From Nitrosomonas sp. (GTDB lineage Bacteria; Pseudomonadota; Gammaproteobacteria; Burkholderiales; Nitrosomonadaceae): a DNA stretch of 64,000 bases. The notes under the pieces are model-generated. The model searched no databases. It was given only the letters and a program-made list of their open reading frames with translations, and was not told the DNA's origin. Where the stretch lies: NCBI GenBank assembly GCA_017984435.1, contig JAGNZK010000006.1, positions 1 through 64,000 on the forward strand, written 5' to 3'. This document shows positions 1 to 64,000 of the stretch, one piece after another (position 1 is the stretch's first letter; every line of letters starts with the position of its first letter). Made by a program: the position numbers and the translations under genes.

Positions 1-109
1 CAGAATAGTGTGGAATCTGCTAAAAATTACAGCTATTAACCTCACAATAATGCCAATATTAGCTACTTTGTCGATAGCTTTGTTACCAAAACTGAAATAA
101 ATGACTTAA

Positions 110-391
110 TCAGAGCTTCCTTAATATTTGCCGCTCAAGCTTTAATTGTTTGTTTTCTATCTTAAGCCGTCGAATTTCTTCCTGCTCCGGCGTCAGCTTC
201 CCATTACCTCGGAATGCCTGACCATTATTATCCGCCTGGCTCTCCTTGATCCATCGCCCAAGCATGTTCGACCTAATTCCCAGGCTTCTGGCAGCTTCTG
301 CTATCGTAAACCCCTGATCCAATACCAAGCTGATTGCATCCAGTTTAAATTCCTTTGTATATTGTTTCCTCGCTTCCATTTCCTCCTCCAA
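110..391 (-). pseudogene. IS3-family transposase OrfA, truncated second element
   Basis: This 93-residue protein has the helix-turn-helix layout of IS3 OrfA: a YTKEFKLDAI start, an EAARSLGIRSNMLGRW recognition segment and a C-terminal leucine-zipper-like stretch with the ERQILRKL end. It stops where OrfA normally continues into the frameshift region and OrfB, and no OrfB follows in positions 1-109, so the element is cut off. Upstream of the start, at about 415-439, is a sequence beginning TGTGGTCCAATAGACC that looks like its terminal inverted repeat. That end lies inside the OrfB of another IS3 element (440-1057), so this one inserted into the other. It is not expected to transpose by itself. 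Confidence 0.8.
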
Positions 392-439
392 TTAAGACTA
401 TTTTCTCTTAACTGGAGTGTCCGGGTCTATTGGACCACA

Positions 440-695
440 TCATAATGTAAGTGATGTCGCTCACCCATACCCGGTTAGGTGCCGTCGCAGTGAAGTTCCG
501 CTCCGGACCAAAGGTCTCTCGGGTGCGCTGGTGTGCCGCTCGAATCTCGATTTCCAGACGGGCATTCTCTTGTGTCCGCGCCGATAAAGGGCGATCACGC
601 CAGGCGTAATAGCCACTCTCAGAAACTTCGAAAACGCGGCTCATCAACGCTACCGGATAGTGTTGTCGCAGGGATTCCATTCGACCGTACTTCAC
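440..695 (-). pseudogene. IS3-family transposase OrfB fragment with internal deletion
   Basis: The reading frame opens with a GTG that overlaps the orfA stop (GTGA) and encodes the OrfB N-terminus (SESGYYAWRDRP). It jumps from RRTFGPE-type sequence (here RETFGPER) directly to NFTATAPNRVWVSDITYI, so the roughly 60 residues that normally separate these motifs are missing in frame. Only the first part of the DDE core (the first Asp in VSDITYI) is left. The frame then runs into the terminal repeat of the inserted element and stops near 408. It is a non-functional transposase. Confidence 0.8.
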
Positions 696-994
696 CTCGA
701 CTCCTTCGCAAAGTAGGCCGTTGCTTTTTTTAGCAAATCACGCTCCATCTTGACTTCAGCTAGTTCGCGCTTGGCCCGGGCCAACTCCATTTCCAGCTCG
801 GTCAACGGCTCCTGATTCTTGCCAACATCATCTAATTTGCCCAGGCGTGCTGCATGTATCCAGTTCTTCAGCGTTCCTGGCGGCAATGACAATCGCCTTG
901 CCGCTTCAGATATCGTCAAACCATCCGCTTCATGCAGACTCACTGCCTGCGCCAGAAATTCCTGCGTGTAAATCCCTCTTGGTATCTGTTTCAT
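692..994 (-). CDS. IS3-family transposase OrfA
   Basis: This 100-residue OrfA is apparently intact. It begins MKQIPRGIYTQEFLAQAV, has the helix-turn-helix segment ISEAARRLSLPPGTLKNW and ends in the coiled-coil ERDLLKKATAYFAKE typical of the family. OrfA binds the inverted repeats and is normally fused to OrfB by frameshifting. Here orfB follows with a 4-base overlap but is deleted and interrupted, so the element can no longer move by itself. Confidence 0.85.
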   Translation of the reverse strand: MKQIPRGIYTQEFLAQAVSLHEADGLTISEAARRLSLPPGTLKNWIHAARLGKLDDVGKNQEPLTELEMELARAKRELAEVKMERDLLKKATAYFAKESR

Positions 995-1062
995 CTCAGT
1001 CCTCCATTTCCAGTATCTTATAGAAACGTCGGATTCCTCTTTTTCCAGCTTACCTCAGTTTT

Positions 1063-1815
1063 TTAAAATCCAAGACTGGCTAGTAAGTCATCGACCTGAT
1101 CTTGATTACATACTACATTACTTTGTTTTTCTGGGTTTATGACCGGTCCGTTCATGAGTCCTTCATCTGCGATAGGGTTCTTCTTGGTTGGAACATTTGC
1201 GAGTAAAAGATCTATCAGATCTTTTTCCAGACTTTGTACCATATGTGTAATCTTCTTGATTACTTGGCCTGTCAAATCCTGAAAATCTTGCGCCATCATA
1301 ATTTCTAATAATTGTGCATTTGTAGCATTGGCTTGTTCAGGAATCTTATCAAGATACTGAAGTGTATTAATTAGTAATAACTTGAATTTCTCTGTATCTG
1401 GGTTAGTTTGCTGTGTTTCTAGAGCTTGTTTCCATTGTTTCGATAAATGAATTGCATCTGTTGAAAGCCTTTCTTGAATAGGCATTGCAATCTCAGTAGC
1501 ATTGAGCGTGCGTTCAGCAGCTTGCTCAGTTTTAGTAGCAACATAGGATAACTTATCCTGCGCTTCAGGTACTCCGGCTGCGATTGATTCGAGACGTTTA
1601 TCGTATCCTAATTCACGTAAACTATCGTGTAAGTTTCGAGTTAACTGTCCAATCTGATCAATAACCTTCTTGTCAGTTGCTATTAATTTATTTCCTTCGA
1701 TATCTTTCATAGCAAATGTAACTGATGTATCAGTCAATTTAATAGATTTCTTAGGGTTAGTCGTTTCTTGAGAAACATTATCAACTTTTGCTTTCATAGA
1801 ATGCTTTATATTCAT
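1063..1815 (-). CDS. cheZ: Protein phosphatase CheZ
   Basis: CheZ dephosphorylates phospho-CheY in the chemotaxis pathway. The 250-residue protein carries the diagnostic active-site helix QDFQDLTGQVIKK, in which Asp180 and Gln184 correspond to E. coli Asp143 and Gln147. It ends with the CheY-binding peptide QVDDLLASLGF. It is longer at the N-terminus than E. coli CheZ (214 residues). The gene lies 41 bp downstream of cheY on the same strand, the usual cheY-cheZ order. An IS3 remnant begins about 6 bp after its stop codon, so anything that once followed in the operon has been displaced or lost. The start at 1815 gives a plausible N-terminus, although an internal Met at residue 7 cannot be excluded. 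Confidence 0.93.
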   Translation of the reverse strand: MNIKHSMKAKVDNVSQETTNPKKSIKLTDTSVTFAMKDIEGNKLIATDKKVIDQIGQLTRNLHDSLRELGYDKRLESIAAGVPEAQDKLSYVATKTEQAAERTLNATEIAMPIQERLSTDAIHLSKQWKQALETQQTNPDTEKFKLLLINTLQYLDKIPEQANATNAQLLEIMMAQDFQDLTGQVIKKITHMVQSLEKDLIDLLLANVPTKKNPIADEGLMNGPVINPEKQSNVVCNQDQVDDLLASLGF

Positions 1816-1856
1816 TTTGGACTCGATAATTTGTTATGAAAAAAGATTCTGAATTT

Positions 1857-2258
1857 TTAAACAGAAACTTTACTCTCCATATTTTGAAAGATTTTGTTTA
1901 ATTTTTCTTCAAGCGTTGCTGCAGTAAAGGGTTTAACGATATAACCACTTGCACCAGCCTGAGCTGCAGCTACGATATTCTCTTTTTTGGCTTCCGCAGT
2001 TACCATAAGTACAGGAATCTTTTTTAATGCTTCGTTAGCGCGTACATTTTGGAGCATAGTTAACCCATCCATATTGGGCATATTCCAATCTGACACAATA
2101 AAATCAAAGTTGCCATCTTGCAACTTGCGTAATGCAACCGCACCGTCTTCAGCCTCATCAACATTGACAAATCCAAGTTCTTTTAAAAGGTTGCGAACGA
2201 TTCTACGCATAGTAGAAAAATCATCCACTACCAAGAATTTTAAATTTTTGTCAGGCAT
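1857..2258 (-). CDS. cheY: Chemotaxis response regulator CheY
   Basis: This single-domain receiver of 133 residues keeps the CheY numbering: acidic pair Asp12-Asp13, phosphoacceptor Asp57 (in SDWNMP), the Thr in MVTAEAK and the Lys in YIVKPF. Phospho-CheY binds FliM at the flagellar switch and changes rotation direction. It has no output domain. It is transcribed ahead of cheZ with a short gap, so the two probably form one transcript. No other chemotaxis or flagellar gene is visible in the window, and IS debris lies on both sides of the pair. Confidence 0.95.
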
Positions 2259-2408
2259 TTTTTTCTCCGTAAATAACAGCTATTTTTTATAAACTATTAG
2301 AGACAATCAATCTTTAATCAGTTTCATTAACCAATTGGTTCTCCACGCGTTCTTCTATATCGACAATTGGTTGTAGAAGTTTAGATTGAGTTTAGAAGAT
2401 TATTCTAA

Positions 2409-2555
2409 TGAGCTTCTCCCGAAAAATAGTCTTCCAAGGGTGACGTACAATTAACGTTACATATGTGAGGAAGACGATGAAGAAGATACCGAAGCAGGAA
2501 TACACGGCCGAATTCAAGGAACAATCGGTTAAGCAAGTGAAGATGAGGTGGTAAA
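2409..2555 (+). mobile_element. IS3-like left end with 25-codon orfA stub
   Basis: A sequence beginning TGAGCTTCTCCCG reads through AGTCTTCCAAGG to an ATG at 2477. That ATG opens MKKIPKQEYTAEFKEQ, the start of an IS3-type OrfA, but the frame ends after 25 codons at 2554. The same end occurs at 57067 downward on the minus strand, with a longer decayed orfA, and as a diverged copy at 5803. Only the left end of the element is left here. The rest of the 2259-2603 intergenic interval holds no gene. Confidence 0.7.
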
Positions 2556-2573
2556 TCTGTTGAGAGCTTTCGA

Positions 2574-2601
2574 GGGTGTAAATAATTTTGTGTAAATGGT
2601 C
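2574..2601. repeat. Possible solo IS256-type terminal repeat
   Basis: The segment GGGTGTAAATAATTTTGTGT followed by AAATGGTC resembles the terminal inverted repeats of IS256/Mutator-type elements, which carry GTGTAAATAATTTTGTGTAAA-like ends. No partner repeat or transposase of that family is visible nearby. The call rests on memory of the motif and is tentative. Confidence 0.35.
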
Positions 2602-2603
2602 AT

Positions 2604-2885
2604 TTAGCAGGAAACTGCGTATTTACTTTTGGAGTAATTTAATTCTCGATTCTCCTGTTCCAATTCCTTGAGCCGTTCACGATCCGCAGTCGACATGCCG
2701 CCTCGAATTCCCTGATCAATCTCTGTTCGCCTTACCCAAGTGCGCAACGTCTCCGCCGTACAACCAATCTTTGATGCGATCGATTTAATCGCCGACCACT
2801 GCGATTCATGATCTTTCTGCTGCTCAAATACCAACCTTACCGCTCGTTCTCGTACTTCCGGTGAATAACTGATTTGATTCTTCAT
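2604..2885 (-). pseudogene. IS3-family transposase OrfA, C-terminally truncated
   Basis: The protein starts MKNQISYSPEVRERAVRLV and has the helix-turn-helix SIASKIGCTAETLRTWVRR and ELEQENREL found in OrfA of IS3-family elements. After ENREL, where the family normally continues with a coiled coil ending near FFAQAELDR, the frame instead runs into unrelated sequence (NYSKSKYAVSC) and stops. No orfB follows. It belongs to a different IS3 subgroup from the other remnants in this window. Confidence 0.8.
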
Positions 2886-3099
2886 CTCTTCCTCCTCTCA
2901 AATCATTTTATCTCCGGAAATACCGGGACGATTCAATCCATAAGAACTTGCCGCTCAATGTCAACGGGTTTATCATCGCATGTTTAACCCGCTTATCACC
3001 AACAACCCATTGAATGGAAATTATATCAATGCTTGTTGCAGCAAGTGGTGAATGATGTACAAATGTATTAAATCCTAGTACTTATTCAGGAGTAATTGT

Positions 3100-4791
3100 A
3101 TGGCTGATCCTATTTTTAACTATATTACGTTTAACCCATTTGGTTTAAGTGATGTGGGTTCTTATGCGAATCCCGCGTTGGTTGATATCGATGGCGATGG
3201 CGATTTGGATGCTTTTGTGGGTAATGCAGTTGGCGACACGTTATTTTTTAGAAATACAGGAACAGTCAACCCTCTCTTTGCTGCTCCAATTACTAACCCA
3301 TTTGGTTTGAGTGATGTAGGTGGTAGCCCTGCTTTTGTTGATATTGATGGCGATGGTGATGTGGATGCCTTTGTGGGTAATGGCGCCGGTGACACGCTAT
3401 TTTTTAGAAACACAGGAACAGCCAGTAATCCAGTCTTTTCTGCCGCTATTACCAATCCATTTGGCTTCAGTGATGTAGGAGACCATGCGGCGCCTACCTT
3501 TGCTGATATCGACGGCGATGGTGATTTGGATACCTTTATAGGTAATTATGATGGTAATACGCTGTTTTTCAGGAATACAGGAACAGCGAGCAACCCGATT
3601 TTTACTACTGCTATCACCAATCCGTTTGGCTTGAGTGATGTAGGAGGATATGCCAGTCCTACTTTTGTCGATATTGATGGCGATGGAGATTTAGATGCTT
3701 TCGTGGGTAATGGTCACTATAACGGTGGCGGCGATACATTGTTTTTTAGAAATACGGGAACGACCAGTAACCCAGTCTTTGCTGTTGCTGTCGCCAATCC
3801 GTTTGGATTGAGTGATGTGGGAGGATATGCCAGCCCTATCTTTGTCGATATTGACCACGATAACGATTTAGATGCTTTTGTGGGTAACTCTGTTGGTAAT
3901 ATGCTGTTTTTCGTTAACAATGGATTATCATTGTTTAGTACGGCAGGAAACGATATTCTGACTGGCACGTTATCTCTCAACGATACCGTGAACTATGTCG
4001 CTGCAACTGCTGCGGTAACTATTTCCTTGGTTACCGCCACCCAGCAGAATACTATCGGAGCTGGGTTGGATACGTTAACGAATATCGAAAATCTAATTGG
4101 CAGTAACTACAACGATAGCTTAACCGGCAATACCAAGAATAATATCTTGAGTGGTGGTATCGGTAATGACACGCTGAATGGCGGCGTAGGTGCAGATACT
4201 ATGATGGGTGGATTGGGTAATGATATTTTTGTAGTTAGCCAAGCAAACGATATCGTTACCGAGAAACTTGGAGAAGGTACTGACAAGATCAATAGTAGCG
4301 TAACTTACACACTACCGGGAAATGTAGAGAATCTTACCTTGACAGGCGCATTGGCTATTAATGGCACGGGAAATGGTCAAGCTAACAAGATCACGGGAAA
4401 CTCTGCCAACAATCAATTAGTGGGAGGTGCTGGTAATGATACCCTTGATGGCAGCACAGGCACCAATAACTTAACTGGCGGAGCGGGGAATGATGTCTTC
4501 AAGTTTACGACGACAGGTCATGTGGATACGATCACTGACTATAACGTGGTGAATGACACTATCCAGCTTGAGAATGCTGTATTTACAGCCTTAACAACGA
4601 TCGGCGCTTTAGTAGCCAGCAGATTCAGGGTAGGTACGCAAGCGGTAGATGCTGATGATTTCATCATATATAACAGTACGACGGGTGCGCTGTTATACGA
4701 CGCGAATGGCAATGGTGCAGGCGTTGCGGTACAAATTGCCATTGTTGGTAGCGGATTGACGATGACCAATGCCGATTTTGTGGTGATCTAA
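3100..4791 (+). CDS. Secreted FG-GAP/VCBS-repeat protein with RTX C-terminus
   Basis: This 563-residue protein has two parts. Residues of about 5-280 form five tandem repeats of about 55 residues, each with NPFGLSDVG, then VDIDGDGDLDAFVGN and LFFRNTGT. This is the FG-GAP/VCBS type, with Ca-binding DxDGDGD loops that usually build a beta-propeller. The rest holds RTX-type nonapeptides (GGIGNDTLNGGVGADTMMGG, GGAGNDTLDG, GGAGNDVF) and ends in a hydrophobic tail like type I secretion signals. There is no N-terminal signal peptide. Export through an HlyB/D-type system is therefore likely, but none is encoded here. A good AGGAG ribosome site precedes the ATG. The function outside the cell (adhesion, surface layer or matrix) is not evident. 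Confidence 0.85.
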   Translation: MADPIFNYITFNPFGLSDVGSYANPALVDIDGDGDLDAFVGNAVGDTLFFRNTGTVNPLFAAPITNPFGLSDVGGSPAFVDIDGDGDVDAFVGNGAGDTLFFRNTGTASNPVFSAAITNPFGFSDVGDHAAPTFADIDGDGDLDTFIGNYDGNTLFFRNTGTASNPIFTTAITNPFGLSDVGGYASPTFVDIDGDGDLDAFVGNGHYNGGGDTLFFRNTGTTSNPVFAVAVANPFGLSDVGGYASPIFVDIDHDNDLDAFVGNSVGNMLFFVNNGLSLFSTAGNDILTGTLSLNDTVNYVAATAAVTISLVTATQQNTIGAGLDTLTNIENLIGSNYNDSLTGNTKNNILSGGIGNDTLNGGVGADTMMGGLGNDIFVVSQANDIVTEKLGEGTDKINSSVTYTLPGNVENLTLTGALAINGTGNGQANKITGNSANNQLVGGAGNDTLDGSTGTNNLTGGAGNDVFKFTTTGHVDTITDYNVVNDTIQLENAVFTALTTIGALVASRFRVGTQAVDADDFIIYNSTTGALLYDANGNGAGVAVQIAIVGSGLTMTNADFVVI

Positions 4792-4886
4792 TCTTCTCCG
4801 GTTTTAATTCCCCACCTTTTTGGGGAAGAAGCTTTATTTCGAATGTACTAGGTTACTCAGACATAATGCATGTGTTTCCTGGAAAA

Positions 4887-5723
4887 TTACCGGATGATCA
4901 GTGCATTGGGATGCTGAATCAGCATGGTGTAATGGTCTTTGTTACGCGCCACCCAACCACGAATTTCAAGTGGTTTTTCCAGATAGGTTGCCGGTTCAGG
5001 AAACAGTTTGAGGTTGGCGTTGGCGATGCGTATGTCAATCTTATCAGTAAAAATCAGACGCGTGTATTTTCGGCTCTTCCTAATGGCTATAGGAGTTCCG
5101 GTAAAACGTTGCCAGCCTTTGGTGTGACTGGAAATCTGTGCAATTGGCCGGGGTTGATACTCCGGTATTGACCAGATGCCCAGTTTAAGTTTTTCGGCGT
5201 GTTGCTGCGCTTGGATCAGTTTATCGGTGTGCAGTGAATTGGGTGGAATGATGCTGACCGCCGCTAATCCGTTTTCCAGCAAAGCAAGGTTAAGATGTCT
5301 GCCATCGGGCAGATAGACATGCGCCAACAAGCGTTTATATTTGTCCCGCTTCACCTGATCAAATTCCAAATAAACCTTACTATCTTGTAATTGAGCTTGA
5401 AGCCACTTTTTTGCGGCAACACCCCCTGGCTCTTCCTCTCGCTGTTGGCTTTCTATTTCGGGCGTGTTGATTCCCAATAAGCGGACGTGCTTTTTATCTT
5501 CTAATATAATCGTGTCGCCGTCATAGACTTTGACGACTTGATGCAATTGGCGACGGGGCTGACTAAGGATCTCGATTTGCCGGGCGCCGGCAGAAGGCTT
5601 GTCAGAGTAAGTCACACGCCCTTGATGATCAACACTGCGGTAAATTTCAACCGCAAATCCAGTTGACGTGACGAGACTGAGGATCAGAAAGTGGATGAAA
5701 TAATGCCACTTGCTAAAGAGCAT
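4887..5723 (-). CDS. Exported thermonuclease-family nuclease with DUF4124 domain
   Basis: The ATG at 5723 gives 278 residues starting with a clear signal peptide (LFSKWHYFIHFLILSL, cleavage near GFA); the open frame extends further upstream only through non-coding-looking sequence. Residues of about 25-55 match the DUF4124 type (EIYRSVDHQGRVTYSDKP). A staphylococcal-nuclease-like domain follows: VYDGDTIIL, VRLLGINTPE, an acidic REEEPGG segment and DKYKRLLAHVYL. These supply the Asp, Arg, Glu and Arg positions expected for Ca-dependent phosphodiester cleavage. A further region of about 80 residues after the nuclease core resembles an OB-type extension. It probably acts in the periplasm or medium on DNA or RNA. 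It stands alone and convergent to the RTX gene. Confidence 0.85.
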   Translation of the reverse strand: MLFSKWHYFIHFLILSLVTSTGFAVEIYRSVDHQGRVTYSDKPSAGARQIEILSQPRRQLHQVVKVYDGDTIILEDKKHVRLLGINTPEIESQQREEEPGGVAAKKWLQAQLQDSKVYLEFDQVKRDKYKRLLAHVYLPDGRHLNLALLENGLAAVSIIPPNSLHTDKLIQAQQHAEKLKLGIWSIPEYQPRPIAQISSHTKGWQRFTGTPIAIRKSRKYTRLIFTDKIDIRIANANLKLFPEPATYLEKPLEIRGWVARNKDHYTMLIQHPNALIIR

Positions 5724-5802
5724 AGCAGGTTTTTTCAAAAAAAATAGATTCCGAATAGCACATGGCACACATGATGCCACAATACATTGACGATAGAAAA
5801 TA

Positions 5803-5850
5803 TGAGTTTTCCTCGAAGAACAGTCTTCCAAGAGTGCCGCACAATTAATA
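5803..5850 (+). repeat. Diverged solo copy of the IS3-like left end
   Basis: The segment starting TGAGTTTTCCTCGAAGAACA and continuing through GTCTTCCAAGAG aligns with the IS end found at 2409 and at 57067 (TGAGCTTCNCCCGAAAAATA then GTCTTCCAAGG). No transposase reading frame follows. It lies just upstream of the thermonuclease gene and may sit in its promoter region. Confidence 0.5.
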
Positions 5851-6106
5851 TAAGCGGATAACAGAAAACTGCTCACCCATTGGAAGACGAAGAACAAAGG
5901 GAACCGCAATTACGAGTTTGTCTATATTTATTAAATAATTGCCGAAAAGTATCAACAGCATCTCGCTTGGAATAAAAAATTTAACTTTAGTTATTTCAAT
6001 CAGTTGTTGAAATGGATATGCTATTCTCAGTCAAAATTCTGCACGATAAGGCTTAGCTTCTGTAATATTCCAGAGTTTTTATTTGCTCATTCTAACTATT
6101 TTAACA

Positions 6107-6760
6107 ATGAATAATCACTTACTTTCTGATGTCTCAGTGGATACTTGGGTGCAAGGCGGACCCATTGCGTTAAACGATCTGGTTGGTTCGGTGGTATTGA
6201 TCGAAGTTTTTCAGGTAAATTGTCCAGGTTGCTTTATTTATTCATTGCCCAGAGCGATTGATTTGCATGACAGATACCAGCAGCAGGGATTGGTTGTGAT
6301 TGGTTTGGCCACCGCATTTGAAGATTACGATAAAAATACGCTGGAGAATTTGCAGAAATTGGTCTCAACAAGCGAAGTGATCGGTGAAACATTTAAAGCC
6401 CTCGATCGATATGGCAAGCTGTCGCAAGGCAAGCTCGCATGGAAAATACCTTTTGCAGTTGGCATGGATCGCGTGGTGGCGGAAACCGAACCTGTTACGG
6501 ATGAACGGGTATATCGTTATGCAAGCCAATTTCTTCCTGATTTTGAGAAGTTGAGTGATGAACAAAGAAAATCTGTGCTTCAGCAAGTCAGGCACTATAT
6601 GGAGCAGAAATCCATGAGAGCTGAAACTTTTGAACGCTTTGCTTTGCAAGGAACGCCATCTTGTATTTTGTTCGATCGCAAGGGTCAATTAAAAGATGTT
6701 TCGTTTGGCCAGATCGATTATAAACAGGCGATGGTTGAGCATTTTCTGGCAGAGAAATGA
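6107..6760 (+). CDS. Thioredoxin-like (TlpA/redoxin-type) protein
   Basis: The protein of 217 residues from the ATG at 6107 has a thioredoxin fold start (VVLIEVFQVNCPGCFIYSLP) with a CPGC redox motif. Near the C-terminus it has the cis-Pro strand GTPSCILFDRKGQLKDVSFG. There is an unusually long helical insert of about 90 residues between these. No signal peptide or lipobox is seen, so it is probably cytoplasmic, unlike classical TlpA. An upstream TTG at 6083 would only add eight residues. Its stop codon overlaps the start of the methyltransferase gene (ATGA), so the two are translationally coupled. The substrate is unknown. Confidence 0.8.
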   Translation: MNNHLLSDVSVDTWVQGGPIALNDLVGSVVLIEVFQVNCPGCFIYSLPRAIDLHDRYQQQGLVVIGLATAFEDYDKNTLENLQKLVSTSEVIGETFKALDRYGKLSQGKLAWKIPFAVGMDRVVAETEPVTDERVYRYASQFLPDFEKLSDEQRKSVLQQVRHYMEQKSMRAETFERFALQGTPSCILFDRKGQLKDVSFGQIDYKQAMVEHFLAEK

Positions 6761-7512
6761 TTTTCAGCAAACCCAAACAAAGCCTCATATCGCGGCATCT
6801 TATGCAAGGAGATAGTAATAAACATAATGAATTTTTTAATACATGGGCATTGTATGATCAAGTGCTTGATCATAATTACATGTTTCATGAAGAGCTATAT
6901 CGGGATGTATATACTTTTATAACACAGCGTTGCGTTGATCATCCTTTTACATTATTAGATCTCGGATGTGGCAGTGCACGTCATATGGCTGCTGCATTGA
7001 AAGAAAATAAAATCAGTCACTACACGGGCTATGATCTTTCTCCTATGGCGCTGGCGCATGCCAAGTCTAATTTGAATGTTCTCGATTGTCTGGTTGAACT
7101 GCACCAGAAGGATTTGCTGGATGGTATTAATGAAATTCAAGATAAATTTGATGTGATCTTTTGCAGCTTTGCGCTGCATCATTTATCGAGTGTCGCCAAA
7201 CAAGATTTCTTTCAAACTGTTTATCAGAAACTAAACGTACAGGGTATTTTTTTGCTCATTGATGTAGTGCGGAATGAAGATGAAGATCATGTGCTTTATT
7301 TGCAGCGTTATTGCGATTGGCTGAGACGTGAGTGGCATGTCATTCCCACGGAGGGCTTAGATCTGATATGTGAACATATATGCGGCAATGATTTTCCTGA
7401 AACGATTACGGATCTATATGCCATGGCAAAGCATGCTGGATTTCAAACTAATGCTGAGATAGCGAGTTATCGGTGGCATCATTTGATGTGTTTTGAGAAA
7501 AACGAAACTTAA
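6757..7512 (+). CDS. Class I SAM-dependent methyltransferase
   Basis: This protein of 251 residues has the Rossmann motif I LLDLGCGSARHMAAAL, a motif II acidic residue in YTGYDLSPMAL, and FDVIFCSFALHHLSSV as motif IV. The pattern is that of small-molecule methyltransferases related to UbiE/TehB-type enzymes. The substrate cannot be read from the sequence. The start ATG overlaps the stop of the thioredoxin-like gene by four bases, which suggests a joint function. A convergent HAD hydrolase gene ends 24 bp after it. Confidence 0.85.
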   Translation: MIFSKPKQSLISRHLMQGDSNKHNEFFNTWALYDQVLDHNYMFHEELYRDVYTFITQRCVDHPFTLLDLGCGSARHMAAALKENKISHYTGYDLSPMALAHAKSNLNVLDCLVELHQKDLLDGINEIQDKFDVIFCSFALHHLSSVAKQDFFQTVYQKLNVQGIFLLIDVVRNEDEDHVLYLQRYCDWLRREWHVIPTEGLDLICEHICGNDFPETITDLYAMAKHAGFQTNAEIASYRWHHLMCFEKNET

Positions 7513-7536
7513 TCCGGCTCATTCCATAATTTTGAG

Positions 7537-8175
7537 TTAACCAGTAGCTAAAGTTTTCTCAAGCCAGGTTTCAAAAGTCTGGTGATTTTTTAAATCATAT
7601 TGCCAGCACTGAAACCCTAGTTTCTTACCTGATGTGATGTTCTGCGGCTGATCATCGATATAGATTGTTGATGACGGATCAAGCCGATACGTATTGATTG
7701 CGTATTGATAGATTGCTAATTCAGGTTTCAGAATACCGACTTCAAATGACAATACTTTATGCTTAAAATAAGAAAATTTAGGGTAAGTTGTAAATATCCA
7801 GGGGCAATGAATCGCGCTGATATTCGATAGCAGAATTAGCTGGTGATTTTTTTTGGCAAGTTGACGAATACAACGCCACATCGGTTTATTAACAGTAAAA
7901 ATTTGTTGCCATGCCTGGTAAAACTGCGCCACAGTGGCATCACTTTCTAGGACTGTCAGTGCCCATTTCGCATAGCTTATTGGGTCGATTAATCCAGCTT
8001 CCAGTGTATCTTTTTGTCCGAGTACCTGTTGGATACGTTCTTTAGCATTGTCCATCCTCTCCGGTATCAATTTTACCAATGATGACTCAAAATCAAAATC
8101 GAGTAAAACGCGACCAATATCAAACAAAAATGTTCTTGAATAAAAAGTTGATTTAGCTTTATCGTCTTGTCGCAT
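7537..8175 (-). CDS. HAD-superfamily hydrolase
   Basis: The 212-residue protein has HAD motif I as FDIGRVLLDFD (nucleophile Asp19), motif II LLSNIS, the motif III lysine in GILKPELAIY and motif IV YIDDQPQNI. The DxG form of motif I is that of the YihX/epoxide-hydrolase-N-like branch, in which many members are phosphatases of sugar phosphates or nucleotides. A specific substrate is not evident. It lies downstream of the zapB-zapA-6S RNA unit and is separated from it by a strong terminator, so it probably has its own promoter. Confidence 0.85.
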   Translation of the reverse strand: MRQDDKAKSTFYSRTFLFDIGRVLLDFDFESSLVKLIPERMDNAKERIQQVLGQKDTLEAGLIDPISYAKWALTVLESDATVAQFYQAWQQIFTVNKPMWRCIRQLAKKNHQLILLSNISAIHCPWIFTTYPKFSYFKHKVLSFEVGILKPELAIYQYAINTYRLDPSSTIYIDDQPQNITSGKKLGFQCWQYDLKNHQTFETWLEKTLATG

Positions 8176-8218
8176 TTAATGGAATCCGCCCTAATGAACA
8201 AAATAGCAGGTAGAAAAC

Positions 8219-8253
8219 AAAAAAGGACAAGAGATGATAAACATCTCTTGTCC
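8219..8253 (-). terminator. Rho-independent terminator after 6S RNA
   Basis: On the minus strand a perfect 12-bp stem GGACAAGAGATG/CATCTCTTGTCC with a 5-base loop is followed directly by TTTTTTG. It closes the zapB-zapA-ssrS unit. Confidence 0.9.
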
Positions 8254-8261
8254 CGTAACAG

Positions 8262-8435
8262 CTCCCCGCCTATGCCGTCAGATCTTCATCTTGAACCTAA
8301 GGTCCAAGGCGGTTGTTTCACGGATACATTAGGCACATCCATTATAGGTGCGCACACCAGTATCACTAAAGTCCACAACCATTTCTTAATAATTGGTTCA
8401 AAGAATATAGATCTTAACAAACACCGCAGGGATTA
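8262..8435 (-). ncRNA. ssrS: 6S RNA
   Basis: The RNA of about 174 nt has ends that pair (5' CCCTGCGGTGT with 3' GGCATAGGCGGGG). The 3' half contains the segment CCTTGGACCTTAGGTTCAAG, close to the conserved 6S element CCTTGAACCAAGGGTTCAAG. 6S RNA mimics an open promoter and sequesters sigma70 RNA polymerase in stationary phase. Its position immediately downstream of zapA is the conserved proteobacterial location. Exact ends are estimated from the pairing. The open reading frame on the opposite strand (8167-8436) is a shadow. Confidence 0.88.
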
Positions 8436-8454
8436 ACCTTATTTACAAAAAATC

Positions 8455-8757
8455 CTAGCTTTCTTTCTTGACCATTACTTCATCAACTTTCTGCCTTAAC
8501 GACACAATTCTACGCCTAAATTCATTCATGTCAAAGCCAGTTCCATTACGCAGCATGAGCAGTTCGTGTGTGATACTTAAAGCGGCAATGATTGCAATAC
8601 GATCAGAGTCAATAATCTTTCCTTCTGCTTTGATTTCCTGAATTTTGCTATCCAAGTAGGCCGCAGCCAATTGAATTTCTTCCTCTTCTTCTTCGGGACA
8701 ATTCACACAAAACTCCCGTCCCATGATGTTGATATTCAATGTCTTATTATTCATCAT
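8455..8757 (-). CDS. zapA: Cell division protein ZapA
   Basis: The 100-residue protein starts MMNNKTLNINIMGREFCVNC, the short beta-rich domain of ZapA, followed by a long C-terminal coiled coil (RIVSLRQKVDEVMVKKES). ZapA bundles FtsZ filaments at the division ring. An acidic run (PEEEEEEI) sits where the family has PEGEE. Its start overlaps the end of the upstream zapB-like gene by 11 bases, and 6S RNA follows. Confidence 0.92.
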   Translation of the reverse strand: MMNNKTLNINIMGREFCVNCPEEEEEEIQLAAAYLDSKIQEIKAEGKIIDSDRIAIIAALSITHELLMLRNGTGFDMNEFRRRIVSLRQKVDEVMVKKES

Positions 8758-8944
8758 TGGGCATATTTAATAATAGTGCTTCAAGTCGACTAGCTGCAAC
8801 GTGTATTTTCTCATTAAGTTTTTCATTCTGAGCGTATGTATCTGCGAGCTCTTTACGCAATTGATTATTCTCTGTACGAGTGTCCTGATACAAGCGTAAA
8901 AGCAGAAAAACCTTTTCTTCAAGAGATTTTAGTTCTGTTTCCAT
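8747..8944 (-). CDS. ZapB-like coiled-coil division protein (TIGR02449 type)
   Basis: This 65-residue protein is nearly all heptad-repeat coiled coil (LKSLEEKVFLLLRLYQDTRT). It resembles the small proteins found just upstream of zapA in betaproteobacteria, which are annotated as ZapB-like or TIGR02449. ZapB links the Z ring to MatP through ZapA. The gene overlaps zapA, so the two are translationally coupled. Orthology with enterobacterial ZapB is inferred from size, fold and position only. Confidence 0.75.
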   Translation of the reverse strand: METELKSLEEKVFLLLRLYQDTRTENNQLRKELADTYAQNEKLNEKIHVAASRLEALLLNMPNDE

Positions 8945-9054
8945 GAATACACTATGTGTGATTAAACCATTAAACGGTTAATTGATAATCAGATTCTAAA
9001 TTCCGTTTATTCTAGCTTTATGGCCATTCAATAATGTCGATTGTTGTTACATGT

Positions 9055-9327
9055 TTATGAGAATGTACTATTTACTGCACGATGAGTCCCATCACAAAAA
9101 GGAGCGTTACCGGTTTTTTTGCATGTGCATAACCAAGCTGTTTTGTTTTCATTCACATTAAACTTTTGGGGAGTAAATGCTGTACTTTTATGAGAACCAT
9201 CGCAAAAAGGCTGGGATTTACTTTGACCGCAAGTACACCAGTAGTAATCTTTTCCTGATTCCAGTTTGACCTCAATGGGTGAGAAAGGCTGTTTCATCTT
9301 TGAAGATTGGTCCACGTTCATCTCCAT
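9055..9327 (-). CDS. CDGSH-type iron-sulfur protein (two domains)
   Basis: The 90-residue protein contains two CDGSH 2Fe-2S motifs: WCTCGQSKSQPFCDGSH and LCTCKKTGNAPFCDGTH. Each has three cysteines and one histidine. In related proteins this labile cluster serves in electron transfer or iron-sulfur handling. Two domains in one short chain is the common bacterial form. It is a single gene between zapB and zipA, and no partner is visible. Confidence 0.9.
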   Translation of the reverse strand: MEMNVDQSSKMKQPFSPIEVKLESGKDYYWCTCGQSKSQPFCDGSHKSTAFTPQKFNVNENKTAWLCTCKKTGNAPFCDGTHRAVNSTFS

Positions 9328-9409
9328 ACTAAGTTTAAAATGATTGTATGCATGATTAATTATCTAATTGCATTGCATTTATCGATAATGAACTTATCAG
9401 TTACTTTGT

Positions 9410-10597
9410 CTATACAAATAGGCGCATAGCACTTGCACTGCCTGCATCAATATGATTCTTTTTCATTGAAGTTTGTATTTCAATTAGCTGTTGCTTACTT
9501 TTCTGAATGCCGCTATCGCTCAGTGGAACACGATTATCATCCACCATAATGCCGCCCAGTGTATTGGAAAAAATTTTTGCGAGGTGAGTCATCTGATCGA
9601 ATACTCTTTCTCCATGGGCAACTCTTGGAACATCCAGCAGGAAGGTTACGCCATGTGTTGTCAGTGATTTCATATTCTCGGGTAAGAACGGAGATGATTC
9701 ATAATTATTCAGTGTAAACAGCATATTATTACTGTCATCACGATACTTGAATATTCCTTCCGATTCAAGCCTAAATCCAGAGGCTTCCGCTAATGCGCGG
9801 ATCTTAGTGCCAACAAATGCGCCATCGTCTTTACTAATGATGTTAATACCAATCATGACATCCACTTCAGCACAGAATTTATCCAGTATGACAGCTTTTT
9901 CATGCGTGCTGACAATATCCGGACATTCTGCGATGGCATGAACTTGTGAAGAAAAATCTTGTACCAAATCGCGGAATTTGGATAAATTGACCTCGCTGAT
10001 CGGACCGGCTCTATCAGCAAGTTGTAGACAGCCCTTTAAATGTACATAACCATCACTTTCAACATTGGTCTCGTTAGTTATCTCTTCCCATGGCTCATTT
10101 TTATGTCGCTGACCCAACCAGCAAACAGATTTCCCGAAGTCGAATTTTCTTTGCAACAGTTTGGCGATATAAGTATTGGCGATGATTGATTCTGATCGGA
10201 TATTGACGATGTAGTTAGTGGTATTGTCATAATCCAATAGCGGCGAAGTTGTTGATGAATGCGTGGGTATATTCGTCGAGATATTAACGGATGGGCTGGG
10301 TGTGATGGATACTTTTTTAGGCTCATGGTATGAGGCTGTCTCGGTTGGCACGAATGGATCAAGTTGATCATCAGAAATGGGAAAGGTATTGAACTTAGGT
10401 TCAATTCGTTGCGCAGTATCTTCAGAATCTTGTGTATTCAAAAGGATGTCACTGTGTTCATGATCAAATGCTGCTTGTACTTTACGTCGATAACGGTGTT
10501 GTTGCAGCCAGTTGAAAATAACAACACCGACAATAACGATCATGCCGATGATAATCAAACTTATCTGCAAGTCACTCATATTATTTATTATATCCAT
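9410..10597 (-). CDS. zipA: Cell division protein ZipA
   Basis: The 395-residue protein has one N-terminal membrane helix (ISLIIIGMIVIVGVVIFNW), a basic stop-transfer segment, a polar linker of about 130 residues and a C-terminal ZipA FtsZ-binding domain (residues about 250-390, with FVGTKIRALAEASGF and GVTFLLDVPRV). ZipA anchors FtsZ to the inner membrane. The start at 10597 is chosen because AGGAGATAAC precedes it at good spacing; the Met at residue 7 has no such site. It follows smc, the usual smc-zipA order. The ligA gene that commonly comes next in proteobacteria is absent. Confidence 0.9.
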   Translation of the reverse strand: MDIINNMSDLQISLIIIGMIVIVGVVIFNWLQQHRYRRKVQAAFDHEHSDILLNTQDSEDTAQRIEPKFNTFPISDDQLDPFVPTETASYHEPKKVSITPSPSVNISTNIPTHSSTTSPLLDYDNTTNYIVNIRSESIIANTYIAKLLQRKFDFGKSVCWLGQRHKNEPWEEITNETNVESDGYVHLKGCLQLADRAGPISEVNLSKFRDLVQDFSSQVHAIAECPDIVSTHEKAVILDKFCAEVDVMIGINIISKDDGAFVGTKIRALAEASGFRLESEGIFKYRDDSNNMLFTLNNYESSPFLPENMKSLTTHGVTFLLDVPRVAHGERVFDQMTHLAKIFSNTLGGIMVDDNRVPLSDSGIQKSKQQLIEIQTSMKKNHIDAGSASAMRLFV

Positions 10598-10671
10598 GTT
10601 ATCTCCTAAAAATACCTTGATCTACAGCGCATGAATTAGATCATGTCGGCTTTATATGATCAACTACGAAT

Positions 10672-13600
10672 CTAGATCGCCGGCTGTTTAATCCGCTTTC
10701 CCATTTTGATTGCATCTGCGATATTGACCGCTACTATCCTCGATACACCTTGTTCCTGCATTGTAACTCCAATTAATTGCTGTGCCATCTCCATGCTGAT
10801 TTTATTATGGCTAATGAACAAGAATTGAGTTTGTTTTGACATGTTCTTTACCAATTCGCAAAAACGTCCGGTGTTGCTATCATCAAGTGGTGCATCCACC
10901 TCATCCAGTAAGCAAAATGGAGCGGGGTTAAGCCGGAATAATGAAAAGATGAGTGCCAGCGCGGTGAGGGCTTTTTCTCCGCCGGATAATAAGTGAATAG
11001 AGCTGTTTTTTTTCCCCGGCGGCTGTGCCATCAACAGCAATCCTGCATCCAAAATTTTACCATCACTCAACTCAAGCTTGGCTTGTCCACCTGCAAATAT
11101 AACCGGAAAGATTTCGCTTAAGTACTTATTGACAAGATCAAAAGTTTCTTGCAAGCGTAATTGAGTTTCACGATCAATTTGCTGAATGACATTTTCCAAA
11201 GTTGTAATCGCTTCATTTAAGTCCTGTAACTGATTTAGTAAGCTGGATTGGCGTATACGGGTGGTTTCAAGTTCTTCTAATGCCGCAAGATTGACGGATC
11301 CCAATGCAGTAGTGTCTGCGTTCAACCGATTGATCTCTGCTTGTAATGTCGCAACATTCATTTCTCCTGATGATGGTAATAATAATTCTGTATCGATTTT
11401 GGCATCGTTGATCAGCTCATCAAACTGACTCATCGTAATTTGAGCAGCTTGTTCTTTGAGCCGGGTTTGATTAATGGCGTCTCTTAATACGTACGATTTC
11501 TGTTCGGATGCCATGCGGGTATTCTCTATTTCCCGCAAATGACGTGCAGTATCTTCGACTTCCTGGCGTGTCTGCGATACGGCTTGTTCAATTGATTGAC
11601 GTTTTATCTTGCCGGTTTCCAGCAGGTTATTGAGAGGAATTTCATCCAGACTATCTTTTTCCTTAAGTAGATTGACATGATTTTCCGCCAGTTTTTGTAA
11701 ATCTTCATGAATAGATTCTACAGTATGTTCTATTTCATTTATTTTATGGCCACATGTCTTAACATGAAATGCGGCTTCCTGCATTTGTTTCGTTGATTGC
11801 TGGATTTTTTGCCGTTGATTTGTCAGCGAATAATTGACAGCTTCCCAAGCGAGCTGAGCGTGTTGAGTCAGTTTCTTTAATGCCTCTATTTGCGCTAAAT
11901 TTTCTATTAATCTGTTTTTTGCAGATTCCTGTGAGTAGATCTCGCTATCCAATGTTTGTTTGATCTCAATTAATTCCGAATCAATCTGATGATTGCGGTG
12001 AATTGTGCGTTCATTAATCTGTGAAAGCTTTACGATCTCAAGCTGCAATTCATGCTGATATTGTTGTATTTGCTTACTATTTTTATGTAATTCCTGAATT
12101 GTGTTACTCAATTGAGCGTTTTGTTGTTTCGCTGTTTCTAGCAAATCATGTTGATGGTGGTGTTGAGATTCCAATTGCTCAATTTCCCCTTGGATATTTT
12201 TTAGTTCCTGCTGTCTTGATAAAACGCCATGCAATTGGGAGTCCGGCGCATAGAAAGTGGAACTGGTACGTGTCATCATATGCCCCTGGCGTGTAACAAA
12301 TACTTCGCCGGAATTTAACATCAATCTCTTGACGAGGCCTTCCTGAACGTCGTTGACAACATACACATGGTATAACCAATCTTCCAATACACATTGCACC
12401 TCAGGCTGATTGATTGTTACGTAAGCCAGTAATTTCTCACATCCTAGATGATTTGGTATGGATTGCTGCGTATCAGTAGGTATCGCCGATTGAATTTTTT
12501 CAAAGATTGCCCATTTCCCTGATGGCAAGCTGTCCATCCAGTTTTGAATTAAAGTCAATTGTTCAACTTCAATACTATTCAGCCGTTCGCGTAAAACGGC
12601 TTCCAGGGCATTTTCCCATTCGGGCTGAACTTGTATGTGCTGCCACAGGCGAGGTAAGTCATCCAATTGATGTTTGCTTAGCCAAGTAGTTAAATGTTGA
12701 TTATTTTCCAATTTTTGTTGCAGATTCTGCAACGCACCGAAGCGTGCTGTTGCTTGTGATAATGCATGCTGCAGTGTTTGAGTTTTGCTTGTAACCTGTT
12801 GTTTGTACTGCACTGCAACGGATAATTGATTTTCTATATCCTGATGCTTCAAGTCTTGTTCTTGCAATGTGCGTTCAGTTTCATCCATTGCTGACTGTAG
12901 TTCAGCCAACTTGGACGGATCAACGAAAACAAGCTCACTTTGCTCCTTTAATAAACGGGAATAACGTGTCTCAAGCTGCTGAATATTTTTTGTGGCATGA
13001 GTGAGGTGACTGTCTTCAAGCTGACTGGCTTGTTCGGTAATCAGCAAGTTATCTCGGCATTTGCTTAATTCTTCCTGGCATCTGAGAAAATCCGCCTCAA
13101 TATCGGGTAGTTTTTTACTTTCTTCGTCATTGCTAAAGATACTTTCTGCATGAACTGACTCAGCCCGTATTTTTTCCTGACACCAATGACGTAAACTTTC
13201 CGAGGTAGTTTCTTGCAACTGATTGTTTCTTTGCTGTTGCTTTTCAACTTCCCGAATTTGCTGTACCAGACGTTCGCTGTTATTTTTTAAGTGATTGATC
13301 TCTTGCTCTAAGCGGGCGATTTCGGCATCGACGGTATAAAGTTGTCCTTGTACTTGCAGCAACTTGTCGCTGATTGCGTATTCCTTTTCACGCGTTATTT
13401 CATATTCTTTTTCAGCATGACGCTGTTTTGTGAGTACAGTTTCTAGTTCGATTTCCAGCTTCTGAATTTGTTTCTCTGCATTAATGCGTTGATTCATCGC
13501 ATCATTTCTGCGTTGTAGCCACAATAAGGATTGGGATAGGTGCAATTTTTCTTGCAGTGCTTGATATTGTCGGGCGATTTTTGCTTGAATTTCCAGATGC

Positions 13601-14217
13601 TGCAGTTGCGTTTCTAATTCCCGGCAAATGTCCTCTAAGCGTGTGAGATTTTTCCGGGTTTCTATGAGACGTAAAGAAGTTTCCTGTCGTCTTTCCCGGT
13701 ATTGCGAGATGCCCGCAGCTTCTTCCAGGAAACTTCTTAATTCTTGCGGTTTGGCTTCAATAATCCGCGAGATCATGCCTTGTTCAATGATGGCATAACC
13801 CCGACCGCCGACTCCGGTACCCAGGAAGAGGTCGGAAATATCGCGTCGTCGTACTTGCAGATTATTGATGTAATAGCTTGAGATGCCATCTCGTTGAAGC
13901 ACACGCTTAATCGCGATTTCTGCATAACTGGACCATTGCCCGGTGACTTTGCTCAAATGATTGTCAAAAATGATTTCAACACTTGCGCGACCAATCGCTT
14001 TGCGATGATCTGATCCGGAAAAAATGACATCTCGCATGGAATCGCCACGTAGCGCAGATGCTTTGGATTCACCTAAAACCCATCGCACGGCATCGATGAT
14101 GTTTGATTTTCCACACCCATTAGGACCTACGATACCAATGAGATCTTCGGAGACGGAAATAATAGTTGGATCAACGAATGATTTGAAACCAGAGAGTTTG
14201 ATATGGGCTAAACGCAA
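10672..14217 (-). CDS. smc: Chromosome partition protein SMC
   Basis: The 1181-residue protein has the full SMC layout: N-terminal Walker A (GPNGCGKSN, about residue 32), Q-loop/RR region, a coiled coil to about 500, a hinge domain of about 510-650, a returning coiled coil, then the signature LLSGGEKALTALALIF and Walker B FCLLDEVDAPLDDSN. SMC compacts and segregates the chromosome, with ScpA and ScpB as partners that are not encoded here. It is divergent from queF with about 97 bp between them, and zipA follows at 74 bp. Confidence 0.97.
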   Translation of the reverse strand: MRLAHIKLSGFKSFVDPTIISVSEDLIGIVGPNGCGKSNIIDAVRWVLGESKASALRGDSMRDVIFSGSDHRKAIGRASVEIIFDNHLSKVTGQWSSYAEIAIKRVLQRDGISSYYINNLQVRRRDISDLFLGTGVGGRGYAIIEQGMISRIIEAKPQELRSFLEEAAGISQYRERRQETSLRLIETRKNLTRLEDICRELETQLQHLEIQAKIARQYQALQEKLHLSQSLLWLQRRNDAMNQRINAEKQIQKLEIELETVLTKQRHAEKEYEITREKEYAISDKLLQVQGQLYTVDAEIARLEQEINHLKNNSERLVQQIREVEKQQQRNNQLQETTSESLRHWCQEKIRAESVHAESIFSNDEESKKLPDIEADFLRCQEELSKCRDNLLITEQASQLEDSHLTHATKNIQQLETRYSRLLKEQSELVFVDPSKLAELQSAMDETERTLQEQDLKHQDIENQLSVAVQYKQQVTSKTQTLQHALSQATARFGALQNLQQKLENNQHLTTWLSKHQLDDLPRLWQHIQVQPEWENALEAVLRERLNSIEVEQLTLIQNWMDSLPSGKWAIFEKIQSAIPTDTQQSIPNHLGCEKLLAYVTINQPEVQCVLEDWLYHVYVVNDVQEGLVKRLMLNSGEVFVTRQGHMMTRTSSTFYAPDSQLHGVLSRQQELKNIQGEIEQLESQHHHQHDLLETAKQQNAQLSNTIQELHKNSKQIQQYQHELQLEIVKLSQINERTIHRNHQIDSELIEIKQTLDSEIYSQESAKNRLIENLAQIEALKKLTQHAQLAWEAVNYSLTNQRQKIQQSTKQMQEAAFHVKTCGHKINEIEHTVESIHEDLQKLAENHVNLLKEKDSLDEIPLNNLLETGKIKRQSIEQAVSQTRQEVEDTARHLREIENTRMASEQKSYVLRDAINQTRLKEQAAQITMSQFDELINDAKIDTELLLPSSGEMNVATLQAEINRLNADTTALGSVNLAALEELETTRIRQSSLLNQLQDLNEAITTLENVIQQIDRETQLRLQETFDLVNKYLSEIFPVIFAGGQAKLELSDGKILDAGLLLMAQPPGKKNSSIHLLSGGEKALTALALIFSLFRLNPAPFCLLDEVDAPLDDSNTGRFCELVKNMSKQTQFLFISHNKISMEMAQQLIGVTMQEQGVSRIVAVNIADAIKMGKRIKQPAI

Positions 14218-14314
14218 TTTTTTGTTTATGAGGTAAGGCAGTTATAATAGGAATGTGCATAACGCGACGAAGTCTATCATTTTAACTGAATTAATTTAAA
14301 CATGAGCATGAAGA

Positions 14315-14734
14315 ATGACCAGTGAGCCTGAGAAAATACTCGAAACATTCCCCAATCCGGTGATGAGCCGGGATTACCATATTCATATGGAAATTCCAGA
14401 ATTCACTTGTTTGTGCCCTAAAACAGGGCAACCTGATTTTGCAACTTTGATTTTGGATTATATTCCAGATAAAAAATGTATTGAGCTTAAAAGTCTTAAA
14501 CTTTATATCTGGTCGTATCGGGATGAGGGGGTGTTTCATGAAGCGGTTACAAACAAGATTCTCGATGACCTCGTTGCTATTTTAAAACCAAAATATATGC
14601 GTTTAACGGCACGTTTTTATGTGCGTGGTGGGATTTTTACCAACGTGATTGTGGATCATCGAAAAAAAGGATGGCAACCAGAATCAGCAGTTCTTCTTCA
14701 TGCATTTGGGGGGCAATCCAATATTCGAGAGTAA
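14315..14734 (+). CDS. queF: NADPH-dependent preQ0 reductase QueF
   Basis: QueF reduces 7-cyano-7-deazaguanine to preQ1, the last free-base step to queuosine. The 139-residue length is that of the short unimodular (YkvM) subfamily. The nucleophile Cys34 and catalytic Asp41 are in [12 protein letters not shown], and the NADPH-binding stretch is IELKSLKLY followed by FHE. The first residue of the usual ESKSLK motif is shifted here to ELKSLK. The gene stands alone, divergent from smc. Confidence 0.93.
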
Positions 14735-14889
14735 TTTGTCATAAAGTACTTAAAGAAAATATTGTAATATTATGATTTTAATATATATTATATATATAAC
14801 CATTGTTAATTCTATAAAAAACAGTTTGCAAAGCGTAAAAATTTATATATGCTGTCACCCTGTATGAAGACAGACCTTATTTTATATAA

Positions 14890-16179
14890 ATGATTTTTAA
14901 AAGAAATGATCTATCTGTTTTACTGATATCAATACTTTTTTGGACTTGCTTACTAATATCGTTCAATGCATCTGCCAATAAATTAGTACAAGACAAAAAT
15001 CAATATCATGCAAATTTGTGGGATCGCATCAGAAGCGGATTTGCATTAGCACTACCACCTGACAGTAAAGCAATACGTAAAATTGAAGCACCTTATGCTC
15101 AGAATCCGGAGGCGTTTAACCGTATTGTTGCGAGTAGTGAGCGGTATCTATTCTATATTGCAGAAGAGATTGAGCGTCGTGGTATGCCGATGGAAATTGC
15201 GTTGATACCCGTGATTGAAAGTGCTTATAACCCTTCGATCAAATCAAATAATCGATCTGCAGGTTTATGGCAATTTATACCGGAAACCGCAAAAATATTA
15301 GGCTTAGCGCAGAATGTATGGCACGATGACCGTCGTGACGTGATCGCATCAACTGACGCTGCTTTGGATTACCTGCAGTATCTTCATCAAAGATTTGATA
15401 ATTGGATGCTGGCCATAGCGGCATATAATGTCGGTGAGGGTGTTGTCGGTAAAGCATTATCCAAAAGTATTCATAAAGGCAGATCGATCAGTTTTTACGA
15501 TCTGAATCTTCCGGTTGAGGCTAAGCATTATGTGTATAAACTACTGGCAGTAAAAGACATTATTGCTAACTCAGAAAAATACGGTATGCGACTTCGACCG
15601 GTACCCAATCGACCGTATTTTGATACAGTCAAAATACATGAGCACATTGATATCTCATTAGTTACCCGCCTTGCTAATATCTCCGAAGTTGAATTCACTG
15701 CATTAAATCCCGCCCACAATCGCTATGTCGTTAAAGTACTTGGTACATCTCGTACTTTATTGTTACCTAAGAATAACAAAGAGATTTTCTTGAAAAATTT
15801 GGAAACCTACCAGGATCCAAGGGTTTCATGGCAGATCTATCATGTCAAGAAAGGTGAGAATATTAATGAAATTGCAGCTCGCCATGACACTACTGTCAAG
15901 CAACTGCAAACAATTAACGGTATCGCACGAAATAGAAATCTTACGCTTGGACAGAAAATACTGGTTCCCCAAGTTGTGACTGAAAATGTTGCAGATAACC
16001 TTGCGCAAAAGAGAAAACAGTTACAAAGTTATCAGTCAAATGTTTATATCGTACAGAAGGGTGATACTTTGTACGAAATCGCCAAACGATATGGCACAAC
16101 AATTGATCAGATTAAGTCGTGGAATAATAGCGATGAGAACTTATCCATAGGTCAGAAACTCGTTCTTTCGAGAAGCTAG
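14890..16179 (+). CDS. Membrane-bound lytic transglycosylase (MltD type) with two LysM domains
   Basis: The 429-residue exported protein has a signal peptide (SVLLISILFWTCLLISFNASA). A lytic transglycosylase SLT domain follows at about residues 110-230, with the catalytic Glu in ALIPVIESAYNP and the motif SAGLWQFIPETAKILGL. Two C-terminal LysM domains follow (YHVKKGENINEIAARHD and YIVQKGDTLYEIAKRYG). This is the MltD architecture, which cleaves peptidoglycan with formation of anhydromuropeptides. No lipobox Cys is obvious at the signal-peptide end, unlike E. coli MltD. The upstream 150 bp are very AT-rich and contain no good ribosome site. Confidence 0.9.
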   Translation: MIFKRNDLSVLLISILFWTCLLISFNASANKLVQDKNQYHANLWDRIRSGFALALPPDSKAIRKIEAPYAQNPEAFNRIVASSERYLFYIAEEIERRGMPMEIALIPVIESAYNPSIKSNNRSAGLWQFIPETAKILGLAQNVWHDDRRDVIASTDAALDYLQYLHQRFDNWMLAIAAYNVGEGVVGKALSKSIHKGRSISFYDLNLPVEAKHYVYKLLAVKDIIANSEKYGMRLRPVPNRPYFDTVKIHEHIDISLVTRLANISEVEFTALNPAHNRYVVKVLGTSRTLLLPKNNKEIFLKNLETYQDPRVSWQIYHVKKGENINEIAARHDTTVKQLQTINGIARNRNLTLGQKILVPQVVTENVADNLAQKRKQLQSYQSNVYIVQKGDTLYEIAKRYGTTIDQIKSWNNSDENLSIGQKLVLSRS

Positions 16180-16221
16180 TATATTTCAATAAATCAATAC
16201 ACATTTTAAGGGTGTTATTGA

Positions 16222-17679
16222 TCAAGCATTTCTCAGAAATTCAATAGCCCAACTTACACCAAATCCCGTAATTTCGCTATCAACAGCACCTAAGCCATCT
16301 TTATGACTGCTGGCTGATAAATCCATATGTAGCCAAGGTATGTCGTTAACAAACCGGCGCAGAAAGCATGCGGCGAGAATATGGTCAAACTCTCCACCAA
16401 GTTCGCATTGCTTGATATCTGCAATATTGCTTTCAAGATTTTCTTCATAATCCGTGTCCATTGGGAAGACACAAACACGCTCGCCACTTTTTTTTCCTGC
16501 TGAAATAGCCTTCTGGGATAACTCATCACGATTGCTAAAAATTCCACTATATCGTGAACCTAAAGCAGTTCTCATGCTGCCAGTTAATGTAGCGAAATCG
16601 ATAATCAAGTCTGGTTCCAGTTTAATTGCCAATGTTAAGGTATCTGCTAAAACCATCCGTCCCTCAGCATCTGTATGCACTACTTCAATTGATAGTCCGC
16701 TCAACGCTGAAATAATGTCATTCTGCTTATAAGCACGTGGACTGATATGGTTCTGTGCTATTGCAAGCCAGCAATCAATTTTGACTGGAATTTCAGCCCG
16801 TGTTGCCGCCAGTAGAATGCCCAATGCAACTGCGGAGCCGTTCATATCTTCATGCATGCCTTGCATATAGCGAGGTGGTTTTAAGTTATGACCACCGGTA
16901 TCAAAACAGATGCCTTTGCCGACAATGGCAACACTTTTGTTTTGTGAATTCTGTGTGCAATTATGTTGTAGATGAACAATGGCGGCATCTTCTGAGTCAC
17001 TGCCTTGTGCAACCGCGACAAAAGCACCTGCACCGATTTCTTTTAATTTGTTAAAATCAAATTCCTGATATTTCCAACCTTCATTTTCCGCCAGCTTCTT
17101 AATCTGCTGACGATAGGTTTTAGGGGTTAATTCATTGGCGGGCAATACGGTTAAGCCGCGCGCCAATAAGTTGCCTTCAGCCAGTGCACGCTGCAGTGTA
17201 AAGTTTTCAGCATCTTTGTAACCATAAAGGAAAATCTTCGTTAATGATTTTCTAACAGGTTTGTTTTTTCGTACAGGTAGCGTAGCACCATTGACCCAGG
17301 CAGCATAAACAGCTAACTCAGAAAAACACTTCTTCTGGTGAGGAGTGCCATAAACGGCAATATGTAATTCAGAAGGATTTTCTATGAGTAGCAATTTGAT
17401 TGCTTTACGTATATAAGTTTGCTGATCGAATATGGATTCACTCGTGTCGACCATAACCCAAGCACATAATTCACCATTTGCAAGATTTGCACTGACCGGA
17501 GTGCGGCTTAGATCGGTCAATTTCATTTCGCGCCGCAGAAGCAATTTTTCCAGCGATTCTTCGCCAGTGACACTGTGCTTCTTGGACAGTTTTTCTAGTT
17601 TAGGGAGTATTACGAGAATATGCGGTGCTTTAATAGATTGATCGATAGGTGATATATTTTGGAAAAGTGATGCCAGCAT
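16222..17679 (-). CDS. M17-family leucyl aminopeptidase
   Basis: The 485-residue protein from the ATG at 17679 (AGGAAAG upstream; an alternative TTG lies six codons earlier) has the M17 catalytic domain. The metal-binding sequences are VGKGICFDTGGHNLKP and HTDAEGRMVLADTL, with the second Lys/Arg pair in place. These dimanganese or dizinc enzymes remove N-terminal residues from peptides and act as hexamers in the cytoplasm. The usual NTDAEGR is HTDAEGR here, a form seen in the PepB-like branch. It is convergent with the lytic transglycosylase gene. Confidence 0.88.
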   Translation of the reverse strand: MLASLFQNISPIDQSIKAPHILVILPKLEKLSKKHSVTGEESLEKLLLRREMKLTDLSRTPVSANLANGELCAWVMVDTSESIFDQQTYIRKAIKLLLIENPSELHIAVYGTPHQKKCFSELAVYAAWVNGATLPVRKNKPVRKSLTKIFLYGYKDAENFTLQRALAEGNLLARGLTVLPANELTPKTYRQQIKKLAENEGWKYQEFDFNKLKEIGAGAFVAVAQGSDSEDAAIVHLQHNCTQNSQNKSVAIVGKGICFDTGGHNLKPPRYMQGMHEDMNGSAVALGILLAATRAEIPVKIDCWLAIAQNHISPRAYKQNDIISALSGLSIEVVHTDAEGRMVLADTLTLAIKLEPDLIIDFATLTGSMRTALGSRYSGIFSNRDELSQKAISAGKKSGERVCVFPMDTDYEENLESNIADIKQCELGGEFDHILAACFLRRFVNDIPWLHMDLSASSHKDGLGAVDSEITGFGVSWAIEFLRNA

Positions 17680-17839
17680 TGAAAGCTTTCCTGTCAAATA
17701 TTATTTTTTGAGTGGCAATATCGGGAGTCATTGCGTGAAGAATGGCCGCTATTAACTGTTAAATTGCTATCATTATATACTTTCTGTGGGTGGGATAGCT
17801 TGATTTATTCTGGTTCTAATAAGGGGGTGTCAAATAATA

Positions 17840-18634
17840 ATGCGTCAATATCTCGAGCTAATGCAACATGTTATTGATCATGGATATCAAAAATCAGATC
17901 GTACGGGTACTGGCACACTATCAATCTTTGGTTATCAAATGCGTTTTAACCTAGCCGATGGCTTTCCATTGGTCACTACTAAAAAGTGTCACCTAAGATC
18001 GATTATTCATGAATTATTGTGGTTTTTACAAGGTGACACGAATATCGACTACCTGCGCAAGCATGGCGTGTCAATATGGGATGAGTGGGCTGATCAAAAT
18101 GGTGATCTCGGTCCTATATACGGTCATCAGTGGAGATCCTGGACAACAGTGGATGGTAAGCATATTGATCAGCTAAAGCAGGTCATCGAACAAATAAAAA
18201 ATACTCCCGATTCACGGCGCATGCTGGTTTCTTCTTGGAATGTAGGTGATTTACATAAAATGCGGTTGCCGCCGTGCCATGCTTTCTTTCAGTTTTATGT
18301 GGTAGATAATCGATTATCGTGCCAGCTTTATCAACGCAGTGCGGATATTTTTCTGGGCGTGCCTTTCAATATTGCATCGTATGCATTGTTAACGATGATG
18401 ATCGCTCAAGTCTGCAACCTTGAATCAGGAGATTTTGTGCATACGCTTGGTGATGCGCATTTGTATTTGAACCATCTTGAGCAGGCGCATGAACAATTAA
18501 AGCGTGCTCCCAAATCATTGCCGACTATGAAACTAAATCCAAGCACACGAGAGATTCTGGATTTTAAATATGAAGATTTTATTCTGGAAAATTATAATCC
18601 TCATCCAGCTATCAAAGCACCGGTGGCCGTATGA
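17840..18634 (+). CDS. thyA: Thymidylate synthase
   Basis: The 264-residue length and sequence match ThyA of the E. coli type: [20 protein letters not shown] at the start, the folate and nucleotide-binding region, and the catalytic Cys in [12 protein letters not shown]. It converts dUMP to dTMP with methylene-tetrahydrofolate, producing dihydrofolate. The stop codon overlaps the start of folA (ATGA), so the enzyme that regenerates tetrahydrofolate is co-translated. Confidence 0.97.
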
Positions 18635-19140
18635 CGTCTTTGCGGCTATCGATATTAGTGGCAATGGCCAGAAACCGTGTAATTGGTCAGGATAACAAAT
18701 TGCCATGGCATTTACCGGCTGATCTGAAACATTTCAAATCTCTGACGATGGGAAAAACTATCGTGATGGGACGAAAAACCTATGAGTCTATTGGCAGACC
18801 TTTACCCGGAAGAACCAACATCATTATTACGCAACAGAGAAATTTTGAAGTGCCCGGCGCAACGGTCATTCATTCTATTGAAGATGCTCTGCTGGTATGT
18901 GAACAAGCCAATGCAACTAATGGCGAATGTTTCATCATTGGAGGAGAGGGGCTTTATCGGCAAACAATTGCAATATGCCAACGTATGTATGTCACAGAAA
19001 TTCAGAGAGACTTTGAAGGAGATACTATTTTTCCAAAGTACGACCCGGGCGAGTGGGAAGAAACGCAACGGGAAAAATATTTTGCTGATAGCGATAACAA
19101 TATGGAATACCATTTTGTTATATTGGATCGCAAAGTATGA
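18631..19140 (+). CDS. folA: Dihydrofolate reductase
   Basis: The 169-residue protein has the DHFR features [23 protein letters not shown] (substrate Asp in the first part), [20 protein letters not shown] and [10 protein letters not shown]. It reduces the dihydrofolate produced by ThyA with NADPH. It overlaps thyA by four bases, and a hairpin terminator follows. Confidence 0.96.
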
Positions 19141-19185
19141 TTCTAAGGTTCTGGAAGAATTCTGGAATTTAAATTGATACGAAGT

Positions 19186-19226
19186 AAAAATGGTGAAATG
19201 AACACTTTATGTCATTTCACCATTTT
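19186..19226. terminator. Bidirectional terminator between folA and the decarboxylase
   Basis: A 12-bp stem AATGGTGAAATG/CATTTCACCATT with a 12-base loop has an A-run on the left and a T-run on the right. It can therefore end transcripts from both convergent genes. Confidence 0.85.
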
Positions 19227-19268
19227 TTATGGTCGTTGATGACTATATGTATTGATGAATGTGAATAT

Positions 19269-20444
19269 TTATATCACTTTTACATCGGGCAATGGAAACC
19301 CGTTAAAATTACTGGCATACGCCGTCGTGTAAGCGCCAGCATTGGGAATATAAATAAAATCACCTTCTTGTATATCACTAGGCAGCATCAGATCATGTAC
19401 TAGAATATCCACTGAGTCACAGGTCGGTCCGGCAACAGACCAAGGGATATTACCGCTTTTACGATCAGTCAGTATCTCATAGCGTAAACCTTCTGTAATC
19501 TCGATGACGCCGCCAAACATACCGGCATCCCAATACATCCAGCGCTTTCCATTACGGGTTGCAGTACCCACCACACGACAAACAAAGTAAGCTGAATCAG
19601 ACACCAAATAGCGCCCGGGTTCTGCCATGATACGAATACTGTCGGGTAAATCGGCGATGGCTTCATTGACGACTTCAGCAATCACTTCAATCGACGGAAT
19701 CGGTTTGACGTGGCGAACTGGATAGCCGCCACCAATGTTAAGCAATCGGGGATTCAATCCTGCAGTCTGCATGTCGGCAAAAACTTTTTTTGCACGCTCA
19801 ATGCCAACTCGCCAGTTTTGAGGGTTACGGCATTGCGAGCCCACGTGGAATGTAACGCCGGCCAGATCTGCTTTGAGTTTTGCAGCTTCCTGAATAATCT
19901 CATGAATATCGGCAAGATGCGTTCCAAATTTGCCCGCTAATGGCCAGTCACTACCGATATTCGGGGTATCAATGCGCAGATACATCTTAGCATCGGGTTT
20001 GACACTAACGATTTTGCGCAATTCTTCCACACTATCAAGTACATACCATTCTACGCCTTTAGCTGCGGCATATTCAAGGTAAGCGCGAGATTTCATCGGA
20101 TTACTGTAAAATATTTCAGCTGCGGGCACACCCAGGCTTAGTAACAAATCAAGTTCGGCAATAGAGGCGATTTCGAAGCCGGCGCCTTCTTCAATCAGTG
20201 CTTTTAGCACACGATGGTCGGGATTCGCCTTGACGGCATAATGCGGATGAACTCGTGGCATTGCAGTTTTAAATCGTCGGGTTTTATACCGGACAATATT
20301 GCTATCAACCAATAAAAACGGGCGCTGGTAGCCTTTTTTCAGTACATTCTGAACATGCTTGAAATTTAGACTGATTTCAGGATGAGTATCAAATAGGACT
20401 TCAGATGGATCGGGTTTTTGAAGTGTGGATGAAAGTATAGACAT
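19269..20444 (-). CDS. Ornithine-type PLP-dependent decarboxylase (alanine-racemase fold)
   Basis: The 391-residue protein belongs to the fold-type III group with eukaryotic ornithine decarboxylase. The PLP lysine is in HYAVKANPD, the PLP phosphate-binding glycines are in LNIGGGYPV, and the catalytic cysteine/substrate aspartate is in GPTCDSVDIL. Members decarboxylate ornithine, lysine or both, giving putrescine or cadaverine. Which substrate it uses cannot be settled by eye, though the short form and CDSVD favour ornithine. It has a strong ribosome site (AAGGAG). A 21-codon reading frame with a perfect Shine-Dalgarno sequence lies just upstream and may regulate it. Confidence 0.88.
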   Translation of the reverse strand: MSILSSTLQKPDPSEVLFDTHPEISLNFKHVQNVLKKGYQRPFLLVDSNIVRYKTRRFKTAMPRVHPHYAVKANPDHRVLKALIEEGAGFEIASIAELDLLLSLGVPAAEIFYSNPMKSRAYLEYAAAKGVEWYVLDSVEELRKIVSVKPDAKMYLRIDTPNIGSDWPLAGKFGTHLADIHEIIQEAAKLKADLAGVTFHVGSQCRNPQNWRVGIERAKKVFADMQTAGLNPRLLNIGGGYPVRHVKPIPSIEVIAEVVNEAIADLPDSIRIMAEPGRYLVSDSAYFVCRVVGTATRNGKRWMYWDAGMFGGVIEITEGLRYEILTDRKSGNIPWSVAGPTCDSVDILVHDLMLPSDIQEGDFIYIPNAGAYTTAYASNFNGFPLPDVKVI

Positions 20445-20465
20445 GAGTGTGCTCCTTAAAAAACA

Positions 20466-20531
20466 CTACGTTTCAGGAATATGAACATTGACTAGATCAA
20501 CTGGAGCAAAAAAGTTCTTAATACATATCAT
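20466..20531 (-). CDS. Putative 21-residue leader peptide of the decarboxylase gene
   Basis: On the minus strand AAAAGGAGGTCATC precedes an ATG, the best Shine-Dalgarno match in the neighbourhood. The frame encodes MICIKNFFAPVDLV and seven more residues, ending in PET. The stop lies 21 bp before the start codon of the decarboxylase, which has its own AAGGAG. This arrangement resembles polyamine-responsive leader peptides such as speFL, although the sequence is not related as far as I can see. It may be a translated uORF that controls transcription or translation of the decarboxylase in response to ornithine or polyamines. Confidence 0.6.
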   Translation of the reverse strand: MICIKNFFAPVDLVNVHIPET

Positions 20532-20813
20532 GATGACCTCCTTTTAGTGAGTTTATTTATTTCCAATTTGCACGCATTATAGTCTGCATTTCGAGTAAAT
20601 CAAGTGTTTTTTGTGTCAAAATTATTTTTTGACATAATCAATATATATAATTAAAAACAATAAGTTGTATATTTATTAATTGTGCTGGATTTGACGGTAT
20701 TTTTTAAAGAAAGTTTATATCGGTTTTGCATTTTTTTAGACGATGACTAATTCCAGTACTAAACGATATGTTTTACTTCATCTATTCGGATGATTGTATT
20801 TTCGGGTGATTTT

Positions 20814-22067
20814 CTAATGCCACTGTAATCTTAGGTAACCATCTACTTTTTCATTAAATCTGAAGTGAAACCGATTTTCTCCCGGGTGAGTTGCTTGTTG
20901 TTGCAGAAGAAGCTTGAACGGACCGGCGGCAGAATGTGACTCCTCGATGCGCAATTTTCCAGGGCGTGGTGAAAAAAATTTTAATTCAAACCGGCCTGGG
21001 CTAATTTCCCGTAATAACGGCGCAAATGGCCTGGCGAGCGGTTCACCGATGAACACGCCTTGTCCGGGCCAGGCCACACTTTTCCAATAGGCTTCAATGG
21101 CACTGGCACCTGATGCGTAATGAAACATAGCAATGGCGGGGGAGGGGAATTTTTGCGGATAGCTGCATGGCTCGACGACGGTACCGTAGCTCGCTGTCGC
21201 GCCGGCTTCCAGCCAGCGCAAGCTACTCATCTGAAGAGAATCGGTGAGCATGCCGCCGGCTGATGTTAGGTGGTCTGCTAGCGCACCTGGCAGAAAACCC
21301 AGCGTTTGCAACATAGGCACTTCAGTTAATCCGGTAAAGTAGAAAAATACATCCTGATGATCGGAAATGACGTTGGTTTCAAGTACCTGTATAGAAAAAA
21401 CACCGGCCAGATCTTTTGCAGTCTGCGCAAAACTAATCGCACGGCTATTACGCGCTTTATCTGAAGTACTTAATAAATAAGCCCGGCCCTTGGGGAAGCT
21501 ATGGTCTGATGCGATACCTCGGTCAATCAACGCCTTGACCTGTTCAAAGGAGGTTCCAGCCAGCATCATGGCAGGGCGCAACTTGTAATCATTGAATGGA
21601 TACAGGCTTGCTGCATTGAAATAGAGATTAGGTGCTGTCGGTTCACATTTCTTCGCGCAAAATTTTCTATCGAAACCAAATGCCAGGGCAGAAGTCAGCG
21701 ACATGCAACCCACCCGATAGGGAGCAGTCCATGCAACTGCATATGCCTGCACATGAGAAGGAGTAAGCCGATCAATGATAGCTTTCAGTTGCTTGAATTC
21801 TTTCGGTGTCATGACACTGCGCTCTGGCGGGAAGTGCAGGTGAATCATATTAGTTTCAGGAATCTGCCGTGCTCGCTGGTAGTAGCTACCTATTTGACGG
21901 GATAACGGATCGTCATCATTGACGATGATAGCAATGTCGTTCGGTTCCAATCCGGTGCGTGGTAAGGAGATGTGCTTTTGTGCTTCGGCAGAGAGCGTGG
22001 TAGAAAATAAAACGAGCGCCCAGATAGCAACGAGTCGTTTGATCAACTGTAAACTTTTTTGTGTCAA
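20814..22067 (-). CDS. Exported protein of the TIGR03790 family
   Basis: The 417-residue protein has a signal peptide (LVAIWALVLFSTTLSAEA). Soon after it comes the family hallmark NDIAIIVNDDDPLSRQIGSYYQRARQIPETNMI, found in uncharacterised exported proteins called TIGR03790. The C-terminal 80 residues form a beta-rich tail. The function is unknown. It lies 31 bp from dcd, on the same strand, and may share its transcript, although no functional link is evident. The 280 bp upstream of the leader peptide, between this gene and the decarboxylase, are AT-rich and hold no gene. Confidence 0.75.
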   Translation of the reverse strand: MTQKSLQLIKRLVAIWALVLFSTTLSAEAQKHISLPRTGLEPNDIAIIVNDDDPLSRQIGSYYQRARQIPETNMIHLHFPPERSVMTPKEFKQLKAIIDRLTPSHVQAYAVAWTAPYRVGCMSLTSALAFGFDRKFCAKKCEPTAPNLYFNAASLYPFNDYKLRPAMMLAGTSFEQVKALIDRGIASDHSFPKGRAYLLSTSDKARNSRAISFAQTAKDLAGVFSIQVLETNVISDHQDVFFYFTGLTEVPMLQTLGFLPGALADHLTSAGGMLTDSLQMSSLRWLEAGATASYGTVVEPCSYPQKFPSPAIAMFHYASGASAIEAYWKSVAWPGQGVFIGEPLARPFAPLLREISPGRFELKFFSPRPGKLRIEESHSAAGPFKLLLQQQATHPGENRFHFRFNEKVDGYLRLQWH

Positions 22068-22098
22068 TATTAAAACGTCTCCGCATCCGCCTAAAACT

Positions 22099-22665
22099 TT
22101 AAATTTTCGGCAATGTCACACCCTGCTGCCCTTGGTATTTGCCACCTCGATCTTTGTAAGAAGTTTCACAGACTTCATCCGATTCAAAAAAAATGACTTG
22201 CGCAACACCTTCGTTGGCATAGATTTTAGCGGGCAGGGGGGTGGTGTTGGAGAATTCCAGCGTGACATAGCCTTCCCATTCCGGTTCAAAAGGGGTGACA
22301 TTGACGATAATGCCGCAGCGTGCATAGGTGGATTTACCCAAACAGATGGTCAATATATTGCGCGGAATACGGAAATATTCCACCGTACGTGCCAGTGCAA
22401 AGGAATTGGGTGGAATGATGCAAATATCGCTTTTGACATCAACGAATGAATTCGAATCAAAATTTTTCGGATCGACGATGGTGGAATTGATATTGGTGAA
22501 CAACTTGAATTCATCCGAGCAACGAATATCGTAGCCGTAGCTTGACGTGCCGTAGGAAACGATGCGCTGATGATCTTTCTGGCGAATCTGATCAGGCTCA
22601 AATGGCTCAATCATGCCATGCGCTTGCGCCATCCGACGTATCCATTTATCTGATTTAATCGTCAT
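22099..22665 (-). CDS. dcd: dCTP deaminase
   Basis: The 188-residue protein matches Dcd: [11 protein letters not shown] at the start, [13 protein letters not shown], the catalytic region [16 protein letters not shown] and [10 protein letters not shown] with the active-site Glu in [20 protein letters not shown]. It deaminates dCTP to dUTP, the main route to dUMP for ThyA. It lies 13 bp downstream of apbC in the conserved apbC-dcd arrangement of betaproteobacteria. Confidence 0.96.
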
Positions 22666-22678
22666 GCTTTAACCTTTT

Positions 22679-23767
22679 CTAGTCATTTTCCATGATGATC
22701 TTGGCGAACAATTCCGAATGATCTTCCGCAGATTCAGCCACTTTAACAGCGACTCGCCGTGCAATTAGCCGGTATATCTCGGCTATTTTCCCATCCGGTT
22801 CGGCGACGACGCTGGGCTTTCCCAGATCCGTATGCTCGCGGATTTTGATATCGAGCGGTAATGCGCCGAGAAACTCTACATTGTAATCTCGGCACATTTT
22901 CTCACCGCCACCGGTGCCAAAGATAGGCTCAGTGTGTCCGCATTGTGAGCAGGTATGCGTGCTCATGTTTTCCACGATGCCAAAGATCGGGATGCCTACT
23001 TTCTCAAACATTTTTAAACCCTTGCGCGCATCGAGCAAGGCGATATCTTGCGGCGTGGTGACGATGACTGCGCCTGTCACGGGGATTTTTTGTGCCAGCG
23101 TCAACTGAATATCTCCGGTACCGGGTGGTAAATCGACGACGAGATAGTCCACGTCTTTCCAATTGGTATCGTTCAATAATTGCTGCAATGCTTGGGTAAC
23201 CATCGGGCCGCGCCAAACCATCGGGGTTTCGACATCGATCAACAGACCGATGGACATGGCCTGAATGCCGTGTGCCAGGACTGGCTCCATGGTTTTGCCA
23301 TCGAGCGATTCCGGATGATGGGTGATTCCCAGCATCTGCGGTTGTGACGGGCCATAAATATCCGCATCCAGAATACCCACGGACGCACCTTCTGCCGCCA
23401 ATGCCAAAGCCAGATTGACTGCTGTCGCCGATTTTCCGACACCACCCTTGCCGGATGCCACCGCAATGATATTTTTAACGCCGGGAATGAGCTTGACGCC
23501 GCGTTGCACGCTGTGTGGAATAATTTTGCTGCTGACTGCTACCTGAATATTTCCGATGCCCGGAATTGACTTCAGTGCCTCAATAATCTGTTTCTGCACG
23601 TTATTCCTGACACTGTTGGCTGGATAACCCAACTCGATGTCAATGGATACATTATTCTGATCAATTTGAATAGTGCGTACTGCTTGTGCGGTAACGTAAT
23701 CCTTACCTGTGGTTGGATCGATGGTTTGCCCGAGTATGGATTGTATGTGTTGCTCAGAAATGGTCAC
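22679..23767 (-). CDS. apbC: Iron-sulfur cluster carrier protein ApbC (Mrp)
   Basis: The 362-residue P-loop protein has an N-terminal MIP18/DUF59-like domain (residues 1-90). The Mrp/NBP35 ATPase domain follows, with the deviant Walker A ASGKGGVGKSATAVNL and the cluster-binding cysteine pair CSQCGH. It delivers Fe-S clusters to apoproteins in the cytoplasm. It is divergent from metG by 125 bp, a pairing common in beta- and gammaproteobacteria. Confidence 0.94.
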   Translation of the reverse strand: MTISEQHIQSILGQTIDPTTGKDYVTAQAVRTIQIDQNNVSIDIELGYPANSVRNNVQKQIIEALKSIPGIGNIQVAVSSKIIPHSVQRGVKLIPGVKNIIAVASGKGGVGKSATAVNLALALAAEGASVGILDADIYGPSQPQMLGITHHPESLDGKTMEPVLAHGIQAMSIGLLIDVETPMVWRGPMVTQALQQLLNDTNWKDVDYLVVDLPPGTGDIQLTLAQKIPVTGAVIVTTPQDIALLDARKGLKMFEKVGIPIFGIVENMSTHTCSQCGHTEPIFGTGGGEKMCRDYNVEFLGALPLDIKIREHTDLGKPSVVAEPDGKIAEIYRLIARRVAVKVAESAEDHSELFAKIIMEND

Positions 23768-23892
23768 TGCAGAACTCCTTTGTGCTGCTGGTTAGCGGTT
23801 AATAATTTAATACAGGGATGGTAACAAATATCAGGAATGTGTACACAGTTTGTTACAATTAGCCTTTATTCAATCCGGTTTGCGAGCAGCTA

Positions 23893-25998
23893 ATGAACAA
23901 GCGAAAAATTCTGGTCACTTCTGCGCTGCCTTATGCCAATGGCAGCATCCATTTAGGTCATTTGGTGGAATATATTCAAACGGATATCTGGGTGCGATTT
24001 CAGAAAATGCGCGGGCATACGGTCTACTATGTGTGCGCGGACGATACGCATGGTACACCGATCATGCTACGCGCGGAAAAAGAGGGCATTACGCCGGAAG
24101 CTTTGATTGCGCGTGTACATAGTGAACATTTCGGGGATTTTACGGGCTTCCACATCCGATTTGATAACTATTACAGCACGCATTCAACGGAAACGCGGCA
24201 TTTTTCCGAGGATATCTATGGCAAGCTCAAAGCTGCCGGTTTGATCGCAGTGCGTGGCATCGAACAGCTCTATGATCCGGTCAAAAACATGTTTCTGCCT
24301 GACCGGTTTGTCAAAGGGGAGTGCCCGAAATGTGCCGCCAAAGACCAGTATGGCGATTCCTGCGAAGCCTGCGGCGCGGCTTATGCGCCGACGGAACTCA
24401 AGAATCCCTATTCCGCCGTATCTGGCGCCAAACCAGTTAAAAAATCGTCGGAGCATTATTTCTTCAGTTTATCGGATCCGCGCTGCGCGGATTTTTTGCG
24501 CCGTTGGACTCGTGAAGCCGATCATTTGCAGCCGGAAGCCGCCAATAAAATGCGCGAATGGTTGGGAGAGGCAGGAGAAAACAAGCTTTCCGATTGGGAT
24601 ATTTCACGCGATGCGCCTTATTTTGGTTTTGAAATACCCGATGCACCGGGTAAGTATTTTTATGTCTGGCTGGATGCGCCGGTTGGTTATATGGGTAGTT
24701 TCAAGCATTTATGCGAACGTGAACACCTCGATTTTGATGCATTCTGGCAGCAGGCATCGGATACCGAGTTGTATCATTTTATCGGCAAGGATATTTTATA
24801 TTTTCATGCATTGTTCTGGCCAGCCATGCTGCAGAATGCCGGCTATCGTACGCCGACCAAGATTTTTGCGCATGGTTTTCTCACCGTGAATGGTGAAAAA
24901 ATGAGCAAATCGCGCGGCACGTTCATTACGGCGCAAAGCTATCTGAAGCAAGGCCTGAATCCGGAATGGCTGCGTTATTACTACGCGGCAAAACTCAATA
25001 GCACGCTGGAAGATATCGATCTGAATCTGGAAGATTTTGTCGCGCGCGTCAACTCCGATCTGGTCGGTAAGTTTATTAATATTGCCAGTCGTTGCGCGGG
25101 TTTTATCAGTAAGCGGTTTGATGGCAGGCTTGCGGATGGTGCGCAGTATCAACAATTGCAATCCTTGATGAATGAACGCTTTGCTACTTGGCGTCCCGAT
25201 TCCATTGAGAAAGCGTTTGAAGAAAGAGAATTTTCATCTGCGATTCGCCAGATCATGAAATTTGCTGACGAAGCAAATGAAATGATTCACGAATTGGCGC
25301 CGTGGGAAATTGCCAAGAATCCTGATAGAGGAGAAGAGTTACAGCGAGTCTGTAGCTTGGGCATACAACTTTTCTATGTGCTATCGCGCTACCTGAAACC
25401 GATCTTGCCGGAAACGGTGAAGCAGATTGAGGTTTTTCTGAATTGTGAGCCGTTGACTTGGCCCGAGTTGGGTGAGGGGCAGCCGGTCTCAGACTTATTG
25501 CTGCCTGCAGGGCATACTATCCATATTTATCAACATTTGATGACACGCATTGATGCTAAACAAATTGACGCATTGATTGCCGCCAATACGCAAAGCTTGG
25601 CGCCCGCAACGCAAGATGCGCCGGTGCGGCATGCGGAGAAACAGCAACACGCCATTACACCCGTTGCTGAGACGATCTCCATTGATGACTTTAGCAAAAT
25701 TGATTTGCGTGTGGCAAAAATTGTTAATGCCGAGCACGTGCCGGGAGCGGAGAAACTGCTGAAATTGACGCTGGATATCGGCAATGAACAGCGCACGGTG
25801 TTCGCCGGTATCAAATCCGCGTATGACCCGGAGCAACTGAAAGGGCGCCATACCGTCATGGTGGCAAATCTTGCGCCACGGCAAATGAAATTCGGTTTAT
25901 CGGAAGGCATGGTGCTGGCAGCCGGTGGCGGCAATCCGGGTGAGTTATTTATTCTTGCTCCGGATGCCGGTGCGCAGCCAGGAATGCGGGTTAAGTAA
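23893..25998 (+). CDS. metG: Methionyl-tRNA synthetase
   Basis: The 701-residue protein is a full-length MetG. The HIGH-type motif is in [12 protein letters not shown], a zinc knuckle [18 protein letters not shown] follows at about residues 143-160, and KMSKSRGTF is the second catalytic motif. The anticodon-binding helices come next. A C-terminal tRNA-binding EMAP-II-like domain (residues about 595-701, [20 protein letters not shown]) dimerises the enzyme. It charges both initiator and elongator tRNA-Met. Confidence 0.97.
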
Positions 25999-26012
25999 CC
26001 GGCATCGCGTCG

Positions 26013-26375
26013 ATGGATCTGACCGAACACATCAGACAACGCGAGCTTGCGTTGTTGCACACCGATCTGATGGCAAATCCTGCGTTGATTAATGAACTGT
26101 TGTCTGCCGACTTTGAAGAAATCAGCAGCAGCGGGGCGGTGAATTCAAGAAATGACGTGGTCAACTGGTTGCTGAGCAAGGATCAGCATATTCAGTGGGC
26201 ACTGACTGATTTCAGAATCAGAGTGTTAGCCGATGATTGGGTGTTGGCGCACTATATCGCACAAAAGTGCAATGATCCGAATGTCACCGGCAAAGGGTCG
26301 ATCAGAACCTCGATTTGGCAACATCAGGGGAATCATTGGAAAATGGTATTTCATCAGGCATCCAGGAAAAGTTAA
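26013..26375 (+). CDS. NTF2-like / DUF4440-type protein
   Basis: The 120-residue protein has the cone-like NTF2 fold pattern: an N-terminal helix (LLSADFEEISSSGAV with a conserved Asp-Phe), then NDVVNWLLS, and C-terminal strands ending in SIWQHQGNHWKMVFHQAS. Such proteins are small-molecule binding or enzymatic, often of unknown function. It begins 14 bp after metG and 24 bp before the yggS-like gene, so it is likely in that transcript. Confidence 0.75.
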   Translation: MDLTEHIRQRELALLHTDLMANPALINELLSADFEEISSSGAVNSRNDVVNWLLSKDQHIQWALTDFRIRVLADDWVLAHYIAQKCNDPNVTGKGSIRTSIWQHQGNHWKMVFHQASRKS

Positions 26376-26399
26376 CGTTTCGAATAACAGGAGAATGCA

Positions 26400-27149
26400 G
26401 TGGAACTCAACGAAGAGCAGCAACTCAACGAAATCAAAGCCAATCTTACAACCGTTCAGCAGCGTATCGTCGATACCTGCCAGCGGATTGGCCGCGATCC
26501 CGCCAGCGTGCGGCTTTTGCCGGTCACTAAAACCGTATCTGCTGAGCGATTACGCATTGCCTATGCGGCAGGTTGCCTTGAAATGGGTGAAAACAAGATT
26601 CAGGAAGCACGCGAAAAATCCGAAGCGCTGAAGGACCTGGACATCAAATGGTCGATCATCGGCCATCTGCAAACCAACAAAGCCAAATACTTGGCGCGCT
26701 TTGCCAATGAATTCCAAGCACTCGACAGCCTGAAAGTCGCCGAAGAGCTCGATAAACGTCTGCAAAATGAAGGACGGGCAATTGATGTCTATGTGCAAGT
26801 CAATAGCTCTGGCGAAGAAAGCAAATTCGGCTTGCCGCCGGAAGCCGTGCGCGATTTTGTCCAAAGCTTGCCGCAATTTTCATCGCTACGCATTAAGGGC
26901 TTAATGACGCTCGCCATCTTCTCATCCGATCACGATCGCGTGCGCGAATGCTTTATCAAAATGCGGGAAATCCAAGCCATGCTGCGCCAGGAAGCGCCGG
27001 CGGGATTGTCGTTCGACGAGTTATCGATGGGTATGTCGGGAGATTATGAACTGGCGATTGAAGAAGGTGCAACCGTTGTGCGGGTCGGGCAGGCTATTTT
27101 TGGTAAACGACCGTTACCGGATAGTCATTATTGGCCTGGGCTTGGATAA
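26400..27149 (+). CDS. YggS-family PLP homeostasis protein
   Basis: The 249-residue protein matches the YggS/PLPBP family: a single alanine-racemase-like barrel with the PLP lysine in LLPVTKTV. GENKIQEAREKSE, KWSIIGHLQTNKAKY and GLMTLAIFS, and SMGMSGDYELAIEEGATVVRVG, complete the family signature. It keeps PLP in balance rather than acting as an enzyme. The GTG start at 26400 has AGGAGAATGCA upstream. Confidence 0.93.
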   Translation: MELNEEQQLNEIKANLTTVQQRIVDTCQRIGRDPASVRLLPVTKTVSAERLRIAYAAGCLEMGENKIQEAREKSEALKDLDIKWSIIGHLQTNKAKYLARFANEFQALDSLKVAEELDKRLQNEGRAIDVYVQVNSSGEESKFGLPPEAVRDFVQSLPQFSSLRIKGLMTLAIFSSDHDRVRECFIKMREIQAMLRQEAPAGLSFDELSMGMSGDYELAIEEGATVVRVGQAIFGKRPLPDSHYWPGLG

Positions 27150-27169
27150 ACTGATAGTGGACTCGATGC

Positions 27170-27868
27170 ATGAGAACAACATTAATTACAGGTACGAATC
27201 GTGGCATTGGACTTGAATTTGTCCGGCAATACGCCATGGGCGGTTGGTGGGTTTTTGCTTGCTGCCGCAATCCGGTAACAGCCGAGGCGCTGAATCGTTT
27301 AGCCGCGCAATATCCGGATCAGATAACCATTCATGCATTGGATGTAGCCAATCATGCGCAGATTGAACAATTATCTCAGGCGTTATCCAATCAGACGATT
27401 GATTTGTTGATCAATAATGCCGGTGTTTATCCGCCGGGGCAGGGCGATACTTTCGGGAAAACGGATTATGCCGCATGGGCGTATGCTTTTGAGATCAATA
27501 CCATGGCGCCGCTTAAAATGGCTGAGGCTTTCATTCAGCAAATTTCCGGAAGTCAGCTCAAGACCATCATCACGATTACCAGCAAGATGGGCAGCATCGC
27601 AGACAATCGTGGTGGCGGCAGTTATATCTACCGTTCCAGCAAATCGGCGGTGAATATCGTGATGAAGAGTTTAGCGATTGATTTGCAAGCGCAGCGGATT
27701 ACAGCCGTTTTATTGCATCCGGGATGGGTCAGAACCGATATGGGTGGTCCCAATGGATTGATTTCGACCGAGCAAAGTGTCACCGGTATGCGTCACGTCA
27801 TCAGCAATCTGAGATTTGAGGATTCAGGCAAGTTTTATGCGTTTGATGGGCAGATTGTGCCTTGGTAA
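27170..27868 (+). CDS. Short-chain dehydrogenase/reductase
   Basis: The 232-residue SDR has the cofactor motif TGTNRGIGLEF, NNAGVYPP, and the catalytic Tyr-Lys pair in YIYRSSKSAVN. It resembles the C-factor/sniffer-like SDR group with an NAD(P)H cofactor; the substrate is unknown. The last 71 bp recur, diverged, at 33942-34012, beyond the accessory block that starts right after this gene. It is 20 bp downstream of the yggS-like gene. Confidence 0.9.
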   Translation: MRTTLITGTNRGIGLEFVRQYAMGGWWVFACCRNPVTAEALNRLAAQYPDQITIHALDVANHAQIEQLSQALSNQTIDLLINNAGVYPPGQGDTFGKTDYAAWAYAFEINTMAPLKMAEAFIQQISGSQLKTIITITSKMGSIADNRGGGSYIYRSSKSAVNIVMKSLAIDLQAQRITAVLLHPGWVRTDMGGPNGLISTEQSVTGMRHVISNLRFEDSGKFYAFDGQIVPW

Positions 27869-27944
27869 CCGATTTAGGAATTGTGTGGCGGTATATTGTC
27901 GACAAAAAAACTGAGCTTGATATATTTATTGTTAACAAGAATTC

Positions 27945-30900
27945 ATGAGCCTAAGCACAGCAGATCAGAAAAATCAAAATGATTTAAAGAAAGAGCTGCA
28001 GAATGATCCAAAGAAGCACTCCAAACTGGAGAAATTGGCAGCAGCTCTGATAAGTCGGCTTCTCGGTGTACCGATTGCGGTCGCAAAATCTGGCTTTCAA
28101 CATGGCGGTGATGCCGGTCCAGCAGGCCAGCAAGGACGACGTTTCCGGTTGGAATGTAAGAAGTACAGCGATACCACTAGCTTGAGTGACCGGGAGTTAC
28201 TAGGTGAAATAGATGATGCACTGGCTCGAGACACTGCATTAGAAGCCTGGTTTCTTATAGTAACTCGCAATGTTCCTGAGCAACTCCGACAAAAACTTAT
28301 GCTAAAAGGTGAAAAAGAAGGGGTGCCTGTAGAAATCATTGATTGGGAGGACCACGAACTAGCACCTCTTGCAGCACTATGTGCTTTTGCACCTGATTTG
28401 GTAAAAGTTGAATTCTCGGAAGAGGCTGGAACATTGGCATACGCACTTCAACCAGTCTCAGCCAACGCGATTGAAATGTTACGACGCAATCTACAGTCTT
28501 GGTGCCTTGGTTTTGAGGCATTACGAAGCCGATCGCATGAGAAGCTCAGTAAAATCTGGAATTTGCCTCGTGAATCGAACGCGATACTGGGACAAAACGC
28601 AGCTGGTGGTGCGTGCACAAAGAGAATTAAACGCGCCGCAGTTCATCAAGCCCTCAACGATTGGTGGTCTGCATCGACAAATGCAGACTCTCCTGCAGCA
28701 GTTATTGGTTGGGAGGGAGTTGGAAAGACTTGGGCAACAATTAATTGGTTGATCGAGAAAATTGATGAGCAGCCAATCGTCTTGGTTGTTCCGTCTTCTT
28801 CAGCAGTTGCCCTTTCTGGTATTTCCGAAACAAAGGTAAAACAGTTCTTAGCTGTTCGGCTTTATGAGCTCAGTGGAGTTCGAAATACCGAGCATTGGTT
28901 ACGACGGCTTGATTACCTGCTCAAACGACCCACCCATGAGAAGCCTGTTCTGACTATTTTCTTTGATGGTTTGAATCAAGAACCATCTGTTCAGTGGCTA
29001 CCGCTTCTCAAGATTTTGCAAGGTGAATCTTTTTCAACAAAAGTACGAGTAATTATCAGCACGCGCAAGCATCACTTTGAAAACAAGCTATCAAGCCTTC
29101 GCGGCCTGAATTCTGCGGCGATACCCATTGAAGTGGATAGTTACGATACAGTACCAGATGGTGAACTCGACCAGATGCTAGCGTTTGAGGGCTTAACTCA
29201 GACAGATTTACACCCAGACCTAATTGAGCTAGCCCGTACACCTCGCTTATTCGCACTTGTAGTTCGATTTCGCGATAGATTGATCGAAGCAGGCCAAGTT
29301 ACTGTTCACAGACTACTTTGGGAATATGGTCGTGATACCTTGGGAGTCCGTGCCGGAAAGTCATTCAGCGAAAATGAATGGCAAACCTGGTTAAAAGCGA
29401 TTGCACAGAAATACCGCGACGGCATCAAAGAGCACTACACAGTTAAATCTCTTGGGGAATCAGTAAGTCGTCCCGATCTTAACGAATCAGAAAATTATGC
29501 ACGCCTGAGTGACATCATCGATGGCCGGTTTGCTGAGTCTGACTTATCAGACAATTTACACTTTACTCCGACAGTAATCGAACATGCTTTTGGTGTTGCG
29601 CTATTAACCCACCTTGACACCGTGGCGGAAGCTAATTTTACGTCACTTCATACCGCACTCACGCAATGGCTCGACCCCATCGTGGGACTTGACGAACGTG
29701 CGGAAATCCTGCGAGCGGCTGTTTCTATTTTGCTAGAACAAGATTCTAAGCCTCCAGTTCAAGCAGAAGTACTTGTCACAACATGGCTGCAAACTCAGAA
29801 TGTAACCGATAACCACCGCAGAGAATTAGCCGCACTTGCCCCGAATCTCATAAATGCATTACTTGTCGCAATAGAGCAATCGGACAGTGATACTCATGCC
29901 TCTGCGCGACTTTGGGCTGTTAATGCGTTACGCGTCATTCCACGGGATAACTACGCAGCTGTGACCGTGATATTCGCACGAATAAAGCAGTGGTTCAGTA
30001 TCGTCTCCAGAGATGTCTACCCACATCAAGGCGCAGATTATGAAAAAAATCGATCTGAAGGCTTTATACGCCGGATTGGCATCGACTCATCAAGAAATGT
30101 TACGATTGCCGGGGTAGTGCTGGAGCTTGTTGATCAGTACGATGGCACATTACAACTAATAGCACCTTCGATTATGGAAGGATTTCCACTTGCTGATGCG
30201 CTACCAATTTTTGAAGCAGCAGCAATCACACTAGCAATTCGAAATCGTTGCGAAGGCTGGGATGCTCTAAAATGGCTCTGTTTATTGAACGAAATCGATC
30301 CAGATGAAACATCCTTGGTTTTACGCGGACATGCAGAAAAAATCCGACAGCGGCAACCGGAGTCAGGTATAAATCCAGGCATCCCTGATCGTATCGCTGC
30401 ACTTCTCCTTTGGTTGACCGGCCAGGAGTCAGACGAAACCGCTGCCGCAATGATCAATCCGCGCATTAATCACGGATATTCCTATGAAAGGGATTACTTA
30501 CCGAATCCGGGTCGTAGTTTTTTTGCGCTAGAAAGGCAGCATGCCGACCTTGCTCTAACCGATCCCGGATCGTCTTTAATCCGGCGTGTGCAAAGAACTA
30601 AAGAGTTTTGGTTCGACCCGAACTTCCAACCCCCAACTTCCTTTATTACCGAAATTCGCGAACTCGCAACTTGCATTGAAGTCGACAAACTCAATAGACA
30701 CGGCTCATATACCACTGAAGATCACAATTTCAAGCAATTAGAGCATTCTTTTGCCCGATGCACACCTGATCTGCTGGCTGATATGTTGCGCCGTAAAATC
30801 CAGAGTCTCACTTTTTGTCCGGCGGAATCTCGTTATTGGAGTGCTATTCATGTAACCGATCATCTACTTTTGGCCGGTGAAAAAGAAGCTGTGGCAGCGA

Positions 30901-32603
30901 AAAATCTGCGATTAAGTGGCACCGATCCTGATGGGAAACAAGAATATTACGTTGCCAATCAGCTTTTATTGGTAGAAATACTGAAACTTGATGCTCGAGC
31001 TCAGTTTGATGCATTAATCAGTGCGGGCTTAGAATGTATTTTGGATGACATCGGCCAAGTTTTACAGCCGCCCAGCCAGGAAGATGTTGATGCACTGATT
31101 ACTCGTTATGCTAATGGTTCGTCTAAACAAAAGAACGAACTTCTCCTTCTTTTATCGATCCATCCAGTTGAGTACAGTGACAGCGCCTGGTCATGGCTAA
31201 CTGGTTTCGCACACCAAACTGATCATGAGTTCTGTCACATTGCCTTCCAAACCCTTGCTCTTTCCAATGCAGCTTGCTTTGGACAGATGTTGATGGCAGA
31301 AAATTGGCATTGGAGCGCAAACAAACATTTCTGGATTAATCACTACGGCACTGGCGCGATTATCGAAGCGACACAAGCGTTTCCTTTTGATCAAATAGCA
31401 CCGCGATTAGCACCATGGCGGTTGCTGGAAGCTGCTCGTCTGCGTGGTGCTCATCCTGAAGAAATACGATTGGCGGCTGAAATAGTAGGATATATTCTAT
31501 TCGCCGAAAAAGTCAGTGAGCCTGATCCGGGATCAATCTTATCGTTCGACCGGAATGCTGCCAAGATTTCCCCCTTTTCGTTTTCTATTACACTACACCA
31601 AAGTCAAACTGATACCAATGATCCATCTGCTGCATTTAGGGCAACTATGGATGATGATGCATGGATAAAAGCGCATCAGCTTGCCACCAAAGTAGCCATT
31701 TCTAGAATAGATGAAGCAAGAATATCTGGCGCAGATTTATACCTTACGATTTTGAGTTCTGCTGATTTCGAACCTGTTCTGAAGTATGCCTCGAATATGG
31801 TTGAGCATTGGCTTGAAGGTTCTCGTGAACTTACAACGGATTTCAGGCGCCGTGTTCACTTGGCAGAAGGCACTTATCTTGCACTTTGTGAAGCGCTTCT
31901 TTCTTATGATCCTCCACAAGGTGTGAGTTTGTGGCGATCTCTCCGCGCAACGATATCAACACGCTATCTGGGCAAAGCAAGTATTGAGGATTCCTTGCAC
32001 ATGATCTTTCGTGTTCGTAATTCACCAGAAGTCATCGCACTCCGTGAAGAGTTGCTTGAATTAAAGTACAGTAATACTGATCAAGATTTGTTAGATCTCG
32101 CAATTGCAGCCTCACTCAACGGTAAAGCAGATTGGTTGGCCGCCATGATTGAATCCGATCAAAAATCCACACTTGTATGGAAGCGAAAACGTGGCGTGGT
32201 TCTTTCTGGATTTACTGCAAATAATACGCTGCCTGTTGCAGATGCTTGGCCGGATGGTGAAATTAAAACAGCTCACGCTTTACTACTAACCAGATCAGCA
32301 CGTTTTCGATGGATTGAAGCCTGTGCTCACCATTGGTGGAAAGTCTATCTTAAAACGAAGGATCCAGCTGAGGCTTATGCCGCCTGGGTACTTTTCCTCA
32401 ATGCGGCAGATCCTCGTGCCTGGATATGGATGGATCAAGACATTCAGGCAGCAAACGATTCCAGTAGTTTCTTTAAACTTAAGTTGAGTCATTTACAGCT
32501 CAACCGATCAAAACTAAAGCGAGCCATGGAGAAGCGCACTGAAAAACTTAATAAGAAATTATTTGATAGAGATATTTGTACTGGAATAGGTCCCTGGGAA
32601 TAA
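27945..32603 (+). CDS. Avs-like STAND NTPase with N-terminal PD-(D/E)xK nuclease
   Basis: This is a single 1552-residue gene. Residues of about 25-160 form a restriction-endonuclease-like domain: Glu29 in LEKLAAALI, HGGDAG with Asp56, and RLECKKY with Glu70-x-Lys72. This is the PD-(D/E)xK pattern of Mrr/Cap4-like effectors. Residues of about 240-500 are a STAND-type NTPase: Walker A GWEGVGKT (255-262), Walker B LTIFFDGLNQ (Asp341) and ISTRKHHF (371-378). The remaining 1000-odd residues are predominantly helical without a recognised domain and probably form the sensor. This is the layout of Avs antiviral sensors, which bind a conserved phage protein, oligomerise and activate the nuclease. It has no partner gene, and a weak AAGAA ribosome site precedes the ATG. 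Assignment to a known Avs type is not possible by eye; a defence role is inferred from architecture. Confidence 0.72.
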   Translation: MSLSTADQKNQNDLKKELQNDPKKHSKLEKLAAALISRLLGVPIAVAKSGFQHGGDAGPAGQQGRRFRLECKKYSDTTSLSDRELLGEIDDALARDTALEAWFLIVTRNVPEQLRQKLMLKGEKEGVPVEIIDWEDHELAPLAALCAFAPDLVKVEFSEEAGTLAYALQPVSANAIEMLRRNLQSWCLGFEALRSRSHEKLSKIWNLPRESNAILGQNAAGGACTKRIKRAAVHQALNDWWSASTNADSPAAVIGWEGVGKTWATINWLIEKIDEQPIVLVVPSSSAVALSGISETKVKQFLAVRLYELSGVRNTEHWLRRLDYLLKRPTHEKPVLTIFFDGLNQEPSVQWLPLLKILQGESFSTKVRVIISTRKHHFENKLSSLRGLNSAAIPIEVDSYDTVPDGELDQMLAFEGLTQTDLHPDLIELARTPRLFALVVRFRDRLIEAGQVTVHRLLWEYGRDTLGVRAGKSFSENEWQTWLKAIAQKYRDGIKEHYTVKSLGESVSRPDLNESENYARLSDIIDGRFAESDLSDNLHFTPTVIEHAFGVALLTHLDTVAEANFTSLHTALTQWLDPIVGLDERAEILRAAVSILLEQDSKPPVQAEVLVTTWLQTQNVTDNHRRELAALAPNLINALLVAIEQSDSDTHASARLWAVNALRVIPRDNYAAVTVIFARIKQWFSIVSRDVYPHQGADYEKNRSEGFIRRIGIDSSRNVTIAGVVLELVDQYDGTLQLIAPSIMEGFPLADALPIFEAAAITLAIRNRCEGWDALKWLCLLNEIDPDETSLVLRGHAEKIRQRQPESGINPGIPDRIAALLLWLTGQESDETAAAMINPRINHGYSYERDYLPNPGRSFFALERQHADLALTDPGSSLIRRVQRTKEFWFDPNFQPPTSFITEIRELATCIEVDKLNRHGSYTTEDHNFKQLEHSFARCTPDLLADMLRRKIQSLTFCPAESRYWSAIHVTDHLLLAGEKEAVAAKNLRLSGTDPDGKQEYYVANQLLLVEILKLDARAQFDALISAGLECILDDIGQVLQPPSQEDVDALITRYANGSSKQKNELLLLLSIHPVEYSDSAWSWLTGFAHQTDHEFCHIAFQTLALSNAACFGQMLMAENWHWSANKHFWINHYGTGAIIEATQAFPFDQIAPRLAPWRLLEAARLRGAHPEEIRLAAEIVGYILFAEKVSEPDPGSILSFDRNAAKISPFSFSITLHQSQTDTNDPSAAFRATMDDDAWIKAHQLATKVAISRIDEARISGADLYLTILSSADFEPVLKYASNMVEHWLEGSRELTTDFRRRVHLAEGTYLALCEALLSYDPPQGVSLWRSLRATISTRYLGKASIEDSLHMIFRVRNSPEVIALREELLELKYSNTDQDLLDLAIAASLNGKADWLAAMIESDQKSTLVWKRKRGVVLSGFTANNTLPVADAWPDGEIKTAHALLLTRSARFRWIEACAHHWWKVYLKTKDPAEAYAAWVLFLNAADPRAWIWMDQDIQAANDSSSFFKLKLSHLQLNRSKLKRAMEKRTEKLNKKLFDRDICTGIGPWE

Positions 32604-32740
32604 AAATGTTGATTCAGGTAAAAATCAGTTGCACTAACTCAGATCTAGTCAAAAAACTCCAGTCGTTTGATAACATTCTGATTAGATCTGAGCTTAGTGC
32701 GTATAAATCTACCTATACAGTCGATTTATAAGAGTTATTA

Positions 32741-33745
32741 CTATTGACCGATAGCATCAACCCGGAAAGTCTCTCCGCAGTTGGAACTACTCTGCGCTGG
32801 CGCATTCATAAGCAATTTCTCGAGATCGGCGCCTGGGGCTAGGTCGGCAATCAGATTCAATTGAATCTCCACCAACATGCCTTGGTCGCAATTGAGCTTG
32901 ATACGCTCCTTGGCGGTAGATCCCAGTACGGCGGCTACGCGATTGAGAAAATCTTCGGTACGGACCTGCTGACCGATTCGGCGATTCATAAAATAAGCCA
33001 TGCCGGAATCATTGAACTGACGTGTCAAATCCACCGATAAATCAAAAAATTCTTCCATGGCTTTAGTCTGGCAAGTGCCATGTTTATGCCATTCGTGACG
33101 CTCCAGACAAGAGCCTGCTGTCACGCTGGGCATGACTTCCGCTAATGCAGCTTGCGAAGTGGAATCCAATTGAACCGCCGGATAATCACAGAAATTATCT
33201 TTTTTTCCTTTGACTTCACCGCAGAATCCGTAGCTTATGCCACATTTTTGTTTATTAGGCCATAAGCCATGCAAAGTAAAATGTTTGGCTTGATAGACGT
33301 GCGGATCGGTAATTTTACACTCAGGTTTTTGTGGTTTGGTTTCACAGAAAGCGGGTTGCCATGACAGTGCGAGCACATAACTATCCGCTTGACCGGCAAC
33401 ACTGCAACTATTGTTGCCGTTGCCTCCGGTTCCGCCGCCAGTTGTTATCTGGGCTTGACCGCATGCAGCGCTAACCCAACGCTCCTTAGGGTTAGCAGCA
33501 GGCAGGATAATCCGGTACCAGTCGGGATAATTCGGATTAGTCACTTCGATAATGTTGTATTGGTTACCCGCCAGAATTTGCGCATTATCCGGGTTGGTCG
33601 ATTTGTTTTTTGAAACATAAGCCGGGCAGGATTGCTGCGCAGAGAAAACGCCTGTTGCTTTGTTTGCCCAGATTGGGTGGATATACCCGATTGTTAATAT
33701 GGTCAGAAAAATCTGAAGAACGACACTTTTTCGTAGACATATCAT
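32741..33745 (-). CDS. Exported RNase T2 family ribonuclease with SH3-like domain
   Basis: The ATG at 33745 (GAGGAGAAATAAA upstream; an earlier TTG exists) gives 334 residues with a signal peptide (VVLQIFLTILTIGYIHPIWA). Residues of about 40-100 resemble a bacterial SH3 module (YNIIEVTNPNYPDWYRI). The RNase T2 domain carries both catalytic segments, HFTLHGLWPN and LERHEWHKHGTC, with their histidines, plus many cysteines. It should cleave RNA in the periplasm or outside. It is convergent to the STAND gene, inside the block bounded by the SDR-derived repeats. Confidence 0.9.
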   Translation of the reverse strand: MICLRKSVVLQIFLTILTIGYIHPIWANKATGVFSAQQSCPAYVSKNKSTNPDNAQILAGNQYNIIEVTNPNYPDWYRIILPAANPKERWVSAACGQAQITTGGGTGGNGNNSCSVAGQADSYVLALSWQPAFCETKPQKPECKITDPHVYQAKHFTLHGLWPNKQKCGISYGFCGEVKGKKDNFCDYPAVQLDSTSQAALAEVMPSVTAGSCLERHEWHKHGTCQTKAMEEFFDLSVDLTRQFNDSGMAYFMNRRIGQQVRTEDFLNRVAAVLGSTAKERIKLNCDQGMLVEIQLNLIADLAPGADLEKLLMNAPAQSSSNCGETFRVDAIGQ

Positions 33746-33941
33746 TTTATTTCTCCTCGATGGATTAGGCAAGAATAAAACGCAAACGGGTCTTGTATGA
33801 CTAATTTATCATTATTCAGATGGATCATTGAATTAACTGTGATATTTACCACACTAAAACCGGCTTATTTTGAACACCAGATACTAGAAACACGTGTGAA
33901 TACAACTGGATAATTATCTCAATCGCGTAAAGTATCGCATA

Positions 33942-34012
33942 TCATCAGCAGCCTGAAATTTGAGGATTCCGGCAAGTTTTATGCGTTTGACGGGTAGGGT
34001 GTGTCTTGGTAA
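33942..34012 (+). pseudogene. Scar of an SDR gene 3' end
   Basis: These 71 bp align without gaps to 27798-27868, the end of the intact SDR gene, with 62 of 71 positions identical by my count. The frame reads FEDSGKFYAFDG and then hits TAG where the intact gene has CAG, then GVSW and the same final TAA. It is the remnant of a second, diverged SDR gene, and it marks the far border of the accessory block. Confidence 0.8.
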
Positions 34013-34046
34013 GGTGTTCGGGTTTATCAATCTGGAGGAAGGCGCA

Positions 34047-35465
34047 ATGAATGAGATGCTGGATGTTATTATCGTTGGTGCCGGTAGCGCAGGTCTTGCC
34101 GCGCTGCGGGAAGTGAGAAAACGTACGCAGCGTTTTGTCATTATTAATGACGGTCCTTGGGGTACGATATGTGCCCGGGTTGGTTGTATGCCGTCCAAAT
34201 TGTTAATCGAAGCGGCAAATGCTTTCCACCGCCGCAACACCTTTGAGGAATTCGGTATTCGCGGTGCCAGCCATCTTACCCTCGATATTCCGGCTGCATT
34301 GCGGCGTATGCGACGGTTGCGCGATGATTTCGTTGCCAGTACGCGGAAAACCACGGAGGAATTGGGTGAACGTGCGATTTCCGGGCGTGCACGCCTGCTT
34401 GCACCTGATAGATTGGTGGTAAACGGACAAGAGTTGCATGCACGCAAAATTATTATTGCCACCGGTTCACGCCCGATTGTACCTTCAGCCTGGCAGCATC
34501 TAGGGGAACGGTTATTGACCACGGATACCTTGTTCGAACAGGAAATGCTACCTGCTCGTATGGCAGTCGTAGGAATGGGCCCCATCGGGGTTGAGATGGC
34601 CCAGGCGCTTTCCCGGCTTGGCATTCAGGTAACGGCATTTAGCCGCGGTCAAACTGTCGCCGGATTGACAGATCCACAGGTGAATGCGGTTGCAGCCGAG
34701 CTGTTAACACGTGAATTTCAGCTATATCTGGGAGATAAAGCTGATCTGAGTATTGTGAATGGGGGTGTGCAAGTCAGCGCCGGGAGTACGAAAGTTACTG
34801 TTGATGGTGTTCTTGTTGCACTGGGAAGACATCCCAATATTGAGAATCTGGGCCTCGAAACACTGGGGATTGCGCTGGATCAATACGGCATGCCGCCTGT
34901 CAGTACAGGCACCATGCAAGTTGCTGATCTACCGGTATTTATGGCAGGGGATGCGAATGGGCAAATACCGTTATTGCATGAGGCTGCTGACGAGGGACAC
35001 ATTGCCGGATTAAATGCTACTACGCAATCCAATTTAATCTGTTTTAAACGCCGGACGCCGCTTGCCATCGTTTTTTCTGACCCGGATATTGCAGTCGTGG
35101 GCAGTCGTTTTCAAGCATTCGATAACGCAGAAATACTGATCGGAGAAGTGCGTTTTGACCGCCAGGGGCGTGCACGTGCGAGCCAACGTAACAAAGGTAT
35201 CATGCGCCTTTATGCGGAAGCGGGGAGTGGCCGATTGTTAGGCGCGGAAATGTGCGCGCCGGCAGGCGAGCATATGGCGCATCTACTGGCGTTGGCGATT
35301 GATCGTGCGCTCACGGTACAGGATATGCTACGCCTTCCGTTTTATCATCCGGTGCTTGAAGAAGGTTTACGCACAGCGTTGCGTGCCTTGGCAGCACAAC
35401 TGCCTGTTGCTGGCGAATCCGATTTGGCCGCGTGCGGCGCATACAATGCCGAAGCGCTGGATTGA
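34047..35465 (+). CDS. Dihydrolipoamide-dehydrogenase-like flavoprotein
   Basis: The ATG at 34047, preceded by GGAGGAAGG, gives 472 residues. The order is FAD-binding IIVGAGSAGLAALREV, redox-active disulfide GTICARVGCMPSK (C-x4-C), an NAD(P)-binding motif VVGMGPIGVEMAQAL, a second FAD segment VFMAGDANGQIPLLHEA and a C-terminal dimerisation domain. It is class I pyridine nucleotide-disulfide oxidoreductase, as in mercuric reductase and dihydrolipoamide dehydrogenase. The HxxxxE catalytic pair typical of Lpd is altered near the C-terminus (FYHPVLEEGL retains His and Glu). No lipoyl-complex genes are near, so the substrate is open. Confidence 0.85.
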   Translation: MNEMLDVIIVGAGSAGLAALREVRKRTQRFVIINDGPWGTICARVGCMPSKLLIEAANAFHRRNTFEEFGIRGASHLTLDIPAALRRMRRLRDDFVASTRKTTEELGERAISGRARLLAPDRLVVNGQELHARKIIIATGSRPIVPSAWQHLGERLLTTDTLFEQEMLPARMAVVGMGPIGVEMAQALSRLGIQVTAFSRGQTVAGLTDPQVNAVAAELLTREFQLYLGDKADLSIVNGGVQVSAGSTKVTVDGVLVALGRHPNIENLGLETLGIALDQYGMPPVSTGTMQVADLPVFMAGDANGQIPLLHEAADEGHIAGLNATTQSNLICFKRRTPLAIVFSDPDIAVVGSRFQAFDNAEILIGEVRFDRQGRARASQRNKGIMRLYAEAGSGRLLGAEMCAPAGEHMAHLLALAIDRALTVQDMLRLPFYHPVLEEGLRTALRALAAQLPVAGESDLAACGAYNAEALD

Positions 35466-35571
35466 TACTACCCTGCGATCAATCTCACATAGGGATTCCA
35501 GATGAGGCTGCGGTAATCCACCTATTGTTAATAGTGGGTTACTGTATTGATTATTCAGTTGGGTGCCTGAT

Positions 35572-35593
35572 ATCCCGCCAAAAATGGCGGGAT
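35572..35593. terminator. Hairpin between convergent flavoprotein and lipoprotein genes
   Basis: A perfect 8-bp stem ATCCCGCC/GGCGGGAT around AAAAAT probably terminates the flavoprotein transcript. Only a short T-containing stretch follows, so its strength is uncertain. Confidence 0.6.
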
Positions 35594-35653
35594 TACTTAT
35601 TCGTTTGTCGAAGAATTTCTTTCACCAGGTTTTAACAATGAACTTTGATTTTT

Positions 35654-36271
35654 TTATTTCGTAAGTTGACGAAATGTTCCCATTCTCGGCGGAGAAATTA
35701 GATCAGTTTTGTTAAATGTAAAAAGGAATAATACGGTGTATGCGTTATAGAAAGTGTCGGCAAGAAACGGTGAGGAAGAGGCAAGAAACCGACCGGAGGG
35801 TAATTCAAAAATATCGAAGTGGAATCGTGTGTATCCCGTTTGGTTTTCTGCTTTGTAAAACGCGAGTTCAGGCAGTGAAATGGGTATTAGCGAAGCCTGA
35901 ATAGGTGGAATTCCGAAGAAAGTGGTGGCCAGTTCAGTACCGAGTGAATTGACCACGATATTGATACGGTGACTCGCATTGTCATCCTGAACAGCATAAC
36001 CATGCAGTCCCAGCCACCCTGCTACAATGCCTTTCACAATATCCTTATCCGGGCTTATCCCGGTAACATCCAGCTTGATGGCTGAGCCGCGCGGAATAGG
36101 GAAGGGCATGTCGCGTTGCTTGGGCAGGCTGCGCATGACTGACTCAGTAATCAGTAATTGTTCGGTTGCCGTTCTGGCTGAGCTGGTTATTTTTTGTGTG
36201 GATGAACATGCTGAAAGTAGGCCGACCAAAGCCATACCTAAACAAAGTGCCTTAATAATTTTCTTTACCAT
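35654..36271 (-). CDS. Predicted lipoprotein of unknown function
   Basis: The 205-residue protein has a lipoprotein signal (LCLGMALVGLLSAC, lipobox LSAC) and should be anchored in the outer or inner membrane. The mature part has a hydrophobic segment (DIVKGIVAGWLGLHGYAVQ) and a C-terminal stretch rich in aromatic residues. I do not recognise a family by motif. A specific function cannot be assigned. The 298 bp upstream hold no gene. Confidence 0.7.
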   Translation of the reverse strand: MVKKIIKALCLGMALVGLLSACSSTQKITSSARTATEQLLITESVMRSLPKQRDMPFPIPRGSAIKLDVTGISPDKDIVKGIVAGWLGLHGYAVQDDNASHRINIVVNSLGTELATTFFGIPPIQASLIPISLPELAFYKAENQTGYTRFHFDIFELPSGRFLASSSPFLADTFYNAYTVLFLFTFNKTDLISPPRMGTFRQLTK

Positions 36272-36569
36272 AACTTTTCACTCCGGATGATTATTCATTA
36301 GTCGCTTTCTGCTTAAAACACTCCTGAGTAACTGTCATTTCGAGCATAGCGAGAAATCGATGTTGTTGATTATCTCAAGACTTATCGCTATCTGCAGAAT
36401 GATAAATGTAAGTTATTTAGAACTTCCTCAAGCAGAAAAACATACAGTAGCATAAAACGTAACCGGGGTTTATTTTATTGTTTATACAATAAACAGACTG
36501 CTACAGAGATCGGAAGATCAACTCGTTTAGATTTGTTTATGTCGTCTGTTTAAAAGCAATGCTTGTAAT
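36272..36569. other. Intergenic, no gene seen
   Basis: This stretch is AT-rich. It contains a short dyad ATTTCGAGCATAGCGAGAAAT of the kind seen as dispersed repeats, and no open frame with a ribosome site. Confidence 0.5.
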
Positions 36570-36839
36570 CTATATCTTACTTAATGAGATAAATCCTATC
36601 AGACCCAATCTGGCTAACAACATTCTATCGGTGTGTGGTTCCCGAATTGGCAATGTGATTGGTGTTGGCAAAAACTGAGTGACTTGATAATTGTTGCCAT
36701 TATGTATAACGCTGATGATTTGTCTATTACTGTTGATATCGAATACATGGCTAAACTTGCTATTGGGCAACGTGTCTAACTCAATAACGTGAGTGTTGTT
36801 CCAAAGCGGATTGTTCGAAATGAGAATATGAAGGTGCAT
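36570..36839 (-). pseudogene. Remnant of a HAF-repeat PEP-CTERM protein
   Basis: The 89 residues read like one repeat of HAF-type extracellular proteins (VIELDTLPNSKFSHVFDINS, compare DLGTLGG-type repeats). They are followed by a decayed PEP-CTERM tail: REPHTDRMLLARLGLIGFIS, where intact genes have VPEP..LLxxGLGLIGF and then basic residues. The signal peptide and the rest of the gene are missing. A full-length protein would have been sorted by exosortase. Confidence 0.55.
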
Positions 36840-37042
36840 TTAAATATTTGCTTCGTGGCGTTAATCAAACTGGAATTAAGTAATTTTCTGATAATTTTTC
36901 AGTATCTTGACAACCATTCTGACCTTTCAGTATATTTGTTTTCAATGGAAAGCTGCGGAAAGTGCGCTTATTTTTTATACACATAACAACACCAATAAGA
37001 TAGTGCACAATACTTATTTTTGTTGGTCATGAGGGTTTTACC

Positions 37043-38854
37043 ATGCCGATTGTAAATGATTACACAGCATTGCTTACAGGCTCATACTGGGGGGGTATCG
37101 AAGTTACCAATCGTCCGACCCTAGTAACGTATTCCTTTGCCACTAGCGCCCCGGGCACCGACGAAGGCGTGATTGGGACACCTGCTTTTGCCACCTTTCA
37201 GGCGTTTACTGCTACCCAGGAAGCGCAAACTCGGACAGCACTTGCCGAGTGGGGAAATGCCAGTGGCCTTACTTTCATTGAGGTACCCGCCGGTGCCAGC
37301 GAAATTACCTTTTCCGCCTACGATTTCACCGGCTCCCCATACGATGGTGCCGGTGGGGTTGGCTTTTACCCTTTCGGTAATTGGAATTTTTTCTCTTTTC
37401 CGAACTATCTCGACGGTTGGAATGGTGCGGGAAATGTCCTGCTGAATAGCGACTTTATCACTGCCGAACAATTCGATTATGGTCTTATTCTGCACGAAAT
37501 CGGACATACTCTCGGACTGAAACATCCCACCGAAACCTGGACGAGCGCTGCCGGTATTCTGCACGACCAGGTACTAGCGGTGGACGATCCCAGTTTGACG
37601 ATCATGAGCCAGCTAGGTGGCCCGCTTGTTCATTTGGCCGCTCTCGACATTGCCGCCATCCAGAATATCTATGGGTTCAATAGCGCTGATTTGACCAACT
37701 GGTCCTACGATAATCTTAATAATATCCTGACTCAGACCGCTGGTGCCGGCGCTGTCACGTTGCGCGGCACCAATATTCGTGATGTGCTCAATGGCGGCAC
37801 AGGTAATAATACATTGACCGGCTTATTTGGCGATGACTCGATATTCGGTAACGGCGGTAATGATTTGATGTTTGGCGGTTCGGGCAACGATTTACTGAAT
37901 GGTGGTGCCGGTAACGATACCATGCATGGTGGCTTCGGCGATGATAAATACGTCATTAATACTGCGCTCGATCAAATCATTGAATTCGCCGGTGAAGGCA
38001 TCGATACGGCGACTTCGAGTGTCACCTATACATTGCCTGCTGAAGTTGAAAAATTGACACTCTCCGGTACCGCAGCAATCAATGGCATCGGCAATACGCT
38101 CAATAACACGATCACTGGTAATACTGCTGTGAACACGCTGACGGGAAATGATGGTAACGATACGCTCGACGGCAAGCTTGGCAATGACATTCTGATCGGA
38201 GGGGCAGGTAACGATACCTATATTCTGGATAACAGTAGTGATCAGGTGACCGAACTGGCCGGTGCAGGTACCGATACCATTAAGGTGGGTTTTACTTTCG
38301 ATATGGCACCGATCGCCAATGTCGAGAAACTGACACTGACAGGCACACTGGCGATCAACGGTAGCGGCAATAGTTTAGCCAATACGCTGACAGGGAACGC
38401 CGCTGCAAACATACTCAACGGTAACAGCGGTGCCGATAAACTCCTGGGTGCCGCGGGTGATGATAATCTAAATGGTGGTCTTGGCACCGACACATTAACA
38501 GGCGGACTTGGTCGCGATACCTTGTCCGGTGGCAGCACGGATATTGATATCTTTGTCTATACCGCAATCGCAGATAGCGGTATCGGTGTCGCTAATCGCG
38601 ATAGTATTACCGATTTCGATGCGGTCGATCGTATCAGTCTTGCGGCAATTGATACCAACCCAGCGTTAGCGGGCGATCAAGCGTTTACCTTCGTTGGTAA
38701 TGGTGCGATCACGGGTAATTGGCAAGTGGCCTATCAGATTGCCGGTGCCGACACCCTAGTATCGATCAACGCGACAGGCACTCCGGCAGTAGAGATGGAA
38801 ATATTATTAGTGGGTTACAGCGCTGGATTGACGTCGTTGGATTTTTTGTTGTAA
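37043..38854 (+). CDS. Serralysin-like M10 metalloprotease with RTX repeats
   Basis: The 603-residue protein has the zinc site HEIGHTLGLKHP (His151, Glu152, His155, His161) and a Met-turn at TIMSQLGG. These mark the M10B/serralysin peptidase, although the usual Met-turn MSY is MSQ. From about residue 245 there are many RTX nonapeptides (GGTGNNTLTG, GGSGNDLLNG, GGAGNDTMHG), interspersed with a repeated TYTLPAEVEKLTLSG-type module. The C-terminus is hydrophobic (SAGLTSLDFLL), like type I secretion signals. There is no N-terminal signal peptide. It likely degrades proteins outside the cell. No exporter or inhibitor gene is adjacent. Confidence 0.85.
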   Translation: MPIVNDYTALLTGSYWGGIEVTNRPTLVTYSFATSAPGTDEGVIGTPAFATFQAFTATQEAQTRTALAEWGNASGLTFIEVPAGASEITFSAYDFTGSPYDGAGGVGFYPFGNWNFFSFPNYLDGWNGAGNVLLNSDFITAEQFDYGLILHEIGHTLGLKHPTETWTSAAGILHDQVLAVDDPSLTIMSQLGGPLVHLAALDIAAIQNIYGFNSADLTNWSYDNLNNILTQTAGAGAVTLRGTNIRDVLNGGTGNNTLTGLFGDDSIFGNGGNDLMFGGSGNDLLNGGAGNDTMHGGFGDDKYVINTALDQIIEFAGEGIDTATSSVTYTLPAEVEKLTLSGTAAINGIGNTLNNTITGNTAVNTLTGNDGNDTLDGKLGNDILIGGAGNDTYILDNSSDQVTELAGAGTDTIKVGFTFDMAPIANVEKLTLTGTLAINGSGNSLANTLTGNAAANILNGNSGADKLLGAAGDDNLNGGLGTDTLTGGLGRDTLSGGSTDIDIFVYTAIADSGIGVANRDSITDFDAVDRISLAAIDTNPALAGDQAFTFVGNGAITGNWQVAYQIAGADTLVSINATGTPAVEMEILLVGYSAGLTSLDFLL

Positions 38855-38899
38855 CCGGGATACTGCACGCTATATCCCGTATTCCTGAGTGTTAGGAGG

Positions 38900-39047
38900 G
38901 TAACAGGCCGTTGAGAAACGTTTTCGAGGTAGCCGATACTGAACAAAAACAGGCGAGAAAGCGCAGTTTATGGGTAATAAATGAGCATTTTAAGCCTGTT
39001 TTTAACACTGTAGCGGCAACGCAGATAGTTTTTCAACGGCCTGTTAC
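38900..39047. mobile_element. MITE-like palindromic element
   Basis: The element of 148 bp is bounded by 20-bp terminal inverted repeats GTAACAGGCCGTTGAGAAAC and its complement, which differ at one position. It carries no gene. The right terminal repeat includes the TTA that forms the stop codon of cobO on the minus strand. The structure is that of a miniature inverted-repeat transposable element; the parent transposase is not visible here. Confidence 0.7.
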
Positions 39048-39649
39048 AAATCAATGCCTTTCTGTGCCTGAATACCGGCGCGAAAGGCGTGTTTGATGTC
39101 GGTCATTTCAGTGACGGTATCCGCAACCTCACAAAGCGCATCCGGTGCGCCGCGTCCGGTAATCACAACATGCTGCATAGCGGGGCGGTTTTTCAGATCG
39201 CTCAGTACCATCGCCAAATCCAGCCAGCCAAACTTGAGCGGATAAGTCAGCTCATCCAGTATGATCAGATCCAGTGAGGGGTCGCACAACATTTTGTGTA
39301 CGATAGTCCAGCCACGTTGAGCCGTTTCCGTGTCGCGCTCCAGATTCTGCGTGTCCCAGGTAAAACCTTCACCGAGAACATGCCAGATTACATTTTCCTG
39401 TTTACGAAAAAAAGCTTCTTCGCCGGTATCCGAGCGGCCTTTAATAAACTGTGCGACGCCTACGCGCATGCCATGCCCCAGTGCTCGTGCAATCATGCCA
39501 AATGCCGAACTGGATTTGCCTTTGCCGTTACCCGTGTGAACCAATAATAAGCCTTGTTCACGATCAGCACGCGCAATCGCTGCATCAACCACCTCTTTTT
39601 TCCGCTGCATGCGATCGCGGTAGCGTTGCGCGCGCCCGGAATCCGCCAT
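39044..39649 (-). CDS. cobO: Cob(I)yrinic acid a,c-diamide adenosyltransferase
   Basis: The 201-residue protein from the ATG at 39649 (4 bases after the btuM stop; a longer start at 39694 would overlap btuM) is BtuR/CobO-type. It has the P-loop VHTGNGKGKSSSAFGM, Walker B-like LIILDELTYPLKFGW and VVITGRGAPDALCE. It transfers the adenosyl group of ATP to cob(I)alamin to give the coenzyme form. It is the last gene of the riboswitch-led B12 operon. Its final codons (KGIDL) are followed by a stop inside the MITE-like repeat at 39044-39046. Confidence 0.93.
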   Translation of the reverse strand: MADSGRAQRYRDRMQRKKEVVDAAIARADREQGLLLVHTGNGKGKSSSAFGMIARALGHGMRVGVAQFIKGRSDTGEEAFFRKQENVIWHVLGEGFTWDTQNLERDTETAQRGWTIVHKMLCDPSLDLIILDELTYPLKFGWLDLAMVLSDLKNRPAMQHVVITGRGAPDALCEVADTVTEMTDIKHAFRAGIQAQKGIDL

Positions 39650-39653
39650 ATGG

Positions 39654-40259
39654 TTATCCCGTTGTGGTGTTGCGTGGATTGAATTGCTGTGCAATCAACG
39701 CGAATAGCGCATGTATTACAGCGACGATACCGACATAAAATACGAATGTCTCGATATAAGGTGGGAAATATTTGATCACTTGTTCAGCAAACTCGCGCCA
39801 GGTAGTTTCTGCAAAGCGGCCGGAGAAGAAATAGAATCCGCCGTTGGAGAATAATTCACACAATGTCAGACCTGCCATGATACTGAGACAAAGTGGCATT
39901 AGGGTGCGCCATGCAAATTGATGCTGCTTGGCATACCAGCGACCGGCCAGCCATAAGGAAGCGTAAGCCGGTAATAGAAACACATAAGCCGGCGTCAAAC
40001 AGAAATCACTGACACCACCCCAACTGGTAGCCGCAAAATCCAACCACCAACCCAGTGCAAAGAAACCGAACAATGGCCATGCTGAACGCACATAGATACC
40101 AGCCAGGAAGAAGATTGCCCAGGAAGCATCCATCAAGCTATGTGTCGATAAAAAAATCGGGCTTGGTATCGACACAAAATAATGACTGCGGGTAAGAATC
40201 ATTGCGAGTCCGAGCAGTAATACGATGGCTGTTTGATTGCGGGTGGATAAATTCAGCAT
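39654..40259 (-). CDS. btuM: Predicted cobalamin transporter BtuM
   Basis: The 201-residue protein is an integral membrane protein with about six helices. Its SDFCLTPAYVFLLPAYASLWL segment carries Cys87 in the position where the Thiobacillus denitrificans BtuM cysteine binds and decyanates cobalamin. BtuM is a solitary ECF S component for vitamin B12 in the inner membrane. The location between btuB and cobO, behind a cobalamin riboswitch, supports this. The family match is from the size, cysteine and context, not alignment. Confidence 0.75.
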   Translation of the reverse strand: MLNLSTRNQTAIVLLLGLAMILTRSHYFVSIPSPIFLSTHSLMDASWAIFFLAGIYVRSAWPLFGFFALGWWLDFAATSWGGVSDFCLTPAYVFLLPAYASLWLAGRWYAKQHQFAWRTLMPLCLSIMAGLTLCELFSNGGFYFFSGRFAETTWREFAEQVIKYFPPYIETFVFYVGIVAVIHALFALIAQQFNPRNTTTG

Positions 40260-40271
40260 GTTGGGTTCCTG

Positions 40272-42107
40272 TTAGGGTTGATAACGTACCATGGCAAAGA
40301 AATTTCGCCCGGGTTGATTATAGAATGCTGCCGTTTCATAGCGTTCATTAAATAAATTTTCAATGCGTCCCTGCAAACGCCAATGCTTATTCAGAATATA
40401 TTCAGCACGCAGATCAAATTTGACGTAACTGTCCAGTTTCCGCGTATTGGCCAGATCATCATAACGCTCACCTTCAACCAGCAGCATTCCGCCTAACATA
40501 TATTGACCGAACTGGCGATCGACATCCAGTCTGAATGATTGTTCGGCGCGTCGTGGCAGTATATTACCGCGATTTTCGGATGAACGGTTCTGAGGGTCAA
40601 GTAGTGTCAGATTCGTATTGAATTGCCAGCCTTTAATCTGTGCACTGACAACACCTTCCAATCCGCGAATCCGTGCATGATCAATGTTGGCAGGCATGAA
40701 AGTGCTGGCATCAAAAGCGATCAACTGATCAATACGGGTTTCATAAACATTCAACGACCAACTGCCCCAATCAGTCTTGCCACGTGGGCCGAATTCATAA
40801 CTGAGTGAATCTTCCGGACGTAAATTGGGGTTACTAAAACCGGGAAAATACAACTCATTAAAGGTGGGAGCTTTAAAGGCAGTGCCGAAATTGGCGAGCA
40901 AGCGGATCTTCTCAGTGATCGGATAACCCCAACCGGCACCGCCTGTCACCCGGCTGCCAAATTGTTGATTGTCGTCGTGACGTACCGATAATTGGATATC
41001 ATGTTTGACAATCGTTGCCTGATGTTGCGCGAAAACACCCCAATTGTTACGCGCATGAGTGGTAAAGGCCTCGGAACTTCTAATGTGATCTTTTTGATAA
41101 TCCATACCGATTGTCAATAAATGACTGGGGTTGATGGTGAAGTCATTCAACACGGAAATGGTATCGCGTATGGTGTTAAACCGGCTTTGGAAAGCAGTGC
41201 CGAGAAAATTGTCCGAATCTTCCCGGCTGCGGCCGCCAATCAGATTAATGCGCCAGAAATCCAACGGGGAATATCGTGCGGTACCGCCAAGAACCTGCTG
41301 CATTAAAACGGTTTTATTGGCAAAGCTGCCATCAAACTGAGATCTGCCGGCAGATTGCATAAAGCTACCGTCGATTTCCAGGCCATTTTGGAAGCGATAC
41401 CCGGCGCGCGCGGAACCCGCGACATTACGATAGCCATCCCGATCAGGTTCGGGTTCATTAATAAAACAGCCGGCACTGCTGGAACCGTTGCACGCATTAA
41501 AACCTTGGGTACCGATACCGCTGGCGGTCATATTAAACCAACCTTGCTGGCCACCGTACGACAAACCCGTGGAGCCTTCCAAACTACCGTAGCTGCCGCC
41601 GCCAAAGCCTAAAGTCTGCTTAAACCCACCGCCGTCACCTTTGCGCGTAAAAATATGAATGACACCACCGATGGCTTCCGAACCATATAAACTGGAGCGC
41701 GGGCCGCGCACGATCTCAATACGATCAATCTGCTCGATGGGAATGTTTTCAAACGCAGTCGTACCGGATGTGGCTGAGCCGACCTTGATGTTGTCGATCA
41801 TCACCAGGACATGATCCGATTCAGTGCCGCGCATGTGTACGAAGGTAGCTTTTCCCGCGCCACCCTGATTGACAATATTGACACCGGGTACACCACGCAA
41901 CAAATCCTGAATCGAACGTACTTGTTGACGCTCAATATCCTTGCGCGTGATCACTGTCACCGAAGCCAATGAAGCATCGGCAGTCTGTGCCGTGCGTGTT
42001 GCCGTGACAATAACCGGCTTCTCCTGATGATTCGCATTCGCTGCGAATACCGTTGGGGTTGTGCCAAGCCATAGCACAGCCAGCGCCGACAAACGGCATT
42101 TTTGCAT
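40272..42107 (-). CDS. btuB: TonB-dependent vitamin B12 receptor BtuB
   Basis: From the ATG at 42107 (GGAATCAG upstream) the protein has 611 residues. It has a signal peptide ending near VFAANA, a TonB-box-like VIVTATRTAQ and a plug domain (VTVITRKDIERQQVRSIQDL). A 22-strand-type outer-membrane barrel follows, ending in a C-terminal aromatic residue pattern (NFFAMVRYQP). The plug motif LLRGVPGVNIVNQGG is typical of BtuB/cobalamin receptors. It imports corrinoids through the outer membrane. The gene is first in the operon, 155 bp downstream of a cobalamin riboswitch. Confidence 0.93.
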   Translation of the reverse strand: MQKCRLSALAVLWLGTTPTVFAANANHQEKPVIVTATRTAQTADASLASVTVITRKDIERQQVRSIQDLLRGVPGVNIVNQGGAGKATFVHMRGTESDHVLVMIDNIKVGSATSGTTAFENIPIEQIDRIEIVRGPRSSLYGSEAIGGVIHIFTRKGDGGGFKQTLGFGGGSYGSLEGSTGLSYGGQQGWFNMTASGIGTQGFNACNGSSSAGCFINEPEPDRDGYRNVAGSARAGYRFQNGLEIDGSFMQSAGRSQFDGSFANKTVLMQQVLGGTARYSPLDFWRINLIGGRSREDSDNFLGTAFQSRFNTIRDTISVLNDFTINPSHLLTIGMDYQKDHIRSSEAFTTHARNNWGVFAQHQATIVKHDIQLSVRHDDNQQFGSRVTGGAGWGYPITEKIRLLANFGTAFKAPTFNELYFPGFSNPNLRPEDSLSYEFGPRGKTDWGSWSLNVYETRIDQLIAFDASTFMPANIDHARIRGLEGVVSAQIKGWQFNTNLTLLDPQNRSSENRGNILPRRAEQSFRLDVDRQFGQYMLGGMLLVEGERYDDLANTRKLDSYVKFDLRAEYILNKHWRLQGRIENLFNERYETAAFYNQPGRNFFAMVRYQP

Positions 42108-42261
42108 AGTCTGATTCCTTCGCACACACCCGTGCGTTTTGAATTTTGGAAATTAAGGCATGCGAAGGGGAATTCAGGAACGGACAAACAGATCGGCTTA
42201 TAAAATAAAGCCGATCGAAATGCCACTGATTGCCCTCCGCAATACCGTAGTAGTATTCACT

Positions 42262-42450
42262 TCAGGCCGGTCTCCGGACTCATGAGCGGAATAAATTCCA
42301 CATTTGCGCCTTCCCATGTTGTTACACAGTGGCATGCTGCAGATGATTAACTCAATTACCGTTGCGGGGGCAGTGCTGGCATTGCCTGAATCCAATCGAG
42401 GCGCACCAGCTTCCCGTTTAACCTTCAAGGATGAGCTTGAAGGCACCTGA
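42262..42450 (-). promoter_or_regulatory. Cobalamin riboswitch
   Basis: On the minus strand the segment contains the B12-box-type sequence GCCACTGTG, then GGGAAGGCG, and ends with GAGTCCGGAGACCGGCC. The 5' part has a stem around TTCAAGCTCATCCTTGAAGG. This is the standard cobalamin riboswitch layout. Binding of adenosylcobalamin should repress the btuB-btuM-cobO operon that follows. Confidence 0.92.
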
Positions 42451-42712
42451 AAAGCGAGGGCGCAAACTTACATGACATGTAGCGACTGTGTCAAGAAATT
42501 GGTCGTTTTCTACATGGATTGAGGTAATGGAACATCTGAAGCAGCATTTTGTAAACGGTAATACACGTTCATAACGATTGGTCATGTCACTTTACATGTC
42601 AGTTTCATGCATAATTCCGACTGTTATGGAATATGCATGAGGCCAATATGTAGGAATGAATAAAAGAATTGGTGGTTGGTTTTTTGGAAAATTAATCAGA
42701 ATTAAATGATTT

Positions 42713-43612
42713 ATGTATTTGACGGTAAGTTACCTGGTTTTTATTGTGGTCAGTTTCATGTTGGCGAGTTCCGTCGTATTGGCGGATGGGCTTTGCAGGT
42801 TCGATACCCATCAGGGAGTGGGGGCGCTAGGACGGATTGAACCGCGCTCTCGCGTGATTAAAGTGTCTCATAACGCAGGTCCTGACGGTGCTCGTGTTGA
42901 ACAACTCTTTTTTCAGGAAGCGGATCACGTTAAAGCGGGTGAGCAATTAGCAATCTTGTCGGATCACATGAAGAAAAATGCCGAAGTTGAAACGGCTAAA
43001 GCGCGTATTAAAGTGTTGCAAGCACAACGTGTTGTCGAACAAACTGCGTTGACATTCAATAAAAAAGAGCATTTGCGTTATCAATCATTGGCGTCGAGTT
43101 CTGCGACCAGTATTTCTCTGGTTGACTCCAAATGGTTTGCGCTGCAACAATCCGAAGCCAATTTGAAGCGTTTGTCGGCTGAAATCGCGCATGCCCAGTC
43201 CAAACAGAAAATTAACGAAGCAACACTGAACAATACACAGATTGTTGCACCGATTACCGGCACCTTATTAAAAATTTTCACCCGACCGGGAGAGCGCATC
43301 GGGGATCGGGGTTTGCTGGAGATGGCGGATTTGTCACAGCTGGATGTAGTTGCCGAAGTTTATGAATCGGATCTGTCGCGTGTCAGAATAGGCCAATCAG
43401 GATGTATACATGCGGTTGGATTGAAACGGAGCTATCACGCGCAAGTCAGGGAATTGGGATTTCTGGTCAGGAAAAACGATTTAAACGATACCGATCCATT
43501 AGCGGATCGGGATAATCGCATTATTGAAGTGCGTTTGACGCTTGAACCGGAAGCTGTGGCTGATTTGCAGCATCAAATTTTCCGCCAGGTCAAGGTGCGG
43601 ATTATCCCGTGA
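42713..43612 (+). CDS. HlyD/DevB-type periplasmic adaptor
   Basis: The 299-residue protein has an N-terminal membrane or signal segment (VSYLVFIVVSFMLASSVVLA). It then follows the membrane-fusion-protein pattern of DevB: ALGRIEPRSRVIKVSHN, coiled-coil hairpin (VETAKARIKVLQAQ), and LDVVAEVYESDLSRVRIGQ near the end. It should couple the DevC/DevA inner-membrane transporter to an outer-membrane channel. The gene overlaps the next by four bases (GTGA). No TolC-like gene is adjacent. Confidence 0.88.
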   Translation: MYLTVSYLVFIVVSFMLASSVVLADGLCRFDTHQGVGALGRIEPRSRVIKVSHNAGPDGARVEQLFFQEADHVKAGEQLAILSDHMKKNAEVETAKARIKVLQAQRVVEQTALTFNKKEHLRYQSLASSSATSISLVDSKWFALQQSEANLKRLSAEIAHAQSKQKINEATLNNTQIVAPITGTLLKIFTRPGERIGDRGLLEMADLSQLDVVAEVYESDLSRVRIGQSGCIHAVGLKRSYHAQVRELGFLVRKNDLNDTDPLADRDNRIIEVRLTLEPEAVADLQHQIFRQVKVRIIP

Positions 43613-44778
43613 ACTGGATAAGTTGGCTTTATTTTCCGGCACAGCTGGCTTGGCGACAATTAATTTTTGATCGGACGAAATTGATCGCTGCTATTTGCGG
43701 TGTTTTGTTTGCCAGCGTATTGGTATTCATGCAATTGGGTTTTCGCGATTCACTCTATGCCAGTTCCGCATTAGCGCCGGTAAAATTAAATGGCGATTTA
43801 TTTCTGATGCATAAGCAAAGCGAAGCCATGTGGCGTCCGGTTCAATTTAAACGTAGTGAATTGATGCGAGTCTTGGGGAATCCGGCTGTGGCTAACGCTT
43901 ACCCGCTATACTTGGGGCTGGCGCCTTTCAAAAATATCCAAACCCGGACAAAACGGACTTTAATGATTTATGGCTTTGATCCGGATTCACTAATATTTGA
44001 TTTGGCATCCGTGCAGAACCTGCGCGCAGAATTGCGGCAGAAGGATACCGTGTTGTTTGATGAATATTCCCGTCCTGAATTCGGACCGATTGGCAAATTT
44101 CTGCAAGCGGGGCAAAATGTGACCGAAATCAATGACTATAAAGTCTCCATTATCGGCTTGTTTCGCTTAGGTGTATCTTTTGCTGCGGATGGCAACGTGA
44201 TTACCAGCGATTTAAATTTCATGCGTATTTTCCCTAGAAGGAATCACGATGGTATCGACATGGGTATCATCAAACTGCATGCCGGTGCATCCGTCCCACA
44301 AATCCAAGCCGAACTAAAAAGCCAGTTGAATGAGTATGTCAATATTTTTACCTATGATGAATTACAGCAGTTCGAGAAAAACTATTGGTCTGATACGGCG
44401 CCGATCGGATTTATTTTTAATTTTGGCATCGTAATGGGATGGATAGTCGGTTTGGTCATCGTTTATCAAATTCTTTTTACCGACATCACTAATCATCGCA
44501 ATGAATTTGCGACATTGAAGGCCATGGGCTATGAACATGGCTATTTTGTTCGTGTGGTATTCTCCTCTGCTTTCTTTTTGACCGTTTTGGGATTTATTCC
44601 CGGTTATCTGCTTTCTTTTGGTTTATATTATTTAGGCGAATCTCAAATGTTCATGCCCATGCCGATGAGTCCCGGTAAAGTTTTTACCGTATTTATTTGT
44701 ATGCTCTCCATGTGTTTTATGGCAGGTGTGCTGGCCATACGCAAATTGAAAGACGCGAATCCCGCCGACATGTTCTGA
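43609..44778 (+). CDS. DevC-type ABC transporter permease (MacB-like)
   Basis: The 389-residue protein has four membrane segments: one near residues 20-45 (LIAAICGVLFASVLVFMQLG) and three near the C-terminus (from about 270). A large periplasmic domain lies in between. This is the MacB/FtsX topology of DevC, the permease of the heterocyst glycolipid exporter in cyanobacteria and of homologues elsewhere. The substrate here is unknown. The GTG start overlaps the adaptor gene, and the stop codon overlaps the start of the ATPase gene by one base. Confidence 0.88.
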   Translation: MNWISWLYFPAQLAWRQLIFDRTKLIAAICGVLFASVLVFMQLGFRDSLYASSALAPVKLNGDLFLMHKQSEAMWRPVQFKRSELMRVLGNPAVANAYPLYLGLAPFKNIQTRTKRTLMIYGFDPDSLIFDLASVQNLRAELRQKDTVLFDEYSRPEFGPIGKFLQAGQNVTEINDYKVSIIGLFRLGVSFAADGNVITSDLNFMRIFPRRNHDGIDMGIIKLHAGASVPQIQAELKSQLNEYVNIFTYDELQQFEKNYWSDTAPIGFIFNFGIVMGWIVGLVIVYQILFTDITNHRNEFATLKAMGYEHGYFVRVVFSSAFFLTVLGFIPGYLLSFGLYYLGESQMFMPMPMSPGKVFTVFICMLSMCFMAGVLAIRKLKDANPADMF

Positions 44779-45455
44779 TGCCAGATGTTATCGATGTGAA
44801 TCATTTGAGTTTTAGCTTTGGCAGCGGCGCATTAACGCAACCCGTGCTAAAAGATATGACGATCGCCATTCAGAAGGGTGAAATTGTCCTGATAACCGGA
44901 CCTTCCGGTTCCGGTAAAACGACATTTTTAACGATCATTGGGGGACTACGGCAAGCTTTTCACGGTAGTGTGAAGGTGCTTGATCAGGAATTTATCAATA
45001 GTAGCGAAGTTGCGAGAGTTAAGGTTCGTCAACAAATTGGTTATATATTCCAGCAGCATAATCTTCTGAAATCACTGACTGCGCTGCAAAATGTCAGCAT
45101 GACCCTGGAAATGCAGCACACCATGACGGAGCAGCAAAGATATGATCGGGCTGCGGCGATGCTTAAGGCTGTGGGCTTAAGCGAGCGGTTACATTATAAA
45201 CCGGACCAACTTTCCGGCGGGCAGCGTCAACGTGTTTCAATCGCACGCGCTTTGGTCGGGCAACCCAAGATCATCCTGGCTGACGAGCCGACCGCTTCGC
45301 TCGATAAACAGAGCGGTTATGAAGCGGTCAGCATACTGAAACAATTGGCCAAAGAATCACACACCACTATTCTTCTGGTAACGCATGACTACCGTATTCT
45401 CGACGTGGCCGATCGGGTTGTGGAATTGGAAGATGGCGTAATCAAGAATACTTGA
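44778..45455 (+). CDS. DevA-type ABC transporter ATP-binding protein
   Basis: The ATG at 44778 overlaps the permease stop (TGATG) and gives 225 residues; an upstream in-frame ATG lies inside the permease gene. Walker A is GPSGSGKTTFL, the Q-loop is GYIFQQHNLL, the signature is LSGGQRQRVSIARAL and Walker B is IILADEPTASLD. It is of the LolD/MacB-N class and powers the DevBCA exporter. No regulator gene is adjacent. Confidence 0.92.
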   Translation: MPDVIDVNHLSFSFGSGALTQPVLKDMTIAIQKGEIVLITGPSGSGKTTFLTIIGGLRQAFHGSVKVLDQEFINSSEVARVKVRQQIGYIFQQHNLLKSLTALQNVSMTLEMQHTMTEQQRYDRAAAMLKAVGLSERLHYKPDQLSGGQRQRVSIARALVGQPKIILADEPTASLDKQSGYEAVSILKQLAKESHTTILLVTHDYRILDVADRVVELEDGVIKNT

Positions 45456-45546
45456 TTGGATATCGGAAGAAACTTTTATATACATGATATTACCTAAATT
45501 TTGAGGTATGTCTTCACGGATTGAAATTACGCTGAATAATGGGTTC

Positions 45547-47250
45547 TTACCGCACAAGTGCAGATTGTCTTAGTTCAAAAGTCAGGATCGGCAAATCCAC
45601 AATTTGTTGAAGTTCGGCGGCGTAGGTGGATATCTGGCTGTTAGTATCGACAACATTGGTAAACCGGAGGTTGAGTTTGCCACTGATCTGATCAAAAGTG
45701 GCATTATCGTCCCGGAAACGATCAGCTAATTTCTCTGCTTGGATCAGTTCGAAACGTAGTGGTTGGCTATCGGGAACGAGTTGCAAGCGAGCACGGTAAA
45801 TGCCGGTGTCACCATTATCAAACACGACATCAACAGCGGGTATTTCGAGAATAGTGGCATCAAAACTGGCATTGGGAACCAGTTTGTACACCGCGCCGGT
45901 CGTTCCGAAAGGAATGCCTGTTGTGTTGCCGAGCACATAGAGCTCGCCATCGCCATCTTGCCCGAAACCAAGCACCCAGAAACCAGGCTGATCCTGCTCG
46001 GTCAGATCCAATTCCAGAATGCCGCTGCCATCGGCATAAAATAACCGCCCATCACCATTACCCGTTCTGGCGACATCTCCGAATAAATATTTTCCTTGCA
46101 AGGCAGAAATGGCATTACCGCGATAAATAAAGCCACCGATGATGGCAGTACCTTCATCGTGATCATACTGAACGACCGGATCGATCAAATTGCCTACAAC
46201 CGAGCCATCGGTAACAAATCCTGGTTCATTGCCGTTAGGTTCAAAGCGAAAACTGCCTTCTTTCAATCTCCAGCCATAATTACTGCCAGACTGCACCAGA
46301 TTCACTTCCTCAATATTGTTCTGCCCGACATCGGCGAGCACGAGTGCGCCTGTTTTAGAATCAAAAGAGAAGCGGAATGGATTGCGGAAACCGTAAGCAT
46401 ACGTCTCAGGAAGTGCTGTACCTGAACTGACAAAAGGATTGTCGCTCGGAATACCATATTTTCCATTGCCGGAATTGTTTCCAGTCGGATCGATCCTGAG
46501 CAGGCTGCCGAGAGGATTGTCGGGATTCTGGCTATTGCCTTCGGCACTATGGCCAATACCCTCATCATCAGAACCACCGCCATCTCCGAATGCAATGTAC
46601 AACAGGTTATCCGGACCAAAATTAAGCGCTCCGCCATTGTGATTGAATTGGGGTTGATCGACAGTTAATAGTTCTCGCACAAGCTCTATCGAAGCTGGGA
46701 AGTCATTTAAGCTGGGAGAGATCGAGCGCCATTCCGTGATGACCGAGCGATGATTGGGTGCAACACCAGCAGGCATGGTGGAGAAATCGCTGCTGTCTCC
46801 CGCTATTTGTGATGTATAGGTGTACCATAGCCCATTCTCAGCATACTGCGGGTGGAAGGCAAAGCCGAGCAAGCCGCGTTCATCATAAGATCTGTCACCA
46901 GCAATTCCCAACGGTAATGGTGGGTTGAAAGACACGGCTAAGAAAATTTCTTTGGTGTTACTCGCTAGATTAATGCGCCACAGTTTATAGTCCTGATCAC
47001 TCACATATAGATGTTCGGTGGCACCAGGAATGGAAACCGCCCAGTTTGGCGCAGTCAGACCATCGGCTATCTGTTTTAACCTCAGACGGATCGGACCCTT
47101 CTGAAGCGGAGCGGGGGTCGGATCATCCAGGCGCTGTCCCACTGCGGAAATGACTAAATTTTCTGTAGTTGTTGAACTGGCATTAATTTCTGTGCTGTTG
47201 GCAGCGATACCTAGTAACAATAAAGATAATATTGAATAATGAGATTTCAT
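45547..47250 (-). CDS. Exported PQQ-type glucose/sorbosone dehydrogenase-like protein
   Basis: The 567-residue protein has a signal peptide (YSILSLLLLGIAANSTEINA). A six-bladed-propeller domain (about residues 45-440) of the soluble aldose sugar dehydrogenase type follows: LYVSDQDYKLWRINL, ERGLLGFAFHPQY, LVELLTVDQPQFNHNGG-like QPQFNHNGGAL with the catalytic His, FGDGGGSDDEG and YAYGFRNPFRFSFD. The C-terminal 110 residues are a separate beta-rich region. PQQ as cofactor is inferred from the family. It is a periplasmic or extracellular oxidoreductase and stands alone. Confidence 0.87.
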   Translation of the reverse strand: MKSHYSILSLLLLGIAANSTEINASSTTTENLVISAVGQRLDDPTPAPLQKGPIRLRLKQIADGLTAPNWAVSIPGATEHLYVSDQDYKLWRINLASNTKEIFLAVSFNPPLPLGIAGDRSYDERGLLGFAFHPQYAENGLWYTYTSQIAGDSSDFSTMPAGVAPNHRSVITEWRSISPSLNDFPASIELVRELLTVDQPQFNHNGGALNFGPDNLLYIAFGDGGGSDDEGIGHSAEGNSQNPDNPLGSLLRIDPTGNNSGNGKYGIPSDNPFVSSGTALPETYAYGFRNPFRFSFDSKTGALVLADVGQNNIEEVNLVQSGSNYGWRLKEGSFRFEPNGNEPGFVTDGSVVGNLIDPVVQYDHDEGTAIIGGFIYRGNAISALQGKYLFGDVARTGNGDGRLFYADGSGILELDLTEQDQPGFWVLGFGQDGDGELYVLGNTTGIPFGTTGAVYKLVPNASFDATILEIPAVDVVFDNGDTGIYRARLQLVPDSQPLRFELIQAEKLADRFRDDNATFDQISGKLNLRFTNVVDTNSQISTYAAELQQIVDLPILTFELRQSALVR

Positions 47251-47538
47251 TTTGTTACCTCCTGATGGCGAAAGTTAACTGCTGAAGTTTCAATTTCTCA
47301 TTCTTTTTAATGGACATTGTAGACTATTATGCAAGTAATAATCATCTGAGTAATGCGATGAAGAATGCTGTTGGAGCTGATACTTGTTATTGATGGAGAG
47401 GAAGAATCAGAATGATAATCGTAGTTTGGCGGTAATGAAGGTAATCATCTTCCGGTTGGTTGAGATACGCGGAGATTTTTTATGAAGGACGACCGTGCAG
47501 TTGATGCTATTAGCGATTAAGGGTCTGAACAGCGGATA
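47251..47538. other. Intergenic, no gene seen
   Basis: No open frame with a ribosome site and no clear hairpin terminator was found here. The stretch lies between two minus-strand genes. Confidence 0.4.
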
Positions 47539-48783
47539 TTAGACAGCCTGATTAACCGTATCGCTGATGCGGCTTGCCCACGCTGCAGCTTCCAGTTCCA
47601 TGGTGGTGAATTCACTGATGCCGAGAAAACCCAGCTCTGTCAGTATTGCTAAAACTCTTTCAAATTCACCTTTTTCATGGGCTTCAATCAATTGCAGTTG
47701 ACGTCCCAGATAACCGCGCCGAGTCAGCAGGGCTTCGCTCATATCTTTTTGGATACTCAGTGTCTCGACCAGTTTGGGCATTTCTACCCCTAGCAAAGTA
47801 TCCAATAAGGATAAAACACCGACCATAAAGGCGCGATCCTGGTGATTTTTATCATGCGGACGATCCGCGGTAGCGATAAACTCTAGTAGTTTGCCGCGTA
47901 CGGCGGCTGTTTGCATGAGTGCATCGGACGAGCTACCGTCTTTTTGCTTGGCGGCATAGAGTAATATCTGTACCCAGCGTTGCAGTTGCTTGCGTCCGAG
48001 TATCATGATGGCGCGTTTGATGGAGTTAATCTTGCTCGGTAAACCGTTTGCAGCTGAATTGACTACGCGTAGAAGATTGTAGCTTAAGCCAGGTTGATAC
48101 TTAAGTTCGTTCTCGATTTCAGTCACTTCGGTGTCTTTGACCACCAATAATAACAATTTCAATAGCGATAGCTTGGATGGATCAATCCGTTTGCCTGCGA
48201 TGATTTCCGGTTTGGCAAAATAAAAACCTTGCAGCATGTGAAAATTTAAAGCGATACAGCGTCTGGCAGTTTCCAGGTTTTCAACTTTCTCCGCTAACAA
48301 TAAAACCGGCCAGCGCTTTAATTCTTTCATGAGGCTGATTAATTCATTCTGGTTCAACGCATTAACGTTGATTTTAACCACATTGACCAATGGCATGAGG
48401 TAACGCAGTTGTTTGTTCAGTTGAACTACATTAGAAAGTGCTAATTGGTAGCCTTTCTGTTTTAAGAATGTGCAACGATTAATGATCTCTTCATTAATTT
48501 CCACGCTTCTTAAGATTTCAAGAACCACATGTTTTTTGGGAAGCATGCAAATGGCATCATGCATGAGTAACTTGGCGTCCACTTTGATAAAACCACGCCG
48601 CTTTCCGATCACATTTTCTATGCCCAATTGTCCGTAAGTATCAATAATGACATTTGCTGAAGCAGCAGAATTATTTGTCACTGTGACAGTACTCTGTTGA
48701 TCGGCTCGAAATAAGAGTTCGAATGCGACTAAATTCTGTTTGCTGTCAAGAATCGGTAATCTGCCAAGATAAACTTCACTCAT
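47539..48783 (-). CDS. EAL-HDOD (YuxH-type) signalling protein
   Basis: The 414-residue protein has an N-terminal degenerate EAL-like domain (VYLGRLPILDSKQNLVAFEL, about residues 1-200). A C-terminal HDOD domain (about 200-400, SLLKLLLLVV to RKQLQRWVQIL) follows. The EAL signature itself reads FELLFR in place of EALLR, so cyclic-di-GMP hydrolysis is unlikely. Such proteins are regulators in motility and c-di-GMP networks. It is a monocistronic gene with no obvious partner. Confidence 0.83.
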   Translation of the reverse strand: MSEVYLGRLPILDSKQNLVAFELLFRADQQSTVTVTNNSAASANVIIDTYGQLGIENVIGKRRGFIKVDAKLLMHDAICMLPKKHVVLEILRSVEINEEIINRCTFLKQKGYQLALSNVVQLNKQLRYLMPLVNVVKINVNALNQNELISLMKELKRWPVLLLAEKVENLETARRCIALNFHMLQGFYFAKPEIIAGKRIDPSKLSLLKLLLLVVKDTEVTEIENELKYQPGLSYNLLRVVNSAANGLPSKINSIKRAIMILGRKQLQRWVQILLYAAKQKDGSSSDALMQTAAVRGKLLEFIATADRPHDKNHQDRAFMVGVLSLLDTLLGVEMPKLVETLSIQKDMSEALLTRRGYLGRQLQLIEAHEKGEFERVLAILTELGFLGISEFTTMELEAAAWASRISDTVNQAV

Positions 48784-48963
48784 ATTTTCTCCTCAATCCA
48801 TCTTGCACGGTTTTGTTTATCGTCCAAGATTGATTTGACTTGAGATTTAGGAGGAATATCTGCGGAAATGAGATGTCAGTACATAGTGCAGTACCGGGTT
48901 TGATTGTTTATTGTGAGTGGATTGAAACTGCTGAATAATCGTCTTTTGAGCACAACGAGAAAT

Positions 48964-50499
48964 TTATAGGGTTGTGCGGTCATTACGGCTATCGGGTGCC
49001 ATATGCGCTCTTTCAAGGAGGAGTGTCTCGCCACGGAAGAATTTAGGTTCACGTATGCTCCACAATACCATCAGCGGAACACCGCAAAATAGCGTGACAA
49101 CACCAATCAGGAACACCGCACCCACACCGGCTATCGATCCGCTGGAACCATAAGCAGGATCCATCATATTCCATGCTTGCAGGATACTCACCGCGATCAA
49201 AATAACGGCGGCGATTGTCGGTAGGATCACTTGCGATATTGCCGTGTGCCAATGATTAAATGCGGTGCGATGGAAGTAAAGTGCACAGGATAACGCCGCC
49301 ACAGTGTAGTAGGTGCAGACCGCGATACTCACGCTTTGGATGGTATCTTTGACGATGGATTCGCTGATCAGGCTCAGCGTAATATAGATGATCAATGTCA
49401 TCAGACCGATTGTCCAGGTTGCAAACTTCGGTGTTTGTGTGGCTTCATTGACTGAAGAAAATTTGCGTGGAAGTGCCCGATATGTCGCCATTGCCAGCGT
49501 GGCGCGCGCTGCCGGCATGATCGTCGACATAGTGGCCGAGAAGGCAGAGATTGCGATGATCAATGCGGCAATTAATGCGCCTTTGGCGCCGATGACATCT
49601 GTTGCCAGAGCTGTGATGATCGAGTCGATATTATCCTTGAACGTCAGGCTGGACTTGTCTTGCGCATCAATGCCAGCGTAGGCCAATGCAGCGGTGGAAA
49701 AAGCGACATAAGTAATTACCGTGATGATCATCGCAATGATTCCACTGCGTCCGGCCTGTTCCGCACTGCCATCTGTTTCCTCAGACATTGCCAGCGCTGC
49801 ATCAAACCCCCAAAATATGAACAACGCGACAAGAAATCCATTGAGGAAGGCACTGAATGAAGAGATTGCAAACGGATTGAGCCATTCCAGTGAGAATGGC
49901 TCGGCAGTGCTCACGGCGTCTCCCTGCATGACGCGCATGAACAAAATCAATGCTAACCCGATAAGCCCACCGTATTGAATGATTGTCAGTATCACGGTGG
50001 TACGTGAAGATTCCTCAGCCCCGAGCGCGGTCAGGTAGGTAGTGCAGAGGATGAACAAGATGGCTACTCCAAAATGGAACCACGCAGGTGTCTCTGCTAA
50101 ATTAAAGAGGATCGCCATTGCATTGACGATGATCTGGGTTGCAGTAACTCCCGCCAAAATGCTTGCCAATAACAGCGCCCAGCCGCCGAACCAGCCAAAC
50201 CGCGGACCAATGGCTTTGGTGCCCCAAGTAAAAACTGTGCCGGAATCCGGAGCAGAGGTTGTTAGGTGTTTATAGGACAGGGCGATAAAGAACATTGGAA
50301 TTACGGATAGAATAAACACAATCGGTAGTTGATAACCGCTTTCGGAAGCACCATAACCCAATGCACCGGTTAACGAATATGCCGGAGCAGTTGCCGCCAA
50401 GCCAATGGTGACCGCAGCCGATTTGGATACGGATCCTTTTTTCAATCCCTTGGCCTTTAGTCCGTGCATCACATTTTCTTCGTGCATCTGATACCTCAT
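48964..50499 (-). CDS. APC-family amino acid permease
   Basis: The 511-residue protein is hydrophobic throughout, with about twelve to fourteen membrane helices. It opens with the APC superfamily motif AAVTIGLAATAPAYSLTGALG. Other APC traits are the TVFTWGTKAIGPRFGWFGGW segment and FIFWGFDAALAMSEETDG. It imports or exchanges amino acids or amines; the substrate is not evident. Three in-frame start candidates lie within twelve codons. The one at 50487 has AGG at good spacing, so the true N-terminus may be four residues shorter. Confidence 0.87.
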   Translation of the reverse strand: MRYQMHEENVMHGLKAKGLKKGSVSKSAAVTIGLAATAPAYSLTGALGYGASESGYQLPIVFILSVIPMFFIALSYKHLTTSAPDSGTVFTWGTKAIGPRFGWFGGWALLLASILAGVTATQIIVNAMAILFNLAETPAWFHFGVAILFILCTTYLTALGAEESSRTTVILTIIQYGGLIGLALILFMRVMQGDAVSTAEPFSLEWLNPFAISSFSAFLNGFLVALFIFWGFDAALAMSEETDGSAEQAGRSGIIAMIITVITYVAFSTAALAYAGIDAQDKSSLTFKDNIDSIITALATDVIGAKGALIAALIIAISAFSATMSTIMPAARATLAMATYRALPRKFSSVNEATQTPKFATWTIGLMTLIIYITLSLISESIVKDTIQSVSIAVCTYYTVAALSCALYFHRTAFNHWHTAISQVILPTIAAVILIAVSILQAWNMMDPAYGSSGSIAGVGAVFLIGVVTLFCGVPLMVLWSIREPKFFRGETLLLERAHMAPDSRNDRTTL

Positions 50500-50582
50500 A
50501 TTTTTCCGGGTTATAGGAAAAAGACCCCCGTTTCGAGCCGGAAATTAACAAAGATTACGCGTGAAGTCAAAAACGGCGTTAC

Positions 50583-50687
50583 GTGATCGAACAACAGGAT
50601 TATCTTTTGATTATTGTCAGCATACTGCTTGTTGTACTTTTGACCATGCATGGGATCTTTGGTACATTTCAAGGCTATTACCGTTAG
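50583..50687 (+). CDS. Possible 34-residue membrane peptide
   Basis: A GTG opens MIEQQDYLLIIVSILLVVLL and fourteen more residues, ending in GYYR. The hydrophobic core is the right length for one membrane helix, with a charged tail. There is no convincing ribosome site, and the frame ends 25 bp before the rhodanese gene, so expression is doubtful. I do not recognise a family. Confidence 0.35.
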   Translation: MIEQQDYLLIIVSILLVVLLTMHGIFGTFQGYYR

Positions 50688-50712
50688 CCGGTTTGAATAA
50701 AGGGGGGAGACA

Positions 50713-51093
50713 ATGCAGCATAATTCGGGATTTCTACGATTAGTGGAGCAAGCGAAACAGCGGGTAAAAGAATGTACCGTAGCCGATGTACAGGAAAGGT
50801 TGGCGCAAGGGGAGCCATTTCATTTTATCGATGTGCGGGAAGATCATGAGTTTTGGATAGATCACGCGGCTGGTGCCCGTCATCTTGGGAAAGGCATTAT
50901 CGAGCGTGATATTGAAACGATGATACCCGACAAACAAGCATCCATTGTGTTGTATTGCGGAGGAGGCTACCGTTCGGCTCTCGTAGCGGATACGTTACAG
51001 CAAATGGGCTATGCCAATGTGATTTCGATGGATGGTGGGATTAAAGCTTGGCGGGATGCCAATTTGCCGCTTGAGAAAGATAAGTCAATCTGA
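50713..51093 (+). CDS. Rhodanese-domain protein
   Basis: The 126-residue single-domain rhodanese has FIDVREDHEFWIDH and the active-site loop LYCGGGYRSAL (catalytic Cys). SMDGGIKAW is at the end. It likely transfers sulfur, or acts in cyanide or sulfur handling. GGGGGGAGAC lies just upstream of the ATG, an unusually strong ribosome site. The region 51094-51279 after it holds no gene. Confidence 0.93.
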   Translation: MQHNSGFLRLVEQAKQRVKECTVADVQERLAQGEPFHFIDVREDHEFWIDHAAGARHLGKGIIERDIETMIPDKQASIVLYCGGGYRSALVADTLQQMGYANVISMDGGIKAWRDANLPLEKDKSI

Positions 51094-51279
51094 CAACGTT
51101 GCATTAAACTATCGGTAGCTCATCGTTTTATCAGTTTCGCTGCGCTGGATCGAGAAGCATGATTTATCAATCCAGTAGGATTGGACCCTCCCGATCATTG
51201 AATCAACATCGACGCACAATATAAAAATCTCTTGTAATTTGAAATCTAATCGAGATTAGCAACGGGGATACTAAAAATC

Positions 51280-52917
51280 ATGACACATATACACGATAAA
51301 ATTCTGTCTGCCGGCACGCAAATCGGTGTCTACGAAATTAAAGATGCCGCAAAAATTAGCGCATTCGATATCACTTATCGCGCCTGGAATCACCATATGA
51401 AGGAACGGGTGAAAATACAGGAATATTTTCCTCACGATTTTGCCATTCGTAGCAGTAATGGCCTTGGCGTAGAGCCCAAGTCTCCGAGCGATAAAGAAAA
51501 TTTTGAATATGGTTTGAGGGTATTTTTGGATCAAGCCGAGATACTCACGCAAATCGAACATCCTAATATTGTCGCGGCAGAGAATATCCTGCCATTCAAT
51601 GGCACAGCTTATCTGATTATGGGTACCCGGGAAGGTACGCCGCTTTCCAAGCTGACGGAATCTCAGGCGGCATTTGCCGAAACAGAATTAAAATTTATTC
51701 TGACATCCATCCTGAATGCTTTGCAGAAAATACACGAACAACAAATAGTGCATGGCGGCATTCAACCGGCAACGATACTGATAGGTAAGGATGGTGAGCC
51801 GCTGCTGATCAATTTTGCCGCTGCACGATTGGCGATTGCGGCACGCACCCCGCAGCTCGCTGATGAATTAGCTACCGGTTATGCGCCGGTGGAACAATAT
51901 GAATCTGCGAATGAACCTGGACCGGCAACCGATTTTTATGCGCTCGGCGCAACCATGTATGTTTGTATGACACACCATCAACCCGTTGCCGCGCAGAGCC
52001 GGATATTGGCTTTAAACCAAGGCGAACCCGATCCGATGACTTTGTCTGCTGAATTTACGGATACTGCCTATAGTGCGGAATTGCTGCAAGCAGTTCAGTG
52101 GATGCTGCAACCTGCATATAATGACCGTCCACAATCGGCAACAGAGATTTTGGCACTTCTGAAAGCAGCGGATACTAACGATTTGACAGGATCATCCATT
52201 TCCAAGCAAGCAGCCACAGAGGTTGACAATAGTCGCCCCGTTGCTAAAAATGTCCTATTGATCGGTGTCATGGCCGGGATTGTTGCATTGGTGACGATTG
52301 GATTGTGGTTTGATGAAAAACCGACAGATCTATTGGTGGATGACAAACCAAGTACAGTGGACAATCGGCCTTTATTCGAACGTAACCCCGGAAAACCGAC
52401 AGCCATACCGGAAATAAAAGAAGATTTAGCCGTGGATTTATCTGTTGCTCAATTGAATGAAAGATCCGATCCGGTAAACTTATCAGTTACCGAACCAGAA
52501 CTTAAAGATAAAGAATCTACCGAACCGGCATCTGACAATAATCATCAATTAGCAGTGCCTGATCAATCATTTCCTCAGTCTACGCAACAGAACTTGTCAG
52601 AAAAACCAACCGATGCGAAATTAATTAAGAAGCACTTGGCGGCGGCTGAAAGAGCCATAAAAGTAGGGCGTTTCACTACGCCGTTAAAAGATAATGCTCA
52701 TAAATACTACCAGATAATACTGGCTATGGAGCCCAACAATGCGGAAGCGCGTGCCGGGCTGCAGAAAATAGTGGATCGGTATATTCAGTTTATAGGCAAG
52801 GCAAAGGCTGAAGGCAGACTTAATGATGCGAAGTTATATCTGCAAAGAGCGGAATCTGTTTTGCCAAACGATCCTGAACTGCAGCGCATTCGAACGGAAT
52901 TGGCAGCGGCTAAATAA
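51280..52917 (+). CDS. Pseudokinase with membrane anchor and TPR-like tail
   Basis: The 545-residue protein has the Ser/Thr kinase fold, but all catalytic positions are changed. The glycine loop is KDAAKISAFD with no glycine, and beta-3 Lys is Gln47 (RVKIQEYFP). HRD is HGG (158-160, HGGIQPATI) and DFG is NFA (178-180, INFAAAR). The APE loop (YAPVEQY) and DFYALGATMY helix remain. A single membrane helix at about 325-344 follows. The C-terminal region (about 450-545) is helical, with TPR-like periodicity. It therefore probably cannot phosphorylate and may act as a scaffold or sensor at the inner membrane. It is downstream of the rhodanese gene by 186 bp. Confidence 0.82.
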   Translation: MTHIHDKILSAGTQIGVYEIKDAAKISAFDITYRAWNHHMKERVKIQEYFPHDFAIRSSNGLGVEPKSPSDKENFEYGLRVFLDQAEILTQIEHPNIVAAENILPFNGTAYLIMGTREGTPLSKLTESQAAFAETELKFILTSILNALQKIHEQQIVHGGIQPATILIGKDGEPLLINFAAARLAIAARTPQLADELATGYAPVEQYESANEPGPATDFYALGATMYVCMTHHQPVAAQSRILALNQGEPDPMTLSAEFTDTAYSAELLQAVQWMLQPAYNDRPQSATEILALLKAADTNDLTGSSISKQAATEVDNSRPVAKNVLLIGVMAGIVALVTIGLWFDEKPTDLLVDDKPSTVDNRPLFERNPGKPTAIPEIKEDLAVDLSVAQLNERSDPVNLSVTEPELKDKESTEPASDNNHQLAVPDQSFPQSTQQNLSEKPTDAKLIKKHLAAAERAIKVGRFTTPLKDNAHKYYQIILAMEPNNAEARAGLQKIVDRYIQFIGKAKAEGRLNDAKLYLQRAESVLPNDPELQRIRTELAAAK

Positions 52918-52923
52918 ACTGCT

Positions 52924-53604
52924 TCACTGCAAGGCTCTTAGTAATAATTCAGCAACTGCGCCACCGGATGCCGGGTTTTGTCCACTGATAAGCCTTTTGT
53001 CTTCCACGGCAAATACCGCCCAAGGTTCAGCAGCTTTCTGATAAATCGCGCCTCGATCGACCAACTCGGTTTCCGTCAGGAAGGGTACGTGTTTGTCGAG
53101 CTCAGCAAGCTTTTCTTCTTCGTTTGAGAAGCCCGTGACTTTTTTCCCTTTGACAAGCAAAGTGCCATCGGATAACCGGATGTTTAAGAGACCCGCTGCG
53201 CCATGGCAGACAGATGACACATAACCACCATTCTCATAGATCTTGCGGCTGATGACTTGAAGTGCTTCGTTATCTGGAAAATCCCAAATGACGCCGTGGC
53301 CACCGGCAAAGTAAATGGCTGTGTAATCATCAGGATTGACTTGACTGGGTTTTAATGTCGAACCCAGGCGGTTCATGAATGCTTTTTCTTGGTACCAAGC
53401 CCAATCAGTATCATCCGCCATGGCAAGACTGTGAGGATCAATCGGTGTGTAGCCACCTTTCGGACTCACATAATCCACCTGATAGCCAGCCGCTTCCACT
53501 TTTTTTACGAAATGTACCGCTTCTCCCAGCCACAAGCCAGTTGCGCGATTCATATTAGGGTATTTTTCAACGCTGGTTAGTACGATGAGAATTTTTTTGT
53601 TCAT
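52924..53604 (-). CDS. DJ-1/PfpI-family (Hsp31-like) protein
   Basis: The 226-residue protein has YTAIYFAGGHGVIWDFPDN and the nucleophile elbow VSSVCHGAAGLLNI, the class I glutamine-amidotransferase-like fold of the DJ-1/Hsp31 superfamily. The Glu of the catalytic pair is expected in the N-terminal GLWLGEAVHF. Members are glyoxalase III-like deglycases or chaperones. It is convergent with the pseudokinase gene at 6 bp. Confidence 0.88.
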   Translation of the reverse strand: MNKKILIVLTSVEKYPNMNRATGLWLGEAVHFVKKVEAAGYQVDYVSPKGGYTPIDPHSLAMADDTDWAWYQEKAFMNRLGSTLKPSQVNPDDYTAIYFAGGHGVIWDFPDNEALQVISRKIYENGGYVSSVCHGAAGLLNIRLSDGTLLVKGKKVTGFSNEEEKLAELDKHVPFLTETELVDRGAIYQKAAEPWAVFAVEDKRLISGQNPASGGAVAELLLRALQ

Positions 53605-53898
53605 GATTCGATTTTCCTTCCGGTTCGTAAATAAATAGCAGTGCTTGATAGATTCTATAAGATGTTGATTGATAATTTTTTTTGGAGCAAGAAGCAGTTG
53701 TTATTCAATTAATTTAGCCAATTTATATAATCTTGGCCACTGACTGAAATTCTTTCAGTATGCCAAACGAAAAGCGTATAGAAATACGGTGGAGCTATCT
53801 TAGCTGAAGCTGGGGATCGTATGGTTATAATTTAGATAGATATGCGGCTTTCGTAAAAGCTCCCATCAGCAGGCATTGAGAAATCAACATAGCATGTA
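53605..53898. other. Intergenic, no gene seen
   Basis: No supported open frame or hairpin was found. The segment contains an AT-rich stretch between two minus-strand genes. Confidence 0.4.
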
Positions 53899-55437
53899 TC
53901 AAACAAATGCAATGCCGGTTTGCATGAGTCCCGTCAAATTGATATTCCCGGCATTAGCGCTACTGTCTGCGGCCAGTATCGCTAAGGTACCTGCTGACAT
54001 TTCGCCGCTGTCAACCAGCTGAATGTAGGGAGATTTTTCGGTTTCTGAGGGGATATTTCCGAACAGATTGTTCCATAGTAGAGTCACCATTTCATCAGTG
54101 GTTTTTAATTCTCTCGCATTGAGCGCGAATTCACCCAATTGTTCATAGCTCAGGCCTGTGTCTGCTTCAGCCAAGCCAATGCCGACATATTCTTTGTTGT
54201 TGATAGTGGCAGCGCCGAATACAGCGCCCAGTAGTTTGGCAACTTCGCCGGCGTGACTATCCAGATCTAATGCCAGTTTGATGTTATCAAATTCCAGGCG
54301 TTCAACAGCTACCAGCGTATCCTGGTTATCGGGATTAGCGTTGTCAACGATGCTGTAACCATCGAGTGCTTTATGCAATACGTACTGATCGCGTTGTGAT
54401 TTCACCTGAACGGTGTCAATTCCGGAACCGCCATCTAAAATATTACTGATGCTGTTTCCAATCAGAAAATCATCACCTTGATCGGTAATGGCATTCTCAA
54501 TCATGGCACCGTCAGCAATCCACACATTCGGAACGGGCGAACCCAGGTTAACGCCATCGGATAGAACGTACACCGGCTGACCAATAAACGATGCAGCGGT
54601 TGGGTTCAAATCAATGCGGGTAGAAGCCTTGCCTGCATACTGAAGAGTGTCCGTGCCTCCCGCATCCCAGATGGTTTCATGGTAGGTATTTGATTCGTAA
54701 TAGACGTAGGTGTCATTGCTGCTATGATAATTGTTGTTAGCACCGTAGAGATATTGTATGGCAGCGATATCCAGTACCATTGGTGTCGTGGGATGAAAGG
54801 AAAATTCATTGCCTTCATTGCCTTCCAGATCCGCATAGGTATAGCTCATGAGGGTATGTATGGTTTTATCCAAAGTGGCCGGAAGCGTTGCCGCTGCTGG
54901 GTCATCGGAGTTGAAGAACGGGTGTTTAAACCCTAACGTATGGCCGATTTCATGTAAGATTGTCTCAAAAGAAATAGTCCCCGGGTCCCATTCTTGGAAG
55001 TTGAGAAGACCTAACGTGTTAATCCAGATATCCCCTGACCGGACACTGAAACCGGGCAGATAAGACCAAGCCAATGTAAATTCATCCGGATCTCCACTGT
55101 ACGCTACACGTATATCGCCTACTTCATTAGGTGTCTCCGTTATCTTTTTAAAGTTTAAATTGGCAACGTTGGCCCATTGTTGCAACGCCAGTTCAAAATT
55201 GTTTTGGTCTCTACTGGTCAGTGGTTTGGCCGCACTGTTCCACGGCTCACCATCATCGAATTGGGTACCATACCCCAGTCCAGGATCCATAGACCAAAAG
55301 AGTGGACTACTGCTGGCTGGAAAGCTGTAAGCGATCGTTGCGGTGGTCCAACGTAAATCTCCCAATAAGGAATCAATCCTATTGGCATTGGCTGGATTAA
55401 TGTTAGTAACACTGCTTGAGATAAATGGAGTAGTCAT
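53899..55437 (-). CDS. Secreted M10-type metalloprotease, second copy type
   Basis: From the ATG at 55437 the protein has 512 residues; a GTG 18 codons earlier is possible. The zinc site HEIGHTLGFKHPF is followed by the Met-turn region HTLMSYTYAD and LDIAAIQYLYG, as in M10B serralysins. RTX repeats are reduced to a single weak segment (GNSISNILDGGSGIDT). The C-terminal 150 residues, with EYVGIGLAEADTGLSYEQLG, resemble a DUF4214-type region found in other secreted RTX proteins. No signal peptide is seen, so type I export is expected. It shares little sequence with the protease at 37 kb outside the active site. Confidence 0.82.
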   Translation of the reverse strand: MTTPFISSSVTNINPANANRIDSLLGDLRWTTATIAYSFPASSSPLFWSMDPGLGYGTQFDDGEPWNSAAKPLTSRDQNNFELALQQWANVANLNFKKITETPNEVGDIRVAYSGDPDEFTLAWSYLPGFSVRSGDIWINTLGLLNFQEWDPGTISFETILHEIGHTLGFKHPFFNSDDPAAATLPATLDKTIHTLMSYTYADLEGNEGNEFSFHPTTPMVLDIAAIQYLYGANNNYHSSNDTYVYYESNTYHETIWDAGGTDTLQYAGKASTRIDLNPTAASFIGQPVYVLSDGVNLGSPVPNVWIADGAMIENAITDQGDDFLIGNSISNILDGGSGIDTVQVKSQRDQYVLHKALDGYSIVDNANPDNQDTLVAVERLEFDNIKLALDLDSHAGEVAKLLGAVFGAATINNKEYVGIGLAEADTGLSYEQLGEFALNARELKTTDEMVTLLWNNLFGNIPSETEKSPYIQLVDSGEMSAGTLAILAADSSANAGNINLTGLMQTGIAFV

Positions 55438-55775
55438 TAAATAAATCTTGGTAGTCGATACATGGCGTGGTTTAAGCGCCGCATTAACCACAATCCGAAT
55501 TTATGTTTCCATCATAATTCTTGATGATTTCACAATAATCATGATGGACTACATTACCCTACTTGTTAATAACAATACGCCTTATTTTGATGATTGAACA
55601 GCGTGTCTATTCGATGATCGCACGGTCTTTCAGGATCTTAGTGACTTGAGATATCGCTTTGAAAATTGATTTGATAGGTTGAGAGACTATCGTTCAATCG
55701 GAAAGTAGCGATATGAAAAATTTCACGAATAATCTCGATTACTTTTACAAAAATTGTTTATAGCTTGGATGGATG

Positions 55776-55914
55776 TTAAGGAAACGTTGAATAATTCGGC
55801 GGACGAGATGAAACACGAGGCGCACGGAACGCAGCAACCAGGACATATCAATAAGATAGGCGAGGGAGCGAGTACCGAGCATGCTCGTATAGTCAATTAA
55901 TCAGCGTTCCCTAA
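55776..55914. repeat. MITE-like element with imperfect inverted ends
   Basis: The left end TTAAGGAAACGTTGAATAATT pairs imperfectly with the right end AATTAATCAGCGTTCCCTAA. They enclose 139 bp with a central palindrome GAGCATGCTC and no gene. It lies in the 570-bp interval between the M10 gene and phoB, which otherwise holds nothing recognised. Confidence 0.5.
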
Positions 55915-56008
55915 GTTTAGACAATATAATATCGAGAAGAGGGGTGTTGTAGTGCCGTCGTTATTAGCAAAAGAAAAGAAACATTGTATGGTTCTTGATT
56001 GGGCATGC

Positions 56009-56737
56009 TTACCCTATGTTTTCTTCGTTACATTCGACTGAGAATCGATAGCCGGTTCCGCGCACAGTTTGCACAAGGTTTTCTTTGCCGACCGATTCAA
56101 GAATCTTGCGTAATCTACGAATATGGACATCAACGGTGCGATCCTCAATAAAAACATGATCACCCCAGACGCGATCCAGTAATTGCGCGCGCGTATGTAC
56201 GCGTTCTTTATATGCCATCAGAAAATGTAAAAGGCGAAATTCCGTAGGTCCCAAAGCGACTTCCGTCGGCTTGGACGGTTCGTCACCGCCACAAACATGC
56301 ACCCGGTGCGTGGTTGGATCAAGCTTTAACCCACCCAGCTCGATAATTTCATCCGACATTTCCGGTAATCGCCGGCGTAGTACAGCCTTGATCCGAGCAA
56401 TTAATTCACGGGGGGAGAAAGGCTTGGTAATATAATCGTCCGCCCCAGACTCGAGTCCGGAGATTTTGTCATTTTCCTGGATACGGGCGGTGAGCATAAT
56501 AATTGGAATGGTTTTGGTACGTTCCTCTCGCCGTAATTTGCGTGCAAATTCCAAACCGGTGATATCAGGTAGCATCCAATCCAGCAATACAAGATCAGGC
56601 AGAACGTTGTTGATCATTAGCCTTGCATGTTCCGCACTATCCGCACATAAAACCATATGGCCGGCTCTTTTCAAATTGATAGCAATCAATTCCTGGATTG
56701 CAGGTTCATCTTCAACGACAAGTATTGTGACAGCCAT
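56009..56737 (-). CDS. phoB: Phosphate regulon response regulator PhoB
   Basis: The 242-residue OmpR-family regulator has a receiver domain (ILVVEDEPAIQELI, phosphoacceptor Asp in LPDLVLLDWMLPDITG, KPFSPREL). The winged-helix DNA-binding domain has RLLHFLMAYKERVHTRAQLL and TVDVHIRRLRKIL. The sequence is close to PhoB of other betaproteobacteria. The partner kinase PhoR is not adjacent, contrary to the usual arrangement, and no Pst/Pho genes lie in the window. The call is therefore by sequence resemblance. Confidence 0.85.
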   Translation of the reverse strand: MAVTILVVEDEPAIQELIAINLKRAGHMVLCADSAEHARLMINNVLPDLVLLDWMLPDITGLEFARKLRREERTKTIPIIMLTARIQENDKISGLESGADDYITKPFSPRELIARIKAVLRRRLPEMSDEIIELGGLKLDPTTHRVHVCGGDEPSKPTEVALGPTEFRLLHFLMAYKERVHTRAQLLDRVWGDHVFIEDRTVDVHIRRLRKILESVGKENLVQTVRGTGYRFSVECNEENIG

Positions 56738-56889
56738 ATTTATATTTAATGTAATTAAGAGTTGCTGAGATAATATAAATAAAGCATGACATTTTTATGA
56801 CAATATCGTGAATGTCATATTTTATTAATCGCAGATTTTGTAACTTGTAGTTTTCCGCAGTTTTGCGACAGGAAATTGCAGGCTAAGAT

Positions 56890-57067
56890 ATTGAGATTCC
56901 CCCAGCTCCTTCGCTACCAAACCAATCGATTTCTCCGTTGCCACTTGTTTGATCGCTTGTTCCTTGAACTAGGCTATGTCCTGCTTCGGTGTCTTCTTTA
57001 TCGTCTTACTCACATGTAACGTTAATTGTACGTCAACCTTGGAAGACTATTTTTCGGGGGAAGCTCA
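56890..57067 (-). mobile_element. IS3-like remnant with degenerate orfA
   Basis: Reading on the minus strand from 57067, TGAGCTTCCCCCGAAAAATA leads into a decayed orfA. The first codons are KKTPKQD, a stop, then FKEQAIKQVATEKSIGLVAKELG, the same IS as at 2409 (MKKIPKQEYTAEFKEQ). Only the first part of the element is present. Its first three bases TGA form the stop codon of the neighbouring exported-protein gene. Confidence 0.7.
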
Positions 57068-57277
57068 ATTCGATGTGGTCGAATAGATCAGTGTTTCCTT
57101 AGGATCTGTAGTGATCACGTAACCACCATCGAAAATCGATGGAACATAATCCGAAGTGAAACCAATATTTCCAAACTCGAATGAGCCGTTCTTAACAAAA
57201 TTGGTGGGGGCTCCGGTTACTGACAATGCATATAGCGCCAACAGTGAGAATGTGGTGATTGTTTGATAGGTATTCAT
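57065..57277 (-). pseudogene. Truncated exported (PEP-CTERM-type) protein
   Basis: From the ATG at 57277 (an upstream start at 57322 is less likely) the gene has a signal peptide (TFSLLALYALSVTGA). The mature start is NFVKNGSFEFGNIGFTSDYV, typical of exosortase-dependent, DUF642-like secreted proteins (NGSFE). It ends after 70 codons at the TGA contributed by the IS end at 57067, so the C-terminal part with any sorting tail is lost. Confidence 0.65.
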
Positions 57278-57414
57278 TTTTACTCTCCTGTGCTTTATTA
57301 TGTGTAAGTTTGTTAAATTCATAACAATAGCTACTAACTATATTATTCATGCATTGAAGCGATTTACTTTGACATGGATTAATTGAACAGCTGCCAAGTG
57401 AGAAAATTGGCTTT

Positions 57415-57687
57415 TTAAGCTTTTATCAGCGTCCACATACCAATGATGATAAATCCTGCGCCGGCGATATATTGCAGGTGTTTCGCACTGATATAGTCGG
57501 AAATGACGCTGCCCGCCAAGACACCAAGCGCTGAAGTTGCGACCAATGCCAATGACGCACCGATAAATATCGTCCATTTGCTAACTTCCTTGTCGGCGGC
57601 AAACAGCATGGTTGCCAATTGCGTTTTATCACCCAGTTCAGCAATAAATACCGTGGCAAAAACCGTCAATAGTATTCTGTAATCCAT
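57415..57687 (-). CDS. Half-size GDT1/UPF0016 membrane transporter
   Basis: The 90-residue protein has three membrane helices and the family motif ELGDKTQLAT. GDT1/TMEM165/MneA-family transporters export Mn2+ or exchange Ca2+. They typically have two copies of this domain in one chain of about 190 residues. Here there is a single copy, which would have to form a homodimer or pair with another half elsewhere. It has AGGA just before the ATG. An upstream open frame (57690-57947) is discussed under rejected items. Confidence 0.85.
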   Translation of the reverse strand: MDYRILLTVFATVFIAELGDKTQLATMLFAADKEVSKWTIFIGASLALVATSALGVLAGSVISDYISAKHLQYIAGAGFIIIGMWTLIKA

Positions 57688-58075
57688 TTTTAATCCTGGA
57701 AATTAAAGTTGTTGTTGTGTACTTCGTGCGGCTCATTCAAAGAGTTAGCCATATAGCGTGTATCTTTTTGCGAGAAATTACCGCGTTGTTGTGAATAAAT
57801 TGCCGAGTAAGGCGGGGTCGAAGTATCAGTTAGCGCAACAGAAAATTTGATTTGACCACAATTACCCTGATGGGAACTTTTCAACGTTGACTTACTCACA
57901 ATTTTAGTGTGTTTTGTATGTTGATTGACATTCAAAAGTCCAATCATTGCCCAATGCCTTTATAATACCGGTAGCATTCAATCCAACAGATACCCGATTC
58001 GCTCGGTAGCTATCCAATTAAATCAAACAAATCAAATCTTAATACTTCTAAAAAATAGAATAAATACCTCTTGCC
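57688..58075. other. Intergenic between divergent transporter and acyltransferase genes
   Basis: No gene with support was found in this 388-bp interval. I checked for a yybP-ykoY manganese riboswitch, expected upstream of some manganese transporters, and did not find its conserved core. Confidence 0.4.
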
Positions 58076-59287
58076 ATGAATGATGAGAGGTTTCATCACT
58101 GGAAAGCTCATTTTATGATTCATATATCAAACAAAAAAGAAATTCGTTCGCATACTTCGCTGCGCGGTTGGGCCGCTTTGATGGTTGTTTTCGTTCATTT
58201 TCGATATTATTTGCATTCATCGATAGATCCCGATGAAATCACCCTTTATTTTTACAAAGGTTACCTCTGGGTTGACTTCTTCTTCATTCTCAGTGGATTC
58301 GTGATGGCCTATGTGTATAACATCGAACATCCCAGATGTTATAGCATGCGTGACACTTTGCATTATCTGATTGCCCGGATTGCCAGAATTTATCCCCTGC
58401 ATTTCATTACATTGTTGGCAACAGTGCTTTTTTTTACGCTGCTAGCGCTGATCAATTGGGGATTGGGAAAAGAAGCCTGCTGCTTGTTCGACGACTCCTT
58501 GCGCACGCCCGAATCACTGGTCGCCAACCTGTTTCTGATTCACTCCTGGGGCATGTTTGACTGGGTCACCTGGAATTTCCCCTCGTGGTCGCTGAGTGCG
58601 GAATTTTTTTGCTATTTGCTCTTTGCTGCGCTTCTGACCATCAATGGCGATAACCGCAAGCTGGCTTTAGTGGTGTTGTCATGCATTGCAGTGCTTTTCT
58701 ATTGTTTATGTATGGCGACGGATAACGATGTCAACGACAACTTTCGTTTGTCCACCATCCGCGCCGCGTCCGCTTTCACGATCGGCATGTTGCTGTTCTT
58801 AGCACGTAACGCGGTTTCTACTTTGTCAGATAGATGCCTGACGTGTATTCAGATTGTTGCCTCCATTGCACTTTTCCTTTCACTCCACTTTGGTGTAACC
58901 GATGTTCTGGTGATTGGCTTGATGGCCTTGATCGTATTAGTCACCTGGGAAGATCGCGGCTATTTATGCACTTGCCTCGATACGCGCGGCCTACACACGA
59001 TTGGGGTATTGTCATTTTCTATTTATATGTGGCATTACCTGGTCCAGTTTATTGCAAAACAAGACTGGGAAAGCATCACCGGGCTGCCAGTGGAAAGCAG
59101 TGTAGCGGGATCAATGCTATTTGTGGCTGGTATGGTCGGTTCGGCTATTTCGATCGCGATCTGGAGTTACCGACACTTGGAAATGCCCACGCGCAAATGG
59201 ATTAGCTTACGATTGAATGGCTTGCTTGAGGCCAAGTATCCGCCAAACTGGCAGCCGATATTGGTACCTAGTGAAAGAAAAAGATAA
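58076..59287 (+). CDS. Acyltransferase family 3 (OafA/YrhL-type) membrane protein
   Basis: The 403-residue protein has about ten membrane helices and the acyltransferase-3 signature SLRGWAALMVVFVHFRYYLH, in which the His follows VF, plus FFFILSGFVMAYVY and ISFSIYMWHYLVQF-like LSFSIYMWHYLVQF. Members O-acetylate polysaccharides or peptidoglycan at the inner membrane. The target is unknown. A second in-frame ATG 11 codons in could be the true start. It stands alone. Confidence 0.87.
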   Translation: MNDERFHHWKAHFMIHISNKKEIRSHTSLRGWAALMVVFVHFRYYLHSSIDPDEITLYFYKGYLWVDFFFILSGFVMAYVYNIEHPRCYSMRDTLHYLIARIARIYPLHFITLLATVLFFTLLALINWGLGKEACCLFDDSLRTPESLVANLFLIHSWGMFDWVTWNFPSWSLSAEFFCYLLFAALLTINGDNRKLALVVLSCIAVLFYCLCMATDNDVNDNFRLSTIRAASAFTIGMLLFLARNAVSTLSDRCLTCIQIVASIALFLSLHFGVTDVLVIGLMALIVLVTWEDRGYLCTCLDTRGLHTIGVLSFSIYMWHYLVQFIAKQDWESITGLPVESSVAGSMLFVAGMVGSAISIAIWSYRHLEMPTRKWISLRLNGLLEAKYPPNWQPILVPSERKR

Positions 59288-59508
59288 ACAGATCTTCTCG
59301 GTAATTTACCAAATCGCTAAGATTCTTCCTGATTGCCAAGAATCATCATGAGTTTTAAGAGTTGTTCTGCGACGAATGGTGTCTAATGGCGCATAAAGTG
59401 AGCCCATGGTTATTTCCTACAGTCATGTTTTACGCTTGGAATATCATCGTCAGATGCCCATTCATTATTTGGCAGCAACAACTCCTGCATTCTGATTCAC
59501 ATAATGAA
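59288..59508. other. Intergenic, no gene seen
   Basis: No supported frame was found here. The segment leads into a decayed IS at 59509. Confidence 0.4.
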
Positions 59509-59805
59509 TGAGGTATGCTGATTTTCAAGGAGTCCGACGTTTCATAAAATGAAGACTTGAAATGGAGGATGAAGATGGAATTACCCCACATACAATATAG
59601 TCAGGAATCTAGGAAGGAATCAATTATTGTTTTTCAAAGAAAGTGGATTGACTCTGGTAAAAACGGCAAAACAACTGTCGTTACCCAAGGGGACACTAAG
59701 AAACGGGGTTTATGCTGACAAACGAGGAGAACTCGCTACAATAGGCAAGCTCAGAAGCCGCTGACTGAACTTGAGTTAGCGGGCGTTTCACCGAAGGACA
59801 AGTGA
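59509..59805 (+). mobile_element. Decayed IS3-family copy (orfA only)
   Basis: The left end TGAGGTATGCTGATTTTC and TCCGACGTTTC matches the IS at 1057. It is followed at 59569 by a broken orfA. One frame begins MKMELPHIQYSQESRKE; another frame contains AKQLSLPKGTLRNGVYAD and KRGELATIGK; a third has PLTELEL. These are in sequence order for OrfA, so at least two frameshifts split it. It is a dead remnant upstream of the exported protein gene. Confidence 0.7.
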
Positions 59806-59875
59806 TCATTTCATTATGATATTCTATTTGTGCAGGGAAACATTTATTTCAAAAACGAATTGGAGGATCTTTAAC

Positions 59876-60730
59876 ATGAAACACTATATGAAACAGCTGA
59901 TCATGTCTGTTTGTACATTTTTGCTACTTGGCAACATGCATTTTGCTGCGGCGGATACCGCCAGTGATACTGAAATTTTGCTGAATTGGGCTGAAAATAC
60001 TTATCCAGAGTATTTTCCAACGCATCAGAACACACAGAATATTGATCCTTGGATATTCAGATTTTATCCTGAAACAGGGATTTATGCCGGTGTGAACAAG
60101 ACCGACAATAACGTCTATGTGTTGGGAGGACCATGGGGAGATACGCCGACAGTAATCGATACACTGCCTAATTTGATGACGCTTGCAAACGCCGGCAACA
60201 GTAGCATTCCTGCTTGTAATACCGCGAATGCACCGGCTGGCTTGGTTTATACGCAGAGCGGCAATGTCGTCAATGTCACCACCAACGGGCAATGTATTCA
60301 GCTGCCCACCAGCAACAACGTGTGTCAGGCACCCCAGCAAACGACAGCAACCGGAATTTCCGTATTGACCAGCAACACGCTGATCTCATCCGAGTTCAGA
60401 GGATTTTCCATTGATATCCCCAACATTCCTAATCCATTCCAGTCTCTTGCTGATAATTTTTCCAACAGCAAGCATTGCACCATCAATGTCCCTGCTGAAG
60501 GAGCCAACCTGATTATCAACGCCGATGTCTGCTATGACATGACTGCACAATTTAGCGAATTTGAAAATATCCCTGGCATTACGATTACTCCGCCGATTAC
60601 CATGGCGAGGAAAGATACCACAACCAACCAGAGCGTATCTGATTGTTTTGCTACCGATGCGGATACCATTTTCGATGCATTCACTAACGAATTCTGGATC
60701 AAGCAGAATGGCACTTTTGTGAAGCAATAG
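59876..60730 (+). CDS. Exported protein of unknown function
   Basis: The ATG at 59876 has GGAGGATCTTTAAC upstream and begins a signal peptide (QLIMSVCTFLLLGNMHFAAA) in a protein of 284 residues. Residues of about 30-80 contain a motif LNWAENTYPEYFPTH, then FRFYPETGIYAGVN and VYVLGG, which I recall as a recurring domain of exported proteobacterial proteins without known function. The C-terminal part has several cysteines (KHCTINVPAE, DVCYD, DCFATD) and no recognised fold. It is downstream of an IS remnant. Confidence 0.65.
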   Translation: MKHYMKQLIMSVCTFLLLGNMHFAAADTASDTEILLNWAENTYPEYFPTHQNTQNIDPWIFRFYPETGIYAGVNKTDNNVYVLGGPWGDTPTVIDTLPNLMTLANAGNSSIPACNTANAPAGLVYTQSGNVVNVTTNGQCIQLPTSNNVCQAPQQTTATGISVLTSNTLISSEFRGFSIDIPNIPNPFQSLADNFSNSKHCTINVPAEGANLIINADVCYDMTAQFSEFENIPGITITPPITMARKDTTTNQSVSDCFATDADTIFDAFTNEFWIKQNGTFVKQ

Positions 60731-60752
60731 TCATTAATTGTAAGGGTTCGAT

Positions 60753-60774
60753 CCCCCGCCCCAAGGGGCGGGGG
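60753..60774. terminator. GC-rich hairpin after the exported-protein gene
   Basis: A perfect 10-bp stem CCCCCGCCCC/GGGGCGGGGG has only AA as its loop, so the inner pairs probably open. It lies 23 bp after the stop of the exported-protein gene and lacks a T-run. It may be a terminator or an IS605-type end. Confidence 0.5.
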
Positions 60775-61208
60775 GTATATGTTCTACTGCATCTTTTGCA
60801 GCTTTCTTAACTGCATCGGTATTTTCATTCTCACCTTCTTTAATCGGGTCGGTTAAGCACTGAATACCCTCGATCAGGGACAGGGAGCATGCTCTCCAGT
60901 GATAATTCGAATGAATGGCCGCCATCGAAGCAATTCACCATCAGCGATTGAATGCCTTGTGAAACGTGGGTGCCTGTCTATTGAGGTCTCTATGGAAATA
61001 TCAGAAGAATTTAATTCAGTGTGAGGAAAGTCACAGTAAAGTTTCCTCAATGTATGTTTATATCTGGATGTGAAAACGATCAGGTGTGCAGAAAGATTTT
61101 TAACTGCAGGATGGATGGTAATAATTTTCACGACATGGAAAGGACATGCATTTTTTAATATCCATGTGATCGGAAAATCCAATAACTATTTCGAGGAGGT
61201 ACCTTCAA
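60775..61208. other. Intergenic before the haloperoxidase gene
   Basis: This 434-bp interval contains open frames on the minus strand (60734-60925 and 60874-61182) without ribosome sites or recognisable products. Nothing supportable was found apart from the haloperoxidase ribosome site (CGAGGAGG). Confidence 0.4.
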
Positions 61209-62687
61209 ATGACTACAGCGACAAGTGAATTACGTTTCTGGTGTGATATGAGTATGGAATGTATCCGCAGAGACCATACAGCAGCATTGAGCTCTGGGGA
61301 TCAGAGAGGCCCATTTTTAACTGCGCGTGCAGTTGCTATGGCATTGGCAGCACTTAACGATGCGACGGCACATGCTTCGGGTCGTTCAACATTATTGAAC
61401 ATCCCTGCTCCACCAGGGCTACCAGGAGTCGGCGCGGCACAAGCTAAAGTTGCTGGCGCAGCTGCTTGCGCGCAAGTTCTCAGATTGCGATATCCCAATC
61501 AGGCACATCTTTTGGAACCGGCATGGCTGCGCTGGCTCGATTATTTTAACTTGGGACCAGCCGGTAGTTCGGCTGAAACGACGGGGCGCGCTTTTGGCAT
61601 ATTGGTTCATCAAAAAGGCATGAACGATCCGGTGAATGCTGCTGCCGATCAATATACGCCCACTGGCGCACCATACGATCATCGGGTGCCGCCGAACGAT
61701 CCTATGCAAGGCTATGCCGGTGGGCATTGGGGTAGGTCAACGCCATTACTGGCTACCAGAGTCACGGGTTTCCCGCCTCCACCGGGACGTGTATCTGCGA
61801 CACAGGTGGATTCGACGGCACATTTTGCAGCTGATTTCGCGCAAGTCTTCAACAAAGGCGGAGCTAACAGGATGCCGGGTTCTCGTACCCTACCGGAAGA
61901 GATCACCGGCATCGCCTGGGGTTATGACGGCCCCATGGAGATTGGAACACCGCCTCGACTATACCTGCAAGTTGTACTGACAGTGCTCGATTTGATCGAA
62001 GCGCAGAATCCCGGTTCTCTCACTTGGGAAGATGAATTGGCGATTTTGGCGGGTATTGGTATTGCGATGGCAGATGCCGGAATAGACGCATGGCACTACA
62101 AGTATGCGCCAACCCATATGATGTGGCGTCCAGCTGTCGGTATTCGTAATGCAGTAGCTGGAAACGGTGTGGCCGATCCGGATTGGAAGCCACTCGGTCG
62201 TCCGGACACAAATAGTACTGGGACCAATAAGACGCCAAATTTCCCGGCATATCCATCGGGTCACGCAACATTTGGTGCGGCGGCATTTCAACTACTGAGG
62301 CTTTTTCTGGTTGAGAAGGGTGTGGCAACCTTTGATGGAAATGGCGTTGATAATGTGCGTTTTGATTTTGTATCGGACGAATTTAATGGCCGCAATAAAG
62401 ACCCCATAACGATGCAGCCGCGGGAATATATAACGCTTGGCTGTGATAGTCTGTGGCGGGCGATCAAAGATAACTCAGTGAGTCGCTTATATTTGGGTGT
62501 TCACTGGCAGTTCGATGGTATTACGAAACGTAATGCTGGGGGAACGGATGATGAATTTGGCATTCCCGATTTTCCGAGTGAATTAGGCAAGACTGGCGGT
62601 GTTTGGTTAGGCGCGCAAATTGCTAATGAAATTGCACGTAAACTCGGCGTTAGCGAAGCCACGATCTCAGCTTCAAAAATATTGTGA
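61209..62687 (+). CDS. Vanadium-dependent haloperoxidase-like protein
   Basis: The 492-residue protein has the PAP2/haloperoxidase vanadate site: a Lys-rich helix segment HYKYAPTHMMWRP (Lys and Arg), AYPSGHATFGAAAF (Ser-Gly-His) and SRLYLGVHWQFDG (Arg and His). The three segments are in the order and spacing found in bacterial vanadium haloperoxidases, which oxidise halides with peroxide. No signal peptide is present. The GAGGAGGTACC ribosome site precedes the ATG. The gene has its own strong terminator and no partner genes. Confidence 0.86.
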   Translation: MTTATSELRFWCDMSMECIRRDHTAALSSGDQRGPFLTARAVAMALAALNDATAHASGRSTLLNIPAPPGLPGVGAAQAKVAGAAACAQVLRLRYPNQAHLLEPAWLRWLDYFNLGPAGSSAETTGRAFGILVHQKGMNDPVNAAADQYTPTGAPYDHRVPPNDPMQGYAGGHWGRSTPLLATRVTGFPPPPGRVSATQVDSTAHFAADFAQVFNKGGANRMPGSRTLPEEITGIAWGYDGPMEIGTPPRLYLQVVLTVLDLIEAQNPGSLTWEDELAILAGIGIAMADAGIDAWHYKYAPTHMMWRPAVGIRNAVAGNGVADPDWKPLGRPDTNSTGTNKTPNFPAYPSGHATFGAAAFQLLRLFLVEKGVATFDGNGVDNVRFDFVSDEFNGRNKDPITMQPREYITLGCDSLWRAIKDNSVSRLYLGVHWQFDGITKRNAGGTDDEFGIPDFPSELGKTGGVWLGAQIANEIARKLGVSEATISASKIL

Positions 62688-62692
62688 TCCCA

Positions 62693-62726
62693 GGTTTTTG
62701 TGGTTCGTTAGCGAACCACAAAAACC
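62693..62726 (+). terminator. Terminator after the haloperoxidase gene
   Basis: A perfect 15-bp stem GGTTTTTGTGGTTCG/CGAACCACAAAAACC with a TTAG loop lies just 6 bp after the stop codon. No T-run follows, but the stem contains one, so it could act in either direction. Confidence 0.75.
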
Positions 62727-63180
62727 GTCAAGAAATTTGAAGTCAGTCGCCGTTTTTTCAATCAAATCGATCCATTCAAATAGTCATGTTGTCGATAAGT
62801 TACAACGTTGTAACGGAATCTATCACAATTCTTACCTGATGAACGTCAGATACAGTAGCACTGTGAATCAGCGTGTGCGCCTTTTGTTAGCCCCAGTGCC
62901 GAGGGTACCCGGGAGTCTACAACCTCTTGCTTATAAGCCGTTCGGTTAATCGGATTGTTATGTGCGGGATACTGAGAGGAGAATATTGAATTTTCTCTAT
63001 TGTCGTTATCTTTGGAAAAGATTATTCTAGAATATGATATAAGATCAAGATTAATGGAAGTGGGGTATGATTTTCTGATTAAAATTTATGCAGCAAAATT
63101 ATTTTGGCCTTAGTTTAAAGCATGGAAATTTTCAGTAAGAATATAATATGATTGCTAATCAGTAAGTTGTTTTTAATTGA
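62727..63180. other. Intergenic, no gene seen
   Basis: No supported gene was found in these 454 bp. One open frame crosses the terminator and is not credible. Confidence 0.4.
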
Positions 63181-63265
63181 TGGTGCCCAGAAGAGGACTC
63201 GAACCTCCACACCCGAAGGCACATGGACCTGAACCATGCGCGTCTACCAATTCCGCCATCTGGGC
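63181..63265 (-). tRNA. tRNA-Leu(CAG)
   Basis: On the minus strand the sequence folds as a class II tRNA: acceptor GCCCAGA/TCTGGGC, D-arm GGCGGAATTGGTAGACGC, anticodon loop TTCAGGT with CAG, a long variable arm and T-arm GGTTCGAGTCC. The CCA end is encoded. It is divergent from rnr. Confidence 0.95.
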
Positions 63266-63323
63266 AATACAGCAGCCTGACTAGGCTGCGAAAGAACGCG
63301 TAATTCTATAGGAAACCACTGTT

Positions 63324-64000
63324 TTGTCAAATCAGAAGAAGCAAAAGCTGCGTAGTTTGGATCCTTACCTTGAGCGTGAAAAAACACGTTATGCACATCC
63401 ATTGCCAAGCCGGGAATACATTTTGCAGCTATTGAAACAGCAAGGAATCCCGACGGATGAACATGCATTACAGAAAATGTTGTCTATTACTAAAAAAGAG
63501 GAAGAACTCTTTAATCGCCGTTTGACAGCGATGATTCGCGAAGGTCAGATTTTTCGCAACCGCAAAGGCGATATTTGCGTGATGGAGAAATTGGATCTGA
63601 TTAAAGGCACAGTTCAAGGTCATGCAGACGAGTTTGGTTTTCTAATCCCTGATGACGGCAGTGCGGATTTGTATCTGAGTGCCAAAGAAATGCACAAGGC
63701 GTTGCATGGCGACCGGGTTTTAGTGCGCGAAATCGGATTGGACCGGCGAGGGCGCCGGGAAGCCGTCATTGTGGAAGTGCTGGAATATACCAATACGCAA
63801 TTGGTGGGTCGATTACATATCGATCATGGCATTTTGTTTGTGGTGGCCGAGAACAAACGTATCAGTCAGGATATTCTGATCGCCAAGGAACACTCGTTAA
63901 AAGCCAAGGCAGGCCAGGTTGTGATGGTGGAAATTATTCAGCAACCGAGCAAGCAGGCTCAGCCAATCGGTAAGATCATTGAGATTTTGGGCGATTACAC
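63324..64000 (+). CDS. rnr: Ribonuclease R, 5' part
   Basis: The frame from a TTG at 63324 (GGAAACCA upstream) has no stop to the window end. It reads SNQKKQKLRSLDPYLEREKT, then PLPSREYILQLLKQQGIP (an N-terminal helix-turn-helix domain). The cold-shock-like RNA-binding domains follow, with GHADEFGFLIPDDGSADLYL and HGDRVLVREIG. This is the RNase R layout; the catalytic RNB domain lies beyond the window. RNase R is a processive 3'-5' exonuclease that degrades structured RNA. The start codon is inferred from the ribosome site. Confidence 0.9.
   Translation, partial: MSNQKKQKLRSLDPYLEREKTRYAHPLPSREYILQLLKQQGIPTDEHALQKMLSITKKEEELFNRRLTAMIREGQIFRNRKGDICVMEKLDLIKGTVQGHADEFGFLIPDDGSADLYLSAKEMHKALHGDRVLVREIGLDRRGRREAVIVEVLEYTNTQLVGRLHIDHGILFVVAENKRISQDILIAKEHSLKAKAGQVVMVEIIQQPSKQAQPIGKIIEILGDY

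Follow-up and report, generated by a model that had tools for sequence, protein, structure and literature searches.

A predicted nuclease-STAND protein of Nitrosomonas with an Avs2-related front half and a putative sensor unlike the Avs types compared

A single gene of Nitrosomonas sp., within the 64,000-nucleotide stretch analysed here (the window), codes for a nuclease-STAND-solenoid protein that is best read as an Avs-like abortive-infection gene, assignable to none of the Avs types tested. That it works on its own as an Avs-like antiphage alarm, which would bring about abortive infection by DNA cutting, is given a probability of about 0.78. The reading draws on domain order, conserved residues, homology of the front with Avs2, a solenoid-type model of the remainder, the partly defensive company of the relatives, and their sparse spread and decay. 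The parts of the gene and the flanking gene that marks its site are as follows.

27170..27868, + strand: flanking short-chain dehydrogenase (Pfam), outside the system, marking the Nitrosomonas site
27945..32603, + strand: nuclease-STAND-solenoid gene, one frame, 1552 aa, ATG start
27957..28349, + strand: predicted PD-(D/E)xK (restriction-endonuclease-like) domain, residues about 5-135 (model, Avs2 profile alignment)
28110..28112, + strand: Asp56, putative metal ligand (conserved in 22/22 rows)
28152..28160, + strand: Glu70-x-Lys72, putative catalytic ExK (conservation, model strand 64-72)
28509..29333, + strand: STAND/NACHT-like NTPase core, residues about 189-463
28707..28730, + strand: Walker A GWEGVGKT, residues 255-262 (sequence, conservation)
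28950..28976, + strand: Walker B strand and loop with Asp341, residues 336-344 (conservation; model strand 336-341)
29334..29744, + strand: linker after the NTPase core, mostly helical, residues about 464-600 (model, pLDDT low to middling)
29745..32600, + strand: predicted helical solenoid, putative sensor, residues 601-1552

The ATG start agrees with that of a relative, L002 (78% identity), which starts at the same position, and comparison of the window gene with its nearest relative (78% identity) gives dN 0.137 and dS 0.848, showing that the frame is under purifying selection. The 2.80-Mb genome assembly contains a single match to the STAND protein, which is the window gene itself.

Ligand sensing, oligomerisation, DNA cleavage and protection are proposed here by analogy. 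The C-terminal solenoid would keep the protein ADP-bound and off until it recognises a product of phage infection, with a phage protein as the likeliest candidate; ligand binding would then lead to nucleotide exchange in the NACHT/STAND module and to oligomerisation, which would join the N-terminal PD-(D/E)xK domains for cutting of phage and host DNA and so end the infection together with the cell. The covered part of PMC12931631 describes the nuclease effectors of Avs1-4 as cleaving host and phage genomes upon recognition of terminase, portal or Ksap1.

Nuclease and STAND motifs of the front half

The original prediction placed a PD-(D/E)xK pattern (Asp56, Glu70-x-Lys72), a Walker A motif GWEGVGKT and a Walker B motif with Asp341 in this protein, and all are located as it claimed, with a conservation that exceeds chance. 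Conservation was scored on a family alignment of 22 rows, several of which are near-identical, so that they are not 22 independent cases, and one of which (L012) leaves its locus. D56 and E70 are each present in 22 of 22 rows and K72 in 21, L051 having Arg in its place; all 22 keep the glycines of Walker A, K261 and D341-G342, and 21 keep N344. Structure prediction, a check proposed along with these motifs, gives an N-terminal model whose order of helices and strands fits a restriction-endonuclease-like domain, with E70 and K72 on the strand formed by residues 64-72, and with pLDDT below 50 at residues 53-62, which include D56. Foldseek ranks Avs4 first among matches to the N-part model, the VIA alignment to Avs4 8dgf_A beginning at model residue 10; NLR proteins also match, and several of their VIA alignments extend to about residue 600.

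Among the N-parts of 25 relatives, seven match the Pfam NACHT family at 0.1 or better (best 1.8e-6), three have a weak match to Mrr_cat (best 0.052), and one matches NA-iREase1, the Pfam family of inactive NACHT-associated REases (0.0028). Catalysis is not assured, given this last match, the low confidence of the D56 loop and the replacement of K72 by Arg in one relative.

The closest characterised counterpart by profile comparison is Avs2 (AVAST type 2; PDLC02164, PDB 9o4e), likewise a single protein of about 1500 aa with a homologous nuclease-STAND front half. A profile of four aligned Avs2 proteins, from a set collected with PDLC02164, matches solved Avs2 9o4e at 1.1e-196, and hhalign aligns it with the full family profile at a probability of 97.5% (E 5e-12) over residues 24-491, spanning nuclease and STAND domains and ending there. 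The full profile matches an Avs4-like protein pair over the STAND domain only, at a probability of 50%, and Avs3a (2 rows) over the STAND stretch only, at 4.3%. Motifs, homology and predicted fold support the assignment of the front as a predicted nuclease plus STAND NTPase, and the nuclease-STAND reading of the original prediction is borne out by the Avs2 homology over both domains, the leading Foldseek match and the NACHT matches of the relatives.

Curated libraries miss the window protein. A search against PADLOC-DB 2.0.0, as proposed with the original prediction, reached no family at E 1 or better, and neither did one against NCBIfam 20.0; against Pfam nothing rises above the cut-offs (AAA_22 at 0.13 lies below its own), and NACHT does not match the window protein itself. 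Annotation with these libraries and the Pfam cut-offs therefore passes the protein over. In an eight-member family set searched with PADLOC, single members match Aga REase-TIR (0.00063), Cas12u4 (0.0066) and Avs2 (0.029).

Relatives, spread and decay

A scan of genome contigs gave 115 pattern matches. Of these, 33 are genes for relatives, distributed over 32 loci. An uninterrupted frame of 1400 aa or more is present at 26 loci, the remaining six being broken or cut; in the open-frame relatives the matches begin close to the N-terminus and extend to the C-terminus, which shows that the domain arrangement is conserved as a whole. Among the hosts are Nitrosomonas, Sedimenticola, Desulfoferrobacter, Azospirillum, Bradyrhizobium, Paraburkholderia, Pseudomonas and Stenotrophomonas, together with bins of Nitrospinota, Dadabacteria and Latescibacterota. 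Full-length relatives are sparse and lie in several phyla, in part with 50-63% identity to the window protein. A 30-row tree has the two Nitrosomonas proteins within a starred set of nine rows with Sedimenticola, Dadabacteria, Latescibacterota and Nitrospinota, and proteins of Paraburkholderia and an uncultured beta proteobacterium fall elsewhere; this pattern suggests horizontal transfer, with the qualification that bins may contain foreign contigs.

Matches are present in 11 of 72,556 plasmid records (covering 80% or above in two, plus one more at 80%), showing that some copies reside on plasmids. None of 50,697 phage records has a match, and no match was confirmed in viral contigs.

The two parts of the gene have diverged unequally between some relatives. 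The main genes of L019 and L025 have dS values of 0.183 (N-part) and 0.018 (C-part), those of L029 and L036 are 69.7% and 84.4% identical in the N- and C-parts, respectively, and those of L030 and L033 94.3% and 81.5%. These sequence differences may reflect recombination between effector and sensor halves.

Matches are found in 7 of 126 genomes of the family, including the window's own and a weak match of 45 residues in another genus. Any part of the STAND gene is present in 6 of 86 genomes of the genus, and 80 of them have a dehydrogenase match of E 1e-60 or better. Of the six STAND gene copies four are broken, and those of the window and G012 are intact. The gene is split over two frames in G023 and G043 and lies on two contigs in G091, with stops listed for G043 and G091, and about 40 residues remain in G038. 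The gene or its remnant stands directly behind the same dehydrogenase in the window, G023, G043 and G038, and the G012 copy (L017) sits elsewhere, adjoining a stretch with a match to a type I restriction subunit. In G040 (L097) the RNase T2 gene lies 614 bp behind the dehydrogenase, and the interval between the two shows nothing significant that resembles the STAND gene.

Two other genes of the window may be mentioned here. A ribonuclease T2 family gene (32741-33772, E 5.6e-20) adjoins the 3' side of the STAND gene on the opposite strand and has about 130 additional N-terminal residues. The ORF at 37043-38854 (603 aa) codes for a HEIGH-type motif and glycine-aspartate-rich repeats, and by eye resembles a serralysin-type secreted protease.

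Neighbouring genes and alternative functions

Neighbours were scanned protein by protein at 14 loci, seven of which have one that matches a defence model with E below 1e-60; the loci were hand-picked, not random, so that 7 of 14 is no rate. In a control with 43 other window proteins, the best E among the matches listed is 1.4e-55. The neighbours identified are GajB and GajA of Gabija (L019), type I R-M (L017 and L030), DRT UG9 (L031), DRT2 (L035), Dsr1 (L025) and type IIG/DrmMI (L029), and an Avs4-like gene lies 118 bp upstream at L021 (E 1.4e-23, part of the model covered). Six loci (L022, L023, L038, L039, L041 and L042) have no defence neighbour above background, an LmuB match at L038 (5.8e-17) being within it, and no recognised defence system adjoins the window copy in the Pfam and PADLOC control scans of window proteins.

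Further neighbours come from record annotation and pooled scans. L016 is annotated with VapC directly upstream and with AAA and RloB downstream, and L014 with SAVED and XamI R-M genes at most 8 kb away. For the pooled scans 124 neighbours were chosen (within 3 kb, at least 140 aa; L014, L015, L016, L036, L047 and L048 excluded), of which 111 were scanned in pools of 70 and 41, the omitted 13 belonging to L044 (seven), L045 (four), L046 (one) and L028 (one). These add AbiLi (4.8e-71), PDC-M11A (2.9e-116) and PDC-M45B (2.6e-89), among the best 25 of 296 and the best 25 of 47 families.

Some neighbourhoods have features of their own. A STAND-type gene of 1724-1735 aa adjoins the family gene in Azospirillum (L021:2676-7883) and Frateuria (L043:12823-17997); these two neighbours share 25% identity, and that of Azospirillum matches Avs4 and PDC-M54A models. 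In Sphingobium/Novosphingobium (L016, L044, L045 and L046) a conserved pair lies about 116 bp 3' of the gene, annotated in L016 as an AAA ATPase and an RloB-domain protein. In two Latescibacterota bins (L030 and L033) genes matching HsdS and PDC-M03A flank the family gene and a type I restriction subunit follows, all in the same orientation; they were identified by scan in L030 and by homology in L033.

The defence role put forward in the original prediction is supported by the defence neighbours of part of the relatives, the sparse spread and the repeated decay, and the window copy's own neighbours add nothing to it. Counted against this reading are the six loci and the window copy that have no such company, the failure of the PADLOC and NCBIfam searches at E 1, the weak matches of single relatives to other PADLOC models (Aga REase-TIR, Cas12u4 and Avs2), and the points given above on catalysis. 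A STAND protein with a housekeeping role in regulation or repair would fit the lack of a recognised defence system alongside the window copy, but the gene is rare and mostly broken in its own genus, has defence neighbours at other loci, and occurs in several phyla at partly 50-63% identity, making a role outside defence very improbable. A solenoid that detects a feature of incoming mobile DNA, so that the nuclease destroys a plasmid or conjugating element, would suit the restriction-endonuclease-like N-terminal domain and the restriction-modification genes adjoining L014, L017, L029 and L030; it is improbable, as some copies are themselves on plasmids and Avs1-4 act against phage according to the covered part of PMC12931631.

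The alternative nearest to an Avs is a sensor of the bNACHT type, whose front would work alike and whose solenoid would monitor a host factor altered by infection, with no conserved phage protein bound. As described in the part of PMC12169576 consulted, bNACHT25 likewise has an N-terminal effector (in its case a nuclease), a NACHT NTPase and a C-terminal sensor, with host-mediated sensing; some of the relatives have Pfam NACHT matches, and the window protein itself has none. This reading appears rather unlikely, because, among the Avs profiles compared, the homology with Avs2 spans both nuclease and STAND domains, and the top Foldseek row is Avs4. Features of Avs proteins in the broad sense are present, namely a Walker A/B STAND NTPase, an N-terminal PD-(D/E)xK motif and a large C-terminal helical solenoid, as judged from motif, homology and model.

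The C-terminal part as a putative sensor

Residues 600-1552 give a 953-residue model that is nearly all-helical, with a pLDDT of 90, and the solenoid is the putative sensor. The original prediction saw about 1000 residues here without a recognised domain and could place them in no known Avs type, and both observations hold within the families and types compared: Pfam has no match at E 0.1 or better over the C-terminal 953 residues, and the C-part profile matches neither Avs2 (4 rows; probability 0.1%, E 0.47), nor Avs3a (2 rows only; 0.2%), nor the Avs4-like pair of Azospirillum and Frateuria (2 rows; 0.1%). The 50 matches listed by the fold search with the C-part model do not include Avs4, a result with which a shared fold is still compatible.

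By sequence profile, then, the sensor half fits none of the types compared (Avs2, Avs3a and the Avs4-like pair). Avs2 shares the front but differs in this part, and its PADLOC model does not match the window protein at E 1 or better. Avs3a is unlike it in both effector and sensor by the same profile comparisons; Avs4 (PDB 8dgf) is unlike it in that no PADLOC Avs4 match is found at E 1 with a library that includes the Avs4 model PDLC02169, and the Avs4-like pair in having no match to the C-part. Avs5 has a Sir2 NADase as its effector, not a nuclease, in the covered part of PMC12931631.

Avs types with a known trigger revealed phage proteins that are sensed directly, terminase and portal (PMC12931631, covered part), and a conserved family that joins an Avs-like front to a putative sensor unlike the types compared is a lead to a further trigger. 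A literature search by titles and abstract openings, with bNACHT and Avs surveys outside its coverage, did not find such a family named, and it may already figure in those surveys as an unnamed clade. Somewhat short of even odds is the more specific proposal of an undescribed Avs-like type whose solenoid would sense a phage component other than the described Avs triggers, and which horizontal transfer would have distributed among soil bacteria, nitrifiers and other bacteria of the environment.

Conservation is uneven along the protein. The least conserved 50-residue block is residues 1201-1250 (31545-31694), with a mean identity of 0.27 where all others have at least 0.42, and the same block contains the sole listed stretch of the C-part model with pLDDT below 50.
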